Source: a virus
Direction: 5' to 3' (one strand)
IMG/VR virus record: IMGVR_UViG_3300032236_001850
Coordinates: 364,392-428,391 of that record
Length of the DNA: 64,000 nucleotides
Shown here piece by piece: positions 1 to 64,000 of the stretch. Below the pieces are notes generated by a model. It saw nothing but the letters and a program-made list of their open reading frames with translations, ran no database searches and was not told the origin of the DNA. Positions within the stretch are counted from its first letter, which is position 1; each line of letters opens with the position of its first letter. The translations under genes were made by a program, and so were the position numbers.

Positions 1-2
1 GA

Positions 3-401
3 GAGGAAGATTTTGCTACCGGAGCTACTGGGTCTACAAGCTTACCTGTTTCTATGGGAAGCACAGGAGCAACAGCCGCTGCTGTTCCGAACCAAGTCAA
101 TGCTCCTGCGTCATCAATTAGATCGATAATGCCAGCAACGTCAGGATCAGGTACAGCGGGTATAGGTACGCCAACAGCAGCTTCAACAAATCAAACTCTA
201 GCTGGATCCGCTTTAATAGCATCATTGAGTGCTGAAATGAACGGTTATAAAGCTATTGGTTGGGCTGATCAAACAGTAATAGATTATTTCCTTACTCCTG
301 GTAAACCTGGAAGAATAAAATATCCAAATATAACAAAAGCTGATGTTGTTAAAGCTGGTAATGGTATATTAGCGCCTGCATCTTTAAAAAAATTAACTTA
401 A
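3..401 (+). CDS. C-terminal part of an unidentified, probably structural protein (cut by window edge)
   Basis: The frame is open from base 3 without a start, so the gene begins upstream and only about 133 residues are visible. The first ~75 residues are low complexity, rich in Ala, Thr, Ser and Gly, typical of linkers in virion proteins. The last ~60 residues (from ALIASLSAEMNGYKAIGWAD) look globular. It ends 4 bp before the next gene, which has a tail-tube-like character, so a tail or baseplate role is likely but only inferred. An in-frame ATG at 54 exists but nothing favours it as the true start. Confidence 0.6.
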   Translation, partial: EEDFATGATGSTSLPVSMGSTGATAAAVPNQVNAPASSIRSIMPATSGSGTAGIGTPTAASTNQTLAGSALIASLSAEMNGYKAIGWADQTVIDYFLTPGKPGRIKYPNITKADVVKAGNGILAPASLKKLT

Positions 402-405
402 TCCA

Positions 406-954
406 ATGTTATTAAACCCAAAAGGTAATAGTTTTTATTTTGTATTTCCTAAAGGATTTTTCCCTCCTAAAGTTGTTGATAAATATTTGCCTTATATCAA
501 AAAACAACCTGTGCCCTTTGATAATATTAGTGATTACATGAATAGCACAATTCAGACTATAGGGTTTCCTAATATGACGATAGATTCAGTGGAACAGATT
601 AGAAATCTCGGTAAGAAAATATCATACAAGAGTTCAACGAACGTTCAAGATTTATTCTCCCACGATTTTAGTATTGGATTTAAGAATGTCGATGGGTTTA
701 TAAACTATTTCATCATGCTCGATACCATATTACATTTTTTAAATTTTGAAAATCCGGAGTTGAGATTACCAAATTTGCCATTAAGAATAATGGACAATGA
801 AGGAAATATAGTAACATCCGTAACGTTCAAAGAGGTAATATTAACATCATATTCGGAATTGCAATTGAGTTATTCAGCTAATGCAAATCAATTCACACCA
901 TTTACTTTAGGTTTCAAATGTAACTACCTTGATATAGTTCTAGAAGCAAAGTAG
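406..954 (+). CDS. Putative structural protein, possibly tail-tube-like fold
   Basis: 182 residues with no signal peptide or membrane segment. The alternation of hydrophobic strands and the C-terminal pattern FTPFTLGFKCNYLDIVLE remind me of the T4 gp19/gp54 tail-tube fold, but this is an impression, not an alignment. It lies 4 bp behind a low-complexity structural-type gene and before a late-type motif at 954. A baseplate or tail protein is the best guess; the exact role is unknown. Confidence 0.5.
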   Translation: MLLNPKGNSFYFVFPKGFFPPKVVDKYLPYIKKQPVPFDNISDYMNSTIQTIGFPNMTIDSVEQIRNLGKKISYKSSTNVQDLFSHDFSIGFKNVDGFINYFIMLDTILHFLNFENPELRLPNLPLRIMDNEGNIVTSVTFKEVILTSYSELQLSYSANANQFTPFTLGFKCNYLDIVLEAK

Positions 955-961
955 ATATATA
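954..961 (+). promoter_or_regulatory. Late-type promoter motif GATATATA
   Basis: GTAGATATATAC lies 20 bp before the start at 981 and overlaps the stop of the gene before it. It is one member of a repeated GATATATA/GATATAAATA motif set in this window that resembles the T4 late box TATAAATA. Confidence 0.5.
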
Positions 962-980
962 CTTAAACAAACAATTTAAA

Positions 981-1217
981 ATGAAAACATTCTCAAATTT
1001 AAAAGAACTAAACGAAGCAAAATATGGCCAGCCGTTATATAGCGAAAAGGACCATATGAAGAATCTTCTTATTGCTGCTTGTGGTAATGATAGAAGAGTT
1101 CTTGATGACATCGTAGATTGCCTTACTGATGAGCAAGTTAAGTCTTGTTTTACTAAGTTATCTAAAGTGTATGGAACAACAAATTCGGTTGGACAAAAAC
1201 AGGATATTAATCAGTAA
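981..1217 (+). CDS. Small protein with capsid-targeting-like N-terminus
   Basis: 78 residues. The N-terminus MKTFSNLKELNEAKYG closely resembles the T4 internal-protein capsid-targeting sequence, with L-N-E followed by A as a possible prohead-protease site (residues 10-12). The rest (about 65 residues) is unknown and helical-looking, with CGNDRRVLDDIVDCLTDEQVKSCF. A GATATATA late-type motif lies just upstream. Packaging into the head is inferred from the N-terminus and promoter only. Confidence 0.6.
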   Translation: MKTFSNLKELNEAKYGQPLYSEKDHMKNLLIAACGNDRRVLDDIVDCLTDEQVKSCFTKLSKVYGTTNSVGQKQDINQ

Positions 1218-1229
1218 TACATAAATTAT

Positions 1230-1943
1230 ATGAATTTAGTCGGAATCGACTTCTCACTGAATTCTCCAGCTTTTTGTTGTTTTAAGAACAATAGATATAT
1301 ATGGGGATCAGTTTCAAGATCAGACAGAACGTCTGAATCTTTATTAAAAAACAAGAAAAAACCATATTTTATACTTGATTCTAACGATAGCTTTATTGTA
1401 AAGATATTAGAGAAACAGGAATTTACTACAGAGTATTCTGCTAGGGAAAGAGAAAAAATGGGATATTTCTTAGAAATTGTTGAAGTTCTTTGGAATTCTA
1501 TACTTGAGATCATGGGCGATGAGCCATTCCATGTAGCAATGGAGGGTTTAAGTTTTTCGTCCAATGGTAACTCACTTGTAGACATCTCGATGGCAACAGC
1601 TCTACTGAGAGAAAGAATAATAGATAGAATTGGAAGTGAAAATTTTTATGTTTTCTCACCAACAACTCTTAAAAAATTCGCAGTTAAGGGCAACGCAAAA
1701 AAGGATGAATTGTATCACGCATTATATAATTTAAGAGAGGATGAAACAAACTTGAATGTGTTCTGTAAGATATTAGAAGAGAATAAAAACGAATGGATAA
1801 CTAAGGCTAAGGCAATAAACAAGCCAATAGATGATGTTGTCGATTCAACTTGGGTAAACTTGTATTTAAAAGAGGAATTAAGAGGGAATAATGAAATTAT
1901 TAAAGGAAAAAAGAATAACAAAACTACAAAGAAATTGGGATAA
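1230..1943 (+). CDS. RuvC-like Holliday junction resolvase
   Basis: 237 residues with an RNase H-like resolvase layout. The first acidic residue is in MNLVGIDFSLNSPAF (D7), the second in AMEGLSF (E105), a basic segment KGNAKKDEL follows near 153-161, and the last acidic cluster is KPIDDVVDS (D201/D202, D205). This matches the RuvC family, which cuts Holliday junctions. T4 uses the unrelated endonuclease VII (gp49) for resolving branches before packaging, so this protein probably takes that job here. It starts 12 bp after the previous gene and is followed by a clear terminator at 2015. Confidence 0.8.
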   Translation: MNLVGIDFSLNSPAFCCFKNNRYIWGSVSRSDRTSESLLKNKKKPYFILDSNDSFIVKILEKQEFTTEYSAREREKMGYFLEIVEVLWNSILEIMGDEPFHVAMEGLSFSSNGNSLVDISMATALLRERIIDRIGSENFYVFSPTTLKKFAVKGNAKKDELYHALYNLREDETNLNVFCKILEENKNEWITKAKAINKPIDDVVDSTWVNLYLKEELRGNNEIIKGKKNNKTTKKLG

Positions 1944-2014
1944 AATTCTATTGACTCTTTCTGAGCAATCCCCAATAATCGAACAAGCAATCAATATTTT
2001 ATCATATACAATTT

Positions 2015-2045
2015 GACACTAGGTACAACTATCTGGTGTCTTTTT
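2015..2045 (+). terminator. Rho-independent terminator after the resolvase gene
   Basis: An 11-bp stem (two G-T wobbles) with a CAAC loop, 2015-2040, is followed by TTTTT. It separates the resolvase gene from the ssDNA-binding protein gene. Confidence 0.8.
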
Positions 2046-2181
2046 GCTGTTTGGTATTCACCATAAAAAATAAAAAAAATGTAATATTATAAGATTAGAG
2101 GAAACAAAAAGAAAAACAAAAGTAAAATTTAAAGAATTTAAAACAAATTAAAAAACAAAATTAAAAAAAAATTAAGAAAAG
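2046..2181 (+). promoter_or_regulatory. A-rich leader and promoter region of the ssDNA-binding protein gene
   Basis: This 136-bp stretch has no ORF and is about 90% A+T, with long runs of A. A possible -10-like element, TAATATTATAAG, lies near 2082-2093, but there is no clear early (TATATTTG) or late (GATATATA) box. The A-rich, Shine-Dalgarno-free leader is typical of strongly expressed Bacteroidetes genes. It carries the promoter for gene 32 because a terminator closes the unit upstream. Confidence 0.5.
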
Positions 2182-3159
2182 ATGAGTAATTTAGACATTT
2201 TCAATTTAGATGCAGAGGCATTCGTAACAAAAGTTCCAACATCAGGAGGAGACAAAGATGATTTTTATAAACCATACCCAGAAGATGGTAAAGATGGAGT
2301 TTATAAATCATTAATCAGATTCTTACCAAATCCAGAGAATCCAGCAAAATCAAAAATCCACAAATATTATGTTTATTTGAAAGATCCAGTAAGTGGTGAT
2401 GGATTTTCTGCAGACTGTCCTTCAACCGTTGGTAAAAAATCAGTATTAAAGGATTTATTCTGGAAGCTTAAGAATTCACATTCTGCCGCTGACCAGGAGT
2501 TATCTAAAAACTTCGCAAGAAAAGAGGATTTTTATTCTCTAGTTCAAATCGTACAAGATAAAAATAGACCAGAATTGGAAGGCAAAATTATGATCTTTAA
2601 ATTCGGTAAAAAACTTAACGATATGATCGAAGCTCAATTGCAACCAGAATATGGTGCACCTTGTAATCCTTTCGATCTTTTCGAAGGTAGAGAATTTTCT
2701 GTAAGTGTAAGAAAAGTTGGTGAATGGAACAACTACGATCTTTGTTCTTTCGTTGGTGAAAAAACAGCAATCAAAGTTAATGGTAAATCAATGGAGAAAA
2801 ACCAAAAAGATATGGAAGTTATCCTTGCTTACTTAAACGAGGGTCCTAAAAATCTTACTAGCTTTGATTATAAAGACTGGGATGACGATCTTACAGAGAA
2901 AGTTATGAATGTTATTAGAAATAGCGTTCCTGAGCAAAGAGTTCTTAATGAGATCTTAGGTGGAGCTGCTTCAGCACCTTCTAGACCAGCACCTCAAGCT
3001 GCTCCTAGATCATCTGCTCCACAAACAAGTAATTCTGCTAATGATCTTTATGATGAGGTTAGCAACACAAAGGTAAGTGGATATGAAAACACTGCACCTT
3101 CAGCTCCTAGCACAGCTAGTGCAACAAATTCATTAGAGGATCTTTATAACGACCTATAA
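2182..3159 (+). CDS. 32: Single-stranded DNA-binding protein, T4 gp32-like
   Basis: 325 residues, close to T4 gp32 (301). The core segment EGKIMIFKFGKKLNDMIEAQ lines up with the T4 EGKVFKYRFGKK region, and the C-terminus ends DLYNDL as T4 ends DLLNDL, the acidic tail that recruits replication proteins. Residues ~265-310 are a Pro/Ala/Ser linker. The gp32 zinc ligands are not visible: only isolated Cys remain where T4 has its Cys/His cluster. It coats ssDNA during replication and recombination. The gene stands alone between two terminators with its own A-rich leader, consistent with separate high expression. Confidence 0.93.
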   Translation: MSNLDIFNLDAEAFVTKVPTSGGDKDDFYKPYPEDGKDGVYKSLIRFLPNPENPAKSKIHKYYVYLKDPVSGDGFSADCPSTVGKKSVLKDLFWKLKNSHSAADQELSKNFARKEDFYSLVQIVQDKNRPELEGKIMIFKFGKKLNDMIEAQLQPEYGAPCNPFDLFEGREFSVSVRKVGEWNNYDLCSFVGEKTAIKVNGKSMEKNQKDMEVILAYLNEGPKNLTSFDYKDWDDDLTEKVMNVIRNSVPEQRVLNEILGGAASAPSRPAPQAAPRSSAPQTSNSANDLYDEVSNTKVSGYENTAPSAPSTASATNSLEDLYNDL

Positions 3160-3173
3160 TATTTTATAAATAA

Positions 3174-3210
3174 AGGGACATCTCCTTAGACGAGTTGTCC
3201 CTTTTTATTT
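3174..3210 (+). terminator. Rho-independent terminator after gene 32
   Basis: AGGGACA (3174-3180) pairs with TGTCCCT (3196-3202), followed by TTTTATTTT. Confidence 0.85.
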
Positions 3211-3217
3211 TATAGAG

Positions 3218-4282
3218 ATGCAACTAGATAAAATCGAAAAAGCGGTAAGGGATGTCCTGGCTAAGGAATTTTCAGGAAATCCAAATAAACAAATAGTTTA
3301 CAAAGCGGGGAATCGTTTGAATTTCTCGTGCCCTTATTGTGGAGATTCGAATGATGCTAGAAAGAAAAGAGGTAACTTCTATATGGACACTATGGCTTAT
3401 AAATGCTATAATGGTGGATGTGGAATTTACAAGGATTCTATATCCTTCTTTAAGGATTTTTCTCTGTATGGTAGGTTTAGTGGTGACGAGCGAGAGGAAT
3501 TAAGATCAATCATAGATAATAATAAAACAAGAAGAAGATCTGCTATAGGTAAAATAGACATCACTTATTTCTTTGATAATGATATAAGTGATCTTCTGAT
3601 ACCAAGATCAGATTTTATTAAGAAGCTTAGATTGCAGGAAGTTTTTGGTTCGTCCATACACAGGTATATTACTAGAAGACAACAAAAGCCAGATATGAAA
3701 TTTGCTTGGGATCCAAGAAAGGAAAGACTCTTTCTTTTCAATCTTACTCCCGATGAAAAAATAATCGGGCTCCAAGTTAGAAATATGAACTCAATAAAAG
3801 GAAGTTCTAAGTATTTAACTTATAAGCTTAGTGGAATATACGAAAAGCTCTTAAATGTTACCGATGAGACAATTTTAGATAGAGCAAGAGATGTCGATCC
3901 TATATCTAATGTTTTTGGTATTGGTAACTTGGATTTTTCTAGTGATATTACAGTTTTTGAAGGTCCTATGGATTCCTTCTTTTGGCCAAACTCTGTTGGT
4001 TTATGTTCCCTTGAGAATAGATTCCCATTCGATGTTGAAAATAAAAAATACTTCTATGACTGGGATAAAGCTGGTATAGGAAAAAGTATGGATCTCCTAA
4101 GTAAGGGTGAGACTGTTTTCAATTGGGGTAAATTCTTAGAGGAGAATGGAATAACAAAGAATCGAAAATGGGATCTTAATGAACTTGTTGTACATCTAAG
4201 AGCAATAGGAAAAAAGGTTAAAAGAATGGATAATTATTTCACTAATGATATACTTGACCTCAGATATTTTATCAATGACTAA
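3218..4282 (+). CDS. 61: DNA primase, T4 gp61-like
   Basis: 354 residues (T4 gp61 has 342). An N-terminal zinc finger has Cys at about 38, 41, 63 and 68 (CPYCGD ... KCYNGGCG). A TOPRIM domain follows, with the Glu in VFEGPMDSFF near residue 247 and the Asp pair in YDWDKAG near 280. It makes RNA primers for lagging-strand synthesis. It sits between gp32 and the recombination genes uvsY/uvsW and overlaps the next small gene by 8 bp, so it starts a translationally coupled operon. Confidence 0.9.
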   Translation: MQLDKIEKAVRDVLAKEFSGNPNKQIVYKAGNRLNFSCPYCGDSNDARKKRGNFYMDTMAYKCYNGGCGIYKDSISFFKDFSLYGRFSGDEREELRSIIDNNKTRRRSAIGKIDITYFFDNDISDLLIPRSDFIKKLRLQEVFGSSIHRYITRRQQKPDMKFAWDPRKERLFLFNLTPDEKIIGLQVRNMNSIKGSSKYLTYKLSGIYEKLLNVTDETILDRARDVDPISNVFGIGNLDFSSDITVFEGPMDSFFWPNSVGLCSLENRFPFDVENKKYFYDWDKAGIGKSMDLLSKGETVFNWGKFLEENGITKNRKWDLNELVVHLRAIGKKVKRMDNYFTNDILDLRYFIND

Positions 4283-4520
4283 AATTGATCAGGAAAATCT
4301 AATAGAGGATTGGGAGAATGAATTGCTAAAAAATCAGGAATCTAAAATAAAATTCCCGATAATTGTTAAAGGTGATGAATCCTTAAATGTGAATGTGGAT
4401 TTTTCTGAACCAAAAATAAAAGAACCAACCGAGAAAAAGGTTGTTAAAAATAAAAACGAAATCAGGGTTTTAGATCTTCCTAAAAAAAGAAGCTCTAAAA
4501 ACAAACCAAAATTATTTTAA
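4275..4520 (+). CDS. Small charged protein of unknown function
   Basis: 81 residues from the ATG at 4275, which overlaps the end of the primase gene; I prefer it over an earlier ATG at 4245 because of the smaller overlap. It is rich in Lys and Glu (35% or more charged), probably largely disordered, and ends in a basic tail (KKRSSKNKPKLF). Its place between primase and UvsY suggests a replication accessory role, but no family is recognised. Confidence 0.6.
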   Translation: MTKIDQENLIEDWENELLKNQESKIKFPIIVKGDESLNVNVDFSEPKIKEPTEKKVVKNKNEIRVLDLPKKRSSKNKPKLF

Positions 4521-4521
4521 T

Positions 4522-4965
4522 ATGTCTGAACAAAAAGCAGATTTCGGAAAGATTTTCGAAAACGAGAGAGAAGAGTGGAAAGAAAAAATACAGGTGCTCT
4601 CGTTAAATATGAAGGACATCAAAACCTTAGCAAAAGCTCAGGTTGATATGTTCAGTTATAGACAGGTGCTATTGGAATATAGCTATAAATTAGCCGGTAT
4701 AGTTTCCAAATTAAACTCCAAATATAAATCTGACAAGGCACGAAAAATGAGAGAATATTCGGAACAGATGAATGTTAGATATGGAGCAACTGAAAAAATG
4801 TTGCTTATCGAGGGAGATCTGGTTGAGATATCAGAAAAAATGGAACTTGTTGAGAATCATAGAAAATTCATCGATCAGACGATACAGACTGTTGATCACA
4901 TGTTATATGGGGTTAGACAAAGAATAGCTTTGGAGGACTATTTAAGAGGCTCCACTGTAAAATAA
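4522..4965 (+). CDS. uvsY: UvsY-like recombination mediator
   Basis: 147 residues, mostly helical, close to T4 UvsY (137). It has a similar layout: a charged N-terminus, a basic helix (KLNSKYKSDKARKMREYS) near residues 63-80, and a C-terminal helical part. UvsY loads the UvsX recombinase onto gp32-coated ssDNA. The identification leans on position, because uvsW follows at 10 bp as in T4, and on size and composition; direct similarity is weak by eye. Confidence 0.7.
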   Translation: MSEQKADFGKIFENEREEWKEKIQVLSLNMKDIKTLAKAQVDMFSYRQVLLEYSYKLAGIVSKLNSKYKSDKARKMREYSEQMNVRYGATEKMLLIEGDLVEISEKMELVENHRKFIDQTIQTVDHMLYGVRQRIALEDYLRGSTVK

Positions 4966-4975
4966 GAATTATAGC

Positions 4976-6517
4976 ATGTTAAAATTTAGAGTAACTGACG
5001 ATCATCAATGGATGCTCCTATTGGAAGCATTGGACGAGGTTGAGAAAAAACAGGTTGAGATATCTTTAACACAAAAGATACATAATCATTTTTTTCACCC
5101 TTTGGTGAAGAAAAAGATATGGGACGGATCAATATGTTTCATAGAAAAGAAGGGTGGATTTTGGAAGGTTCCAATAGGACTCTGGAGAGAACTTTTAGAT
5201 ATTGGAGAAAAATATAAAATCCAAATCAATATCGAGGGTCTGAATAATGTAATAACCAATGATATAAAACTTGAAGATTTTACTCAATGGGTTATGGAAT
5301 TCTTTGAAGGAGGGATTGGTGGAAATCCAGAAAAGATGCCAAGAGATTATCAAATAGAGACAGCATGGAAAATTCTTAGATATAGATATTCAGTTTCTGA
5401 GGTTGCTACATCATCAGGAAAAACACTTATTTCATTTATGATATTTGCTTATCTCAAATCTAAAGGTCTTGCTAGAAAGATACTTATGATCGTGCCAAAT
5501 TCCAATCTGGTTTTTCAGGGTAATGACGATTTTGAGGAATATGGTCTTGATAAATTGGATGGCGTTAAAATACAGCAAATTGGAGGCGGAAGTAAAATGA
5601 AGGATGGCTGTGATATTATAATAGGAACATACCAATCCCTAGTTAAGAGAGAATCTGATTTTTTCGAGGAGGTTGATTGTGTTTTTATAGATGAGGCACA
5701 TCATACCAATAGTACATCAATAAAGAAGATAGTTTCTCAATGTATGCATTCCAAATGGAGATTTGGCCTTACTGGAACTCTAACAAAAAAAGGGACTGCC
5801 GACTATCTAACAATCCAACAATTTCTTGGACCTTTAGTTATGGAAATACCTCCAAGTTTTCTTTTTGATAATGGATATGCAACTCCAGTTTCCATAAAGG
5901 TTGTCACTATGGATTGGCTTGATCCCGTTTATAAGGAAAAGCTAGCAGATTTAAAACTCAGCGACAATAATGTCGAGGGTAACGAAATTTATAATCTTGA
6001 AAGAAAATTAGTTATTGAAAGCAAGGTTAGGCTAAATTATGTTACAGATTTTATAAATAAAACCTCTAAAAATTCTCTTGTTCTTTTCCAATCAGTTAAG
6101 GAAGAATACGGTAAGCAAATATGGAATCTTCTTAGAGAATTAAATGGCGATAGAGAGGTGTTTTATGTCGATGGCGACACGAGTGAGGCTTTGAGAGAGG
6201 AATATAAGAGAAGAATGTCAATTGGCTCTAATAAGGTCTTAATTGCGACATACGGAACTTTCTCAACAGGTATATCCATAAATAACTTACATAATATATT
6301 TCTTGTTGAGTCCTATAAAAGTGAAATTTTAATTAAACAAAGTTTAGGTAGGGGAATGCGTAAGATGGAGGGCAAGGAAAAAGTTAATGTTATAGATTTC
6401 GTTGATGATTTTAGCACAAGAAAATATAAGAGCTATTTAGCTAAGCATAGTCTGGAAAGAATAGAAATCTACAAGAAGGAAGGTTTTGAATATAAGATTT
6501 ACAATGTTAAACTTTAA
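4976..6517 (+). CDS. uvsW: UvsW-like DNA/RNA helicase
   Basis: 513 residues of superfamily 2 helicase. Q-like motif PRDYQIETAW lies near 123, Walker A region ATSSGKT near 143-149, DEAH box FIDEAHH near 236, motif III GLTGTL near 264, and motif VI SLGRGMRKMEG near 455. T4 UvsW (503 residues) unwinds R-loops and remodels branched DNA, driving the switch to recombination-dependent replication. The N-terminal ~100 residues match the extra N-terminal domain of UvsW. Adjacent uvsY supports the name. Confidence 0.92.
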   Translation: MLKFRVTDDHQWMLLLEALDEVEKKQVEISLTQKIHNHFFHPLVKKKIWDGSICFIEKKGGFWKVPIGLWRELLDIGEKYKIQINIEGLNNVITNDIKLEDFTQWVMEFFEGGIGGNPEKMPRDYQIETAWKILRYRYSVSEVATSSGKTLISFMIFAYLKSKGLARKILMIVPNSNLVFQGNDDFEEYGLDKLDGVKIQQIGGGSKMKDGCDIIIGTYQSLVKRESDFFEEVDCVFIDEAHHTNSTSIKKIVSQCMHSKWRFGLTGTLTKKGTADYLTIQQFLGPLVMEIPPSFLFDNGYATPVSIKVVTMDWLDPVYKEKLADLKLSDNNVEGNEIYNLERKLVIESKVRLNYVTDFINKTSKNSLVLFQSVKEEYGKQIWNLLRELNGDREVFYVDGDTSEALREEYKRRMSIGSNKVLIATYGTFSTGISINNLHNIFLVESYKSEILIKQSLGRGMRKMEGKEKVNVIDFVDDFSTRKYKSYLAKHSLERIEIYKKEGFEYKIYNVKL

Positions 6518-6528
6518 TTTTTATTAGG

Positions 6529-6536
6529 GATATATA
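6529..6536 (+). promoter_or_regulatory. Late-type promoter motif GATATATA
   Basis: TTAGGGATATATAGAAA lies 19 bp before the ATG at 6555, right after uvsW. It heads the block from 6555 to about 10.6 kb. Confidence 0.55.
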
Positions 6537-6554
6537 GAAAAACATTTTTTAGCA

Positions 6555-7103
6555 ATGATTATAAAATCTTTTTCTGAATTTAACGAATCCAATCTGGATG
6601 AATCATATTATGATCAATATCACGAAACCCATGGTAAGACATCTTTTACCAGATGGCTTAGAAAAATAGGTGATAAAATAGGAATAGGAGATAGTGGATA
6701 TACCAGTTACTATGCAGATTCTGATCCCAATTCTGACGCTATACTTAGTGGGAGAAGAGCTATTGCAGCTACTGTAAGTGGACTCGCAAAAGGTACCGCT
6801 TCATTTATAGATTTTTTATCTCCTGGTGAAGATATAAAATCCTGGAAAGATCTTGACAAGGAAGAAATAAAAAGAAGAAAAGAGGAGATTATTAGAAAAT
6901 GGGAAGCTGAGCATATAGAGAATAAACATGTTACTGACCACGATGCCGAGGAATTTTATAAATCTGGAGTTCTTAGAGGGAAAAAATATTTTGGTAACGA
7001 TTTTAAGCCACAAGATCCTAAAAGTAAGGATGAAGAGATATACAGAGATTATCTTAGAGATGTAATGAATACCTATTATAGAAAAACCAAAAAGAAAAAA
7101 TAG
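6555..7103 (+). CDS. Unknown protein with capsid-targeting-like N-terminus
   Basis: 182 residues. The head MIIKSFSEFNESNLDES carries the shared F-x-x-F pattern followed by x-N-E/L-D-E, where a prohead protease could cut. The body has a short hydrophobic stretch (AIAATVSGLAKGTASFIDFL, ~62-81) and a long charged helix, and ends in a basic tail (RKTKKKK). No known domain. It follows a GATATATA motif and is 11 bp before the nucleotidyltransferase gene, so the two are co-expressed. Confidence 0.6.
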   Translation: MIIKSFSEFNESNLDESYYDQYHETHGKTSFTRWLRKIGDKIGIGDSGYTSYYADSDPNSDAILSGRRAIAATVSGLAKGTASFIDFLSPGEDIKSWKDLDKEEIKRRKEEIIRKWEAEHIENKHVTDHDAEEFYKSGVLRGKKYFGNDFKPQDPKSKDEEIYRDYLRDVMNTYYRKTKKKK

Positions 7104-7114
7104 GATGAGTAACG

Positions 7115-8035
7115 ATGAATAGGATACTCAATTTTTCTGATTTTATTTTTGAAGGTGGTGCTGCTATAAAAACTTCCAGAAGAATAAGGGAGGATGAATT
7201 TCCAGAAACACTGAAGAGTATACAGGAAAATCTTTTTCCGCTTATTGGTATGGTTCCTAGCAGAATCAACGATCAATATGTTGTTATTGGTAGTATAGGT
7301 AAAAAACAAAATCCCGAGGATACATCTGGTGATTTAGATATTGGTTATGATGCAATATGGTATTCACAGGATAATGGCATAGAGAAAAAGGAATGTTCTA
7401 GTTTTATTTATGAGAAAATAAAAAATGGGATTGGTGATGTGCTTGGATTTGTACCAGAGATTAATTATATGAGAGGACTTAATATAGTTAGTTTGGGATG
7501 GCCAATAAAGGGTGATGAAAATAACGGTTTGGTTCAGCTTGACCTTATTCCTTTATCTGATATGGCATGGGCTGATTTCATATATTATTCACCAAACTAC
7601 AAAGTTGGTGAGAGTAAATATAAATCCGCTCATAGAAACTGGCTTTTAGCTGCTATATTATCAGCTAGGAAGGAGATTAGAGAAAGAGATCAATTTGGTG
7701 AAATATTGGATTATGATACGCCTGTTCTTATTTTAAGTGATGGTCTATATTGGCACACTAAATCATATAGAGGTAAGATAAAAGACAGATTAAAGAATCC
7801 TAAAAAAATAGAGGGAAGCGAGAGATTTATCACTAATGATCCTCAGGAATTTATAGATTTTGCTTTAGGTAAAGGTTATACGGAAGATGACGTTAAAACT
7901 TTTGAGAAGTTATTTAATATAGTAATTTCACCTGATTTTGAATTAAAAGATAAATTACCAGAAATAAAGGAAAGATTTTTGGAATTTTTACAAAGAGTTG
8001 GACTAGAAATACCTACAGAGGTTAACGAAATATAA
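7115..8035 (+). CDS. Nucleotidyltransferase-fold protein with capsid-targeting-like N-terminus
   Basis: 306 residues. The head MNRILNFSDFIFEGGAA shows F-x-x-F and then I-F-E before Gly, a fit to a prohead-protease site. The body has polymerase-beta-like nucleotidyltransferase marks: GS at 59-60, DLD at 73-75 (SGDLDIGYD) and a third Asp in VQLDLIPL near 144. Family members transfer nucleotides to RNA, proteins or small molecules; the substrate here is unknown. Gene order (nucleotidyltransferase then ligase/NMN adenylyltransferase, 20 bp apart) suggests a joint task on RNA or NAD. The promoter is late type. Confidence 0.7.
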   Translation: MNRILNFSDFIFEGGAAIKTSRRIREDEFPETLKSIQENLFPLIGMVPSRINDQYVVIGSIGKKQNPEDTSGDLDIGYDAIWYSQDNGIEKKECSSFIYEKIKNGIGDVLGFVPEINYMRGLNIVSLGWPIKGDENNGLVQLDLIPLSDMAWADFIYYSPNYKVGESKYKSAHRNWLLAAILSARKEIRERDQFGEILDYDTPVLILSDGLYWHTKSYRGKIKDRLKNPKKIEGSERFITNDPQEFIDFALGKGYTEDDVKTFEKLFNIVISPDFELKDKLPEIKERFLEFLQRVGLEIPTEVNEI

Positions 8036-8055
8036 TAAACATTAAAAAGCTAATT

Positions 8056-10089
8056 ATGGCAGGCATCAGTCATTTATATGATATTTATAACAAAAAGGGT
8101 AAAGATTTTATTGATAATCTCTTTAACTCCTATGTGACAATTAATGAAAAAATGGATGGTTCTGCTTTTGTCTTTGAGAGAGATCCAGAAACGGGCAGAT
8201 TCAATTTTTACAAGAGGGATCAAAGATATCCTATAACTTTAGTTGATCGTACTTTGATGAAATACTACGAGAAGCCCATAAATTATATAGAATCTTTACC
8301 TCCACACATTCTTAAGGAAATTCCTAGAGGATGGAGATTTGGACTTGAATATTTTTCAAACAACCAACCTGTTGAAATTGCTTATGATAGATTACCTAAG
8401 AATAATCTGATACTCTCGTACATCCACACCAAAAACGATAATGGTAAACCTGCATCCACAATACAGGATCAGGAACAACTCGATAATTGGGCAGATTTAC
8501 TTGGTGTTGAAAGACCACCGATCATATTCCAGGGTATGTTAACTGATGATCAGAAAAATCAGATACTTGATTTTTTAAGAACACCCTTTGATCAATTAGT
8601 TTCTGAATTCAAGACTAAAAGCTTTGTTAGGTACATAATTGGGGTTCTTAATCCCGAAGCTAAAACAAGCGCACTTAATAACGATCTTGATAAACCGATA
8701 GAAGGAATAGTCTTTAGATTTGGTGAGGATGATAATGGTAAAGAACCTATTTTATCCAAAATGGTAGATCCGGTTTTCACCGAGATGGCCAAAGAAAAAT
8801 ATAATAAAAGATCGACTGAAAGACCTAGCGATTTTCTGGGTCTAACAATAATGGATATAATGAACTTCATTTTAGAGGAGGGAGTTGAATCTTTCAATGT
8901 TGCCGGCGATACTGATGATGAGAGATACATTTCTTTCATATCTGACGTTTTTGTTAAGTTTCTTTCGGAGTATGCCTATAAATACAGAGGAGCAGATTTT
9001 CAGGAACCTGAATATTTAAAGAAGGATGAATTCAGACTTAATCACGATATGATAAAGGATAAAAGAGTTCTTAAATATCTTGATACTGATGATTCTTACG
9101 AATCTCTATTCAAGCTTATGCTTAATTCTTTTAGAAAAATAAGAAAAAGAGCAAGCGGAATAATAACTCCCGGTATAATAGATCAATTTAATATAGTTGT
9201 TAGTGACATAGAAAGAGTTGTTTCTAAAGAACCTAAACCTGCTATACAAGAGTCCGAAGCTATACCATCATTCATGGATTTCAAGAAAAATAATCTGTCA
9301 TCTAAGAGAATAGATTATGTAACTAGCGAATCTGACAATTCTGAGGAAGCTGATACTGATGATCCATTTTATTCATATAACGAGTTCATATCGGCTCTAG
9401 AAACAATAGACACCACCAAGAAAGATAAATCAAAAGAAATCAACGAGGACACTGAGGAGGATAAAAAGAAACTTCAACCTGTTAATCTATTAGTTGGCAG
9501 ATTTCAACCATTCCATAATGGACATTTAAAAATGGTGGATCAGTTATACAAGGAAAATGATCTTCCTAGCATAATTGCAGTTGTGCATCCTGGTCATAAT
9601 AAATCCGGTAAATCCCCATATGATGAAAAATTAATTTCTCGATATATGGAGGGAATAGTTAGAGACAATCCCGGAAAAATAGCTGGCTACTTTGTGGTAA
9701 ATAGAGGTCTTCTAGGACCAATATACGGTAAGGCAAAGGAGCATGGATTTATTCCTAAAGTTATAGGTGCTGGTGATGATAGAATAGAAGATTATAATAA
9801 ACAAGCAGATTATCTTAAAAAAGCTGGAGGTGATTTTCCGGAGGATATAAAAATAGTGCAAACGAAGAGATCTTCCAGTGGAACCGATGTTAGAAAAAAG
9901 ATAGAAGCTGAAGATTATGTTGGTTTCAAGAAACTTGTTCCTCAAGCTGTAGCTAATGTTTATAACTCATTAATAGATGCCCAAAAAGGTAAAGGTATTA
10001 AGGAGGATGAAGAAAAAGAGTTTGATGAGTCGGAACTTATATCAGAATCCATAATCGCTGAAGAGATAGAAAAAAATAACCAAGAATAA
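8056..10089 (+). CDS. Fusion of RNA/DNA-ligase-like adenylyltransferase and NMN-adenylyltransferase-like domain
   Basis: 677 residues. The N-terminal part has covalent nucleotidyltransferase motifs: EKMDGS (motif I, Lys ~32), RFGLEYF near 95 (III), IEGIVFRFG near 215-223 (IV) and a Lys in PILSKMVDP near 234 (V). The C-terminal part has the cytidylyltransferase/NMNAT HxGH motif GRFQPFHNGHL near 480-490 and the late motif SSSGTDVRKK near 605, as in NadM/NadR. Residues ~400-470 are a charged linker containing IPSFMDFKKN, similar to the tag-like motif at the C-termini of two other proteins here. One domain would seal nucleic acid or adenylate a substrate; the other would make NAD or a related dinucleotide. 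The fusion is unusual. Confidence 0.8.
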   Translation: MAGISHLYDIYNKKGKDFIDNLFNSYVTINEKMDGSAFVFERDPETGRFNFYKRDQRYPITLVDRTLMKYYEKPINYIESLPPHILKEIPRGWRFGLEYFSNNQPVEIAYDRLPKNNLILSYIHTKNDNGKPASTIQDQEQLDNWADLLGVERPPIIFQGMLTDDQKNQILDFLRTPFDQLVSEFKTKSFVRYIIGVLNPEAKTSALNNDLDKPIEGIVFRFGEDDNGKEPILSKMVDPVFTEMAKEKYNKRSTERPSDFLGLTIMDIMNFILEEGVESFNVAGDTDDERYISFISDVFVKFLSEYAYKYRGADFQEPEYLKKDEFRLNHDMIKDKRVLKYLDTDDSYESLFKLMLNSFRKIRKRASGIITPGIIDQFNIVVSDIERVVSKEPKPAIQESEAIPSFMDFKKNNLSSKRIDYVTSESDNSEEADTDDPFYSYNEFISALETIDTTKKDKSKEINEDTEEDKKKLQPVNLLVGRFQPFHNGHLKMVDQLYKENDLPSIIAVVHPGHNKSGKSPYDEKLISRYMEGIVRDNPGKIAGYFVVNRGLLGPIYGKAKEHGFIPKVIGAGDDRIEDYNKQADYLKKAGGDFPEDIKIVQTKRSSSGTDVRKKIEAEDYVGFKKLVPQAVANVYNSLIDAQKGKGIKEDEEKEFDESELISESIIAEEIEKNNQE

Positions 10090-10092
10090 AAA

Positions 10093-10638
10093 ATGAAAAA
10101 ATTTATTGCATCGTTTGATCAATTTACAAATCCAATTAATGAAAATGATGGATTTGGTACATCACCATTCCTTATGAAAAAAGTAGGTGATGTTTATCAT
10201 TATTTTTTCAGTCTTGATAGTGAGGACGAAGAACATGAGATGGGATATCATTTAATTATAGGTAAATATTCTGAGAATGAACCTATAGAAGGTGCTAAAA
10301 ATTCATATTGTGTACTCAATATAAATCAGATAGGTCATGAGCTTATTGAAGATATAGCAGTAGATAAGGAGGATATACCTACTCCTGATACAACTGAATT
10401 TTTAGTTGATGGAAATGAGCTTTCAAGATTGGTGGAACAGATCTTTAAATGTGTTCTTGATTATCTTTCGTTGAATCCAAAGGTTGTTAGAATATATGAC
10501 AATTTGCAAGACAATCTGGAGTATAAAGGTAAAGGAGAATATATAGAATATATGAAGTCAATATGTGTGTCCAAACTTGGTAAAAATTGGTCCGTTCAAA
10601 ATGGATCAACACAAAAATCATTAATTTTAAGCAGATAA
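10093..10638 (+). CDS. Unknown protein with capsid-targeting-like N-terminus
   Basis: 181 residues, starting 3 bp after the ligase fusion. The head MKKFIASFDQFTNPINEN has two aromatic anchors and I-N-E, a possible protease site, at residues 16-18. The remainder is an acidic alpha/beta domain without recognisable motifs. It closes the 6555-10638 late-type unit. Confidence 0.6.
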   Translation: MKKFIASFDQFTNPINENDGFGTSPFLMKKVGDVYHYFFSLDSEDEEHEMGYHLIIGKYSENEPIEGAKNSYCVLNINQIGHELIEDIAVDKEDIPTPDTTEFLVDGNELSRLVEQIFKCVLDYLSLNPKVVRIYDNLQDNLEYKGKGEYIEYMKSICVSKLGKNWSVQNGSTQKSLILSR

Positions 10639-10660
10639 GGGAACTTTTTGTAAAATCTTT

Positions 10661-10670
10661 GATATAATAA
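10661..10670 (+). promoter_or_regulatory. Possible late-type promoter (GATATAATAA)
   Basis: TTTGATATAATAATAAATT lies about 22 bp before the histone H1-like gene. It is a weaker relative of the GATATATA motif and could also be read as a plain TATAAT box. Confidence 0.35.
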
Positions 10671-10691
10671 TAAATTAAAATTAAATTTAAA

Positions 10692-10871
10692 ATGGAAAAA
10701 TTCGAACAAATTAAGGCTCTATTAGAGCAAACACAAGGTGATGCTGAGAAATTTTTTAGCAAAGGAAACAGCGCAGCTGGAACTAGAGTTAGAAAAGCTA
10801 TGCAAGAATTAAAAGCTCTTGCTCAGGAAGTAAGAACTGAAGTACAAGATGCTAAAAACAAAGCAGCTTAA
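10692..10871 (+). CDS. Histone H1-like small basic protein (Hc1 family)
   Basis: 59 residues. The pattern EQIKALLEQTQGDAEKFF, then KGNSAAGTRVRKAMQELKAL, then QEVRTEVQDAKNK matches the short histone H1-like proteins found throughout Bacteroidetes. Those proteins bind and compact DNA. The gene stands alone between two AT-rich gaps with a possible late-type promoter. A phage copy could condense phage DNA, help shut off host transcription, or enter the head; none of this is shown by the sequence. Transfer from a Bacteroidetes host is likely. Confidence 0.8.
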   Translation: MEKFEQIKALLEQTQGDAEKFFSKGNSAAGTRVRKAMQELKALAQEVRTEVQDAKNKAA

Positions 10872-10896
10872 TTATTAACCTTTAAAAAAGCATAAC

Positions 10897-11130
10897 ATGA
10901 GCTATTACTTAGCAAAAGTAAGATTCGAATCAGGAGAAGTTAAAAAGAATGGGGATCCAGTTTATACAATATCTCAATTTCTAGTTTCAGCAGAATCTGT
11001 ATTAGACGTGGAAACGAAAGTTGCGTCATATATGGAAGGCACACTAGGAGACTTTGAAACCATCCAGGTTACAAAAACAAAAATAGAAACAGTCATTTAT
11101 GACAAAGAAAGATACGAAGACTCAATCTAA
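10897..11130 (+). CDS. Small conserved protein, DUF4494-like
   Basis: 77 residues. The pattern of an N-terminal strand (YYLAKVRFES), a hydroxyl-rich strand, QFLVSAESVLDVETKV and FETIQVTKTKIETVIYD resembles the DUF4494 repeat unit of Bacteroidetes and their phages. Function unknown. The next gene overlaps its end by 32 bp. Confidence 0.6.
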   Translation: MSYYLAKVRFESGEVKKNGDPVYTISQFLVSAESVLDVETKVASYMEGTLGDFETIQVTKTKIETVIYDKERYEDSI

Positions 11131-11359
11131 ATCGGCCGATACTAATTCCTATGTTCCGCCGCAATCACCAATAGCAATACAACCAGGAGATACCGGGTTT
11201 GCTACAGTAGGTAAGGCATATAATAGATTTATATGGACATTCGGAGATTGGTATAAAAAGAAGAAGAAGATAATCAATCCGGATACAAATTGGGATCTTA
11301 ATAAGAAACCAATGTCAGACTCAGACTGGGAAAAGAAAAAAAAGGACTTATACTTATAA
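11099..11359 (+). CDS. Small unknown protein
   Basis: 86 residues with a disordered polar N-terminus (TKKDTKTQSKS), a central FIWTFGDWYKKKKK, and a short charged tail. The start overlaps the upstream gene by 32 bp and the stop lies inside the stem of a terminator. No family recognised. Confidence 0.55.
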   Translation: MTKKDTKTQSKSADTNSYVPPQSPIAIQPGDTGFATVGKAYNRFIWTFGDWYKKKKKIINPDTNWDLNKKPMSDSDWEKKKKDLYL

Positions 11360-11371
11360 GTCCTTTTTTTT
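11343..11371 (+). terminator. Rho-independent terminator
   Basis: A perfect 10-bp stem AGGACTTATA/TATAAGTCCT with a 2-base loop is followed by seven T. The stop codon of the gene ending at 11359 lies inside it. Confidence 0.9.
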
Positions 11372-11375
11372 GTTG

Positions 11376-11383
11376 GATATATA
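11376..11383 (+). promoter_or_regulatory. Late-type promoter motif GATATATA
   Basis: TTGGATATATACAT sits directly behind a strong terminator and 18 bp before the ATG at 11402, so it must start the 11402-12941 unit. Confidence 0.6.
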
Positions 11384-11401
11384 CATAAAATAAATCAAGA
11401 T

Positions 11402-11782
11402 ATGCCCTCAGTTAGTATAGCCCAACAAAGATTAATGGCCCAAGCCTATGCAGTTAAAATAGGAGAATTATCACCATCTAAACTCAATCCTAAATACAGA
11501 GATGAGATAGTTAAATTGTCTAAGAATATGACTGAAAAAGAGCTGAAAGCTTTTGCTTCTACAAAATATAAGAATACTAAGAAGAAGCTTCCAGATCATG
11601 TTAACGAAGAGGATATGCCAATTAGCCTTGAACCAGTTAGCTCCGCAGGAATACCTAAATTTCAACCTAAGGGACCTGGTAAGATAGTTCCGTATTTGGA
11701 CACAGATTCCAAACAAACTAAAAAAGGTAAAAAAAATCTAGCTAATCTTAAGGATTATAGAGACTGGCTTTCAGGTAAGTAA
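11402..11782 (+). CDS. DUF3008-like small phage protein
   Basis: 126 residues. The start MPSVSIAQQRLMAQAYAVK and the segment MTEKELKAFASTKYKN match the small phage proteins of the DUF3008 type (typical PAVSKAQQRLMG... FAKTKHKGLP). Function unknown. First gene behind a late-type motif; 1 bp before the next gene. A mid-region VNEEDMP could be a secondary protease site but this is weak. Confidence 0.65.
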   Translation: MPSVSIAQQRLMAQAYAVKIGELSPSKLNPKYRDEIVKLSKNMTEKELKAFASTKYKNTKKKLPDHVNEEDMPISLEPVSSAGIPKFQPKGPGKIVPYLDTDSKQTKKGKKNLANLKDYRDWLSGK

Positions 11783-11783
11783 G

Positions 11784-12209
11784 ATGAAAAAGCAGATGAA
11801 AAATCTTCTGAATTTTAAATCATATTCACCCGAATATGAATATAAAACCGAGTACAGAAGAGAAATTGAATTGGATCGTGTAAGAAAATCTAGAGAATAT
11901 AGAAGACTATTGGCTCTTGGATTCGATGAGGACACTTCACATCAGCAGGAAATAAACAACACTATGAAGTTTGTCAGAAGTGTTAAGAAACAAAAAGAGA
12001 TTGGGCATGGTGACGTCTTTTATACCATACATCCATCAGGTACGGTTAGAAGATATAATCCAATAAAATCAAAGGAAGTAAAAGAAGGAAACGGTAACGA
12101 TATAAAAAAATTCTCAGCACCTTTTAAATCTGCTAAGGATTATGCTAAAGGATTAAATTTTCTTTGGCAGTATCTAAAAAGAAAAGAGGCTAGAGGAGAT
12201 TACAGATAA
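11784..12209 (+). CDS. Unknown protein, capsid-targeting-like N-terminus (weak)
   Basis: 141 residues, basic. The head MKKQMKNLLNFKSYSPEYEY resembles the shared N-terminal pattern if read from the second Met, though the L/I-x-E site is missing. The rest is rich in Arg, Lys and Tyr, compatible with nucleic-acid contact. Co-transcribed with the DUF3008-like gene. Confidence 0.55.
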   Translation: MKKQMKNLLNFKSYSPEYEYKTEYRREIELDRVRKSREYRRLLALGFDEDTSHQQEINNTMKFVRSVKKQKEIGHGDVFYTIHPSGTVRRYNPIKSKEVKEGNGNDIKKFSAPFKSAKDYAKGLNFLWQYLKRKEARGDYR

Positions 12210-12211
12210 TT

Positions 12212-12439
12212 ATGTGCGGATGCGGATCACCAAATGCTGTAGAGATCAGAAACATGACTCCCAGCAAAGAAGTCAGTAAGATTTTAAATTCATGGATTAT
12301 TGATAATATGGGTAGGAAATTACTCATAGATAGTCCGATATACGATAGCTATAATGATATAATAGGCTACGTAACAAAAAATGAGTCTGGTAATATAGTT
12401 AGAATATTTGCCAAGAATATAAAAGAAATATTAGAATAA
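12212..12439 (+). CDS. Small unknown protein
   Basis: 75 residues, N-terminus MCGCGSPNA with a CxC pair, then a short alpha/beta domain. Two base pairs separate it from the previous gene, one from the next. The neighbouring gene is extremely Cys-rich, so a shared metal-binding theme is possible but unproven. Confidence 0.55.
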   Translation: MCGCGSPNAVEIRNMTPSKEVSKILNSWIIDNMGRKLLIDSPIYDSYNDIIGYVTKNESGNIVRIFAKNIKEILE

Positions 12440-12440
12440 T

Positions 12441-12941
12441 ATGTTTTACCCAACAGGAAATAGTACAAATGGAAGAAAATTAGTTTGTATCGATGACGAA
12501 AGAAAAAATTTAGATGAATGTCTAGATGAATGCAACTGTAACGAGTCTTGTGATTGTGACGATTGCAACTGTAACGAATCTTGCAATTGTGTCGAGAATT
12601 GGCTTGGTGAGAATAATTACTGTGTTGAAAAATGGCAACTAAAAAAGTATCTTAATGATAGAGGACTAAAAATGCAAAAACTCGATGAGGACATGGACGG
12701 AGGAGCAGCTCCAGCAGCTGGACTTGCAACACTGGGTAATGTGGGCGGAATGGGAAATCCAGCACCCCCTACTAATGGTGGTACAAACGCAGGTTTCTAT
12801 GACGGTTCAAAAAATGGAAGCGGAGATAGGTTTGGCACGTTAACTGTTGGTACAGGCGCAGCTAATAAGAAAGGTAAAAGAAAAAAGAAAATGATTTCCT
12901 ACAAAGAATTTGTTGATAAAAATAGAAAGAAAAAGAAATAA
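12441..12941 (+). CDS. Cysteine-repeat protein with Gly-rich middle and basic, tag-like C-terminus
   Basis: 166 residues. Residues ~27-50 hold a Cys cluster from an 11-residue repeat (CNCNESCDCDD), encoded by a 33-bp tandem repeat (12531 and 12564). A metal cluster or disulfide knot is likely. The middle (~75-135) is Gly/Ala/Pro-rich. The C-terminus is very basic and contains MISYKEFVDKN, which resembles a capsid-targeting sequence placed at the wrong end. Last gene of the late-type unit before a terminator. Function unknown. Confidence 0.6.
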   Translation: MFYPTGNSTNGRKLVCIDDERKNLDECLDECNCNESCDCDDCNCNESCNCVENWLGENNYCVEKWQLKKYLNDRGLKMQKLDEDMDGGAAPAAGLATLGNVGGMGNPAPPTNGGTNAGFYDGSKNGSGDRFGTLTVGTGAANKKGKRKKKMISYKEFVDKNRKKKK

Positions 12942-12943
12942 TA

Positions 12944-12970
12944 AAATCTCCCAATTGGGAGATTTTTTTT
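12944..12970 (+). terminator. Rho-independent terminator
   Basis: AAATCTCCC (12944-12952), loop AATT, GGGAGATTT (12957-12965), then a T run. Confidence 0.9.
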
Positions 12971-12995
12971 ATCCGCAAATATTTTTTACATTGCG
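12962..12995 (+). promoter_or_regulatory. Early, host-like promoter
   Basis: T-run, ATCCGCAAAT, then TACATTGCG at 12987-12995. It matches the T-run/CCGAAT/TATATTTGC layout seen at six other sites, with two changes in the -7 box. It drives the glycosylase gene at 13011. Confidence 0.6.
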
Positions 12996-13010
12996 TGAAA
13001 ATTAAAAGAT

Positions 13011-13400
13011 ATGTCCAGAGAGATACTGATACAAGAAAATTATCCTAATGAACCTTGGAAAATGCTCGTTTGTTGTATATTATTAAACCAATCCCATAAT
13101 AGATCTGTACGACCGATTTTAGACGCCGTATTTGAATTTATTCCTGATCCTGATTCTGCAATCAAGTGTGATGTTGAAAGTCTAGCAGCGATCATAAAAC
13201 CAACCGGTTTGTACAACGTAAAGGCTAGAAGAATAAAATGGATGAGTGTGGGATACAAAAAAGGCTTTAAAAGAGTTACCGATCTACCAGGAATAGGTTT
13301 ATATGGTAATGAATCCTGGGAGATATTTGTTAATGGTAATCTCGACATAAAGCCAACGGATAAAAAGCTTAGAGCTTATTTGGATGCCGTTTTATTTTGA
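13011..13400 (+). CDS. MBD4-like HhH-GPD DNA glycosylase
   Basis: 129 residues, i.e. a bare catalytic domain. It follows the MBD4 catalytic domain: PWKMLVCCILLNQ (~15-27), IIKPTGLYNVKARRI (~61-75), the helix-hairpin-helix loop LPGIGLYGNESW (~92-103), and PTDKKLRAYL with the catalytic-type Asp117. There is no HhH Lys, so it should be monofunctional. MBD4 relatives remove T, U or 5-hydroxymethyl-U opposite G. Given the dCMP-hydroxymethylase-like gene at 39428, repair of deaminated hydroxymethyl-C is a natural role (inference). It has an early promoter and meets the minus-strand gene at 13392 end to end with a 9-bp overlap. Confidence 0.8.
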   Translation: MSREILIQENYPNEPWKMLVCCILLNQSHNRSVRPILDAVFEFIPDPDSAIKCDVESLAAIIKPTGLYNVKARRIKWMSVGYKKGFKRVTDLPGIGLYGNESWEIFVNGNLDIKPTDKKLRAYLDAVLF

Positions 13401-14363
13401 TATTTTTACTCTTAGATTTATTGGTTCTTTAAGTACTGGATTTGAAACATAGAAAGGTTTTGCAACTTCACATTTCACAAACTTTTTATTTTCACCTAAT
13501 GGTAGATATATTACATCACCAGGTTTAAACATCTTGTGAATTTTTAATTTTTTACCATCTCTTTCGAATTCAAGATCCATTTCTATATGATCGTCAAATA
13601 TTGCCCAATTATCTGTTCTACCAAATTTTTTGAATTTCTTATTAATGATTCTGAAAACCTTACCTGTAACAAATCCATCTTCCCCTAATTTGGATGCAAA
13701 TTTTATAGGTTTACCTTTCTTAAGATTATAAGTTTTTATTTTTGAATTATCAAGACCAAAGCTTTCTTTTGGTACTTTCTTTGATTCTTCTTCTGTGAGA
13801 ACTGTACCATCACTTGATATAAACAATTTAAAATCGTAGTTTTCCTTAGGTTTGGTAACAATATATTTGAGTTTTTCCTCATCGTATTTCACCTTACTTA
13901 ATCCTGCATGAAATTCTATTGACTTGTTTATTTCTTCGTGTGACTCGTCATCTTTAAAAATTCTTATAGTTCTTGCTATATTTTCAATAATTGGGATGTA
14001 AATCTGATTTCCCTCTTTTGCTGATTGCTCGGCTTTTAGATTAGCTGGAACATAAACATTTAGTGGATAAAATTTACCCATAAATTTAAAATGTGTTTCC
14101 ATCATGGGATAACCGGTTGCTGTTTTGTCTGGGAATTTTAACCATTTAAGAACCTCATTCAGTCTATGGTCATATTCCTTTGCAAGTAAATCAGCGCAAG
14201 ATTTTTTAATTTCCTCTATTTTTCCGTTATCGAAATAATTAGACAACATGGTGGGAAAATCTATATTTTCTGGTTTGTAAAATCTTTCAATCTCCTCAAC
14301 ATCAACCTTTATGGTTAATCTTGCTTCATTTATCCAACCCTGAAATTTTTTTAAATTGTTCAT
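13392..14363 (-). CDS. Unknown protein with capsid-targeting-like N-terminus
   Basis: 323 residues. The head MNNLKKFQGWINEARLT is one of the clearest copies: basic residues, F, W, then I-N-E before Ala. The rest has no motif I know; it contains many Lys and strands, with a possible beta-barrel-like C-terminal half (KPIKFASKLGEDGFVTGKVF). It lies on the minus strand, overlapping by 1 bp the stop of another gene with the same head. Likely packaged late protein (inference). Confidence 0.6.
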   Translation of the reverse strand: MNNLKKFQGWINEARLTIKVDVEEIERFYKPENIDFPTMLSNYFDNGKIEEIKKSCADLLAKEYDHRLNEVLKWLKFPDKTATGYPMMETHFKFMGKFYPLNVYVPANLKAEQSAKEGNQIYIPIIENIARTIRIFKDDESHEEINKSIEFHAGLSKVKYDEEKLKYIVTKPKENYDFKLFISSDGTVLTEEESKKVPKESFGLDNSKIKTYNLKKGKPIKFASKLGEDGFVTGKVFRIINKKFKKFGRTDNWAIFDDHIEMDLEFERDGKKLKIHKMFKPGDVIYLPLGENKKFVKCEVAKPFYVSNPVLKEPINLRVKISK

Positions 14364-14668
14364 TATTCTTTTTTCTTTGAATTTTTTGCTTGAAATGTTG
14401 TTTTTAGATATTCTGTTATATCTGATCCTGATTTCTTATCTTCATTCAGAAACTTATTAAATTCCTCGGATTTGCCACATTCATCTAAGAAATCATGAAA
14501 GTAGGCTTCTTCGTACATGGCATCTATAGTTTCTGGCATTGTTGGATCTGCGCTCTGGTAGTTTCTGCTATTTACTTTGGTCTGATAAGAATCACCTGGA
14601 ACATCAATACTTCCTGGAGAATCAATCCATTCATTAACAAAACCTTTAAATTTTTGTAAATTTTTCAT
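14363..14668 (-). CDS. Small acidic protein with capsid-targeting-like N-terminus
   Basis: 101 residues. The head MKNLQKFKGFVNEWIDS carries V-N-E where T4 internal proteins have I-A-E. The body is acidic with no known domain. First gene of a two-gene minus-strand unit starting 3 bp downstream of a late-type box. Confidence 0.6.
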   Translation of the reverse strand: MKNLQKFKGFVNEWIDSPGSIDVPGDSYQTKVNSRNYQSADPTMPETIDAMYEEAYFHDFLDECGKSEEFNKFLNEDKKSGSDITEYLKTTFQAKNSKKKE

Positions 14669-14670
14669 AT

Positions 14671-14682
14671 TATTTATATATC
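14671..14682 (-). promoter_or_regulatory. Late-type promoter motif GATATATAAATA (minus strand)
   Basis: Read on the minus strand this is GATATATAAATAA, the copy closest to both the GATATATA set and T4 TATAAATA. It is placed directly before the start at 14668, leaving an almost leaderless or very short-leader transcript. Confidence 0.6.
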
Positions 14683-14737
14683 TGCCCGGAACATAAGTTT
14701 ATTATGATGTAAAACATATACATTAAAATATTTCTGA

Positions 14738-16144
14738 ATGATTATTGATATAGAGAATAAGGGAAGCTACTTAAATGTATCGCACTTCGGCCCTGAAGGA
14801 GAACTTGCATTCCTACACGTCCCAATACCTGAGGAGGAAAGATTTAATTGGGAAAAATGCAATCCTGGAGATCCTAAGAGGGATAAGGAATGGACAAACT
14901 GGAAGGGAGAACCAGTAAAGAAGGTAAAGACCGAAAGATATGACAAATATCGTATGGCTCAAATCCTAATGGAAGCTCCGGATGAATTAACAAAGCCCTT
15001 ATGGGAATATCAGGAACCTAAGAAATACTTCGTCGATATAGAGGTTGAGATAACCGAAGATAAAGCTGCATCACTGGATACTGAGAATGCTAGAAATAGG
15101 GTTCTTTCAATAGGTATTGGAACCGATAAAAGAAAAATATTAATTCTTGGACTCGACCCATTAACACCGGAACAGCAGGGAAGTATTTTTAATAAACTAA
15201 ACTCATATTTCGAAAAAACCGGAGACGAGTGGAGTTTCAAATATAAACAATTTGAAACCGAGTATGATATGATGTACACCTTTTTCCGTGAGCTTGGTCC
15301 TAAAATGTCAACCATTACTGGATGGAACTGGCTTGGGTATGACTGGCCATATTTGGTTAATAGAGCTAAAAGACTTGGAATAGATCCAAAAATAATATCT
15401 CCTGGAAAAACCCTTATTGGCAAGGGACAATTACCACAGCACCTATTGATGTTTGACTACTTGGAGATTTATAAAAAATGGGACAGAGTTATTAAAATCA
15501 AGGAAAGTAATAGACTTGATTATGTTGCAGAAAAAGCTGTTGGTTTCAAGAAGATAACTTATGATGGAACACTGAGAGATTTATACCAATCAAATTTTGA
15601 AGATTTTATCTACTATAATGCTGTCGATTGTGCTCTAGTTCACTATATAGATCAGAAGCTTAAAACCATGCAAACTTTCTTTAAGATTGCGATGATATCT
15701 GGTGTTGAAATAAATAGATGTCTTTCTCCTGTTTGGTCCACTGAGGTTCTTATGATGAAGAAATTTCTGGAAAGAAAACAGGTTCTTACCGCTGAGAAAA
15801 AAGAGGAGGTTCATGTTAAATTTGCTGGTGGATACGTTAAAGATCCTATAAAGGGATTGCATGGTTGGGTAGCATGTTACGATTTTGCTTCGCTATATCC
15901 TAATACAATGGTACAGTGGGGAATTTCACCTGAATCTTATAAAGGAAAAAATCTATTGAATCCTAAGGAAGCTTGGATAAAATGTGCTTCCGGTGCATAC
16001 TTTGGAAATGATGACGATAACCCAATATTAAAAATAATAATCAAGGATTTATATTCCAGAAGAAGAAAAACTAAGGATAAAATGCTTGAATTAGAGCTAG
16101 AAATTGATGCTTTGAAAAAAGAATTGGCCAAGGCGAAAAATTAA
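14738..16144 (+). CDS. 43: DNA polymerase (family B), N-terminal half: exonuclease and motif A
   Basis: 468 residues matching the first half of T4 gp43 (898 residues). Exo I VDIEVEI holds D100 and E102; Exo II GWNWLGYDWPYL lies near 195-206; Exo III YNAVDCALV near 290; polymerase motif A DFASLYPNTM near 382-391. It then enters the first fingers helix and stops after a charged coiled-coil end (KMLELELEIDALKKEL). Motifs B and C are absent here and are found in the gene at 30471. The stop is genuine: no frameshift restores the reading frame and a late-type box follows. Active polymerase must need both chains. Confidence 0.93.
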   Translation: MIIDIENKGSYLNVSHFGPEGELAFLHVPIPEEERFNWEKCNPGDPKRDKEWTNWKGEPVKKVKTERYDKYRMAQILMEAPDELTKPLWEYQEPKKYFVDIEVEITEDKAASLDTENARNRVLSIGIGTDKRKILILGLDPLTPEQQGSIFNKLNSYFEKTGDEWSFKYKQFETEYDMMYTFFRELGPKMSTITGWNWLGYDWPYLVNRAKRLGIDPKIISPGKTLIGKGQLPQHLLMFDYLEIYKKWDRVIKIKESNRLDYVAEKAVGFKKITYDGTLRDLYQSNFEDFIYYNAVDCALVHYIDQKLKTMQTFFKIAMISGVEINRCLSPVWSTEVLMMKKFLERKQVLTAEKKEEVHVKFAGGYVKDPIKGLHGWVACYDFASLYPNTMVQWGISPESYKGKNLLNPKEAWIKCASGAYFGNDDDNPILKIIIKDLYSRRRKTKDKMLELELEIDALKKELAKAKN

Positions 16145-16176
16145 CGTATTAGTCTCGGTAGATCTGAATCTGGGTT

Positions 16177-16184
16177 GATATATA
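16177..16184 (+). promoter_or_regulatory. Late-type promoter motif GATATATA
   Basis: GTTGATATATAAAATCC lies about 60 bp before the start of the pyrophosphatase gene at 16246, in a 101-bp gap that has no other feature. The downstream genes are not obviously late, so this copy may be chance. Confidence 0.35.
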
Positions 16185-16245
16185 AAATCCAAGAGCGATC
16201 TAGAGTCTAGTAATAAGATTATGAAATTAACAAAAATTAAATAAA

Positions 16246-16713
16246 ATGGCTAACATTGACAACAGTTGCTCAGAGTTAAATATCGAGGATCTTTATTCAA
16301 AAAGTAGTGACACTCTTGGGGACATACTGAATTTACAAGCAGACACGCAAAGGAATGTTTATAATTATAACTTCGATGAAATGAATCTTCGAGAAGTTAT
16401 GGAATTTTGGCATATGAACACTCATGCAATGATAGATGAGATTCATGAAGCAACAGATGCTCTTGGCGGAATTAAGGATGGCAACGGTAATGCGATTTGG
16501 AAAAAATGGAAACAAGCTTATGATACCTACGGGTCTAAAAAATTCTCAGACCTATCACCAAGCGATCAACTTGAATGTAAATTCGAGGTTATAGATATGC
16601 TTCATTTTTTCATGAATTATGCAATATCTATAGGTATGACACCATCTGAAATGTACAATATGTACATGAGTAAAAACCTGGAAAACAGGAGAAGACAACA
16701 AAATAATTATTAA
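16246..16713 (+). CDS. 56: All-alpha dNTP pyrophosphatase, T4 gp56 / dimeric dUTPase-like
   Basis: 155 residues. The MazG/dUTPase-type metal motif is visible: [14 protein letters not shown] with E-x-x-E spacing near 66-72, and [16 protein letters not shown] with E...D near 109-113. Dimeric dUTPases and T4 gp56 belong to this fold; gp56 destroys dCTP and dUTP, keeping normal C out of hydroxymethyl-C DNA and supplying dCMP/dUMP. The gene sits 14 bp ahead of nrdB, fitting nucleotide metabolism. Substrate (dUTP only, or dCTP as well) cannot be told from the sequence. Confidence 0.75.
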
Positions 16714-16727
16714 AAAAAATTAAAAAA

Positions 16728-17711
16728 ATGGAAGGAAGATACTCTTTACCAGAACCCATTCTGACTAATAACCCAGGCAGGTTCGTTATTTTTCCTATTG
16801 AGCACCATGATATATGGAAGCGATATAAGGAACAAGAAGCATGTATATGGACGGCGGAAGAAATAGATCTTTCTGCTGATCTTAACGATTGGAGAAATAA
16901 ACTAAATGACGATGAGAGATATTTCATCAAAAACGTCTTAGCTTTTTTTGCTGCATCGGATGGAATAGTTAATGAAAATTTAGCTGAGAATTTTGTGGCT
17001 GAAGTTCAATATGCAGAAGCAAAGTTTTTCTATGGCTTCCAAATCATGATGGAGAATATACACTCTGAAACATATTCATTGCTTATAGACACCTACATAC
17101 AAGATCCAGCGGAAAAGGATAGACTTTTTAATGCTATAGAAACAATACCAGCTGTTAAGAAAAAAGCTGAGTGGGCATTAAATTGGATATCAAATGCTAG
17201 CTTCCAAGAGAGACTTATTGCTTTTGCTGCTGTGGAAGGTATATTTTTTAGTGGATCCTTTTGTTCCATTTTCTGGATGAAAAAAAGAGGTCTTTTACCT
17301 GGTTTATGTTTCTCTAATGAGATGATTTCTAGAGATGAAGGTATGCACTGTGATTTTGCGGTACTGTTACACAACGAACATTTAGCTAACAAAGTTTCTG
17401 AAGAAAGAATAAAGGAAATAATCACAAGCGCATTAGATATAGAAAAAGAATTTATAACTGAATCTTTACCTGTTAGATTGATTGGTATGAATCAGGATCT
17501 TATGAAACAATATCTTGAATTTGTTGCTGATAGATTACTTGTTGATCTTGGTTGTTCAAAAGTTTATAATTCGACATGTCCATTCGATTTCATGGAGAAT
17601 ATAGCTTTACAAGGTAAAACTAATTTCTTTGAAAAAAGAACTGGTGATTACCAAAAATCTGGAATAATGAATAAGAATTCAGATACGTTCGAGATGAATG
17701 ATGACTTTTAA
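16728..17711 (+). CDS. nrdB: Class I ribonucleotide reductase small subunit
   Basis: 327 residues. Diiron ligand segments are present: ENIHSETYS and RDEGMHCDF, with the first Glu in the [15 protein letters not shown] helix. It houses the tyrosyl radical or metal cofactor that activates NrdA. Of usual length, directly followed by nrdA at 22 bp. The order nrdB-nrdA is reversed relative to the usual bacterial nrdAB. Confidence 0.95.
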
Positions 17712-17733
17712 AAATAAAAAATTAACTTAAAAT

Positions 17734-20226
17734 ATGTTTGTAACCAAAAGAGATGGCTCGAGAGAAGCTGTTAGATTTGAAAAAATATCGAATAGAATAA
17801 GAAAAATGACGTATGGTTTAAATACTGATTACGTCGATGCAATGGAAGTGGCTCAGAAGGTTATTGCTGGAATTTACGATGGTATATCAACACAGGAGCT
17901 TGATAACCTTACAGCAGAAACTGCAGCTTCCCTTATTCCTAGACATCCTGACTATTCCATATTGGCTTCCAGAATAGCGGTATCGAGACTACATAAAACA
18001 ACTAAGAAAAAATTCTCAGAAACAATACAGGATCTTTATGATTACATAGATCCAGAAACAAATCAACCTGCTGGTTTGATCAACGATCTTACTTATGAGG
18101 TTGTGATGAAAAATAAACAGAAACTTGACGGAGCAATTATACATGAAAGGGATTTCGATTTTGAATATTTTGGCTTTAGAACACTTGAGAAAAGTTATCT
18201 GTTAAAAACCAATGGACAAGTTTGCGAATCACCGCAGCACATGTACATGCGTGTAGCCGCGGGAATATGGGGTGATGATATAAAGAGTGTTATTAAAACT
18301 TACGAGCTTTTATCAACACATATGATGACTCATGCTACTCCTACGTTATTTAATGCAGGTACCAAGAAACCTCAGTTATCGTCATGTTTCTTATTAATGA
18401 TGTCAGATGATTCTATTCCTGGTATTTATAAAACCCTTTCTGACGTTGCAATCATATCACAAAATGCTGGTGGTATCGGTCTTGCTATACATAACGTGAG
18501 AGGAACTGGTTCCTATATTAGAGGAACTAACGGTACTTCCAATGGAATAGTTCCAATGCTTAAGGTGTTTAATGAAACTGCTAGATATGTTGATCAGGGC
18601 GGAGGTAAAAGAAAGGGATCTTTTGCCATCTATGTTGAGCCTTGGCATTCAGATATTGAAGATTTTATAGAGCTTAGAAAAAATCACGGTAAGGAAGAAT
18701 TCAGAGCTAGAGATCTTTTCTTAGCTTTATGGACACCTGATTTATTCATGAAAAGAGTTGAGGAGGATAAAGATTGGAGCTTATTTTCTCCTTCTGAAGT
18801 TCCTGGTCTTTGGGAGTTATATGGCGATGAATTTGAAGCTGCCTATGAGGCTGCAGAAGCTGCAGGTAAAGCTAAAAAAGTAATTAAGGCTAGAGAGCTT
18901 TGGTCTAGAATATTGGATGCACAAATTGAAAATGGAACACCTTATATGCTTTATAAGGATGCTGCAAATAAAAAATCAAATCAAAAGAATCTTGGTACAA
19001 TAAAGAGTTCAAATTTATGTACCGAGATTATGGAATATACTGATAAGGATGAACAAGCAGTTTGTAATCTTGCTTCTATACCAGTTAATAAATTTCTTAA
19101 ATCCACTGACAATAGAACAGCAAAAATAACCAGAGGAAGATGTGAAGTTGACCATCAAGCTCTTTATGATGTTTCATATCAAACAACTCTAAATCTTAAT
19201 AAGGTAATAGATGTTAATTATTATCCCACAGCAGAAACTAAAAAATCAAATTTAAGACACAGACCTATAGGTATAGGTATTCAAGGACTTGCTGATTTAT
19301 TTGCAATTATAGGTATTCCTTTCGCTTCTCCTGAAGCTAAAAGAATAAACGAAGAAGTATTTGAAACCATATATTTTGCTGCAATGAGTGCTTCTGTTGC
19401 ACTTGCTAAGAAGGATGGAGCTTATGAAACTTTCCAAGGTTCACCTCTATCTAATGGTGAATTTCAATTTAATTTATGGGGATTCAATGACGAACAGTTG
19501 TCGGGAAGATGGGATTGGTCTAAACTTAGAAAGGATGTAATGAAAAATGGAGCTAGAAATTCATTATTACTAGCACCTATGCCAACAGCTTCAACAGCTC
19601 AGATTATGGGTAACAATGAAGCTTTCGAACCATTCACCTCGAATATATACACTAGAAGAACTCTAAGTGGTGAATTTATAGTCATAAACAAACACCTTGT
19701 GAAGGATCTTATTTCTCTAGGTTTATGGAGTGAAGATATGAAAAATCTTATAGTTCTAAATAAAGGATCTGTTCAGAATATAGAACAAATTCCTGAAAGT
19801 TTGCGTGAGGTTTATAGAACAGTTTGGGAAATAAAGCAGAAAGATCTTATAGATATGTCAGCAGGAAGAGGTAAATTTATATGTCAATCACAGTCTCTCA
19901 ATTTATTTATAGAAAATGTGAATTCAGCTAAATTGACTTCTGCGCATTTTTATTCATGGAAAGCAGGACTTAAAACAGGAATGTACTATCTAAGAACTAA
20001 AGCAGCAGTTGATGCTCAAGCAGGTCTTGGTATAGATATGGAGAAGGCTAAGAAAGCTATGAAGGAATCAAAAGAAATTAAGATAACTCCAGAACCAGTA
20101 AACACACCAAATGTTTTGGTTAACGGTATGACTAGCGAAGAACTTAGTAAAGCTGCTGAAGATGTACTTTCCGGTGTTGCTTGCAGTCTTGACGATCCGG
20201 AAGGATGCGAAATGTGCGGCTCCTAA
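17734..20226 (+). CDS. nrdA: Class I ribonucleotide reductase large subunit
   Basis: 830 residues. An N-terminal ATP-cone (FVTKRDGSREAVRFEK) suggests allosteric control by dATP. Catalytic segments: SSCFLLMM (first active-site Cys), NLCTEI (thiyl-radical Cys region) and PMPTASTAQIMGNNEAFEP. The C-terminus ends CEMCGS, the swinging CxxC redox tail that is recharged by thioredoxin or glutaredoxin. It reduces NDPs to dNDPs for phage DNA synthesis. No intein or insertion seen. Confidence 0.96.
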   Translation: MFVTKRDGSREAVRFEKISNRIRKMTYGLNTDYVDAMEVAQKVIAGIYDGISTQELDNLTAETAASLIPRHPDYSILASRIAVSRLHKTTKKKFSETIQDLYDYIDPETNQPAGLINDLTYEVVMKNKQKLDGAIIHERDFDFEYFGFRTLEKSYLLKTNGQVCESPQHMYMRVAAGIWGDDIKSVIKTYELLSTHMMTHATPTLFNAGTKKPQLSSCFLLMMSDDSIPGIYKTLSDVAIISQNAGGIGLAIHNVRGTGSYIRGTNGTSNGIVPMLKVFNETARYVDQGGGKRKGSFAIYVEPWHSDIEDFIELRKNHGKEEFRARDLFLALWTPDLFMKRVEEDKDWSLFSPSEVPGLWELYGDEFEAAYEAAEAAGKAKKVIKARELWSRILDAQIENGTPYMLYKDAANKKSNQKNLGTIKSSNLCTEIMEYTDKDEQAVCNLASIPVNKFLKSTDNRTAKITRGRCEVDHQALYDVSYQTTLNLNKVIDVNYYPTAETKKSNLRHRPIGIGIQGLADLFAIIGIPFASPEAKRINEEVFETIYFAAMSASVALAKKDGAYETFQGSPLSNGEFQFNLWGFNDEQLSGRWDWSKLRKDVMKNGARNSLLLAPMPTASTAQIMGNNEAFEPFTSNIYTRRTLSGEFIVINKHLVKDLISLGLWSEDMKNLIVLNKGSVQNIEQIPESLREVYRTVWEIKQKDLIDMSAGRGKFICQSQSLNLFIENVNSAKLTSAHFYSWKAGLKTGMYYLRTKAAVDAQAGLGIDMEKAKKAMKESKEIKITPEPVNTPNVLVNGMTSEELSKAAEDVLSGVACSLDDPEGCEMCGS

Positions 20227-20240
20227 AAAAATAAATTGTA

Positions 20241-20909
20241 ATGGAAAACAACAAATGGTTTAATGACGATGTCATAAAAAAATTCGATGAATTTTTAAAC
20301 GAGAGAGAATTACCAGATTCTCAGGGGGATGTACTAGTTATGCTAGGAGCTCCTGGCTCCGGTAAAGGAACACTTTCAAAACAGCTGAATGAAAAATTTG
20401 GGATAAATCATATATCAACTGGTGATCTAATAAGAAAATCCGATGATCCTGAATTGAAGAAAATAGTTGAGTCAGGAAAGTTCATATCCGATGAAATGAT
20501 GCTTAAAATGCTAAGAAAAGAGCTAAAAAAGCTTGATCTTAATAAAGGTATAATTTTTGATGGATATCCAAGAACAATAAAACAAGCGAGAAAGCTTGAT
20601 TCGTTATTGGGTAAATTGGGTCTTGGTTTAAATCATGCTATATTTATGGATCTTCCGGAGGATAAGGCTAAGGAGAGAATAAGAAATAGAGCTAAGAAGG
20701 AGGGAAGAAAGGATGATGCAAGTGATGAGGTTATAGATAAAAGATTTGCCGAATATCACGAGAAAACTTTTCCTCTTGTTGATTTTTACAAGAAAAGCAG
20801 AAAATTAATAAAAATTGATGCTGATCTTGGTATGGAAGGAGTTCTTAAATCCATAGTTAAAAAGTTGGGTCTTAAAAAACCTAAAAAGAATAGAGATGAA
20901 AAAATCTAG
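20241..20909 (+). CDS. adk: Adenylate kinase with an extra N-terminal tag-like extension
   Basis: 222 residues. The kinase starts at VLVMLGAPGSGKGT (P-loop 36-44), then HISTGDLIR, the GIIFDGYPRT segment, a short lid (RAKKEGRKDDAS) and DKRFAEYHEKT. It interconverts adenine nucleotides or phosphorylates dNMPs for the neighbouring reductase. The 30-residue extension before the P-loop contains KKFDEFLNERELP, which looks like the capsid-targeting head with an L-N-E site, 12 residues inside the chain. Cleavage there would leave an intact kinase. No late-type box is seen nearby, so packaging is uncertain. Ends in a basic tail. Confidence 0.88.
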   Translation: MENNKWFNDDVIKKFDEFLNERELPDSQGDVLVMLGAPGSGKGTLSKQLNEKFGINHISTGDLIRKSDDPELKKIVESGKFISDEMMLKMLRKELKKLDLNKGIIFDGYPRTIKQARKLDSLLGKLGLGLNHAIFMDLPEDKAKERIRNRAKKEGRKDDASDEVIDKRFAEYHEKTFPLVDFYKKSRKLIKIDADLGMEGVLKSIVKKLGLKKPKKNRDEKI

Positions 20910-21549
20910 TGAAGATTTTGTAAAATCGATAAAGGAAAAAGTAAATCAACAAAAGAATATAGAAATAATCCAGAGAAATCTACTACATGATTCTCTGGAT
21001 TATTTTTCTTCTGTGATTCTACAGGATGGTGAAATAGAGATAAGAAGTTGCAAGAAATTTGATTCTGGTGAAATGAATTGTTTTCTTAATCTCTACAGCG
21101 AACATGATTCTATACCAGATCAGATAGATTCAATATTACATAAAAACAATCTTGAATTCAAAAATTTAAGACTGGATGAAAGAAAATTGATATATTGTGT
21201 TAATTTTGGAAATAATATATTGTCCTCAGCACATAACGACAACTGGATATTTTTAGAATTTTATTTAAAAGGTAAACATATATTCGAATGTAAAATTTCC
21301 TCTAAATTGGGATCGATTGATTATTCTCTATATGATAGTAAATATTTTAATATAAAATTCTGGGTGTTTGACGGTGAATCATTTAATAAATATGAAATTC
21401 CTCTAATAAATATAAACAGAAATAAAAGAGGAATAACAAGATCACTCGATGAAAAGTATTCTGCTTCTATAAAATTTGATCAAATAGGTGAGGTTGAATC
21501 CATAAAAGTTACTAAAAAAAGGGAGCAAAACCAAACAACTAAGCTATAA
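20896..21549 (+). CDS. Unknown protein
   Basis: 217 residues, overlapping the kinase gene by 14 bp. Beta-rich middle (FLEFYLKGKHIFECKISSKL), basic C-terminus, no signal peptide or known motif. Its coupling to adk gives no functional hint that I can support. Confidence 0.55.
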   Translation: MKKSSEDFVKSIKEKVNQQKNIEIIQRNLLHDSLDYFSSVILQDGEIEIRSCKKFDSGEMNCFLNLYSEHDSIPDQIDSILHKNNLEFKNLRLDERKLIYCVNFGNNILSSAHNDNWIFLEFYLKGKHIFECKISSKLGSIDYSLYDSKYFNIKFWVFDGESFNKYEIPLININRNKRGITRSLDEKYSASIKFDQIGEVESIKVTKKREQNQTTKL

Positions 21550-21565
21550 TATTAAAAAGCTTTAA

Positions 21566-22834
21566 ATGAGTACTAAAAATAAAAAGAAACAGAAAAAAGT
21601 AGCATCACCTATTAGTATCCCTAGGCCAATCCCCAATAACGTTCAAGTTATAGATCTTTGTTTGGTTATGATTGTTAAAGACGAGGAAGACACCATGGAA
21701 AGATGTCTTAGAGCAGTTGCTCCTTATATTAAATATTGGGTGATTGTTGATACAGGTTCCAAAGATAAAACCATAGAGGTAATAAATAAAACGATGGAAT
21801 CTTTGGGTATTCCTGGAGAACTTCACGAAAGACCTTGGGTAAACTTTGAAGTTAATAGAACGGAAAGTTTAAATCTAGCTAAAGGAAAATGTGATTATAG
21901 ATGGATAATAGATGCGGATGATACATTCATACCTGAAAATCCAAACATTAATCCATTTGCTGGTCTTGATAAAGGCCCTGATTGTTACCAGGTATTATAT
22001 AAATTGAATAATCTTCAATACCACAGAGCCCAAATAGTTAAATCTGACCAAAATTGGGTTTATAAAGGTGTACTGCACGAGTATCTTCATTTGGAAGATA
22101 ATAGAGGTGAAATATTTCAGGGACAGATACCAAATGCTTTTGTTATAGCTGATATCTCGCCTCTTAAAAGAGCTGCTTCACTTGAGGAAAAATATGCAAA
22201 TGATGCAAAAATACTTGAAAAAGCACTTATTGATGAGCCTAATAATGAGAGATATATGTTTTATCTAGCTCAGAGTTATAGAGATTCTGATCAGCTTGAA
22301 AAATCTATAGAGGCATACGGCAAAAGAATTGATATGGGTGGATGGGAAGAGGAGGTTTATTATTCCATGTATATGATTGCTAAAATGAGAGAAAAGATGG
22401 GTGCGCCGATAGAGGAAGTTGCTAATCTTTATTCCAGAGCATGGGAATATAGACCTTCTAGATTAGAAGCAGTTTTCCACACTATGAGAAAATATCGGGA
22501 ACAGAAAAGATTTCTGATTGCATTTGCATATGGTGATGTCGCTATAAAAACAAGAGGAACCCAGGATATACTTTTTATCGAGGCTGAGATATGGCAATGG
22601 AGATTGCTCGATGAATACTCTTTAGCTGCACATTATATCGGAAATCCAGAAATAGCATTGGAAAAAACAAATGCCATTATAACTGCTCCGTTTTTCAAAA
22701 CCCTTCCTATGGATGAGCAAAATAGATTAAATAAAAACATGGATTTTTATAGAAAAGCTGCACAGGAAAAAGCTAAACAGGTACAACTTGCAAACATGAA
22801 TGCTAAACCACAACCTAAGAATAGAAAAAAGTAA
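21566..22834 (+). CDS. Family 2 glycosyltransferase with TPR-like C-terminus
   Basis: 422 residues. A GT-A domain occupies ~28-190: LCLVMIVKDEEDTMERCL, VIVDTGSKDKT, and the metal-binding DADD in RWIIDADDTF near 116. The remainder shows TPR-like helical pairs (NERYMFYLAQSYRDSDQLEKSIEAY). Such enzymes transfer sugars to proteins, lipids or polysaccharides; TPR-bearing ones often target proteins. In this phage the acceptor could be DNA hydroxymethyl-C, virion proteins or host surface glycans; the sequence does not decide. It ends 12 bp before a late-type box. Confidence 0.8.
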   Translation: MSTKNKKKQKKVASPISIPRPIPNNVQVIDLCLVMIVKDEEDTMERCLRAVAPYIKYWVIVDTGSKDKTIEVINKTMESLGIPGELHERPWVNFEVNRTESLNLAKGKCDYRWIIDADDTFIPENPNINPFAGLDKGPDCYQVLYKLNNLQYHRAQIVKSDQNWVYKGVLHEYLHLEDNRGEIFQGQIPNAFVIADISPLKRAASLEEKYANDAKILEKALIDEPNNERYMFYLAQSYRDSDQLEKSIEAYGKRIDMGGWEEEVYYSMYMIAKMREKMGAPIEEVANLYSRAWEYRPSRLEAVFHTMRKYREQKRFLIAFAYGDVAIKTRGTQDILFIEAEIWQWRLLDEYSLAAHYIGNPEIALEKTNAIITAPFFKTLPMDEQNRLNKNMDFYRKAAQEKAKQVQLANMNAKPQPKNRKK

Positions 22835-22845
22835 TCTAATTACTG

Positions 22846-22853
22846 GATATATA
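22846..22853 (+). promoter_or_regulatory. Late-type promoter motif GATATATA
   Basis: TACTGGATATATACTAT is 22 bp before the ATG at 22875. The unit it starts is a single gene closed by a terminator at 23430, which makes the assignment firm. Confidence 0.6.
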
Positions 22854-22874
22854 CTATAAAAATTAGGAAGTAAA

Positions 22875-23408
22875 ATGAGACACCTTTTGGAATTTGAATC
22901 TTATGAAGGCTTAGATGAAGCTGGAATACCAATATATAATGCTGATGACTTTAGAAGGAGTCCTTCCAGTGAACCTGAGGATGAGGTATCAACCACTAAA
23001 ATCTTCTCCTATATAAAGGATCTATTGGAACAACAAAAAGCTGGACAGATAGAAGAAATCAGTATGACTGTGGATTTACCATTACAAGGTAAAAAAGCTC
23101 CACAACACGTTCTTGATACTCTTGACGCTGAAAGAAAAAGAATAGAGAAAGAACAGTATGCTATTAGAGGTAGCAGAACAGAAGCAGCTGATGTTGCTCC
23201 TGGTGATAATATCTACGGTGGTGAAGGTAGAAATCTTTTTGTTGATAGTGAGTATATAGTTACAGGAATCACCAATTTGGATGGAACAGATTACATTATA
23301 GGATTACCGGTTTCTAAGAAAAAAGAAGCTTTTAGTTCCCCTGAATCTATAGCTTATTATTCAACTTTTATAGAACCTAAACAAATAGAAGAAGTTTTTT
23401 ATTCATAG
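22875..23408 (+). CDS. Unknown protein with capsid-targeting-like N-terminus
   Basis: 177 residues. The head MRHLLEFESYEGLDEAGIP has F-x-x-Y and L-D-E before Ala. The rest is acidic alpha/beta with no known motif; the last ~60 residues (GGEGRNLFVDSEYIVTGITN) look like a small beta domain. Transcribed alone from a late-type box to a terminator. Confidence 0.6.
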   Translation: MRHLLEFESYEGLDEAGIPIYNADDFRRSPSSEPEDEVSTTKIFSYIKDLLEQQKAGQIEEISMTVDLPLQGKKAPQHVLDTLDAERKRIEKEQYAIRGSRTEAADVAPGDNIYGGEGRNLFVDSEYIVTGITNLDGTDYIIGLPVSKKKEAFSSPESIAYYSTFIEPKQIEEVFYS

Positions 23409-23429
23409 ATAGAAAAATATAAATTAAAA

Positions 23430-23456
23430 CCCTCAATTAAACATTGAGGGTTTTTT
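23430..23456 (+). terminator. Rho-independent terminator
   Basis: CCCTCAAT (23430-23437), loop TAAAC, ATTGAGGG (23443-23450), then TTTTTT. Confidence 0.92.
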
Positions 23457-23505
23457 ATTGAAATTAATTTTCGAAAAAGCATATAATATTAAACATAAAA
23501 TTAAA

Positions 23506-25290
23506 ATGGATAACAAAAAGGTCAATAAAACTATAGAGGTACTTACTGATTTTGAGCATATCATTAAAAGACCAACGATGTATGTTGGATCTGTTAAGAA
23601 GAGTGAGGAAACATTACCCATAATAGGCGACGGCTTCATTAAGGCTGTAAATAAGGAACATTCCATCGGGATGTATAAATTGTTTGATGAAGTGTTTGCA
23701 AATTCAGTAGACGAAGCGAAAAGGATGTCTACGTCAATGAAGACGATCATCGTTGAAGTCGATAGCAAGGAAAATCTTGTTTCCATAACTGACACCGGTG
23801 ATGGGTTCACTAACGGATCAACAATAAACAAAAAGAGTAAGTTAACTAATATAGAGACGGCTGTTTCGATGCTTAGAGCAGGTTCTAATTTTGATAATGA
23901 CGATATAGCGGAATCTATAGTTGGTACAAATGGTATGGGTGTATCTCTAGTTAATGCTTTATCGAATATGTTTGAGATAGAAACAACAAATGCTAATGAA
24001 ACGTATTTGCAAACCTGGACATCTTTTAAATCCAATAAAGCAACAATAACACCGAAGAAGAAGGGCACAAAAACAGGAACGAGAGTTTCTTTTATACCGA
24101 ATTCATCAGTCTTTGACAATTCAAAGTGGGACTATTCAACCATAATATCGTATCTTTGTTTGAAAAAGAGAGTTCTAGAAACTGAGGAAAAAACTGCATC
24201 TCTGAAGATCGAGTTTATCTGGAATGGTAAGAGTGAAATTATAGAATCTGGACTTAAGCCAGATTGGTCTGCAAAAGCAAATATTGGTGAAATTCTAATC
24301 TGGGAAAAAAGACCAGAATCCGGAACCTTTTCTTTTGTTAATAGTGCACTTTGTACCGGGATACACCAAAAGATAATACAAGATAAAATAAACATAGAAC
24401 TGGATGACACACTAGGTCATCATTTTTATGATACACTAATTATCCTAAATATGTCACCAAGTATAGTTAGATTTGGTGATCAGAATAAAACTAAATTTGT
24501 TTCTAAGAGGGAGGAAGTTGAACCGACCATAATGAGACACTTCGATTCTGTTCTGAATAAATTCTTTAAAAGTGACGTTTACAAGAAAATTAAAAAATCC
24601 GTTGACGATAGGAGAAAGGAATCTGAATTAAAGAAAATTAGGAAAGAAAAGAAAGGTATTAGAATCAAGAATTCGAATAAGTACTTTCCACCAACAGCAA
24701 TGAGAGCTGAAAATCTTTTTATAGTTGAAGGTTTAAGTGCAATGGGATCAATATTACAAAAAAGAGATCCTAAAAAGGATGGTGTTTATGCACTTAAGGG
24801 TAAGATAAAAAATGCTAGAAGTCTTTCAGATTTATCTGACAATAGAGAAATTCTCGAGCTCATGCAGATATTGAATTTAGATCCTGAAGGTCAGAATTTA
24901 ACCTGCCCATTTGAAAAAGTTGTTATAGCTACAGACCAGGATCCGGATGGTGCACATATTACTTCACTTCTGATAAATCTTTTCTATACTTGGTTTCCGT
25001 GGATGATCAAACAAAACCGAATACATTTTCTTGATACCCCGTTAGTAACGGTGGGTGATCGTGTTAAAAAATATTATTATTCTCTTGATGAATTTAAAAA
25101 GGCAAAAGGAGACAAAAATAATGTTAGGTACCTTAAGGGACTTGGTTCACTATCCTTGGAGGATTGGGATCATGTTATGAGTAATAGAAGAGTTACTGTA
25201 CTTAGAGAAGATCCAGCCACCAAAAAACATTTAGAGATGGCATTCGGAAAGTTATCAAGTGAAAGAAAAAAATGGCTAAGCTCCATGTAA
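23506..25290 (+). CDS. 39: Type II DNA topoisomerase large subunit, T4 gp39-like (ATPase plus TOPRIM)
   Basis: 594 residues from the ATG at 23506; a TTG at 23458 lies directly behind the terminator and is unlikely. GHKL ATPase marks: RPTMYVGSV, EVFANSVDEAKR and TDTGDGF, then GTNGMGVSLVNALS. A TOPRIM domain follows with IVEGLSAMGS and ATDQDPDGAHI. T4 splits this polypeptide into gp39 and gp60, whereas here ATPase and TOPRIM are one chain. With the gp52-like subunit at 28265 it forms the phage topoisomerase. The 50-bp leader is AT-rich, with a possible CATATAATATT -10 element. Confidence 0.93.
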   Translation: MDNKKVNKTIEVLTDFEHIIKRPTMYVGSVKKSEETLPIIGDGFIKAVNKEHSIGMYKLFDEVFANSVDEAKRMSTSMKTIIVEVDSKENLVSITDTGDGFTNGSTINKKSKLTNIETAVSMLRAGSNFDNDDIAESIVGTNGMGVSLVNALSNMFEIETTNANETYLQTWTSFKSNKATITPKKKGTKTGTRVSFIPNSSVFDNSKWDYSTIISYLCLKKRVLETEEKTASLKIEFIWNGKSEIIESGLKPDWSAKANIGEILIWEKRPESGTFSFVNSALCTGIHQKIIQDKINIELDDTLGHHFYDTLIILNMSPSIVRFGDQNKTKFVSKREEVEPTIMRHFDSVLNKFFKSDVYKKIKKSVDDRRKESELKKIRKEKKGIRIKNSNKYFPPTAMRAENLFIVEGLSAMGSILQKRDPKKDGVYALKGKIKNARSLSDLSDNREILELMQILNLDPEGQNLTCPFEKVVIATDQDPDGAHITSLLINLFYTWFPWMIKQNRIHFLDTPLVTVGDRVKKYYYSLDEFKKAKGDKNNVRYLKGLGSLSLEDWDHVMSNRRVTVLREDPATKKHLEMAFGKLSSERKKWLSSM

Positions 25291-25330
25291 ATATTTTTTT
25301 ATATCGAATAAATAATTTATATTTGCATAA
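25291..25330 (+). promoter_or_regulatory. Early, host-like promoter
   Basis: ATTTTTTT, ATATCGAATAAA, then TATATTTGC with the -7 box at 25318-25325. It lies between the topoisomerase gene and uvsE. The -7 box matches the Bacteroidetes primary sigma consensus TAnnTTTG. Confidence 0.75.
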
Positions 25331-25338
25331 AAAATAAC

Positions 25339-26292
25339 ATGGATAGAAAATTAGGTTACTGCTGCATCAACATGACTCTTTCTGAGAGCAAAGAAAAGAT
25401 CACTACAAACAGAGGAATGGTTAAGAAAACATTCACCGAAAAGGGATTGGACTATGTTTCTGATCTTGCTTTGCAAAACGTTAAGGATCTTAGAAAAATA
25501 CTAGAGTGGAATCATGCTAATGGTATAGGAATGTATAGAATGTCGAGTGATATGTTCCCATGGTGTTCTGAGTATGAAATATCTGATCTTAAGGACTATT
25601 CCGAGATATGCGGAATACTTAAAGGCTGCGGAGATTTTGTTAAATCCGTTGAACAGAGAATAACCTTCCATCCCTCACCTTATGGGGTTCTTGCTTCTGA
25701 AAGACCCGATGTTGTAGTGAAAGCAATAAAGGAATTATCACAGCATGGTGAGATAATGGATATGATGGGATTGGATAGATCTGTTTATTACCCGATCAAT
25801 ATTCATGTTAATACAACAAAGCCAGATAAAGAAACAGCAGCAAACAGATTTTGTGAGAATTTTGAATTGTTACCAGATTCTGTTAAGACAAGGTTGGTTG
25901 TAGAGGTAGATGACAAGAAATCACAATATACCTCTCTTGATTTGCATAGAATGATTTATTCTAAAATTGGAATACCAGTTACTTTCGACTATTTGCATAA
26001 CGAATGCAATCCACCAGAGAATATTTGCGAAGAGGCATCGCTTAGAGTTTGTTTATCCACGTGGCCAGAGAACATACCAGCAATTACCCATTACTCGGAT
26101 TCTAAGAGAATGTTTGAGGATTCGACAGCTAAAGAGGTTGCTCATTCTGATTGGGTTTGGAGAGGACCCGAAACTTATGACCTTTTATTCGATATAGAAT
26201 TCGAAATAAAAATGAAAGAGAAAGCTCTATTGAAATATATGGAGGAAAAAAATAATAAATTATATGAGCGAGAATGTAATACAGGAATTTGA
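25339..26292 (+). CDS. uvsE: UV damage endonuclease (UvsE/UVDE family)
   Basis: 317 residues, TIM-barrel type. Recognisable: KLGYCCINMTL at the start, LRKILEWNHANGIGMYRMSSDMFPW near 50-74, HPSPYGVLAS near 113, NIHVN near 154, VEVDDKK near 195 and a HYSDSKR near 258. These carry the metal-binding His/Glu/Asp of the family. UVDE nicks DNA 5' of UV photoproducts and other lesions, starting an excision path independent of UvrABC. T4 itself uses the unrelated DenV. Driven by an early promoter. Confidence 0.9.
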   Translation: MDRKLGYCCINMTLSESKEKITTNRGMVKKTFTEKGLDYVSDLALQNVKDLRKILEWNHANGIGMYRMSSDMFPWCSEYEISDLKDYSEICGILKGCGDFVKSVEQRITFHPSPYGVLASERPDVVVKAIKELSQHGEIMDMMGLDRSVYYPINIHVNTTKPDKETAANRFCENFELLPDSVKTRLVVEVDDKKSQYTSLDLHRMIYSKIGIPVTFDYLHNECNPPENICEEASLRVCLSTWPENIPAITHYSDSKRMFEDSTAKEVAHSDWVWRGPETYDLLFDIEFEIKMKEKALLKYMEEKNNKLYERECNTGI

Positions 26293-26497
26293 GGATTCGT
26301 TATCCAATAATATCCAGAATCCCGACATAAAATATAGTTTGGATAGAGTTATAGAGGGAGAAGTTAAGTATGGATATTTAACTGAGAAATTCGGAAAGGA
26401 AAGGGTTGATGCTCTTGTTTCCGATTTTCTATTTTTATCTGATTTTGACTTTTTCCTTAAAATAAAAGAAAAATTAGAAAATAATGGGAATGATTAG
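26264..26497 (+). CDS. Small unknown helical protein
   Basis: 77 residues, overlapping uvsE by 29 bp and the next gene by 14 bp. Acidic and helical (DALVSDFLFLSDFDFFLKIKEKLE). It may be a distant relative of the adjacent YE-x-C family small proteins, but lacks the Cys. Confidence 0.5.
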   Translation: MSENVIQEFEDSLSNNIQNPDIKYSLDRVIEGEVKYGYLTEKFGKERVDALVSDFLFLSDFDFFLKIKEKLENNGND

Positions 26498-26840
26498 CTT
26501 TAATGGTGGATTTGGTGGATTTCCAACTCATCCCCAATATGGTATATTAAAAAAACATATTGAAAGATCCATCCAGGATATATTTTTAAACTCATTAAGA
26601 GATCGTATGGATGATCTCGTTTATGTTTTCGATAACACTGAACAGATAGATTCCTTTATAGGAAGGATGCTTAAATATTGGGAGGGAACAGAAAATTATG
26701 AAACGTGCATGGAAATAAAAAATCTTTCCGAACCACTTAAAACTAAATGGAAGGGTAAGGGAGTTCTTGAACCTGGAGAAGCCTCCATAAAAATAAAGGA
26801 TATTTTTAAATCCACACAGAATAATGAAGGACCACTATAA
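26484..26840 (+). CDS. Small protein of a four-member paralogous family (ExYExC motif)
   Basis: 118 residues. The segment [27 protein letters not shown] matches in pattern three genes at 41184, 41487 and 41674 (a helix with Y/W, E, then YE-x-C and a following helix). Function unknown. The N-terminus [13 protein letters not shown] is glycine-rich. It ends inside the start of dnaJ (17-bp overlap), so the two are translationally coupled. Confidence 0.55.
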
Positions 26841-27867
26841 AACATTAGGATTATCTAAAAATGCAACGGCTGACGAAATAAAGAAAGCTTACAGAAAATT
26901 AGCAGTTAAATACCATCCTGATAAAACTGGTAATGATCCTGTTTTGGAGGGTAAATTCAAGGAGATTAACGAAGCATATGAAATTCTATCTGACCCCAAG
27001 AAAAGAGAAAATTACGATACTCCAAATTCTTTCGGAGGAAGTTTTAACTGGGGTGGTAGCAATCAGGGTAATCCTTTCCAGAATGCGGATTTTGGAAATT
27101 TCTGGGGTGCTGGTAGAGGTTCTGCAAATCCATTCGGTAATCAAAGGATTAGAAAGGGAAACAATATAAACGTATATGTCACTGTTTCGTTGGAAGAGAT
27201 GATGTCTGGAACTAACAAAAAAGTTAGAGTGAATCGTGCGACACAATGTTTGGATTGTAGTGGTACTGGTGCAGAATTTGGACACACTAATGATTGTGAC
27301 GAATGTCATGGTTCTGGTAAGAAGACGAGAACAGTAAATCATGCTTTTGGTGTGATGGAGTCCGTTGAGGATTGTAGAAAATGTACAGGAAGCGGAAAGG
27401 TATCTGAGCATAAATGTTCCTTTTGTAGCGGGAGTGGTACAATAAGAAAAGACGAGGAGATGGAAATAAATATACCTAAGGGATCCATATCTGGGGTTTC
27501 ATATATGGTTATGAGTAAGGGTGATTGGTTAAAATCCCCATGTAATCCCGGAGATCTTATAGTTAATATTAATGAATTTTTACATCCAGTTTATACGAGG
27601 GATGGAAATAATCTTATCCATGATGCACAGATCTCTTTCAAGGACGCCTGTCTTGGTACCGAGATAGAAATTAGCAATTTAAAGGGCTCAGCATATAGAA
27701 TCAAAATACCCGCGGGTACTTCGTCCGGCAAAATCTTCAGATTACCAGGAAAGGGTATACCTGAATTTAATGGTTTTGGTAGTGGTGATATACTAGTTAA
27801 AGCACATATAAAAATACCTACCGATTTAAACGAAGAGCAAATAAATGCTCTTGAATACTTTTCATAA
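26824..27867 (+). CDS. dnaJ: DnaJ-type co-chaperone
   Basis: 347 residues with full type I layout: J domain with YHPDKTG (HPD loop near 33-35), a G/F-rich stretch at ~66-110, four zinc motifs [24 protein letters not shown] and CSFCSGSG (~140-205), then the two beta-domains ending near 345. It should stimulate host DnaK. A complete phage-encoded DnaJ is uncommon; a role in replisome or virion protein folding is inferred. The dimerisation tail is short compared with bacterial DnaJ (~375). Confidence 0.93.
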
Positions 27868-28208
27868 TGAATATACTTTTTATACTTTTCGTTGGTTGGT
27901 GTATAACATCAACCACAGTGAATGCTGATGTATTAGATCCAATAAGAAATTATCTATTAGTTAAATCACCAAAATTATCTAAGCTTATGACATGCGTTAG
28001 ATGTCTTGGTTTTTGGGTTGGTGCTCTTCTTTTTGGTGTTATAAATTATCTTGGTAATCTTGATTCTTTTTTTGGCTTACCCATTTATTTTAATTATTTC
28101 ATTTTTCCTTTTGTTCAAAGTTCAAGCGGAGTTATTATGGAATCTGTCCTTGTATTTTTACATAGCAGAAACACTGTTGTTATTAATAACAATGACAATC
28201 CCAAATAA
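27867..28208 (+). CDS. Membrane protein, DUF1360-like
   Basis: 113 residues with two to three hydrophobic segments (~1-18, ~48-63, ~70-100) and the motif TCVRCLGFWVGALLFG (C-x-x-C-x-GFW-x-G), which is typical of the DUF1360 family. The 1-bp overlap (stop/start) with dnaJ shows coupling. Function unknown. Confidence 0.65.
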   Translation: MNILFILFVGWCITSTTVNADVLDPIRNYLLVKSPKLSKLMTCVRCLGFWVGALLFGVINYLGNLDSFFGLPIYFNYFIFPFVQSSSGVIMESVLVFLHSRNTVVINNNDNPK

Positions 28209-28264
28209 TTTCAAAAAGTTAAGAAACAATATCAAAAATGAACATAAAATAATAAAATCTTTAT

Positions 28265-29668
28265 ATGAACAATCATTTAAACATCACGGATCAAATAAAC
28301 ACTCAGTATAGATCCTATGCTCTTTATGTTTTGCAAAGTAGAGGTATACCAAATTTTTATGATTCATTAACCCCAGTTCAGAGATTAATACTTGAGAATT
28401 CACCAAGCAGATTTAGTAAAACTGTTGGTCTTGTTGGTGAAGTAATTAAAACCGGATTATATCATCATGGTGATTCATCCCTGGCCGGAGCTATTTCTAA
28501 ATTGGCTAGACCTTTTGGTTGTTCCTATGGAATATTGGAGGGTGATGGTTTTTTCGGTTCACCTGTAAATCCAAGTCCGTCCGCACCGAGATATACTGCT
28601 GTTAAGATAAATCAAAAAATCAGAGATATTATAACCAAGAATTCTGATCTAAACGAAAAGAATGAGGAAGGTGGACATGATTGGGTGCACGTTGAGGTTC
28701 CTATCGGTTTATTAACACATATTGTTGGTATAGCAGTTGGATATAGAAGTAATATACTTCCTAGAAAATTCGAGGACATAGTTGAATACCTACAAGGCTC
28801 TACAAAGCTTTTAAAGCCCCATTTTAAGGACTTTAGCGGAAAGATAAGCAAATATATGAATGAGGAGAATTCGTGGCTGCTAGAGAGCGGTTTTGAGGTT
28901 GATTCACATAGAAAGATAATAAGAATATTTGATCTTCCGCCAGTTATGAGATATGACAGTTTCATTAACAAACTGGAATTAAAATTGGAGAAATCTGGAT
29001 ATGATTACAGAATAGAAAATAAGTCTCAAAGTAAGTGTGAATTGGCAGTCCAAATAAAGGGTAACGTTACATCGGAAACATTCACAGCTATAGCTGATCA
29101 TATTTCCAAGCTTACTAAAATTATAGTTAAGGAGGATGTTATATTTGTTAGGGATGGTAATGTAATGGAATTTGGTTCGGTTAAGGAGTATCTAGATCAC
29201 TTTAAACAACATCTGGAGTTAGTTAAGCTTAAAAGGATAATTAGAGATAATGAGGATAATATTAGAGAACTTAAATTTCTAGAAGCTAAGCTTCTTTTTC
29301 TTAATTTTATGATTGAAAAGAAAAGAAAAAATGATGAGATAATTAAATTTCTATCAGATTTTGAATCTTGGATATCCTCTAGACTACAAAGAATAGAAAT
29401 AGTAAAGTTATCTCCTGAATACATTAAGGAAACTAAAGAAGCTATAGACTCTATAAAAAAGGAGATTGAAAAAATTAAAAAATCAATATCAGCACAAGAA
29501 AAGATCTATAAGAAGGTATCTGCCGATGTGGAAAAACTAGGTAACGGAGCTTCTAAAAAAATACAAAATAGTTTATTTGAAACATATCATGATGATGGAA
29601 TAGAGGTATTCCAAGTTAATGAGGAGGAATTTGAAGAAACAACAGAGGAAGAAAACGAAGAATTTTAA
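28265..29668 (+). CDS. 52: Type II DNA topoisomerase medium subunit, T4 gp52-like
   Basis: 467 residues, GyrA/ParC-like breakage-reunion part. It begins with YRSYALYVLQSRGIPNFYDSLTPVQR, a family hallmark. The catalytic Tyr lies in SAPRYTAVKI near residue 110, and IREL..LEAKLLFLN helices form the coiled coil near 340-450. The tail is acidic (EEFEETTEEENEEF). It works with the gp39-like subunit at 23506. The two genes are separated by uvsE, dnaJ and others. Confidence 0.93.
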   Translation: MNNHLNITDQINTQYRSYALYVLQSRGIPNFYDSLTPVQRLILENSPSRFSKTVGLVGEVIKTGLYHHGDSSLAGAISKLARPFGCSYGILEGDGFFGSPVNPSPSAPRYTAVKINQKIRDIITKNSDLNEKNEEGGHDWVHVEVPIGLLTHIVGIAVGYRSNILPRKFEDIVEYLQGSTKLLKPHFKDFSGKISKYMNEENSWLLESGFEVDSHRKIIRIFDLPPVMRYDSFINKLELKLEKSGYDYRIENKSQSKCELAVQIKGNVTSETFTAIADHISKLTKIIVKEDVIFVRDGNVMEFGSVKEYLDHFKQHLELVKLKRIIRDNEDNIRELKFLEAKLLFLNFMIEKKRKNDEIIKFLSDFESWISSRLQRIEIVKLSPEYIKETKEAIDSIKKEIEKIKKSISAQEKIYKKVSADVEKLGNGASKKIQNSLFETYHDDGIEVFQVNEEEFEETTEEENEEF

Positions 29669-29689
29669 TAATTAAATATTTTAATAAAA

Positions 29690-30457
29690 ATGAGGTTAAG
29701 AATAACAAGTATACCTAATTTGATTGTCTTTTTGAAAAGACTAAAAGCAGTAGAAAAAAGTGTTATATTGGAAATAAACAAAGATAATATTTTCAGTAAA
29801 GTTCACACACCAGATAAGGCAACAATGAAATATTCGAGTCTTGATATGGACAAAGTTTTTGAAACAAATTTCGATTGGACTTCAATTAAGCATGATCGTG
29901 TTAAAATTGGACTTAATGATGTTACCAGATTAATGGAAGCATTTAAACACTTCAGACCTGAAGAGGAAGTTAATTTGGAACTCGACATTGCAACAGTTGA
30001 CGATTCTAGTGTTTCCACTGAATTAAGACTTGTTTCTCCATCGTTGACTATTAGATTAAGATGTTCTGATCTTACTATGCTTTCCTATGTTGAGGATAAG
30101 ATATTATCAATGGTTCATTCTAAGGATGATTGTCTTGTTAATTTCAAAATGTATCAATCAGATTTCACGACAATCAGTTCACTTTGTGGAATGGACAGCG
30201 ATAGCCAGGAGATACTTTGTTTTGAAATTGATGATAAAACGGTTCATGCAATAGGTAACTCGTTCAATTATAAATTGAATATAGGCTCTAGTGAAATTAT
30301 ATTAGATGATAGCGACAAAGAAACTGCTAACATTTACAAAAGTCAGCTTGGGTATATGGAATCTGAATTTTGTGATGTTTTTGTGCATGATAATAGATTA
30401 GTTTTATTTTCGGAACAATCTGCAACTTCCATAGCAATAGGTTTAGTTGAGAAATAA
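29690..30457 (+). CDS. 45: Sliding clamp, T4 gp45-like (probable)
   Basis: 255 residues (T4 gp45: 228). The alternation of strands fits a PCNA/gp45 clamp: KSVILEINKDNIFSKVHTPD at ~24-43, KIGLNDVTRLMEAFKHF at ~70-86 and a C-terminal NRLVLFSEQSATSIAIGLVEK. It has no catalytic motif. Location immediately upstream of the polymerase C-terminal half, 14 bp apart, supports a clamp. By-eye similarity alone is limited. Confidence 0.7.
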   Translation: MRLRITSIPNLIVFLKRLKAVEKSVILEINKDNIFSKVHTPDKATMKYSSLDMDKVFETNFDWTSIKHDRVKIGLNDVTRLMEAFKHFRPEEEVNLELDIATVDDSSVSTELRLVSPSLTIRLRCSDLTMLSYVEDKILSMVHSKDDCLVNFKMYQSDFTTISSLCGMDSDSQEILCFEIDDKTVHAIGNSFNYKLNIGSSEIILDDSDKETANIYKSQLGYMESEFCDVFVHDNRLVLFSEQSATSIAIGLVEK

Positions 30458-30470
30458 TAATTGATAGAAA

Positions 30471-31616
30471 ATGACTCCAGAAGAAATTAAAGAGATTGAA
30501 GAAAAAATAGAGAGGCTCACCGCTCTTAAAAATGAGTATAAGAACGAGGAGCAAGCAGTAAAGTTAACAATGAACTCCATCTATGGAGCGATTGGTAACA
30601 ACTATTTCGTTTGCTTCAATCCTGATGTTGCCGAGGCGGTAACCCTCCAGGGTCAGGATCTTATCAAATACTCTGAAAAAATATTACATAAGTATTTCCA
30701 TGAACATTGGCATCTTGACACGGAGCTGCACGAAAAACTTGGATTGACTCAGGTTAAAAGAGTTACAAATCCATTAGTCGTTTATGGAGATACTGATTCT
30801 AATTATGTTACATTTCAGGAGGTGGTGGATTCCTGTGATTATCAGGGGGATGCTAAGGATCTAATTATTAAGATAAATCAATATAGACTTAATGATTATC
30901 TTAAAAAATGTTTTGATATCTACTCCAAAAAATGGAACACCGAGAACTATCAGGATTTTGAGCTTGAAACACTTGCTATAAATGCTATATTTCTCGGTAA
31001 GAAAAAATATGTTGCAAATCTTGTTTATGATTCGGGATTGCACATGGAACCTCTTTCAACATTAAAAACCACTGGTGTTGAGATGATTAAGGGAGGTACA
31101 CCGCCTTTCGTTAGAGAGAAACTTATCTACTTAACCAAATTGATCTTTAGTAAAGGTAGATCTTTCGATATACGTGAGTTTGTGAAGGAACTTAAATCAA
31201 TTAAGAAGGAGTTCAAGTTACAGGAACCTCAGAATATATCGGCTTCCATAAATGTGAATAGCTATGATAAGATACTGAACGATACAACAGGATTTGAAGT
31301 TGCTAAGGCTTGTCCTATACATGTTAGAGCATCAGGTTATCACAACTATCTTTTGAACAATTCACCATACAAGACCAAGTACTCGCTCATCCGTGCGGGA
31401 GATAAAGTTAATTTATATTTTGTAAAAACTAAAAATATAAATGATAGTAACATATTTGCATATCCACAGGGAACATTTCCGTACGAATTTGCTCCGCCTT
31501 TGGATTACGATGAACAATTCACAAAAACCATTCTTGATCCCATAAACAGATTCATCGAGGTGATGGGATACAACCAAATAAGTCCCAATCTATTTATGGT
31601 TAACGCTCTTTTTTAA
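30471..31616 (+). CDS. 43: DNA polymerase (family B), C-terminal half: motifs B and C, palm and thumb
   Basis: 381 residues. It opens with a charged helix (MTPEEIKEIEEKIERLTALK), then motif B KLTMNSIYGAIGNNYF near 31-46, motif C VVYGDTDSNYV near 103-113, and the thumb. The C-terminus NQISPNLFMVNALF resembles the clamp-binding tail of T4 gp43 (ASLDFLF). Together with the gene at 14738 it sums to 849 residues, near gp43 (898). Its first helix would pair with the last helix of the N-terminal chain as the two antiparallel fingers helices. Placed next to the clamp gene. Confidence 0.93.
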   Translation: MTPEEIKEIEEKIERLTALKNEYKNEEQAVKLTMNSIYGAIGNNYFVCFNPDVAEAVTLQGQDLIKYSEKILHKYFHEHWHLDTELHEKLGLTQVKRVTNPLVVYGDTDSNYVTFQEVVDSCDYQGDAKDLIIKINQYRLNDYLKKCFDIYSKKWNTENYQDFELETLAINAIFLGKKKYVANLVYDSGLHMEPLSTLKTTGVEMIKGGTPPFVREKLIYLTKLIFSKGRSFDIREFVKELKSIKKEFKLQEPQNISASINVNSYDKILNDTTGFEVAKACPIHVRASGYHNYLLNNSPYKTKYSLIRAGDKVNLYFVKTKNINDSNIFAYPQGTFPYEFAPPLDYDEQFTKTILDPINRFIEVMGYNQISPNLFMVNALF

Positions 31617-31617
31617 T

Positions 31618-31887
31618 ATGGATAATTTTTTTGAAAATCTGGATAAAGATGATTTTGGAGATTATGTTGTTTTGCTTATAGAAGAAGCAAACTATATAAT
31701 ACACAATAGAGTTGAATATCTTAAGGATAAGAGAATGTCAGAGGATGAAAAAATCGATAGGCTTAAGGAGCTTATGGATTTTTTCATTCTTGAGGATCAT
31801 ATGATAATTTATGATGATCTTTGGTCCATCATGAATATGATACTTCTCAAAAAATATATCCAGTGTAGCGCATCTGATCTTATATAA
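31618..31887 (+). CDS. Small acidic helical protein, unknown
   Basis: 89 residues, mostly Asp/Glu/Leu/Ile, likely all helical. It starts 1 bp after the polymerase stop, so it is co-translated. The C-terminal half (LKELMDFFILEDHMIIYDD) faintly recalls the ExYExC family without the Cys. Function unknown. Confidence 0.55.
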   Translation: MDNFFENLDKDDFGDYVVLLIEEANYIIHNRVEYLKDKRMSEDEKIDRLKELMDFFILEDHMIIYDDLWSIMNMILLKKYIQCSASDLI

Positions 31888-31902
31888 TTGTATTGTCTTT
31901 AG

Positions 31903-31910
31903 GATATATA
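31903..31910 (+). promoter_or_regulatory. Late-type promoter motif GATATATA
   Basis: TTTAGGATATATACATG lies 20 bp before the RimK-RimB fusion gene and after the end of the polymerase unit. Confidence 0.6.
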
Positions 31911-31929
31911 CATGATAAAATAATCAAGG

Positions 31930-33405
31930 ATGATGATATCAAAAAATGTACTGGACTTTTCCTCTTTTCTAAACGAAGCAAAATCCAATGCTGTTCAGGT
32001 AATTATGCTAATAGGAGGTGGAACCAATGAGTTCTCAAGATCCTTTGAAGCAGAGTGTAAGAAGAAAAAAATAAAGGTAACTGTATTTGACGTTGATCTT
32101 GCCGAAGTTACCAGAAATAAAACCGGTGGTGGACACACAGTAACGGAAGGCAAAAAAATTGCTTCCATAGATCCATCAAATACTGTTGTTATTGCTAGAT
32201 CTGGGTGTCTTAAGAGCACACATAATAAGGAGCTTCTTATGGAGCTTGAAAATTCTAAATATTATGTTGTGAATAGATTAAGACCGATGGAAATATGTGA
32301 AAATAAATACATCACATCAGAGTTTCTTGAAAATTTAGATTTACCCGTTCCTAGATATTCTCTTATAGCATCTGAAGATCATATAGATGCAGCAGTTAAA
32401 AAAATCGGTGGTAAATTTCCAGTTGTTATGAAACTTCTTACTGGATCTCAAGGTATTGGTGTTTCCATTATTGATTCTCCAAATTCACTTAAATCTGTTT
32501 ATCAAACAATTAAAAAACTTGACGAGAAGAGTGAGGTATTAATACAGGAAAAAATAGAATCCAAATACGATCTAAGGATACATGTTATTATTAGAGACAC
32601 AAGTATTAAAAATATAAATAACACTGATAACTTCAAGGTTATTGGTGCTATGAGAAGAAATGCAGTTGGTAAGGATTTCAGAACAAATTATTCCCTTGGT
32701 GGAACGGTATCTAATGTTAAACTTAGTAAGGAAGTAATTGAAACAGCAATTAAAGCTGCTAGTGCAGTTGGATGTAATTGGTGTGGTGTTGATATAATGA
32801 TCGACGAGAAAACTAAAAAACCTTACATATTGGAAGTTAATTCATCTCCTGGTACTGAGGGCATATCTAAAGCATTAGGTAAACCTATTGTGGATGATGT
32901 TATAAAATTTGTAATGAACAGAGAAAATTGGGTTATACCTTCATCAGAAGTTGGTTACTTAGAGGTTATGGAAATAGAGGGTCTAGGTAAGGTGATAGCT
33001 AAATTTGATACTGGTAATGGTACTCTTTGTTGTTGTTTACATGGTGATAAATTGGAGGTTAAAGGTAAAACCTTACATTTCCAAATAGGTCATAAAAAAT
33101 TCACAAAAAAAATAACTGGATATACTGATGTTTCTGGTGGTATGCACACTAAAGGAACAAAGAAAATGCCAACGGTTAAGATGGATTTAAAATTTGATGG
33201 TGCATGGACAAAAGATGTTGATGTTGCAATAGTAGATAGAACAGATAAGAGCACACCATTTTTAGTTAATAGAAAAACTATGAGACAAATGAATGTTATA
33301 GTAAATCCAAACACAAAATTCATAGTTACTGAAAATTTTGACGATAGATATAGTCAATATACATCAAAAGGAAAACCTCATGCAGGTATTGAATTTGAAA
33401 AATAA
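31930..33405 (+). CDS. RimK-like ATP-grasp ligase fused to RimB-like retropepsin domain, with capsid-targeting-like N-terminus
   Basis: 491 residues. The head MMISKNVLDFSSFLNEAKSN has F-x-x-F and L-N-E before Ala (14-16); cutting there leaves the first strand of the enzyme (VQVIMLIGGG) intact. Residues ~20-330 are a RimK-type glutamate ligase: GKFPVVMKLLTGSQGIGV, LIQEKIESKYDLRIHVI, GAMRRNAVG and metal ligands in YILEVNSSPG. Residues ~335-470 match RimB-type (DUF785) aspartic proteases: GYLEVMEIEGLG, AKFDTGNGT near 360 and LVNRKTMRQMNV. RimK adds glutamates to ribosomal protein S6 and RimB trims them. Fusing both in one phage protein with a packaging tag is striking. Start could also be the second ATG at 31933. 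Confidence 0.82.
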   Translation: MMISKNVLDFSSFLNEAKSNAVQVIMLIGGGTNEFSRSFEAECKKKKIKVTVFDVDLAEVTRNKTGGGHTVTEGKKIASIDPSNTVVIARSGCLKSTHNKELLMELENSKYYVVNRLRPMEICENKYITSEFLENLDLPVPRYSLIASEDHIDAAVKKIGGKFPVVMKLLTGSQGIGVSIIDSPNSLKSVYQTIKKLDEKSEVLIQEKIESKYDLRIHVIIRDTSIKNINNTDNFKVIGAMRRNAVGKDFRTNYSLGGTVSNVKLSKEVIETAIKAASAVGCNWCGVDIMIDEKTKKPYILEVNSSPGTEGISKALGKPIVDDVIKFVMNRENWVIPSSEVGYLEVMEIEGLGKVIAKFDTGNGTLCCCLHGDKLEVKGKTLHFQIGHKKFTKKITGYTDVSGGMHTKGTKKMPTVKMDLKFDGAWTKDVDVAIVDRTDKSTPFLVNRKTMRQMNVIVNPNTKFIVTENFDDRYSQYTSKGKPHAGIEFEK

Positions 33406-33420
33406 AAATAAATAAATAGA

Positions 33421-33648
33421 ATGGAAAACTTAAGAGAATTCGGAAAAATTAACTCTAGATTAAGCGAGTCCGAAGAAAAAGCAGAAAAAGACGAAAAGAT
33501 CCAAGTTTTGCTTTCTGGTGAAGATTTAAGTGATCTAACAAGAAAGATAGCGAAAAAAGCTTTATCTAAAGGTGAAGCTCCTGTATCTGTATCTCACTAT
33601 GTTAGATCACTAATTAGAAGAGATCTTGGTAAAACTACTAAAGACTAA
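33421..33648 (+). CDS. Small basic-tailed protein, capsid-targeting-like head, possible ribbon-helix-helix
   Basis: 75 residues. The head MENLREFGKINSRLSESEEK has F and an L-S-E site. The C-terminal half (LTRKIAKKALSKG...SHYVRSLIRRDLG) resembles a ribbon-helix-helix DNA-binding unit. Follows the RimK-RimB gene by 15 bp in the same late-type unit. Its stop overlaps that of the opposite-strand acidic gene. Confidence 0.55.
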   Translation: MENLREFGKINSRLSESEEKAEKDEKIQVLLSGEDLSDLTRKIAKKALSKGEAPVSVSHYVRSLIRRDLGKTTKD

Positions 33649-34124
33649 TTCTTACCGAAAAAATCAGTGTATGATAAAACCCTACGGTCATTAGATTGTG
33701 GGGTTTCTTCTTGATTACCAGTTTCCATCTCTGCATCATCAGGTTCAGATAAATCATCTTCATCCTCCTCGTCGTAATCTGCATCGTCGTCATCCTCATA
33801 CTCCTCATCTGGATTTTCTACCTCCTCGTCATCCTCGTACTCTTCGTCTGGATTTTCTACCTCTTCATCATCATCGTAGTCTGAGTTGTCTTCATCTTCC
33901 TCATACTCTGAGTCGTCATAGTCCTCATCCTCCTCGTCGTATTCATCATCATAATCCTCATCTTCTGATTCGTCGTCATATGTTTCATAATCATCGTTAC
34001 CGTAGTCTGAGTCATCGGTATCATAAGTTTCATACTCCTCTCCATATTCACCTGATTGTGAATCGTCACCAGATAGATATGAATCGTCATTAATAAACTC
34101 GTCTTCTTCTTTTAAATGTTTCAT
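33645..34124 (-). CDS. Extremely acidic repeat protein with tag-like ends
   Basis: 159 residues, well over half Asp/Glu plus many Tyr. A 39-bp tandem repeat (33799-33837 and 33838-33876) encodes 13 residues (EVENPDEEYEDDE-like). The N-terminus MKHLKEEDEFINDDSYL partly fits the capsid-targeting pattern (I-N-D rather than I-N-E), and the C-terminus ends VLSYTDFFGKN, close to the MISYKEFVDKN end of the Cys-repeat protein. Such a polyanion could mimic DNA, neutralise packaged basic proteins or bind metal; all inference. A late-type box lies 26 bp upstream on the same strand. Confidence 0.65.
   Translation of the reverse strand: MKHLKEEDEFINDDSYLSGDDSQSGEYGEEYETYDTDDSDYGNDDYETYDDESEDEDYDDEYDEEDEDYDDSEYEEDEDNSDYDDDEEVENPDEEYEDDEEVENPDEEYEDDDDADYDEEDEDDLSEPDDAEMETGNQEETPQSNDRRVLSYTDFFGKN
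33799..33876 (-). repeat. 39-bp tandem repeat, two copies, coding
   Basis: Copies 33799-33837 and 33838-33876 differ mainly at third codon positions. They encode the NPDEEYEDD repeat of the acidic protein, so the repeat is maintained at protein level. Confidence 0.85.
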
Positions 34125-34150
34125 AGTTTTAATATTTATAAATTAGAATA

Positions 34151-34158
34151 TATATATC
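34151..34158 (-). promoter_or_regulatory. Late-type promoter motif, possibly bidirectional
   Basis: The minus strand reads GTAGATATATATATTC, 26 bp before the acidic gene at 34124. The plus strand of the same AT block (GAATATATATATC) is about 25 bp before the ATG at 34183, whose product also has the tag-like head. One block may serve both. Confidence 0.5.
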
Positions 34159-34182
34159 TACTTTAAATTAAACTGTGTTATT

Positions 34183-34494
34183 ATGTCCGCTATACTGGAA
34201 TTTTCCGAATTTAATGATTCTAATCTAACAGATTCTGAAATGAGAACGATTAAGGAATGGGTTAAGAAATATGAAAAATATTTTAATTTTCACGATGGTG
34301 AAAATTTTGATTCCTCTATAGATCAGTTAGCATCAGATGTTATGTCACAGACTGGCATAGATCAATCAAAAACTAATGATGTTGTTTCTTATCTTGAGGA
34401 GCTATATTCACTGTCGGACGGATTATCTGTTGTTATGGCACCGGATAGACAATTTCAAGATACCGATATAGACCAATTAACAAGATTTTGGTAA
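34183..34494 (+). CDS. Small acidic protein with capsid-targeting-like N-terminus
   Basis: 103 residues. The head MSAILEFSEFNDSNLTDSEM closely parallels the head of the gene at 6555 (SFSEFNESNLDES). The rest is acidic and helical, with no known domain. Divergent from the acidic repeat gene, sharing an AT-rich late-type promoter block. Confidence 0.6.
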   Translation: MSAILEFSEFNDSNLTDSEMRTIKEWVKKYEKYFNFHDGENFDSSIDQLASDVMSQTGIDQSKTNDVVSYLEELYSLSDGLSVVMAPDRQFQDTDIDQLTRFW

Positions 34495-34506
34495 AAATAT
34501 CAGGTA

Positions 34507-34546
34507 AATAATTTTTTTAATTCGTGATCTTTCCATATATTTGCGT
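34507..34546 (+). promoter_or_regulatory. Early, host-like promoter
   Basis: AAATAATTTTTTTAATTCGTG, then TATATTTGCG with the -7 box at 34536-34543. It starts the 34562 unit. Confidence 0.75.
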
Positions 34547-34561
34547 CATAATTAAAGAAGA

Positions 34562-35479
34562 ATGAAACCAGTTAAAGCAATATATGTGGATTGGCATATG
34601 CCAAAAAAGGATGCTGGGAAGAATATACCAGAAAAAAGACCATGGGAGATTGCCATGATTATAAGATCCGTTTATTTTGCTAAAAAATATAATGATCTTT
34701 CACCGGTTCTTTATTGTGATCCTGATACATATTCATATTATGACGAGATTGGATTACTTAAACATTTCGACGAGGTTAAACCCATATTACCAACAAATCT
34801 TAATTTTGATGCCTCTGTATTCTGGGCTGCTGGAAAATTTTATGCAATTCTTGATTGTAATGAGCCCTTTATATTAATAGATCTTGATGCTGAGGTTAGA
34901 TTCAAAATAGATTTTGGTGATTGTGATATTTACTGTACACATCTGGAAAAAGTAATTAAGGATGATTTAAAATTCTATCCTGATGCTGAATATCTGGATC
35001 GGGATAACTATATAGCAAATAAATTTGGTATAACCTGGAGCAATCATGCTTGTAACACATGTTTACTTGCTTTTAACGATCTTGATTTTGCCAAGGAGTA
35101 TGCAACTATGGCTTTGGATTTTATCGATCATATTTATGAACTTAATCCAGCATTTAGCAATGTTTCGTACATTGTTTTAATAGAGCAAAGATTCCTTTAT
35201 GATTTGGCAATGAGTAGAGGAAAAAAGATAAATTGTCTCATTAGTGGAAACTATTTACCAACGAATCATACCGTTGGACTTCCTTCCTTTGAAGATTCAG
35301 ATGTTGATGAAATTGCGGATAAGGGATTTTTCCATGTTTGGGGTTTTAAAAACGACATAAAAAGAAGTAAGGATGTCGAGGATTCCTTTCTTGGTGATCT
35401 TGTAACTGGTGTTGATGACATACATAATGATCTTATTTACTCAATTTCCATGAACCATAAATTATATATAGATAAATAA
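34562..35479 (+). CDS. DUF6734-like, possible GT-A glycosyltransferase-fold protein
   Basis: 305 residues. The pattern VFWAAGKFYAI followed by PFILIDLDAEV (D-x-D like) near 100-117 resembles DUF6734 proteins of Bacteroidetes, which look like GT-A folds. Also present: SNHACNTCLLAF and FLYDLAMSRG. A sugar-transfer role is possible but not shown. Transcribed from an early promoter. Confidence 0.6.
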   Translation: MKPVKAIYVDWHMPKKDAGKNIPEKRPWEIAMIIRSVYFAKKYNDLSPVLYCDPDTYSYYDEIGLLKHFDEVKPILPTNLNFDASVFWAAGKFYAILDCNEPFILIDLDAEVRFKIDFGDCDIYCTHLEKVIKDDLKFYPDAEYLDRDNYIANKFGITWSNHACNTCLLAFNDLDFAKEYATMALDFIDHIYELNPAFSNVSYIVLIEQRFLYDLAMSRGKKINCLISGNYLPTNHTVGLPSFEDSDVDEIADKGFFHVWGFKNDIKRSKDVEDSFLGDLVTGVDDIHNDLIYSISMNHKLYIDK

Positions 35480-35513
35480 TGAATTGGTTTTGGAAGATCA
35501 AGATAACGATTTG

Positions 35514-35633
35514 ATGAACGAAGCTAAGAAATTGGCTGATGAACTCGGTATTACACTAACAGAGGTAATGTTAACACCAAGATTATTAAATCTTATAAGT
35601 AAAATCATTCAGGAAAAACGAAACAAATCATAG
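35514..35633 (+). CDS. Very small ORF ahead of the tmRNA
   Basis: 39 codons from the ATG at 35514 (a TTG at 35484 could extend it by ten). MNEAKKLADELGITLTEVML and the remainder read like a compact helical peptide. Its codon use fits its neighbours. It is open and plausible but has no homologue I recognise. Confidence 0.45.
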   Translation: MNEAKKLADELGITLTEVMLTPRLLNLISKIIQEKRNKS

Positions 35634-35657
35634 GATTGTTTCTTTAATATATTAAAC

Positions 35658-36119
35658 GGGCCAACACGGTATTGATTGGCAGAGTTCGTTCTTTGAGATG
35701 CAGGCAGAGTTAGTATTGGAAACTCTTAAATAACCTATACAACGCTTTAAACGGCAAAAACAACGTTTGGGAAACTATCAACGCGTTTGGTACTCCCGTA
35801 GCTAAGACTGAGCTTGCGATAGCGGCATAGTCGACCTGGTCTCACTTACCAAGGAAAGTAAAGGTGAAAATCCCGGGTGGCTCCCTCAAGACTTCGGTCG
35901 TCGTCAAGGCGTACCTTGAGCATCCAGATCCTAGAGATCTATACAGGGGGTGAAAGAAAACCGTTTTAGAAACATGTACGTAACATGTTGTTCCGACGTA
36001 TGATACCTTTAGTCGTAAAAGAAGGGAATTATTTGGTAGCATTAGAAAAAGTTACTAAGCCTGTGAATGAGTCCTTTGGCTATCTGAACAAGACGAGGGT
36101 TCGAATCCCTCTTGGTCCA
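35658..36119 (+). ncRNA. ssrA: Transfer-messenger RNA (tmRNA)
   Basis: The 5' GGGCCAA (35658-35664) pairs with TTGGTCC (36112-36118) to make a seven-pair acceptor stem with a G3-U70 pair, the alanine identity element. The T arm is GAGGG-TTCGAAT-CCCTC (36095-36111). CCA is not encoded. Between them is a tag reading frame, 35753-35830, starting GGC (GKNN) and ending LAIAA then TAG. The host-like tag would be about 9 residues (GENNYALAA type), but this one is 25. The region is clearly richer in G+C than its surroundings. A terminator follows at 36129. tmRNA with SmpB rescues stalled ribosomes and marks the peptide for proteolysis; SmpB is not in this window. Confidence 0.88.
35753..35830 (+). 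other. Predicted tmRNA tag reading frame
   Basis: Twenty-five codons plus TAG inside the tmRNA. The first residues GKNN resemble the GENN start of Bacteroidetes tags, and the last residues AIAA resemble the ALAA protease signal. The middle (VWETINAFGTPVAKTEL) is extra. The resume codon is inferred by analogy; GCT at 35744 would add three residues. Confidence 0.6.
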
Positions 36120-36128
36120 CACGGAATT

Positions 36129-36158
36129 TCGAGGATCTTAATCGATCCTCGATTTTTT
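36129..36158 (+). terminator. Rho-independent terminator of the tmRNA gene
   Basis: TCGAGGATC (36129-36137) pairs with GATCCTCGA (36144-36152), followed by TTTTTT. Confidence 0.92.
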
Positions 36159-36185
36159 ATTAAATTAACTAAATCAAATCAAAAA

Positions 36186-36566
36186 ATGGAAGCTGTAATT
36201 ATTTTATTAGTGTGTATCGTATTACCTGTTGTTATAATGGTAATAGGTATTAAGAAATCGAAAAAAGAAAGAATCGAGGAAAGAGACGAAATGTTTTATG
36301 AAGGTGACGTAAAGTTTGGAGAAAATGCTGACGGTACACCAATAGAAATCAATGACACTCCTGCTCCTATAGATGCTGTTGAAGAGGTTACTAAAATATT
36401 AACTGATGAGGTTGAAAAGATAACAAAGCCTAAAAAGAAAAAACCAGGTAGAAAGAAAAAATCTGAATTTCCTATAGAACCAGTAGCACCTAAACCAAAA
36501 TCAAAAAGAGGTAGAAAACCAAAGAATAAAGATAAGAAAGGTGGAGATCAGATGTTATTAAGCTAA
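36186..36566 (+). CDS. Membrane-anchored Lys-rich protein with AT-hook-like motifs
   Basis: 126 residues from the ATG at 36186; a longer frame runs back into the tmRNA and is not credible. One N-terminal transmembrane helix (~2-21) is followed by KKSKKERIEE, an acidic/Pro linker and a basic tail with KKKPGRKKKS and KSKRGRKPKNK. The latter resembles AT-hook minor-groove binders. Tethering DNA to the membrane is a reasonable guess, no more. A terminator follows. Confidence 0.6.
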   Translation: MEAVIILLVCIVLPVVIMVIGIKKSKKERIEERDEMFYEGDVKFGENADGTPIEINDTPAPIDAVEEVTKILTDEVEKITKPKKKKPGRKKKSEFPIEPVAPKPKSKRGRKPKNKDKKGGDQMLLS

Positions 36567-36605
36567 TACTATAAACTTAATAATTCACTATTGATTTACA
36601 TCATA

Positions 36606-36637
36606 AGGCTCTATAATATTTTAATAGAGCCTTTTTT
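36606..36637 (+). terminator. Rho-independent terminator
   Basis: AGGCTCTAT (36606-36614) pairs with ATAGAGCCT (36624-36632), followed by TTTTT. Confidence 0.9.
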
Positions 36638-36657
36638 ATTATATCTAAATTATACCT

Positions 36658-37098
36658 ATGAAATTTTTAATCGCATTATTATTTTTTATATCCTTTGGAT
36701 ATTCACAAAAGTCTGGTATTTGTGGTGCATCCTTTTCATATTCTAAGAAAAGTAACAGTATCCTACTAAATACCCCTATTTCATTATTTCAAACCGAGGA
36801 TGCAGATTACCACGTTAGAGTTAGGCTGAGAAGAGAAGTTCCGATTGGTGCGATTAATGGTGTTGAATATGGAAACATGATAGAACAACCATTTTTTGAA
36901 TATGATGGTTATAAAACATCCATGTTTTGGGCATTTAGCACATTAACATCAGTAAAACATAAAGTAAAAAAGAAAGGCACAATAGACACTAATTTTGAAC
37001 TATTTTACACCAAAAAAGGTGAGTATTTTATGACAATAGATAAAATGTGCTATGATAATGTAATAGAATCAAATGAGGTTTCAATAACAATAAAATAA
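36658..37098 (+). CDS. Secreted or periplasmic small protein
   Basis: 146 residues with a clear signal peptide (MKFLIALLFFISFGYSQ, cleavage probably before QKSG). The mature part is beta-rich with three Cys and no known domain. Its stop overlaps the start of the ATP-grasp gene. It resembles in style the secreted protein at 53991. An envelope-directed function (exclusion or lysis control) is possible. Confidence 0.6.
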   Translation: MKFLIALLFFISFGYSQKSGICGASFSYSKKSNSILLNTPISLFQTEDADYHVRVRLRREVPIGAINGVEYGNMIEQPFFEYDGYKTSMFWAFSTLTSVKHKVKKKGTIDTNFELFYTKKGEYFMTIDKMCYDNVIESNEVSITIK

Positions 37099-37835
37099 TG
37101 GAAGCATTTTTAGAAAAGATAAATGGCGAGTGGTTGGATGATTTTGTTTATATAGCAAAACAACCATTAATAGATATGGGATATAAAATAGTCCCGTATG
37201 ATGGTGATGATTTGGAACACACGCTAGTGATGAGAAATCCAGATCCCAACACTGATATTTGTATAGGATCTGTGCAGGGAACTGAAAGATTTTTTCAAGC
37301 CTGTGGAGTTGAGATCCCTAAATATTTGGGTTATCCTGAGCAGCTTAGAAAGTATCTTGGTAGAAAAATAGAAACAACAACCTTTGGGGAACTTGGTACA
37401 GATTTTCCATATTTTGTGAAGCCTGCTGAATCTATTAAAATGTTTACCGGTGATGTTGTGGATAATTCTAAACATCTTGAATACCTGGTTGCTTTTGATA
37501 AATGCCTTCCAGATACACCCGTTATAAAATCAGAGGTCATGGAATTTCTCTCAGAATATAGAGTTTTTGTTAGTCATGGTAAAATCTATGACGTTAAACA
37601 CTACAAAGGAACATGGAAGGAACATATTAGCTCTAATATCATTGAGTTAATGGTTAAGGATTACACAGACTGTCCTTCTGCATACACATTGGATGTGGGT
37701 CTGAATTCAAAAGGTCTAACAAAGTTAGTTGAGGTGAATGATATGTGGGCTATAGGATCTTATGGTATGGATGGAAGGGACTATGCATTATTGTGTGCCA
37801 GAAGAATGAAAGAAATATTAAAAAATTATAAATAA
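37098..37835 (+). CDS. ATP-grasp protein, R2K/DUF4343 type
   Basis: 245 residues. Features of the compact R2K-clade ATP-grasp ligases: DFPYFVKPAESIKMFTG (nucleotide Lys) near 97-113, SEVMEFLSEYRVFVSHGKIYDVKHY near 141-168, and metal ligands in LVEVNDMWAIGSYGMDG near 212-228. Such proteins join a carboxylate to an amine and are often found in phages, with unknown targets. It is unrelated in detail to the RimK-type gene at 31930, so the phage has two ATP-grasp ligases. Confidence 0.75.
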   Translation: MEAFLEKINGEWLDDFVYIAKQPLIDMGYKIVPYDGDDLEHTLVMRNPDPNTDICIGSVQGTERFFQACGVEIPKYLGYPEQLRKYLGRKIETTTFGELGTDFPYFVKPAESIKMFTGDVVDNSKHLEYLVAFDKCLPDTPVIKSEVMEFLSEYRVFVSHGKIYDVKHYKGTWKEHISSNIIELMVKDYTDCPSAYTLDVGLNSKGLTKLVEVNDMWAIGSYGMDGRDYALLCARRMKEILKNYK

Positions 37836-37870
37836 TTTTTTTATTCCGAATTTTTAATCTATATTTGCAT
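37834..37870 (+). promoter_or_regulatory. Early, host-like promoter
   Basis: AATTTTTTTATTCCGAATTT..., then TATATTTGCAT with the -7 box at 37860-37867. Nearly identical to the copies at 47031 and 57711. Confidence 0.8.
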
Positions 37871-37886
37871 CACTAAATTTAAAATT

Positions 37887-38393
37887 ATGAGCTTGAGACA
37901 TCTAAAAAAAAGAATTAGTTTGGCCATGCCTAAACTTAAAAGAACAGTTAAAAGAGATATTTTTCAAATGTGTCCTAAGATGACAAGGGAGGAGAGGGCA
38001 ATATCTGCAATGATACGAAATCTTTTGAGCAATCAGGAGAATAGAATAATTTACTCCATAAGAAGTAAATCTATAAGAATCCAAACCAAGGATAAAAAAT
38101 ATGTTGTTTCACTCACAAGCAGCTACATCAGGATAAATTTTGTTTTAATCTCGCTCAATGAAAGAATCGGTAACGTTCTTGTTGACCGAGTTATTGATAG
38201 AATGGAATCGGATATAGCAAATATGGATAATGATGTTATGTCAGATCAGAAAGAGTTTCTATCCGGGATGAATGATGTTTTTGTGAAAGCAAATGTCGAA
38301 TCTGCTAAAAGATCACAGCTGATTAAAAATGCCTCATCCAGAAATATCGAAAGCACACTTTCTAGAATAATGAAAGAACCAATAAATGCCTAA
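37887..38393 (+). CDS. Unknown basic protein
   Basis: 168 residues, basic N-terminal half (KKRISLAMPKLKRTVKRD), central beta hairpin-like part (KSIRIQTKDKKYVVSL) and helical end. No recognisable domain. First gene behind an early promoter, so expected soon after infection; nucleic-acid binding is plausible from charge only. Confidence 0.55.
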   Translation: MSLRHLKKRISLAMPKLKRTVKRDIFQMCPKMTREERAISAMIRNLLSNQENRIIYSIRSKSIRIQTKDKKYVVSLTSSYIRINFVLISLNERIGNVLVDRVIDRMESDIANMDNDVMSDQKEFLSGMNDVFVKANVESAKRSQLIKNASSRNIESTLSRIMKEPINA

Positions 38394-38652
38394 AAACGAA
38401 AGTTACGGAACTCATGAGGAATTGAAGGATGTAGCTGTAATTATGAGAAAAGCAATGTTTGATTTTATAATGGGTAAAATAACAAAGTATGCTTTTCTCC
38501 AGATATATTATGGGTATGAGTGCTTCCTACTTGAACATGGCTATGTCGAGACTGAAGATCCTTATTTTGAGATGGATCTCCCTGATGGTGAAAGATTCGT
38601 TCATGATGCATTATACAACCATAATGTTGTTTGGAAAGAAATTAAAAAATAA
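38386..38652 (+). CDS. Small unknown protein
   Basis: 88 residues, overlapping the previous gene by 8 bp. Acidic, helical first half, with many aromatic residues (YGYECFLLEHGYVETEDPYFEM). No family recognised. Confidence 0.55.
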   Translation: MPKNESYGTHEELKDVAVIMRKAMFDFIMGKITKYAFLQIYYGYECFLLEHGYVETEDPYFEMDLPDGERFVHDALYNHNVVWKEIKK

Positions 38653-38660
38653 ATTATAAT

Positions 38661-39368
38661 ATGTTGAAGATAACACTAATTAGTGATACACACAATAAAC
38701 ATCGTCAGTTAACGGAAGATCTTCCTGGTGGAGATCTTCTTCTTTTTGCTGGTGACATAATGGGTACAGGGTACAAAAAGGAGGAACTTCGGGATTTCTG
38801 TGAATGGTTTAATTCACTGGATCAATATGAAACTAAAATATTCATAGCTGGAAATCACGATCGCATATTCGAAAATTTTCCTGTTGAAGCTAATATGATA
38901 GTTAATGAATATCCAAATATTACCTATCTACAGGATGATTGCGATTCCCATTTTATAAATGGTAGTCAAGATAATTTTGTTAGTATCTATGGATCACCTT
39001 GGCAACCATGGTTTTATAACTGGGCTTTCAATTTACCAAGAAGAGGTCCTGGGCTTATGTCTAAATGGGAAGCTATACCGGAGCTAACAGATATTCTAAT
39101 AACTCATGGTCCAGCTTTCGGATATTTAGATACTGTTGAAGGTAGAAGAAATGAGAATCTTGGGTGTGAATTATTAACCGAGAGAATAAAGGAGATAAAA
39201 CCAAAAATCCACCTTTGTGGCCACATCCATACGGGTTATGGTTATGTTTTCGATGGGGATACACACTTCTTTAATGCGTCGGTTCTTAATGAGGATTATA
39301 ACTATGCTCATAAACCATTTGTCTTCGAATGGGATCCTGTTACTAATGAGATAATTTTTCCGGAATAA
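38661..39368 (+). CDS. Calcineurin-like metallophosphoesterase
   Basis: 235 residues with all metal-binding blocks: ISDTHNKH (~7-14), LFAGDIMG (~28-35), IAGNHDRIF (~63-71), ITHGPAFGYLD (~146-156) and LCGHIHTGYG (~184-193). Closest in style to MPPED1/2-type cytosolic phosphoesterases. Substrate unknown; candidates include cyclic nucleotides, nucleic acid ends or signalling nucleotides used by host defence. Confidence 0.85.
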   Translation: MLKITLISDTHNKHRQLTEDLPGGDLLLFAGDIMGTGYKKEELRDFCEWFNSLDQYETKIFIAGNHDRIFENFPVEANMIVNEYPNITYLQDDCDSHFINGSQDNFVSIYGSPWQPWFYNWAFNLPRRGPGLMSKWEAIPELTDILITHGPAFGYLDTVEGRRNENLGCELLTERIKEIKPKIHLCGHIHTGYGYVFDGDTHFFNASVLNEDYNYAHKPFVFEWDPVTNEIIFPE

Positions 39369-39427
39369 ATTCATATACTGTTGAAATTTATCCAGATTTT
39401 TGTCATATAAAAAGACAAACATCATAA

Positions 39428-40207
39428 ATGAAAACCTTCTCTAAACCTTCTGAAGCAATAAAATGGACAAAGGAAAGACTATCCAATTATGGATATGTTG
39501 TTAAAACCGAAAGATGGCAAGGCATCGAATCACCCGACGACATGTGGGAAACTATGAATCATTCTTTTCAGTTTTTTATACCTGATACACTAGAGGAACT
39601 TAAAGAGGAGGTTAGACCAAACCTTCCCTGGGCTGATGATCATTTCGGTGAAAGAATTAGTGGAAGTCCACTTAATCCGCCGCCTTCTCATAATTGGTGG
39701 CCATTTGCCCAAAAGAATAACGAACAGTTTGGTGGTAACGAAAAATTCTCTCATACATATCCAGAGAGAATATGGCCAAAGAATGCTGGTGAAAATGGAG
39801 ATGATGCTATACTTTCTGGTATTAGATTTGCTTATGGTGATTTTGGAGATGTTATAGATTTAATGTATAGAGAACCTTTCACTAGACAAGCATTTTTACC
39901 CATATGGTTTCCCGAAGATACTGGTACAGTTCATGGAGAAAGGGTTCCATGCACAATAGGTTATCACTTTATGAGAAGAGGTGAAAATCTTCATATTGTT
40001 TATTATATCAGATCCTGCGATTACATAAGACACTTCAGGGACGATGTTTATATGGCCTGTAGAAAGCTGATGTATATCCTGGATATGTTGAAGCTAAGAG
40101 ATTGGGAAAGATGGAAAGATGTTAAACCTGGATATTTTGCAATGCACATAACTTCGTTACATTGTTTCAATAGTGAGAAAGGAATATTAAAACAATCAAA
40201 ATTATAA
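39428..40207 (+). CDS. dCMP hydroxymethylase-like enzyme (thymidylate synthase superfamily)
   Basis: 259 residues (T4 gp42: 246). The region RVPCTIGYHFMRRGENLHI aligns with T4 gp42 MCTNTVQYLIRDKKINA, giving the catalytic Cys. YYIRSCDYIRHFRDDVYMA aligns with NMRSNDVVFGFRNDYAW. The Asp in RDDVY matches the gp42 Asp that replaces the Asn of thymidylate synthase and selects cytosine. The end GYFAMHITSLHCFN fits GSIIWNVGSLHVYS. I infer dCMP to hydroxymethyl-dCMP conversion; a regular ThyA is encoded separately at 52115. Other hydroxymethylated or methylated pyrimidines remain possible. Confidence 0.68.
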   Translation: MKTFSKPSEAIKWTKERLSNYGYVVKTERWQGIESPDDMWETMNHSFQFFIPDTLEELKEEVRPNLPWADDHFGERISGSPLNPPPSHNWWPFAQKNNEQFGGNEKFSHTYPERIWPKNAGENGDDAILSGIRFAYGDFGDVIDLMYREPFTRQAFLPIWFPEDTGTVHGERVPCTIGYHFMRRGENLHIVYYIRSCDYIRHFRDDVYMACRKLMYILDMLKLRDWERWKDVKPGYFAMHITSLHCFNSEKGILKQSKL

Positions 40208-40209
40208 AG

Positions 40210-40497
40210 ATGGAAAAACCTGTAATATTAGGACCGGATTTCAAGGCCATAAACGAACCTTCGGAAAGCATAAAAAAGCACTATGCTAAACTTTATGAAA
40301 GAAATCAAAATAAATTCATAAGAAGATCCAAACTTGAACAATCCCACTTGGGAAGTGAGTTTGAACACAATGGTAGAACCCTTAGACTTATAGGATCAGC
40401 TGATAGTGATAGAATGGTGGTTGTTGACGAATCAGATAACACTTACTATTTTATACATTCGGATATCCCAACCAATGCAATATTAAACAAAGAATAA
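40210..40497 (+). CDS. Small unknown protein
   Basis: 95 residues starting 2 bp after the hydroxymethylase-like gene. Basic N-terminal helix (KKHYAKLYERNQNKFIRRSKLEQ) followed by a small beta domain (GRTLRLIGSADSDRMVVVDE). Translational coupling suggests an accessory role, unproven. Confidence 0.5.
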   Translation: MEKPVILGPDFKAINEPSESIKKHYAKLYERNQNKFIRRSKLEQSHLGSEFEHNGRTLRLIGSADSDRMVVVDESDNTYYFIHSDIPTNAILNKE

Positions 40498-40501
40498 GAT
40501 T

Positions 40502-40723
40502 TTGTTAGAATATTATATAAAAACTATAGACCCAAGATCACATATAGGCGTATGTGAAATTATCTCTTTAATGGGGATAGAAATACTTGAGGATGGATTT
40601 GGTGATTCTACTGATGATTACTATGGTATTTTTAAAGTTTTCTCTGATACTGATGCTCTTGACGTTCTTTCCGACCTTCCGGATGTCCAAATAGATTTTC
40701 CTAGCGAAAGAGTAATTAGATAA
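40502..40723 (+). CDS. Small acidic protein (TTG start likely)
   Basis: 73 residues if translation begins at the TTG at 40502; no in-frame ATG gives a sensible product. Acidic, alpha/beta (YYGIFKVFSDTDALDVLSDL). Unknown. Confidence 0.4.
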   Translation: MLEYYIKTIDPRSHIGVCEIISLMGIEILEDGFGDSTDDYYGIFKVFSDTDALDVLSDLPDVQIDFPSERVIR

Positions 40724-40741
40724 AAATCCTGATAATACTTG

Positions 40742-40749
40742 GATATATA
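40742..40749 (+). promoter_or_regulatory. Late-type promoter motif GATATATA
   Basis: CTTGGATATATAAGTC is about 47 bp before the ATG at 40796 and ahead of a holin-like gene, which suits late timing. Confidence 0.5.
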
Positions 40750-40795
40750 AGTCAAATAAACTTTAGGTGTATTGGGCGATAAACCAAAAGTAATT

Positions 40796-41179
40796 ATGGA
40801 CGAAAAAGAAATAACTCAAGCTTTTCTGATGAAGGAGATATTAGGCGAGATCAAAGATCTCAAATCTAATATGCCTAATGGAGAAATAAAAATTCTTCAA
40901 ACCAGCATGGATGATATAAAGAGGGAGCAAAAATCCATCAAAGATGACATGTCTGATATAAAGAAGAAATTATTAGATCCAGATGATGGTGTAATAGTAA
41001 AGGTTAACGAAAACACAAAGTTTAGGATCCAAGAACAGGATCGCTATGACGATTATATGCAATTCACTATCGATATTCAGGAGATGAAAACCTGGAAGAA
41101 GGGAGTTAATCAGGCATTGTGGATTCTTTTCGGTGCACTCATAGCAGTAGCTGCTAAAGTAATATTTGGCGTAGGGTAA
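40796..41179 (+). CDS. Coiled-coil protein with C-terminal membrane anchor, possible holin or holin-associated
   Basis: 127 residues from the ATG at 40796 (a TTG at 40772 would add eight). A helical, heptad-rich N-terminal two thirds (DIKREQKSIKDDMSDIKKKL) leads to a single transmembrane helix near the C-terminus (NQALWILFGALIAVAAKVIF). This layout is shared by XhlA-like phage lysis proteins. It follows a late-type box. Function is inferred from topology; no lysin gene is seen nearby. Confidence 0.5.
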   Translation: MDEKEITQAFLMKEILGEIKDLKSNMPNGEIKILQTSMDDIKREQKSIKDDMSDIKKKLLDPDDGVIVKVNENTKFRIQEQDRYDDYMQFTIDIQEMKTWKKGVNQALWILFGALIAVAAKVIFGVG

Positions 41180-41183
41180 TATC

Positions 41184-41480
41184 ATGGATATAGATTCACA
41201 CACATTTAGAGATTTTATTTATATAAAAGATAAAAGTGGTGTGTATCTTGGTGATCTTTTTTACGAGAGAATTAAATTAGCTCTAGCAAAGAATAAAAAA
41301 CTAGCTTCCCTTTTTACCTCGGTGGATAATGATCCAAACAACCCAGGCACCTCACAAATATTTATGTGCACTATAGAGAGTGAAAATTTTCCCACATTTC
41401 TTCGAGAATATTTAAGCTGGTGTGAATCCAAGGAGGATTACGAGAAATGTTCAGAAATAATGAGTTTAAATATTTTATGA
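41184..41480 (+). CDS. Small protein of the ExYExC paralogous family
   Basis: 98 residues. C-terminal signature LREYLSWCESKEDYEKCSEIMSL. The two genes that follow and one at 26484 share it. Four bp after the holin-like gene. Function unknown. Confidence 0.55.
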   Translation: MDIDSHTFRDFIYIKDKSGVYLGDLFYERIKLALAKNKKLASLFTSVDNDPNNPGTSQIFMCTIESENFPTFLREYLSWCESKEDYEKCSEIMSLNIL

Positions 41481-41486
41481 TTCATT

Positions 41487-41690
41487 ATGAAAGATTCGGA
41501 TATAAAAAAATATGACATTTACTTAAAATTATATTCCGAAATAATGAGTAATGGGGGAAAAACCAAAACCATTTCGGAAATAAAAGAATGTCTGGAAACT
41601 TTTGAAGCTTTGGAAGATTATGACAAATGTAAGGATCTTCTAAATATCATAAGAATGGAACGTAAGAATAAAGATGTTAATAAACAGTAG
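41487..41690 (+). CDS. Small protein of the ExYExC paralogous family
   Basis: 67 residues, containing CLETFEALEDYDKCKDLLN, the family signature. It overlaps the next paralogue by 17 bp. These look like tandem duplicates that have diverged. Confidence 0.55.
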   Translation: MKDSDIKKYDIYLKLYSEIMSNGGKTKTISEIKECLETFEALEDYDKCKDLLNIIRMERKNKDVNKQ

Positions 41691-41928
41691 AGAGAATCAA
41701 AGATTTGTTTTTGAAAACGCATACAATAGTATGCTTAAATACGGAAAGGAAAGCATGATGTCTCACAAAATATTATCAAGAAGAGACGAGATAGAATCCT
41801 CCATGATAAAATATTATGAATCAACGGAGGAATTTGAAAAGTGTAAATTCATATTGGATTTCTTTAAGGACTTGGAAGAAACACTACAAAAAGGACTGGA
41901 AACGGTTGATATAGAAGACATTAAGTAA
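41674..41928 (+). CDS. Small protein of the ExYExC paralogous family
   Basis: 84 residues, containing SMIKYYESTEEFEKCKFILD. Third tandem member, closed by a strong terminator. Confidence 0.55.
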   Translation: MLINSRENQRFVFENAYNSMLKYGKESMMSHKILSRRDEIESSMIKYYESTEEFEKCKFILDFFKDLEETLQKGLETVDIEDIK

Positions 41929-41943
41929 ATATACCATAAAAAA

Positions 41944-41980
41944 ATAAAGGTTTCAGCAATATTACTGAAACCTTTATTTT
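41944..41980 (+). terminator. Rho-independent terminator
   Basis: A 13-bp perfect stem (ATAAAGGTTTCAG / CTGAAACCTTTAT) with an 8-base loop, followed by TTT. The stem is flanked by A and T runs, so it may work in both directions. Confidence 0.88.
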
Positions 41981-41987
41981 GTTGCTA

Positions 41988-41997
41988 GATATAAATA
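41988..41997 (+). promoter_or_regulatory. Late-type promoter motif GATATAAATA
   Basis: CTAGATATAAATATC, directly after a terminator and 24 bp before the ATG at 42022. It contains the exact T4 late box TATAAATA. Confidence 0.65.
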
Positions 41998-42021
41998 TCA
42001 TTAAACATTAAAAAACAATTA

Positions 42022-43593
42022 ATGAAATTTTCAGATCTAACTACAGAACAGATTACAACAATTTCGGATGTTTATTGGGATAGAAATTTAGCTTGGGATG
42101 ATAGAATGGCCAAACTTAAAAATTATCTAGGTAAATCTGAAAGAACTGTTCAATCCTGGGTTTCCAAATTGGGAATAACGGAGAAGGCTTTGCAAGAATC
42201 CCCGCAATTTATAAAAGCTAAAGAAAGAAAATTCAATAAGAAGAAGAAAAGATTCATTATCACATGGGCTCAGAACGATACGCCTGTACACGATACTTTC
42301 ATCGAGAATATTGAAGCCTATGCTGATTTTATAAATGCAGATATTCATATAATAGCAGGAAGATATAAAAATCCAACATCAGTATTTAGTGATAGGAATT
42401 ATGATACTTGGTCGGAAAGAATCGAACAGTATTTGGATGCTGGTAGACACGAGGTTCATAAGCACATGTGGATCATGTCCGATGTTAAGATTCAACCAAC
42501 TGCGGTGGATCCAATGACAGGATTACAAGGTATGAGTGGTATAAATTCATGCGTTTTTGGATCACCCAAGGTTCACATGGAAACAATTCCCGTATTGGAG
42601 GGAAATCTACCAAAGATGATGATGACTACTGGAGCATGTACAGTTAATAATTATACAGATTCTAAAGCTGGTAAAAAAGGTGAATTTCACCACACTCTTG
42701 GTTTTGTTGTTATAGAAATAAAGGACAAGGACACATTCTTTGCCAGACAAGTTACTGCAAATGATTATGGTGATTTCACGGATCTTTATTATAATGTTTC
42801 CTATGATGCAGGTGAGGAGAGAGGTTTGGTAAAAAGAATCGAAAAGGTTTCTGCTGCCATATTAGGAGACCTACACTATGGTCAACATGACGAGAGAGTG
42901 ATAAGTAAGACTTTGGATTTATTTTCTCTTATACATCCAGAAAACGTTGTTTTACACGATGTCTTTGATGGTCTTTCAATTAACCATCACGAATCGAAAG
43001 ATCCGTTCATTCAATTCCAAAGGGAGATTGATGGAACTAACTCACTAAAGAAGGAAGTTGATGAAATGCTGGAAGGCTTAGAGGTATTTAAAGATTATAA
43101 TACAATCATAGTTAGAAGTAACCACGATGACTTTTTGGACAGATGGTTAAAAGGCACAGACTGGAGAAAAGCTTCAACGTTAAAGAACTCAATAGAGTAC
43201 ATGGAATACAGTGCTTTGTTACTTAAAGGTAAAGCACCAAATGGTATAATCCCATATCTAATAAATGAAAAATTCCCAAATTATATAACTTTAGGTCGTA
43301 GCGATAGTTTTGTTATAAATGGATGGGAACTTGGACAACATGGTGATATAGGTTCCAATGGAACTAGAGGATCATTACTTCAGTTTAGAAAATTAAACAC
43401 AAAGATAGTTGTTGGCCACTATCATTCACCAGGTAGAAAAGACGGAGCTTTAGCCGTTGGTACATCAACCAAATTAAGAGTTAATTACAACATAGGACCT
43501 AGTGGATGGCTTCAATCTCACGTCATTATACATGAGGATGGGAAAGCACAACATATAAACTTCATAAAAGGAGAATTTACAACTTTAAAATAA
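42022..43593 (+). CDS. Large metallophosphoesterase with N-terminal helix-turn-helix
   Basis: 523 residues. Residues 1-55 look like a helix-turn-helix (MAKLKNYLGKSERTVQSWVS). A middle part (~75-270) is of unknown fold. From ~275 the metal blocks appear: ILGDLHYGQHD, LHDVFDGLSINHHE, VRSNHDDFLDRWL, LGQHGDIGSNG and VGHYHSPGRKDGA. This is a calcineurin-like nuclease or phosphatase domain. A HTH joined to a phosphoesterase suggests action on DNA or RNA at specific sites. Late-type box upstream; RNase HII follows 6 bp downstream. Confidence 0.75.
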   Translation: MKFSDLTTEQITTISDVYWDRNLAWDDRMAKLKNYLGKSERTVQSWVSKLGITEKALQESPQFIKAKERKFNKKKKRFIITWAQNDTPVHDTFIENIEAYADFINADIHIIAGRYKNPTSVFSDRNYDTWSERIEQYLDAGRHEVHKHMWIMSDVKIQPTAVDPMTGLQGMSGINSCVFGSPKVHMETIPVLEGNLPKMMMTTGACTVNNYTDSKAGKKGEFHHTLGFVVIEIKDKDTFFARQVTANDYGDFTDLYYNVSYDAGEERGLVKRIEKVSAAILGDLHYGQHDERVISKTLDLFSLIHPENVVLHDVFDGLSINHHESKDPFIQFQREIDGTNSLKKEVDEMLEGLEVFKDYNTIIVRSNHDDFLDRWLKGTDWRKASTLKNSIEYMEYSALLLKGKAPNGIIPYLINEKFPNYITLGRSDSFVINGWELGQHGDIGSNGTRGSLLQFRKLNTKIVVGHYHSPGRKDGALAVGTSTKLRVNYNIGPSGWLQSHVIIHEDGKAQHINFIKGEFTTLK

Positions 43594-43599
43594 AAATCA

Positions 43600-44187
43600 A
43601 TGTTCAATAATATAGACGTTTCTCAATTGAAACTAGTAGCCGGAGTGGATGAAGTTGGACGTGGATGCCTTTCAGGCGCGGTTGTAGCTGCAGCTGTTAT
43701 ATTGCCACCTGGATTTAATGATCCTAGAATAAAAGATAGCAAAAAAATTAAAAGCCTTAAGAAAAGAGAGGAAGCAGAAAAAATCATAATGGATAATGCT
43801 ATTTGTTGGGGTATAGGTGCAGCTTCACCGGAGGAAGTTGATAGGATAAATATACTACAAGCAACTTTTTTAGCAATGAAAAGAGCTCTAGATTGTTGTG
43901 GTAAGGTTCCTGAATTTTTGTACATTGATGGTGACAAATTTCCTGGATACAACGGAATACCATACGAATGTGTTATAAAAGGTGATTCCCTAATACCTTC
44001 AATTGCAGCAGCATCCATACTTGCTAAAGTTCACAGAGATAGGTTAATGAAATCTTTGGATAATGAATTTCCTAAATATGGCTGGATAACAAATGTTGGT
44101 TATGGAACAGCAGACCACATAAAGGCCATAAAGGAAATAGGTATAACAAAACATCACAGAAAAACTTTCTGTCAAAATTTTATTTAA
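43600..44187 (+). CDS. rnhB: Ribonuclease HII
   Basis: 195 residues. The family start AGVDEVGRGCLSGAVVAAAV carries the DE pair (D17/E18), DSKKIKSLKKREE follows, then YIDGDKFPG and SIAAASILAKVHRDR. It removes RNA primers and single ribonucleotides from DNA. T4 instead uses its FEN-like RNase H, so a host-type RNase HII is a replacement or addition. Length is normal for RnhB. Confidence 0.93.
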   Translation: MFNNIDVSQLKLVAGVDEVGRGCLSGAVVAAAVILPPGFNDPRIKDSKKIKSLKKREEAEKIIMDNAICWGIGAASPEEVDRINILQATFLAMKRALDCCGKVPEFLYIDGDKFPGYNGIPYECVIKGDSLIPSIAAASILAKVHRDRLMKSLDNEFPKYGWITNVGYGTADHIKAIKEIGITKHHRKTFCQNFI

Positions 44188-44188
44188 T

Positions 44189-44512
44189 ATGGAAAACAAC
44201 GAAGAAAAAGAATTTTTAGTGGCTGACGAGTTTAGCATCATGGATGAGGATCAAATCCAAAAAGTAATAGGAGTAGAAAATTATGACCAAGCTGAATGGT
44301 GCTTCCAGTTTGACGACGAGGACCCAATCGTTATTGCCTGGAGCAATGATCAGAACGAACCTGGAGAATTAACTTTCATGTTGAAAGCAAACAGTGAAAG
44401 TAGAATAGCTTTCCAATCTGAGGATGGTTCTAAAACTCTAAGAATATTTGCAAGATCCATGTCCGAAGAGAAAAGACAAGAATTAGGTAGAAGCAATAAT
44501 TCTGAAAAATAA
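44189..44512 (+). CDS. Small acidic unknown protein
   Basis: 107 residues, acidic, 1 bp after rnhB. A central beta-rich part (AEWCFQFDDEDPIVIAWSND) and a charged tail. No family recognised. Confidence 0.55.
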   Translation: MENNEEKEFLVADEFSIMDEDQIQKVIGVENYDQAEWCFQFDDEDPIVIAWSNDQNEPGELTFMLKANSESRIAFQSEDGSKTLRIFARSMSEEKRQELGRSNNSEK

Positions 44513-44544
44513 TTACAAAGATCTATAAAAATTTATAATTTTTT

Positions 44545-44553
44545 GGTATATAC
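44545..44553 (+). promoter_or_regulatory. Weak late-type motif GGTATATAC
   Basis: TTTTGGTATATACAACT, 18 bp before the ATG at 44572, differs from GGATATATAC at one position. Confidence 0.4.
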
Positions 44554-44571
44554 AACTAAAAAAAGTTAATA

Positions 44572-45021
44572 ATGAAAAGTAATTATTTTTTAACAGTTGA
44601 CTTAACGTCAAATAAAAAATTCCTCAAGGATCAAATAGAAGAAATAAAATCCAATTTAGAACTCAATGAGGATTTCCTAAAATTCTGTACTTTATTTAGC
44701 ACAGCATTAGATGTGAATTTTAACGGCTATGTTGAAATTTATATTGAAGACCAACCATTCGATAATGACATTTTAAGTGAAGTTGAGGATTTGGTTGAAA
44801 ATCTAGATTCATTCATTCCAGGAGGTTGGGTTAGCGATTCTAAAATAGAATGGATAAGCGAAATTCCAGATCAAACATACGTTTGGTTTAAGGATGGAAG
44901 TGAATGGTCAAGCGTGGTTAGAGAACACGACAGAGGATTCATAGGAGAAGAGGAAGAATGGGACGATGATTCTACAGATTCTTACAGTTCTTATGATGAT
45001 TATGATGAAGATTCCTGGTAA
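44572..45021 (+). CDS. Acidic unknown protein
   Basis: 149 residues. A mixed alpha/beta domain of ~125 residues followed by an Asp/Glu/Tyr/Ser tail (EEEEWDDDSTDSYSSYDDYD). The tail recalls the acidic proteins at 33645 and 46514. Unknown function. Confidence 0.55.
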   Translation: MKSNYFLTVDLTSNKKFLKDQIEEIKSNLELNEDFLKFCTLFSTALDVNFNGYVEIYIEDQPFDNDILSEVEDLVENLDSFIPGGWVSDSKIEWISEIPDQTYVWFKDGSEWSSVVREHDRGFIGEEEEWDDDSTDSYSSYDDYDEDSW

Positions 45022-45022
45022 G

Positions 45023-45030
45023 GATATATA
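45023..45030 (+). promoter_or_regulatory. Late-type promoter motif GATATATA
   Basis: GTAAGGATATATAATATC lies directly after the previous stop and about 110 bp before the ATG at 45139, leaving a structured leader. Confidence 0.6.
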
Positions 45031-45047
45031 ATATCAATTGTATTGAA

Positions 45048-45113
45048 GGTGCCTTTAGTACTTGATGTCCCGGGTCTAACGACCCTCGAGATGTTTGAAT
45101 GAGCATCAAAGGG
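45048..45113 (+). promoter_or_regulatory. Structured 5' leader of the zinc-ribbon gene
   Basis: The leader holds GGTGCCTTT (45048-45056), an outer stem TTGATG/CATCAA (45062-45067 and 45104-45109) and an inner hairpin GGGTC-TAAC-GACCC (45072-45085). GGTGCCTTT is perfectly complementary to the loop of a hairpin behind the gene (46014-46024). CCTTT could alternatively pair with AAAGG at 45108-45112. This layout suggests RNA regulation. Confidence 0.5.
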
Positions 45114-45138
45114 ATTTTAAAAAATAAATAAGGTAAAA

Positions 45139-46002
45139 ATGAAAAACAAAAAACCCGGTATACTTAGCGGAATGACCGTTAGTAAACCACAAGCATGGAT
45201 CGCAGTATCCAACAATCGTCAAAGAATCTATGACGCAAACACAGAAAACGAAAAAGTTTATCTGGAAGACGGACAAGAGTTTCAAATCGAACTCTACAAT
45301 CCCACTGAAATTTCTTATGTAGCTAAGATCTACGTAAATGGTCAGCTTATTAGCTCCTCTGGTTTGGTTTTAAAACCAGGACAGAGATATTTCCTTGATC
45401 GATTCATAGATGAAAACAAAAAACTAGTTTTCTCCACTTATGATGTCGAAAACACAGCAGGGGCTAAGGCTGCAATTGCAAAAAATGGTGATCTGAGAGT
45501 TGATTTCCATGCGGAGTATTTCCAAAACTTTGCTTGGACAGCGGGAACGGGTACGGTAACAACTTGGGGTCTTCCTCATACTCTTACAGTAAACACCCCA
45601 CCATTCTTTAGAGATTATGGTAATTATTCCACACCAGTCTCTACATTTACCACTGCAACAACAGGTAACATAACTTACACTAGCGGAACAACAAACACAT
45701 ACTTTTGTTCAAATAGTGGAACTTTATCAACCAATATTAATTCTAGTTCTACAAGATCTAAATCTTCAAAAAGTATAGAGACAGGAAGAATAGAAAAAGG
45801 TGGTAAATCAAATCAAAGTTTCGATAATGATAACGGAACCTATAATTCATATGCTTCCTGGAGTTCTGCTTATAAAATACTTCCAAGATCAGCTAAGCCT
45901 GTGGAGGTTTCCGAAATCAGATCATATTGTCCAGGATGTGGTACCAGAATGAAAAAACAAAACTGGAAATTTTGCCCTACATGTGGGGAGTCACTAGACT
46001 AA
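45139..46002 (+). CDS. Phage protein with C-terminal zinc ribbon, possible virion surface protein
   Basis: 287 residues. A beta-rich N-terminal domain (~1-115; FQIELYNPTEISYVAKIYVNG, LKPGQRYFLDRF) is followed by a Thr/Ser/Asn-rich middle and a C-terminal zinc ribbon CPGCGTRMKKQNWKFCPTC (~267-285). Proteins with this beta-domain and ribbon occur in many large phages; the function is unknown. Late-type box, abundance-type leader and beta/Ser/Thr composition suggest a decoration or adhesion protein. The UTRs are unusual. Confidence 0.6.
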   Translation: MKNKKPGILSGMTVSKPQAWIAVSNNRQRIYDANTENEKVYLEDGQEFQIELYNPTEISYVAKIYVNGQLISSSGLVLKPGQRYFLDRFIDENKKLVFSTYDVENTAGAKAAIAKNGDLRVDFHAEYFQNFAWTAGTGTVTTWGLPHTLTVNTPPFFRDYGNYSTPVSTFTTATTGNITYTSGTTNTYFCSNSGTLSTNINSSSTRSKSSKSIETGRIEKGGKSNQSFDNDNGTYNSYASWSSAYKILPRSAKPVEVSEIRSYCPGCGTRMKKQNWKFCPTCGESLD

Positions 46003-46006
46003 TCTA

Positions 46007-46031
46007 GTATCGTACAAAGGCACCACGATAC
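46007..46031 (+). promoter_or_regulatory. 3' hairpin with loop complementary to the gene's own leader
   Basis: Stem GTATCGT/ACGATAC (46007-46013, 46025-46031), loop ACAAAGGCACC. Nine loop bases AAAGGCACC match the leader sequence GGTGCCTTT at 45048. No T run follows, so it is not a standard terminator. Confidence 0.6.
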
Positions 46032-46051
46032 AATAAAATTTAATCTAAGTG

Positions 46052-46059
46052 GATATATA
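46052..46059 (+). promoter_or_regulatory. Late-type promoter motif GATATATA
   Basis: AAGTGGATATATAATAAT lies 18 bp before the ATG at 46077. Confidence 0.6.
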
Positions 46060-46076
46060 ATAATAAAATCTACAAA

Positions 46077-46469
46077 ATGGAAAGAATAAAAAGTTTTGAT
46101 TTATTTGAGGATGAAAGTATTGGTCCTCCTGAACAAAAAATATACAGTAAATATTACCAGGGACCTTCTGCCTGGCCTACAGTTGTTGATGCGTTAGCTA
46201 TTATTAGTAAAAATCAAAACGGAGATGGAGATGGAGATGGTTTAGTAAAGCCATCACAGGAGCTAGTTGATTTTATTAAAGACAACAGTTCGGAGGATGG
46301 ATTAGATAGTTCAATAGCAGGATTTTTTACTGAAATATTGAAAGCAGTTAAAATTGCTAATAGTAGTTTATATACCAAACTGGGTGGAGAATCAATGATT
46401 AGAGCTATTGAGGGAATGCAGAACGATTACGTTGCTACCCACAACACAGATGGTACTAAAAAATTCTAA
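46077..46469 (+). CDS. Unknown protein with capsid-targeting-like N-terminus
   Basis: 130 residues. The head MERIKSFDLFEDESIG has F-x-x-F and L-F-E before Asp. The next gene begins with a near copy of it (MERIASFEQF), suggesting duplication of the tag. The body is helical and has a short Gly-Asp repeat (GDGDGDG). Function unknown. Confidence 0.6.
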   Translation: MERIKSFDLFEDESIGPPEQKIYSKYYQGPSAWPTVVDALAIISKNQNGDGDGDGLVKPSQELVDFIKDNSSEDGLDSSIAGFFTEILKAVKIANSSLYTKLGGESMIRAIEGMQNDYVATHNTDGTKKF

Positions 46470-46513
46470 ATCATTAGAAAGCAGCAAAGATAAATTAAAA
46501 AAAATACACAAAA

Positions 46514-46948
46514 ATGGAAAGAATAGCTTCATTTGAACAATTCAAAAGAAATGGCGCATCAATGGATGAATATAATTCTGAGATAGAGGCAACAAACGAA
46601 AATAGTACGGATGACAAAAAACATTATATGTTTTTTAGAAATGTGCAATCAATCAAGCACTATATTGATGAGATCATGAAAATGGACAAAGATAAAATCG
46701 ATGAACTTCTTGAGGATGGTCATGATTGGGCTGCTGATCACATATCAACCGCTAAAACAGACATTGAGGAAGTTGCTGAATGGTTAAGAGACGAATTTGA
46801 AGATGCAGAGGAATCTGACGATGAGGAAGAAAATGAACCGGAGGAAGCAGAAGAAACTGAGGAGGAACCAGAAGGTGAGGAATCTGATGAAACAGGAGAA
46901 GAACCAGAAGGGGAGGAAGAGGAAAAAACAGGAAAGGAACCTCTATAA
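46514..46948 (+). CDS. Acidic-tailed protein with capsid-targeting-like N-terminus
   Basis: 144 residues. The head MERIASFEQFKRNGAS is similar to its neighbour's, but the L/I-x-E site is unclear. A helical middle is followed by ~50 residues of Glu-rich tail with EEPEGEE repeats. As with the other polyanionic proteins here, it could offset basic proteins in the head or mimic DNA (inference). A terminator follows. Confidence 0.6.
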   Translation: MERIASFEQFKRNGASMDEYNSEIEATNENSTDDKKHYMFFRNVQSIKHYIDEIMKMDKDKIDELLEDGHDWAADHISTAKTDIEEVAEWLRDEFEDAEESDDEEENEPEEAEETEEEPEGEESDETGEEPEGEEEEKTGKEPL

Positions 46949-46967
46949 TTCCAAATAAATAAAAACA

Positions 46968-46992
46968 AAACCAGCCAAAGGCTGGTTTTTTT
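46968..46992 (+). terminator. Rho-independent terminator
   Basis: AAACCAGCC (46968-46976), loop AAA, GGCTGGTTT (46980-46988), then T run. Confidence 0.92.
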
Positions 46993-47029
46993 GTGAAACA
47001 TAATTATTATTTAAAATATGATATCTGAT

Positions 47030-47066
47030 TATTTTTTTAATCCGAATTTTTAAATTATATTTGCAT
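47030..47066 (+). promoter_or_regulatory. Early, host-like promoter
   Basis: ATTTTTTTAATCCGAATTTTTAAAT, then TATATTTGCAT with the -7 box at 47056-47063. It starts a long run of small genes. Confidence 0.8.
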
Positions 47067-47081
47067 TCTAAAAGATTGAAT

Positions 47082-47255
47082 ATGGAAACAACACACCTCG
47101 CATTGAACGTATTAGGCTGGATATTCTTGATTGGTTCATGGATAATTTATTTTTTTAATAAAAAGAAAGAAATGCGTCTTTTCAAAGTACAACTTGCAGT
47201 TAATGTATTAGCATTAATTTGCTTTGCTGCTAATCTAATATTAAAATTTGTTTAA
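47082..47255 (+). CDS. Small membrane protein, two helices
   Basis: 57 residues from the ATG at 47082; an upstream TTG would overlap the promoter. Two hydrophobic helices (~6-23 and ~38-55) are joined by a KKKEMR loop. First gene behind an early promoter. Unknown function; early small membrane proteins often act in exclusion. Confidence 0.6.
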   Translation: METTHLALNVLGWIFLIGSWIIYFFNKKKEMRLFKVQLAVNVLALICFAANLILKFV

Positions 47256-47887
47256 TGACTGATTTAGCAGAGGATACTAGGGACTTTTTTGAGGATCTGA
47301 AAAACAGACCAAGACCAAACTTCTTCAGAAGAGTGTGGCTTTGGTGGGATCATGATGGTAGATATGCGCATAAAACTTTTGCCAATGGTGTAAAGAATCT
47401 TTGGTATTGGTTTCCTGTAATATGGAAAGATAGAAACTGGGATAGTCATTATCTTTTTGAGATAATGAAGCATAAATTGGTTTCTCAGTCTAATTACATA
47501 GGCAGAAGAGATTTTCATACTAGAGCACAACAGGATGCTCGTAATATGAGAATCTGTGTTAAACTGATTCAAAACATACAGGATGACGTTTACACCCTGG
47601 AGTATATGGACTATGCTAAAGATAGACATTGGTTCGAACCTTGTAATGATGGCACAGGAAACTCAACCTGGGAATCCGAAAACATCTGGGAGAAGTATGA
47701 TGATTACTTCAAAAAATACCCACTTGTCTACAAAAGAGTAATGAACGGAGAAGGATTTACCTCCTTGGAAGGTAGAGAAGACGATAAGCACGTGATTGCT
47801 TTGAGTATGGCTCACTTAAATCACCAAAGAGCTAAGTCTCTATTGTTTAAAATAATGGACACCCAAATCGAGGGGTGGTGGGACTAG
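47255..47887 (+). CDS. Conserved-looking phage protein of unknown function
   Basis: 210 residues, rich in Trp, Tyr, Arg and Asp (RRVWLWWDHDGRYAHKTF; KHKLVSQSNYIGRRDFHTR). Such proteins recur in large tailed phages as I remember them, always without function. Overlaps the previous gene by one base. Confidence 0.6.
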   Translation: MTDLAEDTRDFFEDLKNRPRPNFFRRVWLWWDHDGRYAHKTFANGVKNLWYWFPVIWKDRNWDSHYLFEIMKHKLVSQSNYIGRRDFHTRAQQDARNMRICVKLIQNIQDDVYTLEYMDYAKDRHWFEPCNDGTGNSTWESENIWEKYDDYFKKYPLVYKRVMNGEGFTSLEGREDDKHVIALSMAHLNHQRAKSLLFKIMDTQIEGWWD

Positions 47888-47888
47888 T

Positions 47889-48032
47889 ATGGGATGGTTA
47901 ATAATTTTAATAGTTGCTGCGGCAGTTATAGGATGCTGCGTTATGTGGGTTACCGGAATACATCACATGAATAAACATTTTCCAAATTATAAAGCTGAGG
48001 ATTTTTTAAATGATAAAGAAGACGATGAATAG
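47889..48032 (+). CDS. Very small single-helix membrane protein
   Basis: 47 codons from the ATG at 47889, one base after the previous stop. N-terminal helix MGWLIILIVAAAVIGCCVMW, then a short charged tail. It fills an otherwise empty gap and overlaps the next start, so it is likely real. Confidence 0.6.
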   Translation: MGWLIILIVAAAVIGCCVMWVTGIHHMNKHFPNYKAEDFLNDKEDDE

Positions 48033-48447
48033 AAAACTTAATGATCACATAGGTGAAGTAATAGGCGATTCAAATGAACCTGAAAAATCACCCAGGGTCC
48101 ACCACGAAAGTAGATTTTTTGGTGATATCTATTTTAAAAGAAAAAAATCCAAGATTGACAAAATCGTGGATGAGTGTAAAAAGGCCACACCTTACGAGAT
48201 CTGGGAGGGAATAAGAGATAATTTTGTTTTTGGATTTTTAGGTGCAATGCTTGTTGTTTTTATTGCTACTCGTACCGATGTTGCTGTCCTATTAGGTTAT
48301 TTCCTTTATTATTCATTTATGGGTAAGATTGTAAATAGGCCAAAATATGTTACAGATCTTGGAAAACTTATTGTCTTTCCAATTCCTTCCGCCCTCGGTG
48401 CATTTACAGGATATAAGGTGTCATACATTCTACTACATTTAATTTAA
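48010..48447 (+). CDS. Membrane protein, unknown
   Basis: 145 residues from 48010; the ATG at 48025 gives a smaller overlap and is equally possible. A polar N-terminus (~60 residues) precedes two to three membrane helices (FVFGFLGAMLVVFIA; VAVLLGYFLYY; IPSALGAFTGYKVSYILL). No family recognised. Confidence 0.6.
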   Translation: MIKKTMNRKLNDHIGEVIGDSNEPEKSPRVHHESRFFGDIYFKRKKSKIDKIVDECKKATPYEIWEGIRDNFVFGFLGAMLVVFIATRTDVAVLLGYFLYYSFMGKIVNRPKYVTDLGKLIVFPIPSALGAFTGYKVSYILLHLI

Positions 48448-48458
48448 ACTAACAATCT

Positions 48459-48956
48459 ATGTCATACTCAAGATGGTCAAATAGTCGATGGTATACATTC
48501 TGGACTTCCTTTAGTGGTGACACTAAGGAATCTCAGGCTTTCGAGGTGATGATAGATTTTGCTAGAAGCAGAGTATTTACATACTCAGAGTTAACTAAAA
48601 ATATAGACGGGTGTCTTACTGAAATACAGAAACTGTGTGCAAATCCAATCGAATACAGTTCACCTCAAGAAATAATAACAGAGGAACCTAAAAAAGAACA
48701 AACCACCATATTTGATAGAATGATTTATGTAACTGAGATATCCGGACCAGATCCAGCAACGGATGAAGAACTGGCTGAGCTTAGGATTTACATGGAGAAT
48801 TTTATTACTGACGTTGATTGGGACTATTCAATACCAGGAAAACTTATTGATTTTCTAATATCAGAAACAAGACTCAGTAAATTTGGATGGTGGCTAAAGT
48901 TTAAACTTGAACCTAAAAGGAAAAAATATGCAGGAAGCAGTTATAGAGAAATGTGA
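48459..48956 (+). CDS. Unknown protein
   Basis: 165 residues. Begins MSYSRWSNSRWYTFW, a short aromatic motif also seen in small phage proteins, then acidic helices. Overlaps the next gene by 29 bp. Function unknown. Confidence 0.55.
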   Translation: MSYSRWSNSRWYTFWTSFSGDTKESQAFEVMIDFARSRVFTYSELTKNIDGCLTEIQKLCANPIEYSSPQEIITEEPKKEQTTIFDRMIYVTEISGPDPATDEELAELRIYMENFITDVDWDYSIPGKLIDFLISETRLSKFGWWLKFKLEPKRKKYAGSSYREM

Positions 48957-49233
48957 TGATTGTGATGCTCCCGCGGTGTGGTTTTACATGCCTGGAGACT
49001 ATCAAAGATGTGATGAGCATGTCCATAGGGGATGTAGCTGCAATCATAGATATGTTAGTCCCGATGCGTACCATCCACCACTGAAAGAAGCGGATCTTCC
49101 ATATTCTGAAGGAGTTGAAAATGTTGATTGGAAATGGTTGGATGACGAAAAAACACATTGGTGTAGAATAGACAGTAAAGGTAGGGAATGGCCATGCTGC
49201 GAATGGGATTATGATGGTCCAGATATGGACTAA
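48928..49233 (+). CDS. Small Cys-rich, probably zinc-binding protein
   Basis: 101 residues from the ATG at 48928 (a TTG at 48907 is less likely). Cys pairs CDDCDAP, the segment RCDEHVHRGCSCNHR, and a late WPCCEWD suggest one or two zinc sites. A similar Cys/His layout is common in phage-encoded small proteins. Function unknown. Confidence 0.6.
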   Translation: MQEAVIEKCDDCDAPAVWFYMPGDYQRCDEHVHRGCSCNHRYVSPDAYHPPLKEADLPYSEGVENVDWKWLDDEKTHWCRIDSKGREWPCCEWDYDGPDMD

Positions 49234-49361
49234 AATAAGCTCGTTTAAGGGACTTTATTTTTTTCGTGTATGTTTTTAATCTAAACCGTTTTTGATTTGG
49301 ATGCGATAAAGTAAACGACCAATTAAGTATTAATGAGAGTATATCTATAAAAATAAAATAT
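49234..49361 (+). promoter_or_regulatory. AT-rich intergenic region, promoter likely but not identified
   Basis: 128 bp without an ORF. A T run (TTATTTTTTTCG) near 49255 and GAGAGTATATCTATAAAA near 49335 could belong to promoters. Neither matches the early or late motif well. Confidence 0.3.
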
Positions 49362-49793
49362 ATGAACAGTGAAATTATCAAGGAAAAATTAGGTGAGAAA
49401 TCAATCTGGAACGATTCAGATTTCGCAGAAGCTTTCGATAAGTACAAAGATGAGCACACATCGGAAATTACTGAAACTAATAAACCTTGGAGGTATGATA
49501 TAGACCCGGAAGATCTTGGGCTCGGAGAGCTGAAAGTGGAACCGGTTTTTATGTATAATGGGAATCCTCAAACATGTAGACTTACGAAGCTTCCGATATT
49601 TAGAAACACGGATCTTAATAAGAACTTCTCACAAATAAAACCCAAGAAGCTTAGTAAAGAATTAGCTTCGTATGTAAAAGAAAACTACACCCACGTTAAC
49701 AGTATAATTGAACATAGGCAATCAGCAATCGTTGCTGACAGAGTTATAGATATGGTTTATTATATGATCCACGGTGTTAAAATTGGATATTAA
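49362..49793 (+). CDS. Unknown protein
   Basis: 143 residues, acidic first half (WNDSDFAEAFDKYKDEH), basic second half (SQIKPKKLSKELASYVKENY). No domain recognised. Its stop overlaps the next start. Confidence 0.55.
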   Translation: MNSEIIKEKLGEKSIWNDSDFAEAFDKYKDEHTSEITETNKPWRYDIDPEDLGLGELKVEPVFMYNGNPQTCRLTKLPIFRNTDLNKNFSQIKPKKLSKELASYVKENYTHVNSIIEHRQSAIVADRVIDMVYYMIHGVKIGY

Positions 49794-50026
49794 TGGAAAC
49801 AACTAAACCACTAAGACAAGTTGGTGATAAGGTCTTATTAGACGGATACACCTCAATGGCTCAGCAGAATGCTGAGATAGTAACAATCAAAAAAGTTGAT
49901 TGGAGATTTGATGAAAAGACTGGAGAGAAATTCCCAATCTATCATATCGGCGACGGTGAATGGTATGACGGCAGAGATGGCGGATGCTATAGTAAAAAAC
50001 AATCAATGTATTATTTAGATCTATGA
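49793..50026 (+). CDS. Small beta-rich unknown protein
   Basis: 77 residues. LRQVGDKVLLDGYTS and the Gly-rich GDGEWYDGRDGGCYS suggest an SH3-like small barrel, but no specific family. Four-base overlap with the next gene. Confidence 0.55.
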   Translation: METTKPLRQVGDKVLLDGYTSMAQQNAEIVTIKKVDWRFDEKTGEKFPIYHIGDGEWYDGRDGGCYSKKQSMYYLDL

Positions 50027-50511
50027 AAATATCAAAACAAGACAAACTATTACCTCATTTAGGTTTATTAAACTTTGAGGGTGATGCTGTAAGAGCATAC
50101 AAAAAACCAGACGGTGATCGCTACATCATAGTGGACGAAAGACTTGAAATTATAGCAGAGTGGGATTCTCTTGAGATCTTTGAGTTTATAAGAGGTGATT
50201 TTGCAGTAACTACTAGTTACGGTAAGGATTACAGATACACAGACTGGAACGACGATTGCAAGCCAAGGAAAGAAGTATTGGATCTTTTCATTGGTATAGT
50301 TGATTTACCTGAAGTGGTTAAGAGATTATCAGCCCTTGCTTCTGGTTTAAGCGAGGAAGATCTTGGTAGACATTCAATAGAAAGCATACAACTAATATCG
50401 GAAAAAACCATGCCACCCGTTCTTTGTGTTAAGTATAAGGACGAGGTAATTGAAAGTTTCAAGGATATTAGTGAGATGGTTAGATTCATGGAGGCTTTGA
50501 AAAATGGTTAA
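50023..50511 (+). CDS. Unknown protein
   Basis: 162 residues, alpha/beta. N-terminal beta part (RYIIVDERLEIIAEWDSLE) and helical end ([13 protein letters not shown]). Coupled at both ends by overlaps. Unknown. Confidence 0.55.
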   Translation: MKISKQDKLLPHLGLLNFEGDAVRAYKKPDGDRYIIVDERLEIIAEWDSLEIFEFIRGDFAVTTSYGKDYRYTDWNDDCKPRKEVLDLFIGIVDLPEVVKRLSALASGLSEEDLGRHSIESIQLISEKTMPPVLCVKYKDEVIESFKDISEMVRFMEALKNG

Positions 50512-50686
50512 TGAGAATGTAAGAGTTGGATTTAGATCAGATGATCCCAACTTTGATTGGCAATCTGTTATCGGGAAACAACCCGGATATGAGTTTGTAA
50601 GATCAAGAACCATAGAAAACAACGAGAATCCAAACTGGCCAAAATGGACAATTATTATTGATTATAAAAGAAATAAAATTAAATAA
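50504..50686 (+). CDS. Small unknown protein
   Basis: 60 residues, polar, overlapping the previous gene by 8 bp and ending 1 bp before the cyclophilin start. Nothing recognised. Confidence 0.5.
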
Positions 50687-50687
50687 A

Positions 50688-51119
50688 ATGAGTAAAGTAA
50701 AAATTTCAACAGACAAAGGTGATATGGTTGCAGAACTATATGACAACGAAACACCAATCACAGCAGGCAATTTTTTAAAATTAGCTAATGATGGATTCTA
50801 TAACGGACTAAATTTCCATAGAGTTATCCCTAATTTTGTTATCCAAGGTGGATGTCCAACAGGTACTGGTCAAGGTGGACCTGGTTATAATATCCCTTGT
50901 GAGGTAACTGCACCAAATCAATTCCACGACAGAGGAGTTCTTTCTATGGCACATGCCGGAAGAAACACAGGAGGATCCCAGTTCTTTATTTGTCACAGCA
51001 GACAAAACACAGCTCACTTGGACGGTAACCACACATGCTTTGGTAAGGTAACTGAGGGTCTAGATGTTATCGACCAGATCCAGCAAGGTGACAAGATAAT
51101 ATCAATTTCTGAAATATAA
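50688..51119 (+). CDS. Cyclophilin-type peptidyl-prolyl isomerase
   Basis: 143 residues from the ATG at 50688. All core motifs are present: [56 protein letters not shown] and [11 protein letters not shown]. The catalytic Arg of FHRVI is kept. It speeds proline isomerisation during folding. Very compact, like bacterial single-domain cyclophilins. Unusual in phages; together with DnaJ it gives this phage two folding helpers. Confidence 0.93.
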
Positions 51120-51125
51120 TCCAAT

Positions 51126-51473
51126 ATGAGTGGAGGTCACTGGGAATATTTGCAATATAGATTCACTGATGTTGCCGAAGATATAGAAAAGCTGGTTGTT
51201 AAAAACGGCCAGCCTAAAACCGAGGAGGAAAAGAAATATGAGAATTGGCACGATTCCGAATGGTATGAGAAGTACCCGGAGGAGAATTTTCACCATAAAT
51301 ATTCCGATGAAGTTATAGAAGAGTTTAAAAAGGGAGCAGCGGCAATAAAACTAGCTCAGATCTATATGCAAAGATTGGATTGGCTGCTATCTGGTGACGA
51401 TGGTGAAGAATCATTTATAAGTAGATTGAGAGAGGATTTAAAAAAATTGGAAGATGAAAACATACGAGGATAA
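51126..51473 (+). CDS. Conserved small phage protein (SGGHWEY type)
   Basis: 115 residues. The start MSGGHWEYLQYRFTDVAEDI is a recurring signature of small phage proteins of unknown function. The C-terminal half is helical and acidic. Confidence 0.65.
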   Translation: MSGGHWEYLQYRFTDVAEDIEKLVVKNGQPKTEEEKKYENWHDSEWYEKYPEENFHHKYSDEVIEEFKKGAAAIKLAQIYMQRLDWLLSGDDGEESFISRLREDLKKLEDENIRG

Positions 51474-51717
51474 AATAAAAGAAACCATCGATTCCATCTG
51501 TGATGAACACAAATTGGCAAAGCCGATCACAGTTCCATCCGCAGGTAAACTTATCTATGAATATAGGGGAATTGATACCGCAATTGAATTGTTTGAAGGT
51601 GCTGCTAATGAAACTAAATCTAATATATTTAGATCGTCAGCGTTTGAATCAACATTAGAATCTATATTAATGCCAATAAAAACAGGAATAAAATGGGAGC
51701 CGAATCACAAAAAATAG
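51454..51717 (+). CDS. Small unknown protein
   Basis: 87 residues, overlapping its neighbours by 20 and 25 bp. Mixed helical; no motif recognised. Confidence 0.5.
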   Translation: MKTYEDKIKETIDSICDEHKLAKPITVPSAGKLIYEYRGIDTAIELFEGAANETKSNIFRSSAFESTLESILMPIKTGIKWEPNHKK

Positions 51718-51893
51718 TTACTTGGAAATTGGATTATAATGACACTAATCCGGAAGCCCTTTCTGATTATCTTAAATTAGAATCTGAAAATGGATGGGGT
51801 GTTCATTTAATACAACCGACACTTTTTGGTAATGATCCATACGGACCAAAGAAACTTCTTATGGCCGTAATAATATTTAGAAAATATGAATAA
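51693..51893 (+). CDS. Small unknown protein
   Basis: 66 residues. VTWKLDYNDTNPEALSDYLK, then ENGWGVHLIQPTLFG and a basic strand end, suggesting a small ferredoxin-like fold of the kind used by many short Bacteroidetes proteins. Unknown. Confidence 0.5.
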   Translation: MGAESQKIVTWKLDYNDTNPEALSDYLKLESENGWGVHLIQPTLFGNDPYGPKKLLMAVIIFRKYE

Positions 51894-52131
51894 TTCTGAT
51901 AACAAAATACCAGAACTTAATCTAAAGATGGAAACTAGGACTATGGAAGCAAAGACTAGAGTACTACGTACTCCTTATGTTTTAGTAACAACTCCTTATA
52001 TGATACTTTCTGATAAAGATGGAACTAGAAGAGTGTGGACAAGAAACAAAAGAAGCATAATTCTGTATTATCTTTATAAAATAACAAGGATTGAATGGTT
52101 TATAAAAAAATATAATGAACAGGCTAGATAA
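51886..52131 (+). CDS. Small basic unknown protein
   Basis: 81 residues, Arg/Lys/Tyr-rich second half (RRVWTRNKRSIILYYLYKITR). Overlaps thyA by 17 bp. Unknown. Confidence 0.5.
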   Translation: MNNSDNKIPELNLKMETRTMEAKTRVLRTPYVLVTTPYMILSDKDGTRRVWTRNKRSIILYYLYKITRIEWFIKKYNEQAR

Positions 52132-53365
52132 ACAATACACAGATCTACTTGCAACCATATTGGAGCATGGGGTAGATAAAAAAGATAGAACAGGAACCGG
52201 CACAAGGTCAATATTTGGTTATACCATCCGACATAATATGAAAGATGGGTTTCCACTTCTTACAACCAAGAAAATGTCATTCAAAACAATCGTAACAGAA
52301 CTTATCTGGTTCTTACGAGGTGATACAAACATTAAGTTTTTGGTTGATAATAATTGTCATATTTGGGATGGTGATGCTTATAAAGCGTTTGGAAAATGGA
52401 AACAAGAAACAGACGCTAAAATAAGAAAAGAAAACCCAACAATAGATTTTCAGCCTTTGGAATATGAATCACAAGAAGAATTTATCAACAAAATAAAAAC
52501 AGATGATGAGTTTGCTAAGAAGTGGGGTGAGTTAGGTCCAATTTATGGAGCTCAATGGAGAAGTTGGGGAGAACATTTACCTCAGGATCCTCAATATAAA
52601 TTAGCAGCTAGAACATATATCGATCAGATCCATAACTCTATAGATTTGCTTATAATTGACCCTGACTCAAGAAGAAACAGAGTTTCAGCATGGAATGTTG
52701 GTGAACTGAACATGATGGTTCTTCCGCCATGTCATACTGATTTTCAATTTTATTCCGTTGAGATGACAAACGAAGAAAGGTGTCAATATTTTGCAAGTAG
52801 TCTGAATAAGAATATTTCATTTACAAAAAATCTTACCAATAAAAAACTTGATGAACTTGGTTGTCCCTCACGTAGATTGTCACTAATGTGGAATCAGCGT
52901 TCGGTAGATACTTTCTTGGGTTTACCCTTTAATATTGCTTCCTATGGATTATTATTAGAAATAATTGGGAGATGTGTTAATATGATTCCTGACCAGTTGA
53001 TTGGTAATTTGGGTGATGTTCATTTGTATTCAAATCACATTCAGCAAGCTAAAGAACAGATTGGAAGAAAATATACACACGAGGAAAGAACCTCCATGTT
53101 GATCTCCGCTATGGGTGAAGAAAAATATAATAAAGCACTTGGTGAACTGATGCCATTTGGTGGAGGTATGAGTGAATATTATGACTCTTATAACATACCT
53201 CACAGAACTAGAGAACCCTTTGATTTACCTAAATTGATTCTAAATCCAATATTTTTAGCGGATCTGGAACATAAAGGATTTGATGCAGCTATAAATGGCG
53301 AGATTAATTTCAAAATTGAAAATTATCAAGCTCATCCACATATACCAGCACCTCTAAGCAACTAA
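52115..53365 (+). CDS. thyA: Thymidylate synthase
   Basis: 416 residues, much longer than the usual ~264. Standard ThyA blocks: DRTGTGTRSIFGY, PLLTTKK, ELIWFLRGDTN, DPDSRRNRVSAWN, LPPCHTDFQFY (catalytic Cys), LPFNIASYGLL and QLIGNLGDVHLYSNH. Extra segments sit at ~95-150 (rich in charged residues) and ~320-385 (with GGGMSEYYDSYNIPHRTREP). The active-site Asn in FNIASY marks it as a true dUMP methylase, in contrast to the Asp of the gp42-like protein at 39428. Followed two genes on by DHFR, completing the folate cycle. Confidence 0.94.
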   Translation: MNRLDKQYTDLLATILEHGVDKKDRTGTGTRSIFGYTIRHNMKDGFPLLTTKKMSFKTIVTELIWFLRGDTNIKFLVDNNCHIWDGDAYKAFGKWKQETDAKIRKENPTIDFQPLEYESQEEFINKIKTDDEFAKKWGELGPIYGAQWRSWGEHLPQDPQYKLAARTYIDQIHNSIDLLIIDPDSRRNRVSAWNVGELNMMVLPPCHTDFQFYSVEMTNEERCQYFASSLNKNISFTKNLTNKKLDELGCPSRRLSLMWNQRSVDTFLGLPFNIASYGLLLEIIGRCVNMIPDQLIGNLGDVHLYSNHIQQAKEQIGRKYTHEERTSMLISAMGEEKYNKALGELMPFGGGMSEYYDSYNIPHRTREPFDLPKLILNPIFLADLEHKGFDAAINGEINFKIENYQAHPHIPAPLSN

Positions 53366-53369
53366 AGAT

Positions 53370-53570
53370 ATGAGAAAATTTTTATTAATAACGGGTATCC
53401 TTTCCGTAGCTAGCTTTTACATTTGCGGAGCATTTGCATTTGGCGATGCTTTAGCAAAAGAATCTGAATTAAGAGCACACAGAGAACATGTAAGATTCGA
53501 AAGAGACAGCTTACAATTAGAAATCTATAAAAAACAATTAAAGAATGAAAGCAATAATAGCAGTAAATGA
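53370..53570 (+). CDS. Small membrane-anchored or secreted protein
   Basis: 66 residues. One hydrophobic N-terminal helix (LLITGILSVASFYICGAFAF), then a charged helix. Lies between thyA and the DHFR gene, overlapping the latter by 26 bp. Unknown. Confidence 0.5.
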   Translation: MRKFLLITGILSVASFYICGAFAFGDALAKESELRAHREHVRFERDSLQLEIYKKQLKNESNNSSK

Positions 53571-53928
53571 GCTAGGATACATAGGTCTAAATGATTCACT
53601 TCCTTGGAGATGCTCCGAGGATCTTAAGCACTTCAAGAAAATGACGGATGGTTGCACACTGTTGGTGGGTCATAACACCTCCCAGAAAATGCCACCACTT
53701 CCAGGTAGAACAGTAATTAACGACGAAAGAGGTGTTATCATATCTGAGGGTATAGATTGGTGCATAGGTGGTAAAAAGACCTATGAGAAATACTGTCATC
53801 TATTCACTGAGCTTCACATCTCAAGAATAGAAAACAAATCTGAAGGTGATACAGTTTATCCGGATCTGTCCTCATTGAATCCAGAATGCCAAATTTTTGA
53901 ATATAATTTCAAAGAAAATCAGAAATAA
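53545..53928 (+). CDS. Dihydrofolate reductase, short form
   Basis: 127 residues against ~160 in most bacteria. Core motifs are visible: AIIAVNELGYIGLNDSLPWR, SEDLKHFKKMT (acidic active-site residue), LVGHNTSQKMPPLPGRTVI, and WCIGGKKTYE. The C-terminal strands are trimmed. It regenerates tetrahydrofolate used up by the thymidylate synthase at 52115. Confident family call despite short length. Confidence 0.88.
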   Translation: MKAIIAVNELGYIGLNDSLPWRCSEDLKHFKKMTDGCTLLVGHNTSQKMPPLPGRTVINDERGVIISEGIDWCIGGKKTYEKYCHLFTELHISRIENKSEGDTVYPDLSSLNPECQIFEYNFKENQK

Positions 53929-53963
53929 TTTTTTATTCTCGAGAGCCTGATCTATATTTGTTG
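53928..53963 (+). promoter_or_regulatory. Early, host-like promoter
   Basis: AATTTTTTATTCTCGAGAGCC, then TATATTTGTTG with the -7 box at 53953-53960. Confidence 0.7.
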
Positions 53964-53990
53964 ATATTTTTATATTAAAATCGTTAAAAT

Positions 53991-54500
53991 ATGAGAAATC
54001 TTTTATTGATGCTGATTCTTCTTATGACTTCGCTTGGAGTGTCACAGAACAAATGCACACTGGACGTCAAAAAATATGGACTGATTACTAAACCTGGATA
54101 TCTAAAAACAGGAATACATTTGAATCTCCCAGATAGCTATTACTTTTATCTCGTGGGCGAGAGAATAACACTTGGGATAGAAAGATTCGATAGCATAGCA
54201 CAATTCAGAGGTGTTGAGGAAGATTTTACAAAAATGTACCAAGATAGACTCTGTGAATATATGAGTAAGAAACACGAGGACTGTGGGGACACTGAAATTG
54301 TATATGAAATACAGAATAGTCCAATGTTTGAATACTGTAACGTAACATATTACTACTATGATAGTTACATGTCTACTAATTACATATGTAACTCTTGGTC
54401 AGCAATTAGTGATGGCGATTATGAAATAATTATCACTTCTGACGATAAGATATACTATACAAGAAAGATTAAAGTTAGAAAAGGTAATCTAGTAAAATAA
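53991..54500 (+). CDS. Secreted or periplasmic protein
   Basis: 169 residues with signal peptide MRNLLLMLILLMTSLGVSQ. The mature part has five or more Cys, is beta-rich and tyrosine-rich (VTYYYYDSYMSTNYICNSW). Early promoter. Similar in style to the secreted protein at 36658; both may act in the host envelope. Confidence 0.6.
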   Translation: MRNLLLMLILLMTSLGVSQNKCTLDVKKYGLITKPGYLKTGIHLNLPDSYYFYLVGERITLGIERFDSIAQFRGVEEDFTKMYQDRLCEYMSKKHEDCGDTEIVYEIQNSPMFEYCNVTYYYYDSYMSTNYICNSWSAISDGDYEIIITSDDKIYYTRKIKVRKGNLVK

Positions 54501-54793
54501 TGGATAAAATAATATTGGCACATTATATCAATGTGGGAAACGTTAGTCCCTCCAAGGTAGCTGAGGTACTTTCAAGGATAAGCAAATCTCTAGTTGGTCA
54601 AGATGATGTTCTTCATTACGTTTATCCAATAACACAGGGTGATACTAGGGTCGATTGCATCAATCCAAAATTAGTTACTGGAGATGAATACAAATATGCC
54701 AAAGAGGTTTTATCTTTCAACGAGAAACTAATAAAAACAGTAATTGACAAAAGCATGAACGATTTTAAATTCGATATGCAAAAAATAAAATAA
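54500..54793 (+). CDS. Small unknown protein
   Basis: 97 residues. HYINVGNVSPSKVAEVLSRI and the spacing of strands recall small structured phage proteins, but no family is clear. One-base overlaps at both ends. Confidence 0.55.
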   Translation: MDKIILAHYINVGNVSPSKVAEVLSRISKSLVGQDDVLHYVYPITQGDTRVDCINPKLVTGDEYKYAKEVLSFNEKLIKTVIDKSMNDFKFDMQKIK

Positions 54794-55206
54794 TGGAACT
54801 AATATCATCACACCCAATAAAGAAATCAGATTTAGGATTTCATGGTAATCTATTCGGAGGAAAATTAATGGCCTGGATGGATGCAGGAGCTGCTGTTTAT
54901 GCAATGGAAGCTTGTGATTCACCAAGAATGGTAACTATACTCATAGATAAATGTGTTTTCAAGAAACCTGCCAAGGAAGGACAGATCATTAAGATCTATG
55001 GTGAGGTACTAAGTATTGGTAACACATCAATCACTCTTTATATGGAAGCTAGATCGCATAATGTTTATTCAGGAACACAATCTGTGATTCTGTCAACAAA
55101 TATGAAATTCGTACGAATTGACGAGAATGGTGATCCTATTCCTATCTCCGATAAAGTGAAGGAGAAATACAAGGACAATGGGGAAAAGGAAAAAGAATCC
55201 AGATAG
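54793..55206 (+). CDS. Acyl-CoA thioesterase-like hotdog protein
   Basis: 137 residues. Hotdog acyl-CoA thioesterase (YciA/BFIT type) marks: HPIKKSDLGFHGNLFGGKLMAWMDAGAAVYA, in which the catalytic Asp follows GG-x-LM-x-WMD, and VFKKPAKEGQIIKIYGEV. Such enzymes free fatty acids from CoA. In phages the fold is seldom met; effects on host lipids or CoA pools are possible. Charged C-terminal tail of ~20 residues. Confidence 0.82.
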   Translation: MELISSHPIKKSDLGFHGNLFGGKLMAWMDAGAAVYAMEACDSPRMVTILIDKCVFKKPAKEGQIIKIYGEVLSIGNTSITLYMEARSHNVYSGTQSVILSTNMKFVRIDENGDPIPISDKVKEKYKDNGEKEKESR

Positions 55207-55522
55207 GGATCTGGATAGAAAAAAATGGGCTGATGATCTTATGGGTCGCTACGGTCAATTACAGGAAATAATGGACAATACACCAATTTCTGAAATTGAA
55301 TGGAAACCTGATAATACTGACATTTTCCTACCAATACAAAGAGTTTTTGCAAAAACTGTTGGTCTAGATCTGGTCGAGGTTGCACCAATGTCTGCACCGA
55401 CTGGGATGTTATTCTACATGGATCCAGCTACAATTCTTACCGACGAGGAACAAATTGAGAGAGATGCAGCCAAATGGATGAGAGAAAATATTGAATGGGT
55501 AAAAATAAAATTAGATAAATGA
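55178..55522 (+). CDS. Small protein with a capsid-protein-like segment
   Basis: 114 residues. The segment IQRVFAKTVGLDLVEVAP, followed by MSAPTGMLFYMDP, resembles the N-terminal arm of T4-type major capsid proteins (VGVQPM-x-x-PTGLIFAM in gp23). The rest of the capsid fold is absent, so this is not a capsid protein. It may be a conserved small relative, a decoy, or chance likeness. Overlaps both neighbours. Confidence 0.5.
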   Translation: MGKRKKNPDRDLDRKKWADDLMGRYGQLQEIMDNTPISEIEWKPDNTDIFLPIQRVFAKTVGLDLVEVAPMSAPTGMLFYMDPATILTDEEQIERDAAKWMRENIEWVKIKLDK

Positions 55523-56055
55523 AAAAAACACTAGTTATAAATTTCTACGGAGGACCTGGATCAGGTAAAAGCACAACTGCTGCTCGTATATTTTCAGAGC
55601 TTAAGGATAAAGGATATAATGTCGAACTTGCTACCGAATATGCAAAGGATATGACCTGGCAAAAATCTTTTCATGTTCTTGGAAATCAGGTTTATATATT
55701 TGCTAAACAACAACATAGAATATGGAGACTTGATGGTATGGTTGATATGATAATAACTGATGCGCCTCTATTAAATAGTCTCGTATATGGTGACACTAGT
55801 GATACTTTCAAGTCTCTTGTTATTGAGGAATATTGGAAGAGACCAACTTTCGACGTTTATTTGAATAGGGTAAAGAAATACAATCCTGCAGGAAGATCCC
55901 AGCATCTTGAAGAGGCAATAGAGATAGATAAAATAACAACCAGAAGAGTCGAGGAGGTTAAAGAGTTTGATCTTATAGTCGATGGTGAGAAGAATTCAAC
56001 CGAAGAAATAGTAAACGGCATATTAGAAAAATATAAAGAATTACAAAAATACTAA
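55519..56055 (+). CDS. P-loop kinase-like ATPase (AAA_28 / ribosylnicotinamide-kinase type)
   Basis: 178 residues. Walker A FYGGPGSGKSTTAARIF (~9-25), LATEYAKDMTW near 36, IITDAPLLNSLVYGD near 79-93, and an Arg-bearing YNPAGRSQHLEEA lid near 119. The pattern resembles the C-terminal kinase domain of NadR. If so, it would turn ribosylnicotinamide into NMN, the substrate of the NMNAT-like domain encoded at 8056. A deoxynucleotide kinase is the main alternative. Confidence 0.72.
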   Translation: MKKTLVINFYGGPGSGKSTTAARIFSELKDKGYNVELATEYAKDMTWQKSFHVLGNQVYIFAKQQHRIWRLDGMVDMIITDAPLLNSLVYGDTSDTFKSLVIEEYWKRPTFDVYLNRVKKYNPAGRSQHLEEAIEIDKITTRRVEEVKEFDLIVDGEKNSTEEIVNGILEKYKELQKY

Positions 56056-56057
56056 TA

Positions 56058-56357
56058 ATGATACATTTTTTAAGAAACCCTAAGGGTCAAACACTAATAG
56101 AATGCGAAGCAATGGAGGAAGATCTTAGTGCTTCAATGTATGTTTGGAACTACACAATGGAAGTTCTTTACAGAGCTAAACAATCAACAACTGAGGTTCT
56201 TGAATTTGCACGTACCATGGACGACCTTGATGAGATAAGAGGCCTATGGTGGGAGAAAGCAAGAGACATGGAGGATTGGCAAAGCATAGATGATTTCGTT
56301 GCCCATCATTTCAAAGCTGCTGCTAAAAAATATGATCTGAATTACGTAACGGATTAA
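56058..56357 (+). CDS. Small unknown protein
   Basis: 99 residues, helical, acidic, with repeated Glu/Trp (RGLWWEKARDMEDWQ). Co-translated with the kinase (2 bp apart). Unknown. Confidence 0.55.
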   Translation: MIHFLRNPKGQTLIECEAMEEDLSASMYVWNYTMEVLYRAKQSTTEVLEFARTMDDLDEIRGLWWEKARDMEDWQSIDDFVAHHFKAAAKKYDLNYVTD

Positions 56358-56359
56358 AT

Positions 56360-56488
56360 ATGAAAAAGAGATTTGAATGCCAAAGAAAAAATATGCGATG
56401 TCTAAATTGGACCGCTATTATAACCTGGACTATTATATTTACTATAGCCTATAACCTATTCAAATGGTTATATGGTCTTGTATTTTAA
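56360..56488 (+). CDS. Very small single-helix membrane protein
   Basis: 42 codons. Basic N-terminus (MKKRFECQRKNMR) followed by one membrane helix (WTAIITWTIIFTIAYNLF). Two bp after the upstream stop and ending against the opposite-strand gene. Likely real. Confidence 0.55.
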   Translation: MKKRFECQRKNMRCLNWTAIITWTIIFTIAYNLFKWLYGLVF

Positions 56489-56700
56489 TTTCTATTAGGG
56501 AATAAAGGATCTGGTTGTATATCTGGATCCTTCTTATTCTTTAAATATTCCATGGCGGACATACCGACCTGGTCTATAAAACTTGGCATCTTGAATGGCT
56601 CTCTACATTCACCACCAACATTAACACTCCCCACCAGACCTGGATTCATAGCTTCCAGTCTTTTAGAGATCATGTCTAAATATTCTTGACTTGGTTTCAT
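56485..56700 (-). CDS. Small unknown protein
   Basis: 71 residues, Pro- and Met-rich with no known domain (NPGLVGSVNVGGECREPFKM). Second gene of a minus-strand pair; its start overlaps the upstream stop by one base. Convergent with the small membrane gene. Confidence 0.55.
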   Translation of the reverse strand: MKPSQEYLDMISKRLEAMNPGLVGSVNVGGECREPFKMPSFIDQVGMSAMEYLKNKKDPDIQPDPLFPNRN

Positions 56701-57671
56701 TATTTTAGCTTACCTACTAATTTCTTTATCTTTTCTGGATCTTCCAATAGTCCTGGATTCTGTGCATCATAATCCATGAATTTCTTGCTTAATTTTGGAT
56801 TTTCTAGAACCGCAGTTATTAGATCCATAGCTTTATTGTCCGGTATATTTACTATGGCTTTAAAGAACGTCTTCATGTCAAGGTCATCAAAAAGGGAAAC
56901 TATTCTTTTGCATGCTTCAATTGATAATTCATCATTAATAGATGTTCCATATGTTTTTACGAAAGTTGGGATGTTGACATTCCCTTCCAATATCGATTTT
57001 ATAGCTGATGGTCCTAAATTTATTGCCGATGCATATAAGATGTCCTCAATTATATTTATAACGTCCAATTTTTCTTCTCTTGTATAGAATGGATGATCCT
57101 TGGTTATAACGGTAGCATGAAATCCTCCGTTATAATCATTAACTGTATCCACATTGGGGTTACCATATATCGTTACATAACCAGGTGCAGGAGCGCTCAA
57201 TCTTATTGCCATATTATCAATTAGTTCCTTTGCTGAATCACGTCGAGATGAATATCCTCTGGTTCCTCTATAATGAGGCCATCCGCTAGAAGTGCTCTCA
57301 GCTGGTAAGCTTATATCTGCTTTTCTAAAAGTTCTTTTATTTATAAGATTGCTTATAATATTAACAGTTGATGTTCTTCTTTCTGGTCTTTGTGTAACAA
57401 GACCATTTTCATCGTCTCTATATAAATCAAAATCACTAAATGGAACTAGATCGAATTTCTTTTTTAGCTCAGCAAACTCTGGTATCTGAAGAAGCTCCTC
57501 AAACTTAGGAAGATATTTGGTGATTTCCTTTTTAGGTGGTTTCTTCATACCAGCAAATCCCGACTTCTTAAGAATGTTATTAACCTTCTGTAGCTTTTTA
57601 AAATTTTCTATATCTAGTGGCTTTTCTTCCTCGTTTTCGTTCATGAGGAATTCTTTGAATTTTTTAATCAC
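56700..57671 (-). CDS. Unknown protein with capsid-targeting-like N-terminus
   Basis: 323 residues. The head MIKKFKEFLMNENEEE is the copy closest to T4 MKTYQEFIAEA: basic, F-x-x-F, L, then M-N-E. A basic linker follows, then a large helical domain (LSIEACKRIVSLFDDLDMKTFF) with no family I recognise. Its length equals that of the minus-strand gene at 13392, but the bodies do not look alike. A late-type box lies 19 bp upstream. Confidence 0.6.
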   Translation of the reverse strand: MIKKFKEFLMNENEEEKPLDIENFKKLQKVNNILKKSGFAGMKKPPKKEITKYLPKFEELLQIPEFAELKKKFDLVPFSDFDLYRDDENGLVTQRPERRTSTVNIISNLINKRTFRKADISLPAESTSSGWPHYRGTRGYSSRRDSAKELIDNMAIRLSAPAPGYVTIYGNPNVDTVNDYNGGFHATVITKDHPFYTREEKLDVINIIEDILYASAINLGPSAIKSILEGNVNIPTFVKTYGTSINDELSIEACKRIVSLFDDLDMKTFFKAIVNIPDNKAMDLITAVLENPKLSKKFMDYDAQNPGLLEDPEKIKKLVGKLK

Positions 57672-57689
57672 AGCAATTCTTATTTTATC

Positions 57690-57697
57690 TATATATC
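57690..57697 (-). promoter_or_regulatory. Late-type promoter motif GATATATA (minus strand)
   Basis: The minus strand reads TTTCGATATATAGATAA, 19 bp before the start at 57671. It is back to back with the early promoter for the plus-strand gene at 57763. Confidence 0.6.
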
Positions 57698-57710
57698 GAA
57701 AAAATTGAAT

Positions 57711-57749
57711 ATCATTTTTTTATTTCGAATCTTTTTATTATATTTGCAT
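57711..57749 (+). promoter_or_regulatory. Early, host-like promoter
   Basis: ATCATTTTTTTATTTCGAATC..., then TATATTTGCAT with the -7 box at 57739-57746. Confidence 0.8.
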
Positions 57750-57762
57750 AAAATAATAAATA

Positions 57763-58233
57763 ATGGGAACATACACAGGAATTCATTTGGGTGTCTTCAT
57801 AAAGGTGCCAATAAGGGAAATAGAAATCACAGAAACCAAATTTGTAGATCCCGAGACAGGTAAAACAAAGAAAACCAAATTCTGTCCGGATACTGGTAAA
57901 GAATTTAAAACAGAAACTTTTACTAGAAAAGAGAAAGATTACCCATCTGCTTATATAGAGAAGGAAGGTTATAGAGAGGATGAATTTTGGCAACCTGCAT
58001 ATCATGGAGGTGGAGAGGAGTTTCAGGTTTTTTTATTGAATTCCAAAAATCCTAAGTATGTTATAGATGCTGATGTTGATGATCTTGATTGTATAAACTT
58101 CATCGGTAGAAACAATAACTATGAATCGATAGTTGAGGAATTCACTAAGGAATACGAAAAATATATTAACTATTATAAGGAGCAGTATGGAGAAATCCAA
58201 ATCTGCTACGGTCTAACAATTTATGCACACTAA
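57763..58233 (+). CDS. Unknown protein
   Basis: 156 residues. The start GTYTGIHLGVFIKVPIREIE followed by TKFCPDTGKEFKTETF reads like a small beta domain; a GT-x-TG-x-H-x-G-x-F start is seen in phage proteins of unknown role. First gene behind an early promoter. Confidence 0.55.
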   Translation: MGTYTGIHLGVFIKVPIREIEITETKFVDPETGKTKKTKFCPDTGKEFKTETFTRKEKDYPSAYIEKEGYREDEFWQPAYHGGGEEFQVFLLNSKNPKYVIDADVDDLDCINFIGRNNNYESIVEEFTKEYEKYINYYKEQYGEIQICYGLTIYAH

Positions 58234-58234
58234 A

Positions 58235-58690
58235 ATGAAAAAAATTAGAAATGCTGTTTTCGAAACTAACAGCTCAAGTTCACACAGTATCTCAGTTTCG
58301 GATGTAAATTCTGACGAATTGATGGATAACGTCATGGTCATGGATGAAAATGATAATGTCGTAGTGGAACCCGGAGAATTTGGATGGGAGGAAGAAGTTT
58401 ATAATGATTCTGTGACGAAGGCAAGTTATATGCTTACTTATATTAAGAATTACTGTGGTGACAGGGAATCAGAATTCGAGGAGATGCTTAAGGATGTAAT
58501 CAAGGAGCAAACAGGATGCAACGATGTTATCTTTAATGAATCTGGTGACAAATACTATAATTATGGTTATATCGATCATCAGTCATCATCAAACGATCAG
58601 CTTCACTGGGTTTTTGAGAATAAAGAAACACTTAGACAGTTTATTTTCAACAGAGAATCAATACTAGAGACAGACAATGACAACCATTAA
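58235..58690 (+). CDS. Conserved phage protein with FETNSSSSHS motif
   Basis: 152 residues from the ATG at 58235. The N-terminal KKIRNAVFETNSSSSHSISV is a signature I know from many phage and plasmid proteins of unknown function. The remainder is acidic. Overlaps the radical SAM gene by 14 bp, so joint function is possible. Confidence 0.65.
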   Translation: MKKIRNAVFETNSSSSHSISVSDVNSDELMDNVMVMDENDNVVVEPGEFGWEEEVYNDSVTKASYMLTYIKNYCGDRESEFEEMLKDVIKEQTGCNDVIFNESGDKYYNYGYIDHQSSSNDQLHWVFENKETLRQFIFNRESILETDNDNH

Positions 58691-59555
58691 TACATACCAA
58701 AATGGTAACACAACCGTTACCCTAATGAGCGATGGTACAAAAATAAGGGAGTATGAAGGTACTCCCGTTGTTTATCATCCAGAAAGCATAGATGTGAAGA
58801 TCACGGACTATTGTGACATGGGATGTGCTTATTGTCACGAGAGCTCCACCAAAGCTGGGGTTCATGGTGATCTTGGCGTGCTTCTTGAAACCCTGAAGGA
58901 TCTTCCTGCCGGTGTGGAGTTAGCTATAGGTGGGGGTAATCCTCTAGCTCATCCGGATCTTATCCCTTTCCTTCAAACCCTGAAGGCAAGAGGTATCGTT
59001 GCAAATCTAACCATAAATCAAGGACATCTTAAAACATTCCAAGATCTTATTGTTTATTTAATCAAGGACAATCTAGTAAAGGGTGTTGGTATTTCTATAA
59101 CCAGCAACAACTTCACTTATGTTAAACCTCTATTGGAAATAAGTGATAATATAGTTTACCATATTATTGCTGGTGTAAACAAGGTGGACGACATGGAAAA
59201 ACTAATCTCACTTGGGAAATGTAAAGTGCTTGTACTTGGATATAAGCATTTTGGATTTGGCGTTAACTTCCATAGCGAAGCGGTGGAGAAAGAAATTAGA
59301 AGATGGTATATTCATTTACCAAAATATCTTGGTAAGTGCGTGGTTTCTTTTGATAATCTAGCAATCGAACAACTTAATGTTAAGAGACTATTCACTAATC
59401 GAGGATGGGAGAAATTCTACATGGGTGATGACTTCTGTTTCACTATGTATATTGACGCTGTTAAGCAAAATTATGCTCCGACCAGTAGAAGTAGTGACCG
59501 AAGATCTTTTGCTCAGTATACGCTGCTAGAATACTTTAATACGGAAAGAAAATAG
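58677..59555 (+). CDS. Radical SAM enzyme
   Basis: 292 residues. The cluster motif CDMGCAYCHE (C-x3-C-x2-C, ~46-53) and the AdoMet segment ELAIGGGNPLAHPDL (~80-94) define the family. The C-terminus (~230-290) has a few more Cys but no clear second cluster. The substrate is unknown. The adjacent NSSSSHS protein could be a partner or target. Confidence 0.82.
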   Translation: MTTINTYQNGNTTVTLMSDGTKIREYEGTPVVYHPESIDVKITDYCDMGCAYCHESSTKAGVHGDLGVLLETLKDLPAGVELAIGGGNPLAHPDLIPFLQTLKARGIVANLTINQGHLKTFQDLIVYLIKDNLVKGVGISITSNNFTYVKPLLEISDNIVYHIIAGVNKVDDMEKLISLGKCKVLVLGYKHFGFGVNFHSEAVEKEIRRWYIHLPKYLGKCVVSFDNLAIEQLNVKRLFTNRGWEKFYMGDDFCFTMYIDAVKQNYAPTSRSSDRRSFAQYTLLEYFNTERK

Positions 59556-59557
59556 CT

Positions 59558-59986
59558 ATGGCAGTAATAGGAATACATTACGATGGCGGCAATTACTACG
59601 ATGATGATGACCAATTAGTTGAATTTCCAATTGGGTATCAAAATGTTTATCTTCATACAGGCAAGGGTGAATTTATATTCGACTCTGGAGATTTTGTGAA
59701 GGATTGGTTTAACGCTAAGAAGAAATATGTTGAGGTTATGGACGAGGAACCATGGCTTTCTGGATCTTCAAGTTGCGATCATTTCATAACAGATGGAGCA
59801 AAATTCGACAGCGCGTATTTACATACAGACGAGGAGGGAAATCCTGAACTTAGATACATTGATTATTCAGATGAAAACTATCTATATAATCAGAGAGATG
59901 TATACGAGAAGGGATGGGAGATGTTTGTGAATCCTGGAGAAACACCGACGTGGAAGGAATTAAGTGAATATTGTAAAAAAGAATAA
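59558..59986 (+). CDS. Unknown acidic protein
   Basis: 142 residues, acidic and aromatic-rich (YDGGNYYDDDDQLVEFPIGY). No known domain; 2 bp after the radical SAM gene. Confidence 0.55.
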   Translation: MAVIGIHYDGGNYYDDDDQLVEFPIGYQNVYLHTGKGEFIFDSGDFVKDWFNAKKKYVEVMDEEPWLSGSSSCDHFITDGAKFDSAYLHTDEEGNPELRYIDYSDENYLYNQRDVYEKGWEMFVNPGETPTWKELSEYCKKE

Positions 59987-59987
59987 T

Positions 59988-61019
59988 ATGAAATTACAAG
60001 ATGTAATAAATGGACTTAATGATGGATCGATAACAATAATGGGAACTCATTATACAAATCCACTTGTTGATAAATTGGAGTATGAGATTAATCATCTCCA
60101 GGATATGATTAAGGAGTATACACAAAAAATAAAGGATAAAGAACCAGAAATTAGAGAGAATCAACATCAGGGAATGCTGGATTGGTACATCAGGGATCTT
60201 AATATGGATCTGGAATTTGGTGATGATCTAATGAGAGCCGAAAATTATTGTTTTGATTGTGACGAACATCTTCGTGTTGTTCTTATTGACGAGAAAACAA
60301 TTGCATATTCAGATCAACATCATTTCTATTCAATAGTATCCGAAAAGAGAGGTGAGGGCAGGAAATTTTTGGTTTCTGACGTGAAGTCTTGTTCCTGTGG
60401 TGATCTTAGAGAAAAATCCAAAATGGTTTCCAGAATAGAGGTTCCAACCGGTGAATTAGTTTTTTCTAACTTCTTCAGAACCAAAGAATTATACTGTGAT
60501 CCTGACAACGAATGGGGTAAACCTGGCATAAATTCTCTTTTGGGTAGAGATGCACTTATGCAGAATTTAGCAACCCGAAATGTTGGGTATGGTCAGATGG
60601 GAAATATGAGTGCTGGTATTTGTAGTAATGGGAGGGATGAGATCTACGTTTGTGACACTTATCCAGTAGCTCTTGATAATGCTAGATACTATGAGGATCA
60701 TCCAGAAAGGCTCGAGGAGATGTCGGAGAAGGAGAAAAGGATGCTTTATAAGGATGTTGAGGACTCTAAAAATCTGGAGAAAAAATTTGAAACCGAAGGA
60801 TTTACAAATCATGGTAATGTTTCAATGAGTGTTTGGAGATGGCAATGTGCGGATAAATCTGTACTTGATGCTCATGGAGAAGATCTGGAAGCACTCAAGA
60901 AGGATTATGTTGATGTTATTACAGTGAAAGTTGAACCTGGAACTTGGGAAATAGAACACTACTACGACTTCCCTTGCAATGGTGATGTCATATATTCTAA
61001 ATTAACAAAAGTAAAATAA
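59988..61019 (+). CDS. Unknown protein with several Cys
   Basis: 343 residues from the ATG at 59988 (a GTG at 59964 is less likely). Coiled-coil-like N-terminal helix (~15-50), then a Cys-containing domain (YCFDCDEHL; KSCSCGDLR) and a helical end. Perhaps zinc-binding. No family recognised. Confidence 0.55.
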   Translation: MKLQDVINGLNDGSITIMGTHYTNPLVDKLEYEINHLQDMIKEYTQKIKDKEPEIRENQHQGMLDWYIRDLNMDLEFGDDLMRAENYCFDCDEHLRVVLIDEKTIAYSDQHHFYSIVSEKRGEGRKFLVSDVKSCSCGDLREKSKMVSRIEVPTGELVFSNFFRTKELYCDPDNEWGKPGINSLLGRDALMQNLATRNVGYGQMGNMSAGICSNGRDEIYVCDTYPVALDNARYYEDHPERLEEMSEKEKRMLYKDVEDSKNLEKKFETEGFTNHGNVSMSVWRWQCADKSVLDAHGEDLEALKKDYVDVITVKVEPGTWEIEHYYDFPCNGDVIYSKLTKVK

Positions 61020-61390
61020 TGGAATATTCTAAGTTTGAGGAGATAATCAAAAGAATGAAAAGCCACGGCGAAAGAAACAGCAAGGCTTATGAACTTAATA
61101 TAGACCTTATTAATTTCTGTGACGATCTGGAAACCATAGTCAGCCTACTTATTCGCGAAGTCTATGGTGAAGAGGGTGCTGGTTGGTTTGATTGGTTCTG
61201 CTTTGATGCGGATTTCGGTGAGAAGGACTGGAGCAAATCTGCAACATACGAAAACGTTAATGGGATTATGAGAAAGATTAAGGAGGAGGGAGATCCAAAA
61301 TGGGGAGCTAGCGACGAAAACGGCAATCCCATTTGTTACTCTGTTAGATCAACGTGGGAATATTTAGAAGCTAACTATAATAAGAAATAA
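61019..61390 (+). CDS. Conserved-looking small phage protein
   Basis: 123 residues. INFCDDLETIVSLLIREVYGEEGAGWFDWFCF is of a type I associate with phage proteins of unknown function. One-base overlap with the previous gene, 1 bp before the glycosylase. Confidence 0.55.
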   Translation: MEYSKFEEIIKRMKSHGERNSKAYELNIDLINFCDDLETIVSLLIREVYGEEGAGWFDWFCFDADFGEKDWSKSATYENVNGIMRKIKEEGDPKWGASDENGNPICYSVRSTWEYLEANYNKK

Positions 61391-61391
61391 A

Positions 61392-62210
61392 ATGCCAGAA
61401 TTACCAGAAGTAGCAAGAACCGTACATTCTTTAAGTCAAATAATAAAAGGTGGTACTTTAGAGGAGGTCATTATCCATTCCGGCCGATATGCAAAGCACG
61501 GTGATCCTGCTGGATTGGAGAATTTTAGAAATGATCTCCCAGCAAAAATAGACGATATTAATTTCCAGGGCAAACTCATAATATTTGAATTTACTGGGAG
61601 TAGCGGAAAGAAGTGGTGGGCTTGGAACACATTAGGTATGTCCGGTGGCTGGAGAAATGATTGGTCTAAACATGGACATGTAGAATTTAGATGTAAGTTT
61701 CTATCTGTTTTCTTCACAGATATACGAAATTTTGGTACACTCAAATTTACTGATAGCCTGGATGAAACGAATAAAAAGAAAAGAACAATTGGACCGAATC
61801 ATTTAAGTGACGAGATTTCTAATGAACTTTTTAAACAAAGGCTGATGAAATATCCAAATAAAACACTGCCAGAGGTTCTAATGAATCAGTCGCTGATAGG
61901 CGGAATCGGAAACTATATAAAGGCTGAGGTTCTTTATAGAGCTGGTGTATCACCACATAGACTTGTTGGCTCTCTTAACGATGAGGAATTTTCAGCTCTG
62001 AATCGAGAAACAAGGGACGTTGTCAGGAGTTCTTATGCCAGAAGAGGTGCAACAATTAGCACATATCGAGACATTGAAGGGAATGGTGGTGAGTTTGTTT
62101 TTTACTTCAAAGTTTATGGTAGACCGATATGTGAAAATGGATACCAAGTAGTTAGAGAAATAACTAAGGATAAAAGAATGACCCACTGGGTACCACAAAT
62201 ACAAAGATAA
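61392..62210 (+). CDS. Fpg/Nei-type DNA glycosylase with zincless finger
   Basis: 272 residues. The invariant start MPELPEVART gives the catalytic Pro1 and Glu2. The H2TH region is LMNQSLIGGIGNYIKAEVLYRAGVSPHR (~160-187). The C-terminal finger YGRPICENGYQVVREITKDKRMTHWVPQIQ keeps the key Arg but lacks the four zinc Cys, as in NEIL1 and Mimivirus-type enzymes. It removes oxidised bases and cuts the strand. Third base- or lesion-repair enzyme in the window besides the MBD4-like and UVDE proteins. Confidence 0.9.
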   Translation: MPELPEVARTVHSLSQIIKGGTLEEVIIHSGRYAKHGDPAGLENFRNDLPAKIDDINFQGKLIIFEFTGSSGKKWWAWNTLGMSGGWRNDWSKHGHVEFRCKFLSVFFTDIRNFGTLKFTDSLDETNKKKRTIGPNHLSDEISNELFKQRLMKYPNKTLPEVLMNQSLIGGIGNYIKAEVLYRAGVSPHRLVGSLNDEEFSALNRETRDVVRSSYARRGATISTYRDIEGNGGEFVFYFKVYGRPICENGYQVVREITKDKRMTHWVPQIQR

Positions 62211-62425
62211 TGCCATACCCAAAGTACAAAAAAGGAGAGAAGGTAGAAATCATTGGTAACACCATTGGTTTTATAAAAGATGGAAAAATTGGACCTTTTT
62301 ATGGAACAATTAGAGAAATTGACGGTAAAGATATTTATATAAAACCTAGATATCAAAGATGGACAGGCCACTGGTATATGTGGGAGATTAAAAAGATTGA
62401 AGATGTCAAAGCGAGCAAGATCTGA
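62210..62425 (+). CDS. Small beta-rich unknown protein
   Basis: 71 residues. PYPKYKKGEKVEIIGNTIGF and GTIREIDGKDIYIKPR suggest a KOW/SH3-like barrel. Overlaps the glycosylase by one base and the AAA+ gene by 23 bp. Confidence 0.55.
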   Translation: MPYPKYKKGEKVEIIGNTIGFIKDGKIGPFYGTIREIDGKDIYIKPRYQRWTGHWYMWEIKKIEDVKASKI

Positions 62426-63419
62426 GGAAATAAGACAAACACTTAAGAAAATTAAAACCTATAGTATGAATGAGTATCACCCAAATCACCCGAGATCCAT
62501 ATCTGAATTATTGGAGGAGGAAGAAGAAACTAAAAGAAAAAATGATTTCACACAGTGGAACATAGTCGGAGATGGTAGTTATATAGCTGCACCTAAAACA
62601 CAGAAGATTTTATTTCCAGGTCTTTATGAACCACACTATAACAATAGAGCTAGTGAATGGGGATTGATGAAACAGGATGTTAATACTGATGAGCTTTATG
62701 AGCTACCAACAAAGGAGATTGAGGTTATCCTAACAGATCTTAAAAGCTTCTGGGATAAGAAGGATGAATATGCAAAGTATAAACTTATGCACAAAAGGGG
62801 TATACTTCTTTACGGAGATCCCGGATGTGGTAAATCTGGTATACTTCAGCTTTGTATGAAACACATCATCAAGGATCTTGGTGGAATAGTGATTAATGTT
62901 AAAGATGAAGATACTGTTAGAGGTTACTTGGAAGTTATTGGTAAACTAAGACAAATCGAACCAGATAGACCAATCATAGTTATCATAGAGGATATTGACG
63001 GTATAGCAGCGGAAGGAAGCTATGTTACATCTCAACTTCTTAACATGTTGGATGGTATTAAGCAAATTGAGAATGTTGTTTATATAGCAACAACAAATTA
63101 CCCTGAGAAGTTAGCGGAAAGGATCACAAACCGTCCGTCTCGCTTCGATAGAAGGTATTATATAGCTCCTCCGTCTCCAGAAGTAAGAATGTCTTATTTG
63201 AAAAATAAACTCGGTAGTGAAGCCGAAATCGACTTTAATATGTGGGTTAAAGATACTGAGGGCATGTCAATCTCTCACCTTAAGGAGCTATTCATATCTG
63301 TTTTCCTATTGGATAATAAATATGAGGAAGCTCTTAAGCATCTGAAGGAACTTAAGAAAACACCGAGAGGGAAGGGACAAAAAGGAGTTGGGTTCAGTAC
63401 ATCTAAAGACAACGATTAG
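62403..63419 (+). CDS. AAA+ ATPase (FtsH/BCS1-like core)
   Basis: 338 residues from the ATG at 62403. Walker A YGDPGCGKSG near 138-147, Walker B IIVIIEDIDGI near 195-205, and the arginine-finger region NRPSRFDRRYYI near 242-253. N-terminal ~110 residues are unknown. It probably remodels a protein complex. The following gene encodes a coiled-coil protein and could be its adaptor. Confidence 0.88.
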   Translation: MSKRARSEEIRQTLKKIKTYSMNEYHPNHPRSISELLEEEEETKRKNDFTQWNIVGDGSYIAAPKTQKILFPGLYEPHYNNRASEWGLMKQDVNTDELYELPTKEIEVILTDLKSFWDKKDEYAKYKLMHKRGILLYGDPGCGKSGILQLCMKHIIKDLGGIVINVKDEDTVRGYLEVIGKLRQIEPDRPIIVIIEDIDGIAAEGSYVTSQLLNMLDGIKQIENVVYIATTNYPEKLAERITNRPSRFDRRYYIAPPSPEVRMSYLKNKLGSEAEIDFNMWVKDTEGMSISHLKELFISVFLLDNKYEEALKHLKELKKTPRGKGQKGVGFSTSKDND

Positions 63420-63421
63420 TC

Positions 63422-63763
63422 ATGAAAAAATACGATAACTCAGTTCTTATTAAATTAAGAAGAACTTACTCTGAAAACGAAGCAGTTATGTGGGCTTTGA
63501 ATAAGCTTAAAGAGATGTATGTTGAGAGAGGGCAGAATAATGCTTATATCCATGAGCTTGAAGACAAAGTTAGAAAATTAGAAAAAGAACTTCTCAAAAG
63601 AGAAAAGCAAGTTCCATTAACAGATGAGCAAAGAAGCGAATATGATCAATATATGAGCATGAAATCAGAGATGGAAAGCAAAACTCAGATGAAGAAAGAA
63701 ATAGAAAGATTAACAAAGGACAACAAGGATCTTGTTGGACGTATAGCTAGAATGCAGCAATAA
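63422..63763 (+). CDS. Coiled-coil protein
   Basis: 113 residues. Long heptad-rich helices (~38-60 and ~75-113; IHELEDKVRKLEKELLKREK). Two bp after the AAA+ gene and overlapping the next start, so a structural partner of the ATPase is a reasonable guess. A similar charged helix is common in phage scaffolding-like proteins. Confidence 0.6.
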   Translation: MKKYDNSVLIKLRRTYSENEAVMWALNKLKEMYVERGQNNAYIHELEDKVRKLEKELLKREKQVPLTDEQRSEYDQYMSMKSEMESKTQMKKEIERLTKDNKDLVGRIARMQQ

Positions 63764-64000
63764 TGAAGGTGGTATTTTTGGACAACGATGGCGTGATTTG
63801 TCTTTCCAATAATTGGGGAGGTAGAACAAGAAAATATGAGGAGTATAGAAAATTGCATCCTGATGCAGTATCATACAAAGAGGTTGACGTTTTTCATAGA
63901 TTTGATAATTTCGACAGAAAGGCTATTAGAGTTCTTAATTCCATCTTGGAAGAAACCGGTGCCGAAATAGTTGTAAGTTCAGATTGGAAGAAGCATGCAA
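63763..64000 (+). CDS. HAD-like hydrolase, N-terminal part (cut by window edge)
   Basis: 79 residues visible. MKVVFLDNDGVICLS is the HAD motif I with an unusual Asn replacing one intermediate residue (D-N-D rather than D-x-D with Val/Met; both Asp kept). ETGAEIVVSSDWKK provides motif II Ser. HAD hydrolases of this form are nucleotidases or RNA-end phosphatases. The C-terminal part lies outside the window. Confidence 0.8.
   Translation, partial: MKVVFLDNDGVICLSNNWGGRTRKYEEYRKLHPDAVSYKEVDVFHRFDNFDRKAIRVLNSILEETGAEIVVSSDWKKHA

Follow-up and report, generated by a model that had tools for sequence, protein, structure and literature searches.

What use could a giant phage make of a tmRNA of its own whose proteolysis tag is 25 residues long? 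The locus that raises this question lies in a stretch of 64,000 nucleotides, here called the window, which covers positions 364392-428391 in a virus record of 434,509 bases (coordinates of the record itself are prefixed G000:C1). An earlier note, made from the letters of the window alone, had claimed a phage-encoded tmRNA at this locus, with a G3-U70 pair in the acceptor stem, a T arm and a terminator.

The covariance search with the tmRNA model that the note had proposed as a check gave a match. RF00023 aligned over its full length (model positions 1-374) with positions 35658-36122 of the window, with 41.4 bits and an E value of 5.2e-15, though below the gathering score of 47, so that a default Rfam scan comes back empty. 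The limits given for the gene were exact, with G1 at 35658 and the discriminator A at 36119; the 3' CCA is unencoded, the sequence reading A-CAC. ARAGORN made no call on this tmRNA. Since the fold of the single sequence is indistinct from that of shuffled sequences (z −0.55), the evidence for the tmRNA is comparative. All the related phage tmRNAs match RF00023, all but one of them above the gathering score (a near relative reached 38.0 bits), and together with the full-length match this confirms the gene. The remaining RF00023 matches in the record look like T-arm matches, most of them inside a tRNA cluster called by ARAGORN at about 210-229 kb. This cluster comprises 31 tRNA genes (G000:C1:210278-228985), which indicates that the phage invests widely in translation. 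The coordinates of the locus and of the genes discussed below are collected in the table.

Table. Features of the tmRNA locus and of other genes of the phage. Positions are those of the window unless prefixed G000:C1 (record coordinates).
Feature	Position	Strand	Basis or remark
tmRNA gene (ssrA), one-piece	35658-36119	+	RF00023 full length; related tmRNAs above gathering score
Acceptor stem, 5' strand, GGGCCAA	35658-35664	+	7/7 pairs in 20 phage tmRNAs
Pseudoknot PK1, GAGTT/AACTC, GTATTGG facing CCTATAC, one mismatch	35707-35740	+	by eye on alignment
Tag reading frame GKNNVWETINAFGTPVAKTELAIAA, stop TAG	35753-35830	+	register by homology; frame and length kept in 15 tmRNAs
Sixteen-codon insert relative to short bacterial tags, VWETINAFGTPVAKTE	35765-35812	+	core pattern in 22 viral contigs
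Pseudoknot directly 3' of tag, CCTGGT/ACCAAGG, loop TCAC facing GTGA	35835-35867	+	covarying second helix
T arm, GAGGG TTCGAAT CCCTC	36095-36111	+	5/5 pairs in 19 tmRNAs read, compensatory changes
Acceptor stem, 3' strand, TTGGTCC, then discriminator A (36119)	36112-36118	+	20-tmRNA comparison
Intrinsic terminator, 9-pair stem and T run	36129-36160 (stem 36129-36152)	+	
DnaJ-type chaperone	26824-27867		
RimK-like ATP-grasp protein	31930-33405		
R2K ATP-grasp protein	37098-37835		
ClpP, 225 aa	G000:C1 28348-29025		192 bits
Peptidyl-tRNA hydrolase 2-like compact gene, just upstream of smpB	G000:C1 51123-51374 (L009:1232-1483)		25.5 bits, short stretch
SmpB, 148 aa from the ATG used	G000:C1 51374-51820		PF01668, 159 bits
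Hsp100 ATPase (ClpC-type), 708 residues	G000:C1 233854-235980		alignment with S. aureus ClpC

For the structural comparison, we used 20 phage tmRNAs: 15 of the family that shares the tag described below (the VW-tag family), two of a sister group and three of other huge phages. Each of the 20 molecules has standard pairs at all seven positions of the acceptor stem, and pair 3-70 is G-U in every one of them, while pairs 4-7 each show three or four pair types through compensatory changes. A tRNA-like domain with the alanine-identity pair G3-U70 and a T arm is present, and with the terminator located, the structural elements named in the earlier note proved correct. The pseudoknot PK1 is nearly invariant and hence without covariation support; in the pseudoknot that follows the tag, the second helix covaries among the relatives (TCAC/GTGA, TTCGTTT/AAACGAA, GTAAC/GTTGC). 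Such in-step changes in the helices argue strongly that the tmRNA has been maintained.

Two records reached through SmpB carry the same tmRNA, 92% and 87% identical, and further relatives were gathered with short patterns from the 5' domain and with a codon-degenerate pattern of the tag. The register of the tag was set by homology to Bacteroidota tmRNAs whose tags are called by ARAGORN (GKSNFAMAA, GENQFAMAA). The frame has 25 codons, from GGC (35753) to the stop TAG (35828-35830), and ends in ...AIAA, with a degron-like -AA. Frame, stop position and the length of 25 codons are constant in 15 related tmRNAs, which bears out a 25-residue tag with host-like ends and about 16 extra residues, as had been proposed from the single sequence. 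The consensus common to the related phage tags is G[KEN]xxVW[DE]xINxFGxP...[AT]xAA, 25 residues long, and the divergent member L124 (GKKANVWEAINKFGAPVTTKQAIAA) has gained one codon and lost one.

The tag-core pattern, which leaves most third codon positions free, matched 22 of 2.9 million viral contigs, and all 22 matches are tmRNAs; the same pattern had no match in 395 Bacteroidota genomes, and a stricter version of the tag pattern had no matches. When relatives were sought instead with patterns lying outside the tag, 14 of the 18 stretches recovered carry the VW tag, and the other four a sister form that we read as DNKSTWTFEDAMSFVGADLAVAA. All 14 keep V, W, I, N, F, G and P of the insert. 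Residue replacements within the tag are of a more conservative kind than chance would give (P 0.010); synonymous-rate tests of the dN/dS type were not significant, and several core codons never vary. Constraint on the tag at the protein level is thus supported but not proven, and part of the conservation could lie at the RNA level. A tblastn search of the phage records with the consensus 25-residue tag gave no match, a query so short being insensitive and run without a positive control. The possibility that the tag mimics a phage protein was also considered, and no convincing match was seen among the ORFs of the phage; VWDVIN..HFG, a stretch of the ORF at G000:C1 150279-151418, seems to have nothing to do with the tag.

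Some observations concern the DNA next to the tmRNA gene. The gene on its 3' side (window 36186-36566), whose mechanically called ORF was over-extended into the tmRNA (to 35985), appears by eye to encode a protein that begins with a short membrane segment and ends in a lysine-rich tail, in which the stretches PGRKKK and KRGRKPK resemble AT-hooks. In four relatives (L055, L056, L088 and L092), a frame starting M[AP]RK(E/K)HKY... lies directly 3' of the tmRNA; in L055 it continues YHFIYKIVNIKSGKYYIGM and looks by eye like a GIY-YIG endonuclease, so that the tmRNA may adjoin a homing element there. Across the record, the motif GATATATA precedes 63 of the 458 ORFs at a distance of at most 80 bases and is absent from all control stretches taken within ORFs, which makes it a candidate phage promoter motif; AT-rich intergenic DNA may explain part of this excess.

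The genes for the protein partners of a tmRNA, smpB and clpP, and for an unfoldase lie outside the window, in the rest of the record. SmpB exceeds the NCBIfam equivalog cut-offs (NF003843, 162 bits against 130; TIGR00086, 157 against 119) and keeps the YDK(R/K) tail motif. The end of the peptidyl-tRNA hydrolase 2-like gene meets the start of smpB, an order shared with the relative G001. ClpP scores 247 bits with NF011091, whose own cut-off of 361 is not reached, against 66 bits with head-maturation models; it has the nucleophile motif GMAASMG and aligns over its length with solved ClpP. By these sequence features, it is a true ClpP and not a ClpP-like head-maturation protease. Both AAA+ modules of the Hsp100 ATPase align with S. 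aureus ClpC over 640 residues. This alignment starts at ClpC residue 156, and the Clp_N family is absent from the profile results for the ATPase, so the N domain is missing and the protein, which reached no NCBIfam equivalog cut-off, is called ClpC-type only. At the position where ClpC binds ClpP, the loop reads SSGF in this phage and MGF, VGF or IGF in relatives, the usual form being hydrophobic-G-F. In known ClpC, the N domain binds adaptors.

The distribution of these genes was followed in the 15 records with the VW..IN.FG tag that measure 100 kb or more. Thirteen of them have SmpB as well as ClpP, and in two, which are possibly fragments (G415, G419), both are missing. In three records (G005, G414, G416), clpP and smpB stand on the same strand, six bases apart or overlapping by one, and in a fourth (G418) a single gene separates them; in this phage they are 22 kb apart. 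The adjacency may go back to one ancestral event or arrangement. The unfoldase was found in five of the 15 records (G000, G001, G410, G413, G418), all of them at least 348 kb long, and other records may be fragments. In the sister-tag records G409 and G411, neither SmpB nor ClpP was found.

The host is probably a member of the Bacteroidota. This assignment draws on the nearest SmpB in genomes, that of a Bacteroidetes bacterium at 46%, on the ribonucleotide reductase of the phage, which is nearest to those of Tenacibaculum phages, and on the presence in one phage protein of a Por_Secre_tail domain, which is typical of Bacteroidota. The protein in question (G000:C1 2362-4293, minus strand) also has a cohesin domain and has the look of a protein meant to be exported by a Bacteroidota host.

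We consider it probable that the phage carries a trans-translation and proteolysis set of its own, consisting of tmRNA, SmpB, ClpP and an N-domain-less unfoldase of the ClpC type, with a tag specific to the lineage. This reading starts from what was computed directly, namely the structure of the tmRNA, the frame and conservation of the tag, the presence and co-occurrence of the genes, and the clpP-smpB neighbourhood in some relatives. Ribosome rescue is supported by the anatomy of the molecule, while the recognition step is what we infer from the sequences. The locus would be transcribed into a working one-piece tmRNA. During infection of the probable Bacteroidota host, this tmRNA would be charged with alanine and, in partnership with the phage SmpB, would free stalled ribosomes and add the 25-residue tag to their products. 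The C-terminal -AIAA would retain a Clp-type degron, and the insert VW[DE]xINxFGxP would act as an extra recognition element, most likely directing tagged products to the Clp protease of the phage or to an adaptor that the phage specifies. The insert would perhaps be recognised by the phage ClpC, which lacks the N domain, with degradation by the phage ClpCP. Points that weigh against this reading are the finding of the unfoldase in no more than five of the 15 records, the SSGF loop in this phage, the non-significant synonymous-rate tests on the tag and the distance of 22 kb between clpP and smpB here. The earlier suggestion that a phage tmRNA keeps ribosome rescue working is consistent with the pairing with SmpB, and the alternative suggestion, that the changed tag may redirect tagged proteins, is made more plausible by the ClpP and ClpC genes of the same phage. 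More tentatively, the set may form a private tag-and-destroy pathway of this giant Bacteroidota phage lineage, in which the phage tmRNA and SmpB add a phage-specific degron that is read directly by the N-domain-less ClpC with ClpP; if this is true, protein turnover at stalled ribosomes shifts from host to phage control.

The same genes could be read more modestly, with the tmRNA only supplementing host rescue, the host Clp degrading the products through -AIAA, the insert persisting as an inherited neutral spacer, and ClpP and the unfoldase serving other proteostasis roles. It would agree with this that large Bacteroidota phages for which tmRNA goes unmentioned commonly carry Clp and chaperone genes (PMC9723584, PMC12619734), that host-like sequence is kept at the tag ends, and that the Lak phages have short tags and yet possess SmpB and ClpP. 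However, a neutral spacer would not predict the seven invariant residues in all 14 VW-tag stretches, and the neighbouring smpB and clpP of three relatives speak against a simple top-up of host rescue, so that we regard this explanation as rather unlikely.

Selection on the insert as RNA, and not as peptide, would account for its invariance in another way: the tag frame could form a hairpin (GGGA...ATCAA loop TTGGT...TCCC) that assists folding or the entry of the ribosome. Of the ten tags folded, most are predicted to contain the inner hairpin, several codons (ATC, TTT and GGT) are invariant at the third position, and the non-significant synonymous-rate tests allow RNA-level selection. Nevertheless, the fold energies of the tag hairpin in the VW-tag family are no better than those of shuffles (not significant), synonymous changes do exist in the tag core (GTA, AAT and CCT in L124), and tag length changes by whole codons with conservative replacements; we judge such selection improbable. 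Even less credit is due to the idea that the phage tmRNA is a decoy that sequesters host SmpB or ribosomes and so blocks host trans-translation. A precedent could be seen in mycobacteriophage DS6A, whose tmRNA is little more than a tRNA-like domain, a similar molecule being inhibitory to tmRNA (PMC4131195); here, in contrast, the whole molecule is retained, with its tag frame, its stop codon and the pseudoknots, and SmpB is encoded by the phage itself.

The favoured reading, a phage-borne trans-translation and proteolysis set, lends itself to experiment. In the phage literature that we examined, a phage tmRNA is entered as an isolated gene whose use is uncertain; here, the co-occurrence of tag, SmpB and ClpP, the gene neighbours in some relatives and an insert so far seen only in phages make the function directly testable. 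The remark in the earlier note that few phages carry a tmRNA is dated: ARAGORN reported one in 402 of 18,146 phage genomes, given as 2.3% (PMC9004378), and huge phages have already been described with both tmRNA and SmpB, among them the Lak phages, LR756501 and LR756504 (Al-Shayeb et al. 2020, PMC7162821). ARAGORN, the tool of the published huge-phage surveys (PMC7162821, PMC10747093), misses or mis-reads most tmRNAs of the VW-tag family, and phage tmRNAs are therefore probably under-counted. In the open-licence literature, we found neither the conserved long tag described, nor a linkage of smpB and clpP in the company of a tmRNA, nor the failure of ARAGORN on the VW-tag group, and no paper that brings together SmpB, ClpP, tmRNA and huge phages.

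Among known systems, the huge phages of PMC7162821, a survey that called its tmRNAs with ARAGORN and mentions Clp zero times, are of the same broad kind, likewise carrying tmRNA and SmpB. We obtained SmpB and tmRNA matches in Lak-A2, Lak-B1 and LR756504, and a weak one in LR756501. The Lak tags have 10 residues (DDEIDFRMAA by ARAGORN), against 25 here, and the tag that we read in LR756504 has 24 residues of unlike sequence (DNVNSFEQSILNELFAPVEMAVAA). The weak tmRNA match in LR756501, a 735-kb phage in which SmpB is also present, lies at 718388-718731 (21 bits), with a frame read as a 33-residue tag, GDYKMNAEDMMSIPTSLTGKVATESFVEDLVLA. From these readings, a long tag may have evolved on more than one occasion. 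The bS21 phages (PMC9723584) and the moraphages (PMC12619734) have proteostasis genes for Clp protease and ClpA-type proteins, with tmRNA and SmpB occurring zero times in either paper. Genes for tmRNA are also carried by the mycobacteriophage Bxz1 group and Bacillus phage G (PMC4131195). The tmRNA of Melnitz is two-piece, unlike the one-piece molecule here (PMC9004378, where SmpB is mentioned once, in a general sentence on trans-translation), and those of crAss-like phages, which fit the permuted model, encode unrelated tags (GNINVVDYTGLQEAA, GNFYVTDYTRIAA). Bacteroidota tmRNAs resemble that of the phage in the context of the resume codon and in the ends of the tag, whereas the two that we read encode tags of nine residues, against 25 in the phage.
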